Below, piece by piece: positions 1 to 20,274 of a DNA stretch of 20,274 nucleotides. The stretch covers positions 1 through 20,274 of the forward strand of contig JAHBNG010000184.1 in assembly GCA_019217005.1 (NCBI GenBank), read 5' to 3'. The notes beneath the pieces were generated by a model. It searched no databases. It saw nothing but the letters and a program-made list of their open reading frames with translations, and was not told the DNA's origin. The stretch comes from Chloroflexi bacterium TSY (GTDB lineage Bacteria; Chloroflexota; Anaerolineae; Caldilineales; Caldilineaceae). The position numbers were made by a program, and so were the translations under genes. Numbering within the stretch: position 1 is the first letter of the stretch; every line of letters begins with the position of its first letter.

Positions 1-1
1 C

Positions 2-1078
2 ATCTGGGAAGATGTCCTGAAGAGAAAGCCCATCGGCGTGACCGACTATTTCTTTGATATAGGAGGGCATTCTTTGCTGGCCGTGCGTTTGATGGCCCAA
101 ATCAAGCAGGTGTTTGATCGGGAGTTGCCACTGGCGACGCTTTTCCAAGCAACAACGATCGAGCAGTTCGCACAGATCTTGCAACAGGAGGGTGATCTGG
201 TTCGAGAAACGTTGGTTCCAATCCAGCCTCATGGTTCACAACCTCCCTTCTTTTGCGTTCACGCAATTGGCGGCGAAGTTCTGAACTTTGTTGATTTGGC
301 GACTCATCTCGGTACAGAACAGCCATTTTATGGGTTGCAAGCACCGACGCTGGCTGAAGCAAATGGGGCAGAAGAGTCGATCAAAGAGATGGCAGCACGC
401 TATATCAACGTGATTTGTGAGGCGTTTCCAGAAGGACCGTATCTGCTCGGTGGGCTTTGCTATGGTGGGACGATTGCGTTTGAAATGGCGCGGCAGCTGC
501 GGGCGTTGGGAAAAGAAGTTGCCCTCTTGGCCTTGATTGATTCCTGGTCACCTGCGGTTCTCCCATCTCCGCAGGATGATGCAGAACGATTTGTCGAGCA
601 GGCCCTCTACCTCGCTCGCATCAATGGAAAGACGCTTGACTTAACGCCATCTATGCTGCAGTCACTGTCGCCGGACGAACAGTTGGAGCTTATGCTCGCG
701 CGCGTAAAGGAAGCAGGTCTTCTACCACCGGAAATTGAGCTTGATTGGCTACGCCGCTATATCCGTGGCTACAAAGAGCGCTCACACGCCTTTCGGCAAT
801 ACACGCCAGAAGGCTATGCTGGTCCAGTTACGCTCTTCCGTCCTCGACAGCGCGATTTGGCTCAGATGGAATCGTTCGAAGCACGAGGATTGGACATGCA
901 GGATGTTGCTCAAGGTTGGAGTGCGGCGACTCAAGGTGTCGTGAATACGATTATTGTTCCCGGTTATCATGAAACCATGTGTCACGAACCGCATGTGCAA
1001 ACCCTTGCTGCGGAACTCAATCACTGCATTCAAGACGCACTGATGATGCCGCTGGAAGCTTCTACCTATTTGAATTAA
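2..1078 (+). CDS. NRPS C-terminal part: carrier protein (PCP) plus Cys-type thioesterase (partial, 5' end outside window)
   Basis: The frame is open from base 2 (IWEDVLKRKPIGVTDYFF), so this is the end of a larger synthetase; the GTG at base 38 is only the first possible start inside the window. A PCP comes first, with the phosphopantetheine serine in DIGGHSLLAV near base 70. A type I thioesterase follows (about bases 220-1050). Its nucleophile elbow reads GGLCYGG with the Cys codon at 458-460, where most such domains have Ser. The likely acid is the Asp of LALIDSWSP and the base is the His of PGYHETMCHEP. From family knowledge, the domain releases the finished peptide from the PCP by hydrolysis or cyclisation. 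It is very similar to the TE that ends the next gene, including a 26-base identical stretch (254-279 against 5869-5894). The gene stops with TAA, 96 bp before the next synthetase. Confidence 0.93.
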   Translation: MWEDVLKRKPIGVTDYFFDIGGHSLLAVRLMAQIKQVFDRELPLATLFQATTIEQFAQILQQEGDLVRETLVPIQPHGSQPPFFCVHAIGGEVLNFVDLATHLGTEQPFYGLQAPTLAEANGAEESIKEMAARYINVICEAFPEGPYLLGGLCYGGTIAFEMARQLRALGKEVALLALIDSWSPAVLPSPQDDAERFVEQALYLARINGKTLDLTPSMLQSLSPDEQLELMLARVKEAGLLPPEIELDWLRRYIRGYKERSHAFRQYTPEGYAGPVTLFRPRQRDLAQMESFEARGLDMQDVAQGWSAATQGVVNTIIVPGYHETMCHEPHVQTLAAELNHCIQDALMMPLEASTYLN

Positions 1079-1174
1079 ATTTCGTATGAGAATATTGCGT
1101 TCTGAGTGCCTTGGATCTCAACTATACGAGATTGACTGACGCCAAAACAATTTTAGATTAGCCGAGAGAAACAC

Positions 1175-1927
1175 GTGAACACAGAGCATATTGAAGACAT
1201 TTATCCAACTTCGCCAATGCAAAAAGGCATGCTTTTTCACAGCTTGTATGCACCCAAAGCCGGCGAATATATTACTCAATCAACAGGTACATTGCATGGG
1301 GATCTCAATGCTGAAGCATTTCGGCAAGCCTGGCAACAGGTGATTGAGCGTAATCCGATTTTACGGACTGCGTTTATCTGGGAAGATTTGGAGGAACCTG
1401 TTCAAGTGGTCTGCCGGGGCGTATCACTGCCATTGGAGGAACAAGATTGGCGTACATTGACCAAAGATGAACAGGATGTACGATTGGCAGATCTATTAGA
1501 GAATGAACGTATACGCAGTTTCGATCTGGCGCAGCCACCATTGATGCGTATTATCCTGATACGCATCAGCGATGATATCCATCAATTTGTTTGGAGTCAT
1601 CATCACATGTTGTTAGATGGGTGGTCACTCTCTTTGCTTCTGCACGAGATCTTTACCTCCTACGATGCGCTGGAGCAAGGCGTGCAACCCGTTCTGCCTC
1701 CGAACCGACCCTATCGTGATTATATTGCTTGGTTACAAAGCCAGGAACAGTCAAAAGCGGAGCAGTTTTGGCGCAAATCACTTGCCGGTTTTGCGCAGCC
1801 CATGCGTTTAAATGAACGTGACATGAATGGACGGGTGGTCCGGCAAGCACAGGAACAAGGCGAAGAGAGCTTGCGGCTGTCAGAAGAGACAACGAATGCG
1901 TTGCAGACTCTCAACAGAATCATCTGA
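1175..1927 (+). pseudogene. NRPS C-C-A-PCP-TE, 5' fragment: first condensation domain up to a frameshift
   Basis: This is the N-terminal half of a condensation (C) domain. It opens with the typical YPTSPMQKGMLFHSLY motif and carries an intact active-site motif HHMLLDG (codons about 1598-1621), so the domain was built to form peptide bonds. The start is GTG at 1175, preceded by GAGAG at 1164-1168 with a good spacing. The frame ends at a TGA at 1925-1927. The missing continuation (QQNHLTLNTLVQGAVALLL, then FYTGG) is readable from about base 1912 in another frame and joins the next entry. A net loss of 1 base (or 4) near 1909-1912 explains the break. It could be a real mutation or a sequencing error; other lesions in the window favour a real one. 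The protein was evidently meant to be one chain of roughly 1,840 residues ending at 6699. Confidence 0.85.
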
Positions 1928-4900
1928 CGCTGAACACGCTCGTACAGGGGGCCGTTGCGCTGCTGTTGCGCTTTTACACCGGGGGGAATGATATTCTGTT
2001 TGGCTCTGTCGTCTCCGGTCGTCCAGCGGACCTGCCTGGCGTTGAGACGATGATTGGCCTCTTTATCAATACATTGCCAGTCAGAGTCAGTATCGCGCCA
2101 GAGGAATCGCTCTTGGCTTATCTGGTGCGGCTTCATACAGAGCAGGTCGAGATGCGGCAATATGAGTACACGCCGCTTGTCGATATCCACCGTTGGAGCG
2201 ATATGCCGCAGAATCGTGCTCTCTTTGAGTGTTTGTATGTTTTTGAGAGTTATCCAAAAGGCGTACTGGGATCAAACGGCTCGAGTCCAAATGGCTCAAA
2301 TTCGAGTGGGTTAAGGGCAAAGGGCGCAAATCTCAATAGCGAAGAAGGGTACAAATCTGCTCTGACTATTCGTTCTTATCAAGTCTTAGAACAGTCAAAT
2401 TTCCCATTGGTCTTTGCCACGGGGCCAGACACTGAACTAACTTTGGCGATTCTGTACGATCGGGGGCGCTTTGATGATGCAGTGATTGGGAGGATGTGGG
2501 GCTACCTTCAAGACTTGTTGGAAGCAATTGCCCACCAGCCTGAGAAACCGATCCATTCTCTGTTGCTATTTCCTGGACAAATTGCATCAAACGCAGCACA
2601 ATCCGGTGCGCATCACGAGCAATTGAGGGCGCTCGCCGCACGCTCCAACTTAACGATGAATCAGATGCTCGTCTGGTTGGGGCAAACGATGCAGCCCGAA
2701 TCACCACATTATAATGATGCATCATTTGCCTTCTCTATCGCCGCCAAAGTTGATCGGGTTCATTTCCAGAATGCCATTCAGACGCTCATCAATTCTTGCG
2801 ATGCTCTACGTATTGTGATTGAAGAGATCGATGGTGTTCCACAACAGAGGGTGCTCGATACCTTCACATATGAAGTTGAAACTCTCGATTTTTCACAGAG
2901 CGAAGAGCCTTATGCTTCATTCCAGACATGGGCACGCCAACGGAGCCAGGTGCCATTTGATTTTACGAAGCCTTTATTTGCTTTTGCACTTGTTAAAATC
3001 TCTGAACGGCACTATGTCTGGTATATGCTTCTCCACCAGATTATTTCCGATGACAATGCGCTTTGGCTGCTCTTTGAACATCTCTCTGACTTCTACGCCC
3101 ATTCTGTTGAAGGTCGATTGGATGAGATCGTTGTGCTCCCAGCTTTTCAGAAATATGTTGAGTATGACCAGAGCTATCGAGAGTCGGCACGATATCCAAA
3201 GGCAGAAGAATATTGGCAGCAGAAGCTGTCAGAGAATGTGGAGCCGGTACCTTTCTACGGTCAGGTTGCACAGCTACGAACGACGCGTGTTCAGAGGGTT
3301 TCTTGCGAGCTCGGGCACGAGCGAACAAAGCAACTCAAGCAGATTGCCAATGAAAAAGGGATTGCTTCGCTTTCTGAAGATCTAACATTGTTCAACATCT
3401 TTGCGTCACTGCTCTATACATATTTGTATCGCACCAGCGGCAATACGCACCTGGCGCTTGGCGCACCCTTTCACAACCGGCATTCCAAGACCTTCAAAGA
3501 GACCATTGGTTTGTTTATGCAGGTTGCGCCATTGCATATCAGAATCAAAGAGCAGGACACCTTTTTGTCCCTGATTCAAAAGGTCAGCCGTGAACTCTTT
3601 GAAGCAATGCAACATCGTCAATATGCGATCAGCAATCCGGCCAACGCCAGAATCTACGATGTCATGTTGAACTACCATACCGTGACATTTCCCGATTTTG
3701 GTGGCGCTTCTGTTCAGACGGAGTGGATTTATCCTGAACATGGACATGGTCCTTTTACTTTGCAAGTACAGGATTTCAATGCAAAGGGTAGCTTTGTGCT
3801 CGATTTTGATTTGCACTGCGATCTATTTGATGAGCAACAGCGCTCGCAGGTTGTCACCCATTTTCTGCGGGTTGTCGATGCCTTTTTGGCGGACTATACA
3901 CAGATCGTTCACACAGTTAGTTTGCTCTCTGATGATGAGCGAGCGCGCGTTCTGGTTCAATTGAACCAGAACGATAGGGCGCTGCCAGCGGAGCAGACGA
4001 TCCACCAGTTGTTTGAGGCCCAAGTGCAAGCCACGCCAGATCAGTTGGCTGTCGTGATGGGTGATGAATCACTGACCTATGCACAGTTGAATGCCAAAGC
4101 CAATCAAGTGGCTCATTCTCTTCGAGGACTCGGTGTGGGGCCTGAAGTTCTCGTGGGGATAAGCGTGGAGCGCTCTTTGGAGATGATTGTTGGTGTTCTG
4201 GGAATCATCAAGGCCGGTGGGGCATATGTTCCGCTCGATCCAAACTATCCACCAGAACGGCTGACCATGATGTTGGAAGATGCGCAACCGTTGGTGCTGC
4301 TGACGCAAGCGCATTTAGTAAAAGAACTGTCGGACGTTTTAAGCAAAGATGTGCCCCCGACTGTTCTCTGTTTGGATGGGGATTGGAATCAAATTGCTGA
4401 ATCGCCAACGACCATTCTAGATAACGAGGTGGATCCATCCAATTTGGCCTATGTCATTTACACCTCTGGCTCGACCGGCAGACCCAAAGGGGTTTCGATT
4501 GCCCATCGGTCTGTGGTGAACCATAATTTGGCCGTCATTGACGAGTTCAAGCTGACTTCTAATGATCGGGTTCTGCAATTTGCCACGTTAAATTTTGATA
4601 CAGCTGTAGAGGAGATCTTCCCTACCTTGATCACGGGTGCCACCCTGGTTTTACGCAATGCATCACCGGTGATTTCGATTGCAGAATTGTATCAACTAAC
4701 CGAGCGATACCAATTATCGATCCTTGATTTGCCGACAGCCTACTGGCACGAGTGGGTCGCTGAGTTAGCAATCGACCCACAATCGTTGCCTCCATCATTG
4801 CGTCTGGTTGTGATCGGTGGGGAAAAGGCATCCGCCGATTGGCTCGTCACTTGGAACAAATGCGTCGGAAGCGAGATCACCCTGCTCAACACATATGGAC

Positions 4901-6699
4901 CAACTGAAACAACAGTGGTCTCCACTGCCTACGCAACGAATCGTCAGACAGAGGTGCATCCGGATACAGTGGAGTTGCCCATCGGGCGTCCAATTGCCAA
5001 CACATTGGTCTACTTGTTGGATGCAAGTTTAGAACCGGTTCCACTGGGAATGGCTGGTGAGTTATACATTGGCGGTGCTGGCGTTGCGAGAGGATATCTG
5101 AATCGGCCAGATTTGACGGCAGAACGATTTGTTCCCAATCCCTACCGCGATGAGCCGGGGAGTCGTCTATACAAGACCGGTGATCTTGCTCGCTATCGAC
5201 CCGATGGCAATATCGAGTTCCTGGGCAGGAGCGACCACCAAATCAAGATGCGTGGTTTCCGCATCGAGTTGAGTGAAGTCGAAGCGGCACTGAGCGGACA
5301 CCTGGACGTGCAGGAGGCGGTTGTACTGCTGCGTGACGTTGAAGAAACGGTTGGTCACTCCGATCAGAAACTGGTTGCCTATCTGGTCTGCAAAGATCAG
5401 GCGGAGCTGACCGTTAGCGATATGCGTCGATTCCTGTCTGAGAAGTTGCCAGAGTATATGGTGCCGTCGATCTTTGTCACGCTTGATACGTTGCCGATGA
5501 CGCTCAATCAAAAGGTAGACCGTAAGGCGTTGCCAGCGCCCGATCAAGCGCAATCCACCTTGAAGGAAGACTTTGTGTCGCCTCGTGACCATTTGGAGCT
5601 ACAACTCTCGCATATCTGGTCCGAGATTTTGAATGTTCGTCCAATTAGCGTGGTAGACAACTTCTTTGACCTGGGCGGACATTCGATCCTGGCCGTGCGG
5701 CTGATGGGAAAGATCAAAGAGCACTTTGAACGAGAGCTGCCGCTGGCGACTCTATTCAGTGCCGCAACGATTCAGCAGATGGCCCAACTCTTGCGCCAGG
5801 AGACTAACCCGTTGCCGAGAGCGACGTTGGTGCCCATTCAACCAACAGGGGCAAGACCTCCCTTTTTCTGCGTTCACGCAATTGGCGGCGAAGTGCTCAA
5901 CTTTCTTGATTTGGCTCATCATCTTGGAACAGATCAGCCATTTTATGGACTGCAAGCACCAACGCCTGCGGATGTGGGCAATGAGTATCGGTCGATTGAG
6001 GAGATGGCCGCCAATTATGTCGAAGTAGTGCGTGAAGTACACCCTGAAGGACCATATCTGCTGGGCGGTCTGTGTTACGGTGGTGTCATTGCCTTTGAGA
6101 TGGCGCAGCAACTTCACCGACTCGGTTCTCCCATTTCTCTGTTGACTTTACTGGATACTTGGTCGCCAGCGTTGGTCCCGAACTATGGAGATCAGGCGCA
6201 GCTGTTGGTGGAAAATGCCCAATATCTGGCGCGTTTGAACAAGAAAGACTTAGCCTTGACGCTGGATGAAGTCCGTCGTCTTGACCTTGATGAGCAGGTC
6301 GATTATGTGCTGCGACAAGTCAAGCGAGTTGGTCTTGTTCCGGCGGGGATTGAGATGGACTGGTTGCGCAACTATGTTCAGGGATACAAGCTCAGGTCGG
6401 ATGCTTTTCACGCCTATGTTCCCCAGGCTTATCCCGGCAGAACTGCTCTGTTCCGAGCCGGTTTTCGCAGCGAGCAACAATTTGCAGAGTTTGAAGAACA
6501 GGGAATGGACATTCATGATCAGACACAGGGATGGGGGGCCGTTGCCATGATGCTTGAGAGCGCTGCTGTACCTGGTTATCATGAAACGATGTGTCATGAA
6601 CCACATGTGCAGGTGCTTGCAGAGCGGCTGACCGCATCAATTGATAGAGCCTTGAAAGAGCCGGTGTCGAGAGATGAATTGTTGGTACTGGCAGCTTAA
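1912..6699 (+). CDS. NRPS, rest of first C, then degenerate C*, A (basic-substrate code), PCP, Cys-type TE
   Basis: This is the remainder of the synthetase after the frameshift. In order: the end of C1 (to about 2575), with an Asn-Gly-Ser-rich insert near 2265-2310; a second C-like domain (about 2600-3950) whose motif reads HQIISDD instead of HHxxxDG (first His codon 3034-3036, Gln 3037-3039); a complete A domain (about 3990-5545) with YTSGSTGRPKG, NTYGPTETT, YKTGDLARY and a final NQKVDRKALP; a PCP with Ser at 5683-5685 (DLGGHSILAV); and a TE with GGLCYGG (Cys codon 6073-6075) and catalytic His at 6580-6582. Aligned by eye to GrsA, the specificity residues are D T E D V G T V V plus the A10 Lys. 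The acidic residues at the 239 and 278 positions suggest a basic amino acid such as Lys or a relative. The TE implies this is a terminating module. The first ATG in this frame is at 1966, but that is internal to the C domain, so separate translation is unlikely to give a working protein. Confidence 0.9.
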   Translation, partial: QQNHLTLNTLVQGAVALLLRFYTGGNDILFGSVVSGRPADLPGVETMIGLFINTLPVRVSIAPEESLLAYLVRLHTEQVEMRQYEYTPLVDIHRWSDMPQNRALFECLYVFESYPKGVLGSNGSSPNGSNSSGLRAKGANLNSEEGYKSALTIRSYQVLEQSNFPLVFATGPDTELTLAILYDRGRFDDAVIGRMWGYLQDLLEAIAHQPEKPIHSLLLFPGQIASNAAQSGAHHEQLRALAARSNLTMNQMLVWLGQTMQPESPHYNDASFAFSIAAKVDRVHFQNAIQTLINSCDALRIVIEEIDGVPQQRVLDTFTYEVETLDFSQSEEPYASFQTWARQRSQVPFDFTKPLFAFALVKISERHYVWYMLLHQIISDDNALWLLFEHLSDFYAHSVEGRLDEIVVLPAFQKYVEYDQSYRESARYPKAEEYWQQKLSENVEPVPFYGQVAQLRTTRVQRVSCELGHERTKQLKQIANEKGIASLSEDLTLFNIFASLLYTYLYRTSGNTHLALGAPFHNRHSKTFKETIGLFMQVAPLHIRIKEQDTFLSLIQKVSRELFEAMQHRQYAISNPANARIYDVMLNYHTVTFPDFGGASVQTEWIYPEHGHGPFTLQVQDFNAKGSFVLDFDLHCDLFDEQQRSQVVTHFLRVVDAFLADYTQIVHTVSLLSDDERARVLVQLNQNDRALPAEQTIHQLFEAQVQATPDQLAVVMGDESLTYAQLNAKANQVAHSLRGLGVGPEVLVGISVERSLEMIVGVLGIIKAGGAYVPLDPNYPPERLTMMLEDAQPLVLLTQAHLVKELSDVLSKDVPPTVLCLDGDWNQIAESPTTILDNEVDPSNLAYVIYTSGSTGRPKGVSIAHRSVVNHNLAVIDEFKLTSNDRVLQFATLNFDTAVEEIFPTLITGATLVLRNASPVISIAELYQLTERYQLSILDLPTAYWHEWVAELAIDPQSLPPSLRLVVIGGEKASADWLVTWNKCVGSEITLLNTYGPTETTVVSTAYATNRQTEVHPDTVELPIGRPIANTLVYLLDASLEPVPLGMAGELYIGGAGVARGYLNRPDLTAERFVPNPYRDEPGSRLYKTGDLARYRPDGNIEFLGRSDHQIKMRGFRIELSEVEAALSGHLDVQEAVVLLRDVEETVGHSDQKLVAYLVCKDQAELTVSDMRRFLSEKLPEYMVPSIFVTLDTLPMTLNQKVDRKALPAPDQAQSTLKEDFVSPRDHLELQLSHIWSEILNVRPISVVDNFFDLGGHSILAVRLMGKIKEHFERELPLATLFSAATIQQMAQLLRQETNPLPRATLVPIQPTGARPPFFCVHAIGGEVLNFLDLAHHLGTDQPFYGLQAPTPADVGNEYRSIEEMAANYVEVVREVHPEGPYLLGGLCYGGVIAFEMAQQLHRLGSPISLLTLLDTWSPALVPNYGDQAQLLVENAQYLARLNKKDLALTLDEVRRLDLDEQVDYVLRQVKRVGLVPAGIEMDWLRNYVQGYKLRSDAFHAYVPQAYPGRTALFRAGFRSEQQFAEFEEQGMDIHDQTQGWGAVAMMLESAAVPGYHETMCHEPHVQVLAERLTASIDRALKEPVSRDELLVLAA

Positions 6700-6723
6700 G
6701 TACAAAGATTGGATGTCAAAACA

Positions 6724-8319
6724 ATGCGACAAATTTTGCTACAGGATTGGGTGACACAACGAGCCGAAAAACGACCAGATGAGACGGCCCTGGTTATGGA
6801 TCATGAGATGATGTCTTATGGTCAACTGGAGATGATGTCCAACCAACTGGCTCGGTTGTTGAAATCTTTAGGCTGCCAACGGGGGGAGCGCGTCTGTTTC
6901 GCCGTGCCAAAATCGCCCATGTCCATTGTTTGCCTGCTGGGCATTTTGAAAGCAGATTGTGTCTATGTCCCCATCGATACGGCGAGTCCAGCCAGCCGGG
7001 CGCGCAAGATCATCGAGGCATGTGAGAATCGGTTGTTGCTGACAACGGAACCAGCTGCTTCGCTGGTTGATGAGCTGATGGGCGATGCCGAGATGCGTCA
7101 AACCATGAACGTTGGTTGGTTGAGCGAAGATGATTGCCTTGGGGAAAACTTTACGCCAGTCTTCACGAGAGATGACCTTGAGGAACATGCAACGACGCTG
7201 CTTGATTATAAAAACAATGCAGACGATCTAGCCTACATCTTGTTTACATCGGGGTCGACGGGTACACCTAAAGGGGTTCCCATCACGCATGAAAATGTGC
7301 GGCATTTTGTGGATTGGGGCAATCGTTACTTTGGAACTGGGCCAGATGACCAAGTTTCTGGCCATTCGCCACTGCACTTCGACTTGTCGGTCTTTGACAT
7401 ATTTGGCGCATTTGCTGCGGGCGCACAACTGCATCTCGTGTCGCCTAAGCTCAATTTATTGCCCCATAAGTTGGCTGAATTTATCCGCGAGTCAGAGTTG
7501 ACTCAATGGTTCTCGGTTCCATCGCTGCTCAATTACATGGCGAAATTTGATGTTGTTCAACAAGATGATTTTCCGACATTGAAGAGGTTGCTCTGGTGTG
7601 GTGAGGTTTTTCCAACGCCAGGACTCATCTACTGGATGCAGCGTCTTCCCCATGTAACATTTACAAATCTCTATGGGCCGACTGAAGCAACCATTGCCAG
7701 CAGTTATTACACAGTTCCACGTTGTCCGGAAGATGAAACCAAGTCAGTCCCCATTGGCGTGGCTTGCGCTGGTGAACAGTTGCTTGTCCTGGATGAAGCA
7801 CGACAACCGATTCCTGCTGGTGAGGTTGGTGATCTCTATATTAGTGGTGTCGGTTTAAGCCCAGGTTATTGGAAAGATTCAGAAAAAACGAAGGCCGCGT
7901 TCTCCTCTGTGAACGGCCATGGACCAGAACAACGTGTCTACAAAACCGGTGATTTGGCCCGGATTGGAGAAGAGGGATTGGTCTATTTTCACGGACGTGC
8001 CGACTCGCAGATAAAAAGTCGAGGATATCGCATTGAACTCGGTGAGATTGAGAGTGCATTGAGTGCCATTGACTATGTAGACGAATGTGCAGTTGTTGCA
8101 GTTGACGAGAGTGGATTTGGAGGCGCAATCATCTGTTGTGCCTACGTTCCAACATTAGGTATTGAGGTCACTCCTGTTCTGTTACGTAAACAACTGAGTG
8201 AGCATTTGCCAAATTATATGTTACCGGCGCGCTGGATGGCGTTTGAGGAATTCCCGAAGAATGTCAACGGTAAAATTGATCGCCAGCGCTTAAAAGAGCA
8301 GTTTCAAAAGGAAGCCTGA
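6724..8319 (+). CDS. Free-standing adenylation domain (amino acid activating enzyme)
   Basis: This protein of about 531 residues is a single AMP-binding adenylation domain with no C or PCP attached. All core motifs are intact: ILFTSGSTGTPKGVP (A3, from residue about 168), NLYGPTEATIAS (A5), YKTGDLARI (A7), SRGYRIELGEIES (A8) and NVNGKIDRQRL with the catalytic Lys at about 517 (A10). The eye-read specificity code is about D L F F L C L I A, which I cannot assign to a substrate. ATG 6724 is preferred over TTG 6709 because a GGA at 6711-6713 sits well before it. The gene begins about 25 bp after the upstream NRPS and ends one base before the carrier-protein gene, so the two are almost certainly co-translated and the A domain probably loads that carrier in trans. 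Known precedents are the paired A and carrier proteins that hold an amino acid while it is modified, as in pyrrole formation from proline. A DltA-like ligase is a less likely alternative, given the NRPS setting. Confidence 0.9.
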   Translation: MRQILLQDWVTQRAEKRPDETALVMDHEMMSYGQLEMMSNQLARLLKSLGCQRGERVCFAVPKSPMSIVCLLGILKADCVYVPIDTASPASRARKIIEACENRLLLTTEPAASLVDELMGDAEMRQTMNVGWLSEDDCLGENFTPVFTRDDLEEHATTLLDYKNNADDLAYILFTSGSTGTPKGVPITHENVRHFVDWGNRYFGTGPDDQVSGHSPLHFDLSVFDIFGAFAAGAQLHLVSPKLNLLPHKLAEFIRESELTQWFSVPSLLNYMAKFDVVQQDDFPTLKRLLWCGEVFPTPGLIYWMQRLPHVTFTNLYGPTEATIASSYYTVPRCPEDETKSVPIGVACAGEQLLVLDEARQPIPAGEVGDLYISGVGLSPGYWKDSEKTKAAFSSVNGHGPEQRVYKTGDLARIGEEGLVYFHGRADSQIKSRGYRIELGEIESALSAIDYVDECAVVAVDESGFGGAIICCAYVPTLGIEVTPVLLRKQLSEHLPNYMLPARWMAFEEFPKNVNGKIDRQRLKEQFQKEA

Positions 8320-8320
8320 T

Positions 8321-8635
8321 ATGCGAGAATCTGTCGTTTTGCAAGATCGTATTGCAACCTTAATTTTGGAAAATGTCCACATGGAAGTACCAACCCATGA
8401 GACTGATCTGATCGAAACAGGGATTTTGGATTCGTTTGGTCTTGTCGAATTGATTTATCAATTTGAGGAAGAATTTGGTGTGCCGGTACCGATTCATGAG
8501 ATTGACTTTGAGAATTTTCGCTCCGTCACACAGATGGCACGATTTATTGAGCAACGTACTGGAAACTCGCACAATGGATTCTCCCCTAACGGGAATTCTC
8601 AAAACGGATACTTTCACAACGGGAATTCTCAATGA
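8321..8635 (+). CDS. Free-standing acyl/peptidyl carrier protein
   Basis: This 104-residue protein has a carrier-protein fold of about 80 residues. The motif TGILDSFGLVELI places the phosphopantetheine attachment site at Ser38 (codon 8432-8434). The LDS form resembles discrete carriers such as DltC-type proteins more than the GGHS form of the carriers embedded in the neighbouring synthetases, which fits a partner for a stand-alone A domain. The last 23 residues form an Asn-Gly-Ser tail with repeated NGNSQ, encoded by short DNA repeats. A strong ribosome site, AAGGAAG (8308-8314), lies inside the end of the upstream A gene. The stop TGA overlaps the ATG of the methyltransferase gene (ATGA at 8632-8635), so translation of the three genes is probably coupled. 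The expected role is to carry the activated amino acid as a thioester for methylation and delivery. Confidence 0.9.
   Translation: MRESVVLQDRIATLILENVHMEVPTHETDLIETGILDSFGLVELIYQFEEEFGVPVPIHEIDFENFRSVTQMARFIEQRTGNSHNGFSPNGNSQNGYFHNGNSQ
8570..8635 (+). repeat. Short tandem repeats encoding the carrier-protein tail and forming the next gene's leader
   Basis: Degenerate copies of CACAAYGGGAATTCTCA recur here. One begins CACAATGGATTCTC at 8570, a second is AACGGGAATTCTCA at 8588, and a third is CACAACGGGAATTCTCA at 8615, ending at the ATG of the next gene. They encode the NG-rich C-terminal tail, and the last copy's GGGA also serves as a plausible ribosome site. A related copy precedes the MFS gene at 10239-10264. 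Confidence 0.6.
8609..8635 (+). repeat. Leader direct repeat, copy 1 (5' edge of methyltransferase gene)
   Basis: The pattern is TACTT, T, CACAA, C, GGGAATT, C, TC, A, ATGA. It matches copy 2 at 10239-10264 except for three substitutions and one extra T. It carries the start codon of the methyltransferase gene. Confidence 0.65.
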
Positions 8636-10233
8636 AAAGTAGTGATACCCAAATGATGAATGATGTTCATTCTATAGAGGAGATTGCACAACACGGCAGC
8701 ATCAATGCAGAGGAGATTGAATCAGTTCTGCGTCAACATCCAGCCGTACAAGAGGTACTGGTTCAGAGGCGGAAGAAAAGAGACAATGACACATGGGTTG
8801 CGTATGTGGTGCGCAATCCGCACGACCAAAGTGGACGTGATCCCTCTTTAACAGATCAATTACACAATGAAAAGGTTACACGATGGCAAGTACTTTTTGA
8901 TCACACATACAAACGCTCGGCTGATTCTGAGAATTCTGCATTCGATACAGCGAGTTGGCAAAGCAGCTACACGAACCAACTCATTTCAGAAGACGAGATG
9001 CACGAAGCGGTAGATGATCCCATTGAACATATATTGGCTTTACAACCAGAGCGGGTCTTAGAGATCGGCTGTGGCACAGGTCTGTTGCTGTTCCGAATTG
9101 CCCCTCAATGTGCAAGTTATTGGGGCACGGATATCTCACCAGTTGTGCTTGAATCATTGCAACAACGACTGGAGAGGATCGACCCGCCATTGTCAAATGT
9201 CAAGTTATTCCATCGAAGTGCGGATGATTTTGCTGATATGGCACCGAATAGCATCGATATCATTGTGATGAACTCGGTCGTTCAGTATTTTCCCAGCATC
9301 CATTATCTGGTGCAGGTCGTCAAAGATGCTGTGAAACGAGTTAAGTCCGGGGGTGCGATCTTCGTTGGAGATGTGCGTAGTCTGCCGCTGCTCGAAGCGT
9401 TTCATGCTTCTGTTCAATTGCATCATGCATCTGCATCAATGGAGACAGAGACATTGCGACAACGGATACAAATGCAAATTGAACGAGAAAACGAACTGGC
9501 AATTGATCCGGCTTTCTTTCTGGCCTTGAAACAACATCTGCCAGAGATCAGTCATGTGGAGATTCTGCCCAAACGTGGGCGTCATCACAATGAACTGACG
9601 AAATTTCGTTATCAGGTACTTCTCCATATCGGTGGACAAGAAGTAGATTCGCCTTGCTCGGTCACCAAATTGGATTGGAAACAAGAAGAATTAACGCTTC
9701 CTGTTTTACGTCGATTGCTTCAAGAAGCCGAACCAGAGCTACTCTATGTGACAAATGTGCCCAATGCTAGGCTGTCAGTAGAGATTCAATTATCGACTCT
9801 ACTTACCAGCGATGAACCGCCTGCGACGGTCGGTGAGCTACAAAAAGAGTTAGACAAAGCGGCTGAAATCGGCGTGGATCCGTGTGATCTGTGGGCATTA
9901 TCAGATGAATTACCCTATCGAGTAGAGATCCGTTGGGCATATCATGACCAAAATGGCAGCTATGATCTGATATGCCAGCGCACTTCATCAGATACAAAGT
10001 TGTCGCACACAAAACTGTCAAATTCGCATTTCAAGATAAACCGAGCCGAATCGTCTCCTGACACCGAAGATGATTTAGGCTCCTGGCAAGGCTACGCTAG
10101 CAATCCTTTGCAGGATCGATTGAACCGCCGGTTGGGGCAACAGTTACGACAGTTTACCAAAGAGCGACTACCGGACTATATGATACCTTCGGCGTTTGTG
10201 ATGGTCGATGTACTGCCACAAAGGGATCTCTAA
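8632..10233 (+). CDS. Stand-alone SAM methyltransferase cut from an NRPS A-MT-A domain
   Basis: The 533 residues read as the middle of a methylating NRPS module. Residues about 24-60 (INAEEIESVLRQHPAVQEV...WVAYVV) match the A-domain segment that directly follows motif A8. Residues about 82-430 form the methyltransferase, with VTRWQVLFDHTY (82-93), the SAM-binding loop VLEIGCGTG (132-140), NSVVQYFP and GGAIFVGDVR. The last 25 residues hold A-domain motif A9 (LPDYMIPSAF, 513-522) and then stop before A10, so no catalytic Lys is present. In known N-methylating NRPSs the MT is inserted between A8 and A9, exactly the piece kept here. As a separate gene it cannot adenylate; it would have to methylate, probably on nitrogen, an aminoacyl group held on a carrier in trans, most simply the carrier encoded just upstream. 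The ATG overlaps the upstream stop. The sequence is intact. N- versus C-methylation cannot be settled by eye. Confidence 0.85.
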   Translation: MKSSDTQMMNDVHSIEEIAQHGSINAEEIESVLRQHPAVQEVLVQRRKKRDNDTWVAYVVRNPHDQSGRDPSLTDQLHNEKVTRWQVLFDHTYKRSADSENSAFDTASWQSSYTNQLISEDEMHEAVDDPIEHILALQPERVLEIGCGTGLLLFRIAPQCASYWGTDISPVVLESLQQRLERIDPPLSNVKLFHRSADDFADMAPNSIDIIVMNSVVQYFPSIHYLVQVVKDAVKRVKSGGAIFVGDVRSLPLLEAFHASVQLHHASASMETETLRQRIQMQIERENELAIDPAFFLALKQHLPEISHVEILPKRGRHHNELTKFRYQVLLHIGGQEVDSPCSVTKLDWKQEELTLPVLRRLLQEAEPELLYVTNVPNARLSVEIQLSTLLTSDEPPATVGELQKELDKAAEIGVDPCDLWALSDELPYRVEIRWAYHDQNGSYDLICQRTSSDTKLSHTKLSNSHFKINRAESSPDTEDDLGSWQGYASNPLQDRLNRRLGQQLRQFTKERLPDYMIPSAFVMVDVLPQRDL

Positions 10234-10238
10234 TCATT

Positions 10239-10264
10239 TACTTCACAATGGGAATTTTCCATGA
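10239..10264 (+). repeat. Leader direct repeat, copy 2 (start of MFS gene, just past methyltransferase gene)
   Basis: The pattern is TACTT, CACAA, T, GGGAATT, T, TC, C, ATGA. It includes the MFS start codon at 10261 and a GGGA ribosome-site candidate at the same spacing as in copy 1. The two copies bracket the whole methyltransferase gene. Confidence 0.65.
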
Positions 10265-11013
10265 GCCAAACAGCGAATCTCGCAACAGATCAAACCACTC
10301 TGGGACAACCTAATTCAGAGAGACAACAGCCGGAGCCGCAACGCCCTGTCAAACTGCTAAACTGGAATTTTGTGCTGTTATGGCAGGGTCAAGTTGTCAG
10401 CGGTCTAGGTGCTCAGTTTTATGCAATTGCGATGGTCTTGTGGATCAAACAGGCGACATCCTCAGCCAGCTTATTGGGGCTGATCAATACATTGACGGGT
10501 TTTACTGCTGTGCTGTTGGGGGTGTTTGCTGGTACGTTGGCCGACCGCTACGCTCGTCGTAAGATTATCATTGTGAGCGATCTGGTTCGAGGTATACTCA
10601 TGCTGGTCCTTTCTGGTTTATTTTTCATGATGCCCCAATCGACTAGCGTGATCGTTCTGTGGATGATGGTCACAGCTGTTTCTATGTCGGCCGCTAGCTC
10701 GTTCTTTCGGCCTGCAATCGCGGCTGCGATGCCGGAACTGGTGCCAGAGGATCAGCTAACAAGAGCAAATTCGCTCACGAGTTCCTCATCGCAAATTACG
10801 CGCTTTCTCGGTCAAGCCCTAGGTGGGTTGCTCTTTCGTCTGCTCGGTGCGCCTCTCATTACATTGGTAAATGGCGTAACCTACATTTTTTCAGCAATCA
10901 GCGAAATGTTTATCAAAATCCCCCAGAACATTCCGGAAAAAAGCGGTGATTGGCGAAAGGAGCTTGATGTTTTCAAACAAGATCTGCTTGAGGGATTTCA
11001 CTATACTCAGTAG
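10261..11013 (+). pseudogene. MFS efflux transporter, N-terminal half (interrupted by an inverted-repeat element)
   Basis: This is a major facilitator exporter of the drug/siderophore efflux type. After a polar N-terminal tail of about 35 residues come membrane segments (WQGQVVSGLGAQFYAIAMVLW, then LLGLINTLTGFTAVLLGVF) and the family signature GTLADRYARRK between the second and third helices. More helices follow up to residue about 215, then a cytoplasmic loop (KSGDWRKELDVFKQDLLEGFHY). The frame stops at TAG 11011-11013, which lies inside the inserted element. Removing exactly 220 bases (for example 11005-11224) rejoins this half to the next in frame and gives a 447-residue transporter of normal length. 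Its place between the biosynthetic genes suggests export of the peptide. With the insertion, only the first six or so helices would be made, so the protein is probably inactive. Confidence 0.88.
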
Positions 11014-11224
11014 ATCCAAATTTGGCGTTTTTGGCTATTTTCAGTCGAGATTGCAGGGATTTTGGAGTCATTTATTCAGATTTCGGTTACAGAAAACAAC
11101 CTATTTCATATCTGAAAATCGCCCAAATCTAACGCAAAAACTAGATATCGACCGGCAAATTTGTATTTATGTCAACTGTTTAGCCAGAATTCTCTCTCAA
11201 AACCTGAAATTTGGATCTACTGAG
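11006..11224. mobile_element. MITE-like inverted-repeat element inserted in the MFS gene
   Basis: The ends are perfect 18-bp inverted repeats: CTCAGTAGATCCAAATTT at 11006-11023 and its complement at 11207-11224. The interior is AT-rich and holds no gene of its own. The flanks show a possible 3-bp target duplication, ACT at 11005-11007 and ACT at 11225-11227, which would put the element at 11008-11224. Element plus duplication equals 220 bases, and deleting that length restores the transporter frame. It is too short to encode a transposase and would need one in trans. I cannot name the parent insertion sequence. Confidence 0.8.
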
Positions 11225-11824
11225 ACTTGGAACAATGCTGGGTTAAAGGTCATCGTTTTGACCACCGCCTATCTGGGCTTCTTTACATCACCGGTTCTTC
11301 TCTTGCTACCTTTCTACATTGAGGACTTTCTGGGCGTTGCGATTGACTGGTATGGTTATTTTCTATCAGCTTTTGGGATCGGTGTCCTTGCCGGCTCGTT
11401 GGGTGCCGGTTTGGTCAACCTGAGTGGTCAAGTTCGTGTCACAACTTTGATCTTTTTGATCTTCTTAAACTCTGTGATCATTGGGGCATTTGGCATCACG
11501 AACAATATCTATGTCGCCATGGGGCTTGCCTTCCTTGTGGGTGGGGCCATCGGATTCAATAGCGTCCACATGAATGCCATTTTACAAATGACCATCCCAA
11601 GCGAGATTCGTGGACGCGCCTTTGGATTCATGTCCACAGTGTCGGGCAGTACCGCCCCTCTTGGTATGGCGCTGGGTGGCTTTGTTTTTGATTTCACTGG
11701 TCAGAATATCCCGCTGATCTACATCAGTTGTGGCGCAGCTCAACTCCTGGCTGCTATCTTCATTTCCGGGAATCGAGATTTTCGGGAGTTTGTGGCGTAT
11801 GAGCCAGCGGAAGATGGTGGATAG
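11225..11824 (+). pseudogene. MFS efflux transporter, C-terminal half
   Basis: This continues the exporter after the inserted element, starting TWNNAGLKVIVLTTAYLG. Hydrophobic helices follow (FFTSPVLLLLPFYIEDFL, YGYFLSAFGIGVLAGSLGAG, VTTLIFLIFLNSVIIGAF, YVAMGLAFLVGGAIGFN). The conserved loop IPSEIRGRAFGF, typical before a late helix of this family, comes next, then two last helices and a charged tail ending EDGG. An ATG-started reading from 10946 runs through the element in this frame, but its first 90 or so residues are translated element and belong to no transporter. No ribosome site at the junction suggests separate expression. Confidence 0.85.
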
Positions 11825-12029
11825 CGGATGGCGTATTGTTGGGCGGGGCGATGTTTTGTCCCTCTGGTTTCTAGAGAAGATCACCTGAGCTTGGCATTTC
11901 CCGCCCTGCAAAGACGGGCTACAGTTAATCGCTTATGGCTTCGGTAACGCTGTATTAGTACATTTGTCAGCCGGAAATTTTATTTCAAGGCGGCTGTTCA
12001 CGAAACGATATTGAGAGAATAGGTATAGG

Positions 12030-14640
12030 ATGACGATGATGGGTTTACAAGACGATTTCGTCGCAAAGATTAATCAAACGTATGTTGAGTACCCTCGTGC
12101 TGTGTGTATCCATGAGCTTTTTGAGCAACAGGTAGAGCTGACACTGGAGGCTATTGCGGTTGTTTGCCAAGACGAGACGATAACATACGGTGAATTGAAT
12201 CACCGCGCCAACCAACTCTCCTACCATCTACAGGAGCTGGGGGTAGGTCCCGAGCAGTTTGTTGGCATTTGCGTTGAGCGCTCGATTGAGATGGTCGTCG
12301 GCTTGCTTGGCATTCTCAAAGCTGGAGGAGCCTACCTGCCGCTGGATCCGGATTTCCCGAAAGATCGGTTGGCCTTTATGATTGAGGATACGCAAGCTTC
12401 GGTTCTCGTAACGCAACAGTCGCTGGTGGCTGAATTGCCGCCCCATTCGGCAACTCTTGTCTGTTTGGATACGCACCAAGACGAGATTGCTGCTGCCGTC
12501 GCGTCAACTGATTCGAGGAAGGTGATGAGCAGCAACTTGGCCTATGTGATCTACACGTCCGGCTCAACTGGCAAACCAAAAGGCGTCCAGATTCCCCACT
12601 ATGCCCTGACGAACTTTCTCTGCACCATGCAAGAGCAACCGGGGCTGAGCGAACGAGATATTCTGCTGGCGATCACGACGCTCTCCTTCGACATTGCTGA
12701 GTTGGAACTGTATCTCCCTCTCATCACTGGCGGGCGTGTGGTGATTGCACCGAAACAGGTGACTGCCGATGGTCGGGCGTTGGCAGCCGCAATCGAGGAT
12801 GTCGGTGCAACCGTGATGCAGGCAACGCCAGCTACCTGGCGCATGCTGCTTCATGCGGGTTGGGAAGGTTCCCAGAATCTCAAGGTACTTTGCGGGGGCG
12901 AAGCATTGTCCCTGGATCTAGCAGAGCAACTACTGGCCCGCAGTGGCGAACTCTGGAATATGTTTGGACCGACCGAGACAACAGTCTGGTCTACGGTCAA
13001 GCAAATCTCTGCGGACGACGAAAAAATTCTCGTGGGGCGTCCCATCGCCAATACCGAGGTCTATGTATTGGATGACTATCTGCAGTTGGTGCCAATCGGG
13101 ATGGAGGGTGAACTTGTGATTGGGGGAGACGGTTTGGCCGTGGGGTATCTGAATCGTCCCGATCTGACTGCCGAGCGCTTCATCCCGCACCCTTTCAGCG
13201 AGCGACCCGGCGCACGTCTTTACAGAACTGGCGATCTAGCACGTTTTCAACCGGAGGGGAGTCTGGAGCATCTCGGTCGCATGGATCATCAGGTGAAGAT
13301 TCGGGGTTATCGTATTGAGTTGGGTGAAATCGAAACGAATCTGAATCGGCACCCCGCCGTTCACCAAGCGGTGGTCGTGGCACGGGAAGATACCCCAGGC
13401 AATCAACAGTTGGTTGCTTATGTGGTTCCAGAAAGCGCTCAGAAGCCGACCATCGGTGACCTACGTCGTTTCTTAAATACCAGCCTGCCGGACTACATGT
13501 TGCCCTCTGCTCGTGTGTTGCTAGACGCCCTGCCTCTGACGCCCAACGCGAAGGTCGATCGGCGTGCGCTGCCCGCTCCTGATCTGTCTCGCCCTGAACT
13601 CAGCGAAGCGTTTGTGGCACCACGCACCTTACTAGAGGGACAAGTAGCCGCTATCTGGGCACAAGTTCTTGGCATGGAAGACGGAGCCACTTCTGAGGCG
13701 GGAGCAATTGGCATTCACGATAACTTCTTCGAACTTGGGGGGCACTCGCTGTCCGCCACGCAGGTGATTTCACGACTGCTCCAGGAGTTTTCGGTTGAAC
13801 TCACATTGCCCAGCTTGTTTAAGGTGCCCACAATTGCGGGTCTGGCGCAATTGATTGAGCAGGCGCAACAGGCCGGACAGGACGCAACGTCATTGCGGAT
13901 CCTGCCTGTGGAACGGACGGACAATGTGCCGATCTCCTGTACCCAGGAGAGTCTTTGGCTGCTGGATCAATTGGGGTTAAGTGGTCATTCCTACAACATG
14001 CAGCAAGTGATGCGCCTACAGGGAACGCTCAACGTACCAGCGCTGACCCAAGCCTTGACGGAGATCGTCCGGCGCCATGAGAGTTTGCGGACAACGTTTG
14101 TGACTATTGATGGGCAACCAGTGCAGATCATTGGAGATGATTTGCACTTCCCGCTGCCTCTAGAAAATCTGTCTGGTCTTGACCACAACGAGCAGGAGGC
14201 GAAGATTCATGTGCTGGCAAGGAACGAGGTAGAGCAGACCTTCGACCTGGCACAAGGGCCTCTGTTGCGCGGCTTGCTCTTGCGTCTTGCTGATAGTGAA
14301 CACGTCTTGATCTTGACGATGCACCATATCATTTCGGATGAGTGGTCTCTTTGGGTCTTCTGGCACGAGTTGACTGCACTCTACGAAGCCTTTGTCATTG
14401 AACAACCGTCACCTTTAGCTGAATTGACCATTCAGTATGCAGACTACGCCTATTTTCAGCGGCAGTGGATTCAGGGGGCGTTCTTCGATGAACAACTGAC
14501 CTACTGGAAAGAGCAACTGGCAGATTTACCCATATTGGAGATGCCGACAGATCGTCCGCGACCACCCAAAGCAACCATCCACGGTGCCCGATATCCACTC
14601 ACTTTGTCGTCTGAGCTGACGCAATCACTCCAAGCGCTAA
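12030..14640 (+). pseudogene. NRPS A(Gly)-PCP-C: first module and first part of a C domain, cut by an insertion sequence
   Basis: This is the N-terminal part of a third synthetase. It starts directly with an A domain and no C domain, as starter modules do. ATG 12030 has AGG at 12021-12023; ATGs at 12036 and 12039 are alternatives. The A domain (about 12100-13570) is complete: YTSGSTGKPKG, NMFGPTETTVWS, YRTGDLARF, KIRGYRIELGEIE, NAKVDRRALP. Aligned by eye to GrsA, the code is D I L Q L G M V W, one or two residues from the published glycine code. A PCP follows (Ser in ELGGHSLSATQ, about 13745), then a C domain with HHIISDE (14322-14342), where the usual final Gly of HHxxxDG is Glu. The reading frame runs into the insertion element after LTQSLQAL and stops at 14663. 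The gene would have continued through 19824. Confidence 0.9.
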
Positions 14641-15935
14641 GGCTAAACCAAAAAAATAAATAATTATACGCGAACGAGAGAATGGAGAGGGGGAATAAGG
14701 ACAAACCATTTTTCTAAACCAGGTAAACGTTGGAAGCGTTGTTCCAAACGGTCCATCTCTTTCTGAGTGAGTTTGACGCCGGTCTCATAAAGAGTGGAAT
14801 TCAGGTGAACGAAGGGTTGTAGTTGGTTAAAGCGAAAAGAACGGGCAAAATTGAGAACGGTCTCAAGAGAATCGAGAAGAACCGTTCCAGTGTTTTCAAG
14901 ATGGCCCCAAACCCGTTCGATGGGGTTGTATTTACTGTGATAAGGAGGGTAGCAGGCGAGCTGAATAGAGAGACGATAGTGCTCAACAAACTGAGTGAGA
15001 CGATACATAAACTGAGTCCGACGGGTATGATTTTCGGGACCATTGTCCTGATTGATCACGAGGGTCTTGACGTGAGGAAAGTGTTCACGTACGCTTTCCC
15101 AAAATCAATCAGGCAGTCGACAATACAGTCACTCGTCACTTTCGACTGAGTCAAGTAAAGAAAGAGTTCCTTGGTTGAAGGGAGGTAAATGCCAAAGGAG
15201 TGACTTTCTCGGTCTTCTTATCTTGAAAGTCATGATCGAGCGCTTTGACAACCACTCGACTTATCCCTTCTCTCGAGAAACGGTCAAGTAAAATCGTCGC
15301 TTTGGCATCCCAAGAGGGTGCAGAACCGTCTCGTCTGCATCCGCTTCTTGATTGATCTGATGAATTCTATCAAAGATCGCATCGGTCTCTGGGATCTTTT
15401 CACTGGTTGACTTTTTTTGACCCGGTTTGAGCCATAGCCTAACTCATTGAGCTTCAAGCGGATGGCCTCTTCGCCAGGCAATTCCTCATCTGTGTATCCT
15501 TTCTGCTCGATGAGCTGGGTACGCATTTCGGCGGCGGTTAGTCGAGTGTACAATTGGGGGGTCGAAAGGTGGGATCGGTCTGGCTGAATTGATCGGCGAT
15601 TTCAACCATATCGGCCAGTAAAGTGGGGATATGGTCTTCGGCTTTTGCGACCACGTCGGTGGCTTTGGTCGACATAACAGAAGCCGCCTTCTAGTTCTTC
15701 CAGGGCTTTGGCTATCGTCGCCCGATTCCAGCCCAACTCTCGTTCTGCTTTCGTCGGACTCCCTTCGCATATCGTTTTGACCGTTTGGGCCATGAAGTGC
15801 CTTCTTTCGTATCCACTTAACATGGCCTTCGTCTCTTTCAAGACTTCAACCATTTCTGGCGAGATTGTCATTTTTGCTCCTTTTGGAGAGCTAGTTTAAC
15901 ACCTTCTCGCGTATATTTTATTTTTTGGATTGGCC
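14641..15935 (-). mobile_element. ISAzo13-family insertion sequence, degenerate, inside an NRPS C domain
   Basis: The element is about 1,295 bp with related ends. The left end begins GGCTAAACCAAAAAAATAAA and continues to TATACGCGA (14641-14673). The right end, read inward, begins GGCCAATCCAAAAAATAAAA and continues to TATACGCGA (15907-15935). It carries one transposase gene on the minus strand. The flanks TAA (14638-14640) and TTA (15936-15938) look like a 3-bp target duplication with one change. Removing element plus 3 bases (1,298) rejoins the C domain in frame as LTQSLQAL-SQREGVTLFMTLL, a normal C-domain sequence. Confidence 0.85.
14664..15871 (-). pseudogene. ISAzo13-family transposase, broken by about six frameshifts
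   Basis: Pieces of one DDE transposase of about 400 residues lie in order on the minus strand. They are the N-terminus from ATG 15871 (with an AAAGGAG ribosome site before it) through ELGWNRATIAKALEELEGG; then IPTLLADMVEIADQFSQTDP; LYTRLTAAEMRTQLIEQKGY; IPETDAIFDRIHQINQEADA; ILLDRFSREGISRVVVKALD; LYLTQSKVTSDCIVDCLIDF; and the C-terminus with VINQDNGPENH and YPPYHSKYNPIERVWGHLEN, which holds the family's catalytic Asp and Glu. Breaks lie near 15645, 15558 (a run of six G on the + strand), 15398, 15312, 15195 and 15100. The last piece ends in the left terminal repeat. The enzyme cannot be made, so the element is immobile unless helped in trans. Confidence 0.85.
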
Positions 15936-17245
15936 TTAGTCAACGGGAAGGTGTTACCCTTTTTATGACGCTGTTGGCCGCTTTTCAGATCCTGTTGCGT
16001 CGCTACAGTGGTCAGGAGGACATCCCAATCGGAACTGTGATTGCCAACCGAACTCGAGTTGAAGTGGAGGCGCTGATAGGCTTCTTCATTAATACACTTG
16101 TTCTGTGTGGGGACCTCTCTGGCGATCCAACTTTTCCTGAGCTTTTAGAGCGTGTCCGTGCCGTCACCTTGGGGGCCTACAGTCACCAAGAGTTGCCATT
16201 CGAGAAGCTGGTCGAAGAACTTCAGCCCGAGCGCGATTTGAGTCGCAATCCACTGTTTCAAGTCATGTTCGTACTCCAAAATGCACCGGATGCAAACCTT
16301 GCCTTGTCGGGTCTAATGCTCGACTCGATAGAAGTGGACCCTGGTGTTGCGCTCTTTGACTTAACGCTCGAACTCATGGAGACGCCAACTGGGTTACGCG
16401 GCTGGTTTGAATATAATTGTGATCTCTTTGATGAAACCACGATGCAACGCATGGCGCAGCACTTTGAGACGCTGTTACAGGCCATCGTTGCCAATCCGGA
16501 TCGTTCGGTTTCAACATTCCCGATATTGCACGATGATGAACGTCGTCAGTTGCTAGTTGAGTGGAACGATAGCCAGATCGACTTTGCGACTGAAAGACAG
16601 TGCTTCCATCAGCTCTTCGAGACACAAGTGGCGCAGACACCCGGCGCAGTAGCTGTGCTGTTTCAAGATCAACAACTGACCTATCACCAACTCAATGAGC
16701 AGGCCAACGGGATAGCCCACCTGCTGGTCCAACAGGGAGTTGGTCCCGAGGTATTGGTCACGCTATATGCGGATCGGAGTCCCGATTTTCTAATAGCGAT
16801 GCTGGCTGTTTTCAAAGCAGGCGGTGCCTATTTGCCGCTTGACACGCGTGCGCCTGTTTCTCGTTTGGCTCAGGTCTTATCCCAAAGTGAGACACCTCTG
16901 GTGCTAACCACAGATGCGTTGGCTCCGATCCTCAACGAGGCGCTGGAAGAGGTATCAACTGCCGATGCTCCCGCTGTACTGCACCTGGAGACGCTCAAGA
17001 ATCAGGCGCATGCAACAGGGAACTTGCTACCCCGTAGCACACCAACCAATCTGGCCTACGTCATCTATACATCTGGTTCAACGGGGCTGCCCAAAGGGGC
17101 AATGGTTGAGCAGCGGGGCATGGTCAATCATCTCTATGCCAAGATTCAGGATCTGGCGTTAACTGCCGAGGATTTGATCGCGCAGAACGCTTCCCAGAGC
17201 TTCGATATCTCAGTTTGGCAATTTTTGGCTGGTCTACTCTCGAAG
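15936..17245 (+). pseudogene. NRPS fragment: second half of the C domain and first half of the second A domain
   Basis: This continues the NRPS after the insertion sequence (SQREGVTLFMTLLAAFQILL). It contains the C-terminal lobe of the C domain (IGFFINTLVL, YSHQELPFEKLVEEL, NPLFQVMFVLQN) to about 16530. The second A domain then runs from about 16600, with LTYHQLNEQANGIAHLL, FKAGGAYLPLD, the ATP-binding YTSGSTGLPKG (about 17070-17100) and FDISVWQFLAG, the A4 region. At about 17235-17245 sequence is lost. The typical 30 or so residues between WQFLAGLL and TLEVVPSLM are missing and the frame changes, so this piece runs to a stop at 17260. The ATG at 15965 is internal to the C domain; no independent start is supported. 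Confidence 0.85.
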
Positions 17246-17706
17246 TTGTGCCATCGCTGATGCGCATGATGTTAGACGAAGTAGCCAATGGCACACAGCT
17301 CGAGTTGGCAAAGTTACGCTGGCTGATTCCCACTGGCGAGGCTTTGCCACCTTCTCTGGCTCGCCAGTGGCTGACCTGCTATCCAAATATTCCGTTGCTC
17401 AATGCCTATGGACCCACTGAGTGTTCAGATGATGTAACACACTACGCCCTCTATGAGCCGCCAGCTGATGATCTGGTCAACATGCCCATCGGTCGTCCTG
17501 TGGCCAACATGCAGATCTATATCCTGGATACGCACATGGAGCCAGTTCCCATCGGCGTGGCGGGTGAGCTCTGCGTGGGCGGTATTGGCGTGGGGCGTGG
17601 CTATCTACACGATCCTGACCGAACCACCGAAGCCTTTGTCCAGAATCCGTTTGTATCAAGTCCAAAGTTGACGGGTGACACCATAGACTCAGGACTCAGG
17701 ACCTAG
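17238..17706 (+). pseudogene. NRPS fragment: middle of the second A domain, between a deletion and a repeat-linked frameshift
   Basis: This is a third reading frame of the same synthetase. It starts inside the A domain at STLEVVPSLMRMMLDEV, then LRWLIPTGEALPP, NAYGPTECSDDVTHYAL (A5) and GELCVGGIGVGRGYL (A6). The readable specificity residues are D I W (from the previous piece) and E I T A D D here; I cannot assign a substrate with confidence. The frame ends at TAG 17704-17706, inside a heptamer repeat (GACTCAG, GACTCAG, GACCTAG). Removing two heptamers (17693-17706) joins this piece in frame to the A7 motif as DTIDSGRLYKTGD, showing how the break arose. Confidence 0.82.
17686..17706. repeat. 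Heptanucleotide tandem repeat GACTCAG x2 plus GACCTAG inside an A domain
   Basis: Three 7-base units lie head to tail at 17686-17692, 17693-17699 and 17700-17706, followed by GAC. The third unit supplies the in-frame TAG. Copy number sets the frame: one copy restores the A domain, while two or three break it. Heptamer repeats are known as STRR sequences in filamentous cyanobacteria. Confidence 0.8.
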
Positions 17707-19366
17707 GACGTCTATACAAGACGGGTGACAAGGCACGCTACCTGCCTGATGGCAATATCGAGTTCCTAGGGCGCTTGGACTACCAAGTGAAGATCCGTGG
17801 TTTTCGTATTGAACTTGGTGAAATCGAGGCTGCGTTGGATTCTCATCCAAACATCTATGAATCCGTTGTGTTGGCTCGTGAGTATGAATCTGGCGACAAG
17901 CGTCTCGTTGCGTATGTGGTCCCACACGAAGGGCAGACTCTTTTGGCAGATGACTTGCGCCAATACCTAAAGGCCAGGCTGCCAGATTACATGGTCCCCA
18001 CTGCCTATGTGCTGTTGGATGCCATGCCGCTGACGCCCAATGGGAAGATCAACCGCAAGGCGCTTCCAGCACCCGACACCGAGCAATTGGCGTTGACCAG
18101 CACATTCATGGCACCACGCACACCCAATGAGCAGCTGATCACCGATCTTTGGGCAGAAGTGCTTTCGGTCAAGCAAGTTGGTATTCATGATAACTTCTTT
18201 GAGTTGGGTGGACATTCTTTGGCCTCCATCCAGATTATGGTGCGGTTGCAGGATACCTTCCAAACGAAACTGCCGATTCAGCAGCTGTTTGAGACGCCCA
18301 CAGTTGCGAGTCTGGCCCAAGTGATCGCAACTGGACAGGATAAGGAATTTGGTATGCAGGCACCGCCACTGGTTTCAGTGTCGCATGACAGCAGCCTTCC
18401 CCTTTCTTATGCTCAGGAGCGAATCTGGTTGCTTGAACAGTTGGCGTCGAGTGCCCCGCCATATCGGTCTGCCGTTCGTTTGCAAGGGCCAGTGAATGAA
18501 TCTGTGCTTCGTCAATGTCTAAATGAAATTGTGCAGCGCCACGCCATCTTTCGCACAACTTTTGTTTCCGTCGATGGCCGTCCAACCCAAGTGATCGCAC
18601 CAATGTTGACCTTGTCGATACCCAAATCCGATCTCGATGATTTGCCTGCGGCTGAACAGATAGCTGAAGCGCAGCGATTGGTGATCGCGCTCTCACAAAA
18701 ACCCTTTGACTTGACTCAAGGGCCGCTTCTACGGGTGCATTTATTGCGCTTTGCGGAAGAGGATTGGGGATTGTTGATGTCAACCCCCCAGATTATCTAC
18801 GATGGCTTGTCTGGAAACATATTTATGCAAGAGTTGATCGCACTGTATGAGGCCTTTTCGCAAGGACGTCCTTCACCGCTGCCAGAGCTACCAATTCAGT
18901 ATGCTGACTACGCGGCGTGGCAACGCCAGTGGTTGAAAGACGATGTGTTGAAAGAGCAACTGGCCTATTGGCAGCAGCAATTGGATGCGCTACCGGTTCT
19001 TGAACTGTCCACCGTCCGAAGCAATTCTGACCAGAATGCCATGAGCACGACGGCCCAGGGAATGAGCCATCACTTTACGGTCCCTGATTCGTTGGCAGAG
19101 GCCATCCAAGACTTGAGCCGCTCTGCTGACGCGACGCTCTTTATGACTCTGTTGGCTGCATACAAAATGATGCTGGCTGGTTACACAGCACTAGATGATA
19201 TCGTGGTTGGCTCGCCTTCAGGCAACCGGACACATACGGAGACCGAGGGATTGATTGGGCGCTTTATGCAGCCTCTGGTGTTGCGTACTGATCTGACGGG
19301 CAATCCGTCCTTCTCAACAGTGTTGGAGCGGGTGCGCAAGATGTGTCTGGAGGCTTATGCCCGCCC
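17707..19366 (+). pseudogene. NRPS fragment: end of the second A domain, PCP, and most of a degenerate C* domain
   Basis: This continues the synthetase with A7 (RLYKTGDKARY), A8 (KIRGFRIELGEIEAAL), A9 (LPDYMVPTAYVLLD) and A10 (NGKINRKALPAPD). A PCP follows (Ser in ELGGHSLASIQ, about 18213), then a C domain from about 18375 (LSYAQERIWLLEQL, RHAIFRTTFV). The active-site motif reads TPQIIYDG (18783-18806), so both His residues of HHxxxDG are gone, replaced by Pro and Gln; the Asp-Gly is kept. The C-terminal lobe follows (TLFMTLLAAYKMMLAGY, SPSGNRTHTETEGLIGRFM). The frame breaks at 19359-19366, where GCCC is doubled; dropping four bases gives AYAHQEAPFEML, the normal C-domain sequence. Unrepaired, this frame ends at 19385. 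The ATG at 17775 is not a natural start. Confidence 0.85.
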
Positions 19367-19824
19367 ACCAAGAAGCACCTTTTGAGATGCTTATGCAGGC
19401 GCTGCGTCCAGCAGAGCGAGACGTGGATCGAATGCCGCTGTTTCAGGTCATGTTTGCCTTGGATGATAGCCTACACATGACAGCGCAGCAGGTCGGCGAG
19501 CTAACCTTGAGTCCACTAGAGAATGATGATTCGGTGATGCTGCGAGGATACGATCTGAGCCTGCGTTTGGCTGAAGAAGCTCAGGGGTTGAGTGGCGAAT
19601 GGGATTATAACGTCGAACAATTCGATTCGGATGCTGTTGCTGCGATTTCAGCCAATTTTGTGACGATCCTCCGTATGGTGACAGAAGAGCCTGAAACGCA
19701 GCTCAGTACAATCAGAGACTTAATCACGAAACGACAGGAGCAACAACAACAGCAACAAGAAAAAGCACTCGAAAGTACAAGTTTACAGAAGTTAAAACGG
19801 GCACGACGACAACGAGTCCGGTAA
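19367..19824 (+). pseudogene. NRPS fragment: end of the C* domain and a Gln-rich C-terminal tail
   Basis: This is the last frame of the third synthetase. It has HQEAPFEMLMQALRP and MPLFQVMFALDDS, conserved C-domain sequence, then YDLSLRLAEEAQGLSGEWDY and NFVTILRMVTEEPETQLSTI, the usual end of a C domain. The protein finishes with about 35 residues that are Gln-rich and strongly basic (KRQEQQQQQQEKALESTSLQ, then KLKRARRQRVR). Ending a synthetase on a C domain means the next A domain should be on another protein, so this tail could be a docking element; that is inference. A start at 19357 is an artefact of the frameshift. The stop is TAA at 19822-19824. Confidence 0.82.
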
Positions 19825-19914
19825 GGTCAATCCGGAAAAAATGATTTACGGATGAATGAATTGCTGGAACGGTCGCAAACAATTCGGGTTGTCTGAGGAA
19901 TTGTGTGGTTTTCA

Positions 19915-19960
19915 GTTGGTTTGCTGGTTGGATGGTTGATGAACAAACGAGCAAACCAAC
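19915..19960. repeat. Inverted repeat (11-bp stem) downstream of the NRPS
   Basis: GTTGGTTTGCT at 19915-19925 pairs with AGCAAACCAAC at 19950-19960 around a 24-base loop. It lies about 90 bases past the NRPS stop. There is no run of T after it, so an intrinsic terminator is possible but unproven. Confidence 0.4.
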
Positions 19961-20146
19961 CAACTATCCAACGTTTACCCCACAAAACCTCAAAGAACTA
20001 CAATTCGTTAGAAGGGCGCAAATCCAATCGATTCCATCGATCTATCGTAGGAAACCCGTATGAGAATTGTTCTGATATTTTAGCATATCTCAAGATATAT
20101 TAGAGTGTCCTCTTGAAAAGGAACTAGCTTCCTGTAATGCTCTTAG

Positions 20147-20224
20147 TGTTTATCCGAAAAGTTCTGTGACAATCTATTCTCACTCGAGAAGCTGGTCAGA
20201 CTCACAACCACTTTTCGGATAGGT
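20147..20224. repeat. Small inverted-repeat element with possible 6-bp target duplication
   Basis: TATCCGAAAAGT (20151-20162) and its complement ACTTTTCGGATA (20210-20221) form perfect 12-bp inverted ends, with weaker pairing further in (TGTGA and TCACA). TCTTAG occurs on both sides, at 20141-20146 and 20225-20230, as a target duplication would. With no coding space, it could be a tiny MITE or a remnant of an insertion-sequence end pair. Confidence 0.45.
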
Positions 20225-20274
20225 TCTTAGCAGAATTGAATACAACAGAAAGGAATTTGCCACTGAAGAATTTA

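Follow-up and report, generated by a model that had tools for sequence, protein, structure and literature searches.

The motif names A8, A9 and A10 of the adenylation (A) domain follow common usage and the cited papers. The N-methyltransferase domains treated in PMC2613160 are placed there between A8 and A9; TioS M4 is an N-methylating insert, and the insert which KtzH carries between A8 and A9 is O-methylating (PMC11355689). A closely comparable system already described is TioS A4-M4-A4 (PDB 5WMM), an interrupted A domain with an N-methyltransferase between A8 and A9. The isolated methyltransferase of bassianolide synthetase was active on aminoacyl-SNAC with relaxed specificity, the bare domain gave no methylation in trans when co-expressed, and fixing of its ends or addition of a small A2 fragment led to the native preference (PMC6670151). 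It has also been described that recombination tends to spare the A-sub domain as well as the interface between it and the carrier (PMC8097286). Stand-alone A plus carrier pairs are known as well, as in DltA/DltC and the PigI type. A limited literature search over partly accessible sources gave no prior description of a natural free A8-methyltransferase-A9 protein, nor of one in a Dlt-like setting.

Such a protein is encoded in the window, by which the whole analysed stretch of 20,274 nucleotides from Chloroflexi bacterium TSY is meant. The gene and its parts are the following:

8632..10233, + strand: free-standing methyltransferase flanked by A-domain slices (P0001), 533 aa, 533 intact codons
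8698..8820, + strand: N-terminal A slice, residues about 23-63, end of the A8 helix plus two strands
8989..9639, + strand: SAM methyltransferase core, residues about 120-336, with EIGCGTG and NSVVQYFP motifs (PF08242, E 1.6e-16)
10084..10230, + strand: C-terminal A slice, residues 485-533, ending after A9 and without A10

The coordinates, frame, start and stop given for this gene in the preliminary description all check out. P0001 has its own start and stop without an adenylation domain and is thus a free-standing methyltransferase; it is bounded by A8-side and A9-side sequence in the manner of an A8-A9 interrupted A domain, with no complete A domain in the same polypeptide. The protein opens with a poorly conserved tail and the A domain is picked up at AEEIESVL, the last residues of A8, so that the claim of a start after A8 has to be corrected to a start inside it, while the claimed end at A9 stands. 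The A8 hinge KxRGxRIE is missing; before the ATG the frame is open for 14 codons only. Residues 28-64 match positions 1-38 of the 76 of the Pfam AMP-binding_C profile, i.e. its first half (E 5.8e-8 for the whole protein, with no stretch passing individually), and in a predicted model this slice consists of a helix (26-34) and two strands (39-49 and 52-61). Pfam methyltransferase models cover residues of about 142-242. A9 is represented by the C-terminal end, LPDYMIPSAFVMVDVLP, where weak NCBIfam adenylating-enzyme matches are located (498-530) and the model predicts a helix (494-512) and a strand (521-525); the protein stops directly after A9 with LPQRDL. No NGKxDR (A10) was present in the three forward frames of about 107 bases after the stop. 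As had been proposed, P0001 lacks the ATP site and the A10 lysine: the A3, A8 hinge and A10 motifs are all missing from it and AMP-binding gave no Pfam match. The near-invariant columns of a 63-row alignment of relatives (EIGCGTG, NSVVQYFP, GDVRS, NELTxFRY) are kept.

Among solved structures in the PDB the best relative of P0001 is TioS M4. In contrast to TioS A4-M4-A4, P0001 has no A core, no A8 hinge and no A10, it is a separate gene, and A domain and carrier come from separate genes. Structure 5WMM comes from Mori 2018. The aMT construct of bassianolide synthetase resembles P0001 in joining a methyltransferase and a small piece of the host A domain in one protein; however, that construct is man-made and fungal, P0001 is natural and looks bacterial, and it was in the fungal system that the bare methyltransferase failed in trans (PMC6670151). 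In this respect P0001 is the natural equivalent of a methyltransferase plus A fragment.

The search for protein relatives found 1254 proteins, of which the best 120, the window's own included, were listed. The best relative among these matches is P0003, a free-standing protein of 528 aa with 50% identity over 99% coverage, which aligns from its first residue (its start is predicted) and ends after LP, in the same place as P0001. Among the 120 best of the 1254 proteins only these two have both end points described above. The view that the insert became a separate gene which retains an A slice at each end is supported; P0003 is the free-standing counterpart with the same end points that had been called for, and it means that close relatives are not all embedded in larger proteins. 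The clade of P0001 and P0003 received support of 100/99, with a rough bootstrap, and SH-aLRT values of 99 and 100 in other trees. Other short or truncated relatives differ: P0091 (41% identity) is a short protein with a short N side which keeps A10, and which may be kin of the pair (AU p 0.329); in P0110 the N slice is lacking and the end is unrelated; P0009, whose start lies upstream of A8, retains A10.

Region by region, P0001 and P0003 share 4/22 residues in the tail, 24/56 in the lead-in to the core, 134/217 in the SAM core, 53/119 in the later methyltransferase lobe and 4/29 in the linker. The C slice (33/49) does not differ significantly from the core (Fisher p 0.52), whereas the N slice (17/41) is less conserved than the core (Fisher p 0.024). 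In the six pairs formed by four longer relatives, 24-29 of 41 N-slice and 22-30 of 49 C-slice positions are kept. The N slice is thus looser, which is to be expected once A8 no longer works, and the C slice is held.

It could be argued that the gene is a truncated leftover without function, stemming from a methylating NRPS module whose cluster is decaying. The neighbourhood gives some ground for it, since several genes of the window are interrupted: a condensation domain at 1927/1966, the MFS transporter at 11013/10946, a C domain at 14663, an A domain at 17260/17215 and another C domain at 19385/19357, with one further break at 17706-17775. The break of the C domain at 14663 (14663-15965) is a 1.3 kb stretch with a fragment of an ISAzo13-type transposase. 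A short 7-base tandem repeat, GACTCAG, lies at 17686-17702 beside an A-domain break. The interruptions of the NRPS and MFS genes may represent decay or assembly errors, and with several neighbouring genes broken the cluster may be dying. Nevertheless, a relic would hardly be expected to show 533 intact codons, the same end points in a relative of 50% identity and a C slice that matches the catalytic core in conservation (33/49 vs 134/217). Moreover, the A, carrier and methyltransferase genes are uninterrupted and abutting, and no A-core remnants were detected nearby. The last point comes from tblastn with six relatives of the A-MT-A-T type (MT, methyltransferase) and two A genes as queries, read for positions 6600-12000: the methyltransferase was matched at 8677/8701-10218, and beside it no A-core remnant was found by any of the eight queries except the complete A gene at 6724-8319. 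One query, P0035, ran past the stop of P0001 to 10353; this tail is a stretch with a gap of 16 residues over the transporter start without NGKxDR, and it was taken as chance rather than as an A10 remnant on account of the gap and the missing motif. A decayed full module at this place, which would have spoken against the preliminary description, was therefore rejected, as these queries showed no A-core or A10 remnants beside the gene and the only A gene is separate and complete. The relic interpretation is considered unlikely.

The partners of the methyltransferase have to be sought in the adjoining genes:

6724..8319, + strand: stand-alone complete A domain gene, 531 aa
8321..8635, + strand: stand-alone carrier, 104 aa, DltC-like (PF00550, E 5e-7; DltC model)
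10261..11824, + strand: MFS transporter gene, interrupted (TIGR00900 profile 1-204 in one ORF, 205-361 in the next)

The genes 6724-8319, 8321-8635 and 8632-10233 abut or overlap, and the stop of the carrier and the start of the methyltransferase form an ATGA overlap. The A gene exceeds the cut-off of TIGR01733 (388 bits against 317.4), is matched over its full length by AMP-binding and AMP-binding_C, and has A3, A5, A7, A8 and A10. The carrier has the serine motif GILDSF and a C-terminal tail of Asn-Gly repeats; a search for its homologues, with two candidates, found the window's own protein alone. Both genes are of the same kind as DltA/DltC and the PigI-type pairs. They differ from Dlt in that the curated DltA and DltC cut-offs are missed (329.6 vs 476 for the A gene, 41.2 vs 68 for the carrier), no DltB membrane acyltransferase occurs among the annotated ORFs of the window, and a methyltransferase is added.

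The closest relative of the A gene is P0122 (73% identity). P0122 and P0003 lie on contigs of equal size (13523) with the same source in the records, from which their linkage is inferred, so the A and methyltransferase genes very likely travel together there. Distant stand-alone relatives of the A gene were found at E 1e-160 in 6 of 297 Acidobacteriota genomes (L094-L099). A carrier motif is located nearby in five of these six loci; in the sixth the motif scan found no carrier, and the A gene is adjoined by a different SAM methyltransferase gene. Near some of the six, Pfam showed GNAT-type acetyltransferases or luciferase-like monooxygenases. P0002 was absent at E 1e-160 from 301 Chloroflexota genomes, a result which is uninformative for want of a positive control.

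It had been suggested that the slices let P0001 complement the A domain encoded upstream. Under that reading they are a true docking or complementing surface and the whole is a split A-MT-A enzyme; slice and A domain do co-occur in the window, probably also on the P0003 contig, and are fused in Bradyrhizobium (see below). But the upstream A domain keeps A3, A5, A7, A8 and A10 and a full AMP-binding_C of its own, and the slice has neither the A8 hinge nor the A10 lysine. Complementation is not supported in view of these motifs and the split enzyme is highly improbable; docking of the slices to the A domain or the carrier is possible.

The three genes are set within a cluster with NRPS modules on both sides. 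Hence a working trans methyltransferase may be imagined which acts on the flanking NRPS carriers or on the finished peptide and not on the neighbouring carrier, and trans tailoring of NRPS-bound or released intermediates has been described (PMC8949500). This is rather unlikely in view of the ATGA overlap with the stand-alone carrier gene, the likely A plus methyltransferase contig of P0003, and the Bradyrhizobium fusion with no NRPS gene in the nine ORFs checked.

Two further traits concern the way in which the gene may have arrived. It is flanked by a direct repeat:

8612..8635, + strand: left copy of a 24-base direct repeat, at the carrier gene end including the ATG overlap, with a GGGAA ribosome-site-like stretch
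10241..10264, + strand: right copy, 20/24 identical to the left one, ending at the transporter ATG

In 31 mononucleotide-shuffled windows, searched on one strand with a light prefilter, the best match to the left copy was 17/24. A weaker match at this best shuffle level (17/24) lies at 8582-8605 within the Asn-Gly tail of the carrier. GC3 is 0.40-0.48 in the A, carrier and methyltransferase genes; the two transporter pieces have values of 0.51 and 0.54, and the NRPS genes of 0.52-0.58. The repeat and the GC3 values are compatible with a cassette having been inserted, but the repeat could also be explained by a ribosome-site leader common to both genes.

Free forms are rare and most of the relatives seen are embedded, which was counted against the reading of P0001 as a freed trans-methyltransferase. 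The first profile scan of genome contigs, based on the P0001/P0003 alignment, returned 79 pattern matches and no relative. The second gave at least 230 relatives among at least 591 stretches, and the best 80 were kept; 70 of these are embedded, with at least 120 aa upstream and at least 40 aa downstream in frame. The remaining ten are explained by contig ends (L037, L039, L049, L051, L074), masked bases (beside L003), broken frames (L022, L060), a fusion (L043) and a free form without slices (L075); L003, L043, L049, L060 and L075 were inspected more closely. At E 1e-60 or better P0001 had 61 matches in 37 of 292 cyanobacterial genomes, 20 in 12 of 301 Chloroflexota and 18 in 12 of 297 Acidobacteriota. 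Open frames of at least 1063 aa (one with an internal TAA) were found in 98 of the 99 scored matches, the exception of 593 aa being cut by a contig end and having A10 and a carrier domain. No free form was demonstrated among these 99 matches from the 890 sampled genomes of three phyla, where scoring covered the top 4 or 5 candidates of each genome and any long frame was counted as embedded. P0001 also matched 88 plasmid records, and 14 of the 15 listed are annotated as NRPS or adenylation proteins. The free-standing L075 protein from a chlamydial Simkaniaceae (9998-11095, 366 aa) belongs to the same family and has neither A slice, so the slices are not essential for a free form; A and carrier-like matches are placed near it on the other strand.

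The fusion was found in Bradyrhizobium sp. S69 (L043, 9956-13057), where a protein of 1033 aa bears the methyltransferase slice N-terminal to a complete A domain. Residues 16-499 of this protein align with P0001 28-529 at 35%. Like P0001, the slice has no A8 hinge or A10 and ends just after A9 at LP. The locus (9956-14904) continues with a hydrophobic protein of 511 aa that has no Pfam match, followed by a small carrier with GRLDSL, two genes on from the fusion, which is a further likeness to the window. The differences are that the slice is fused to the N-terminus of the A domain and that the neighbour is the 511-aa protein, not an MFS transporter. No NRPS gene was present among the nine ORFs checked at this locus. 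A weak DltB match (E 0.0065) was obtained for one of two homologous proteins of the Bradyrhizobium relatives, and a two-sequence profile of the 511-aa protein found nothing in the PDB; a structure model of it was discarded (pLDDT 39.6). The L043 protein matched 2625 plasmid records.

The fusion occurs in one of 248 genomes of the Bradyrhizobium family. The related genome G958 (L199) has counterparts of the A domain (68% identity) and of the hydrophobic protein (58%) as well as the carrier; ahead of its A domain only a fragment aligning with methyltransferase residues 78-124 is left, and hence loss of the methyltransferase can occur there. In the tree the L043 slice joins an embedded domain from Azospirillum and a gammaproteobacterial domain truncated by a contig end (98 SH-aLRT). 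This suggests that the slice was released separately; a single clade of L043 with the P0001/P0003 pair was not rejected (AU p 0.397). The fusion argues that slice and A domain can be partners, and it shows a neighbour, not a contact patch.

Taken on its sequence, P0001 is somewhat better explained as a dedicated trans-acting methyltransferase cut from an A8-MT-A9 interrupted A domain, most likely N-methylating and serving the adjacent carrier, than in any other way. This is supported by the anatomy, the end points of P0003, the conserved C slice, the ATGA overlap and the A fusion in a second lineage; confidence in this reading is lowered slightly because an A8-A9 insert can be O-methylating, as in KtzH. 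Judging from the protein families, the upstream stand-alone A domain would activate an amino acid and load it on the stand-alone carrier, and the freed methyltransferase would then use SAM to methylate the amine of the amino acid held by the carrier. Both slices together would form most of the A sub-domain and clamp both ends of the methyltransferase; such a clamp, setting its shape and specificity, would be the reason for which they are retained, and they may also help it to meet the A domain or the carrier.

The shared ends of P0001 and P0003 show where evolution cuts: most of the A sub-domain is kept, the A8 hinge and A10 are dropped. From them a design rule for portable backbone methylation can be derived and put to the test, and they offer a means of probing why such methyltransferases nest in A domains at all. 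A wider idea, to be held as speculative and on balance doubtful, is that the block of A-sub and methyltransferase is a portable unit released from NRPS more than once at near-identical end points and put to new use with stand-alone A plus carrier pairs, for which it would N-methylate in trans, with a Dlt-like case in Bradyrhizobium. If this is true, N-methyl-aminoacyl groups would in Bradyrhizobium go to a membrane acyltransferase and not to a peptide line.
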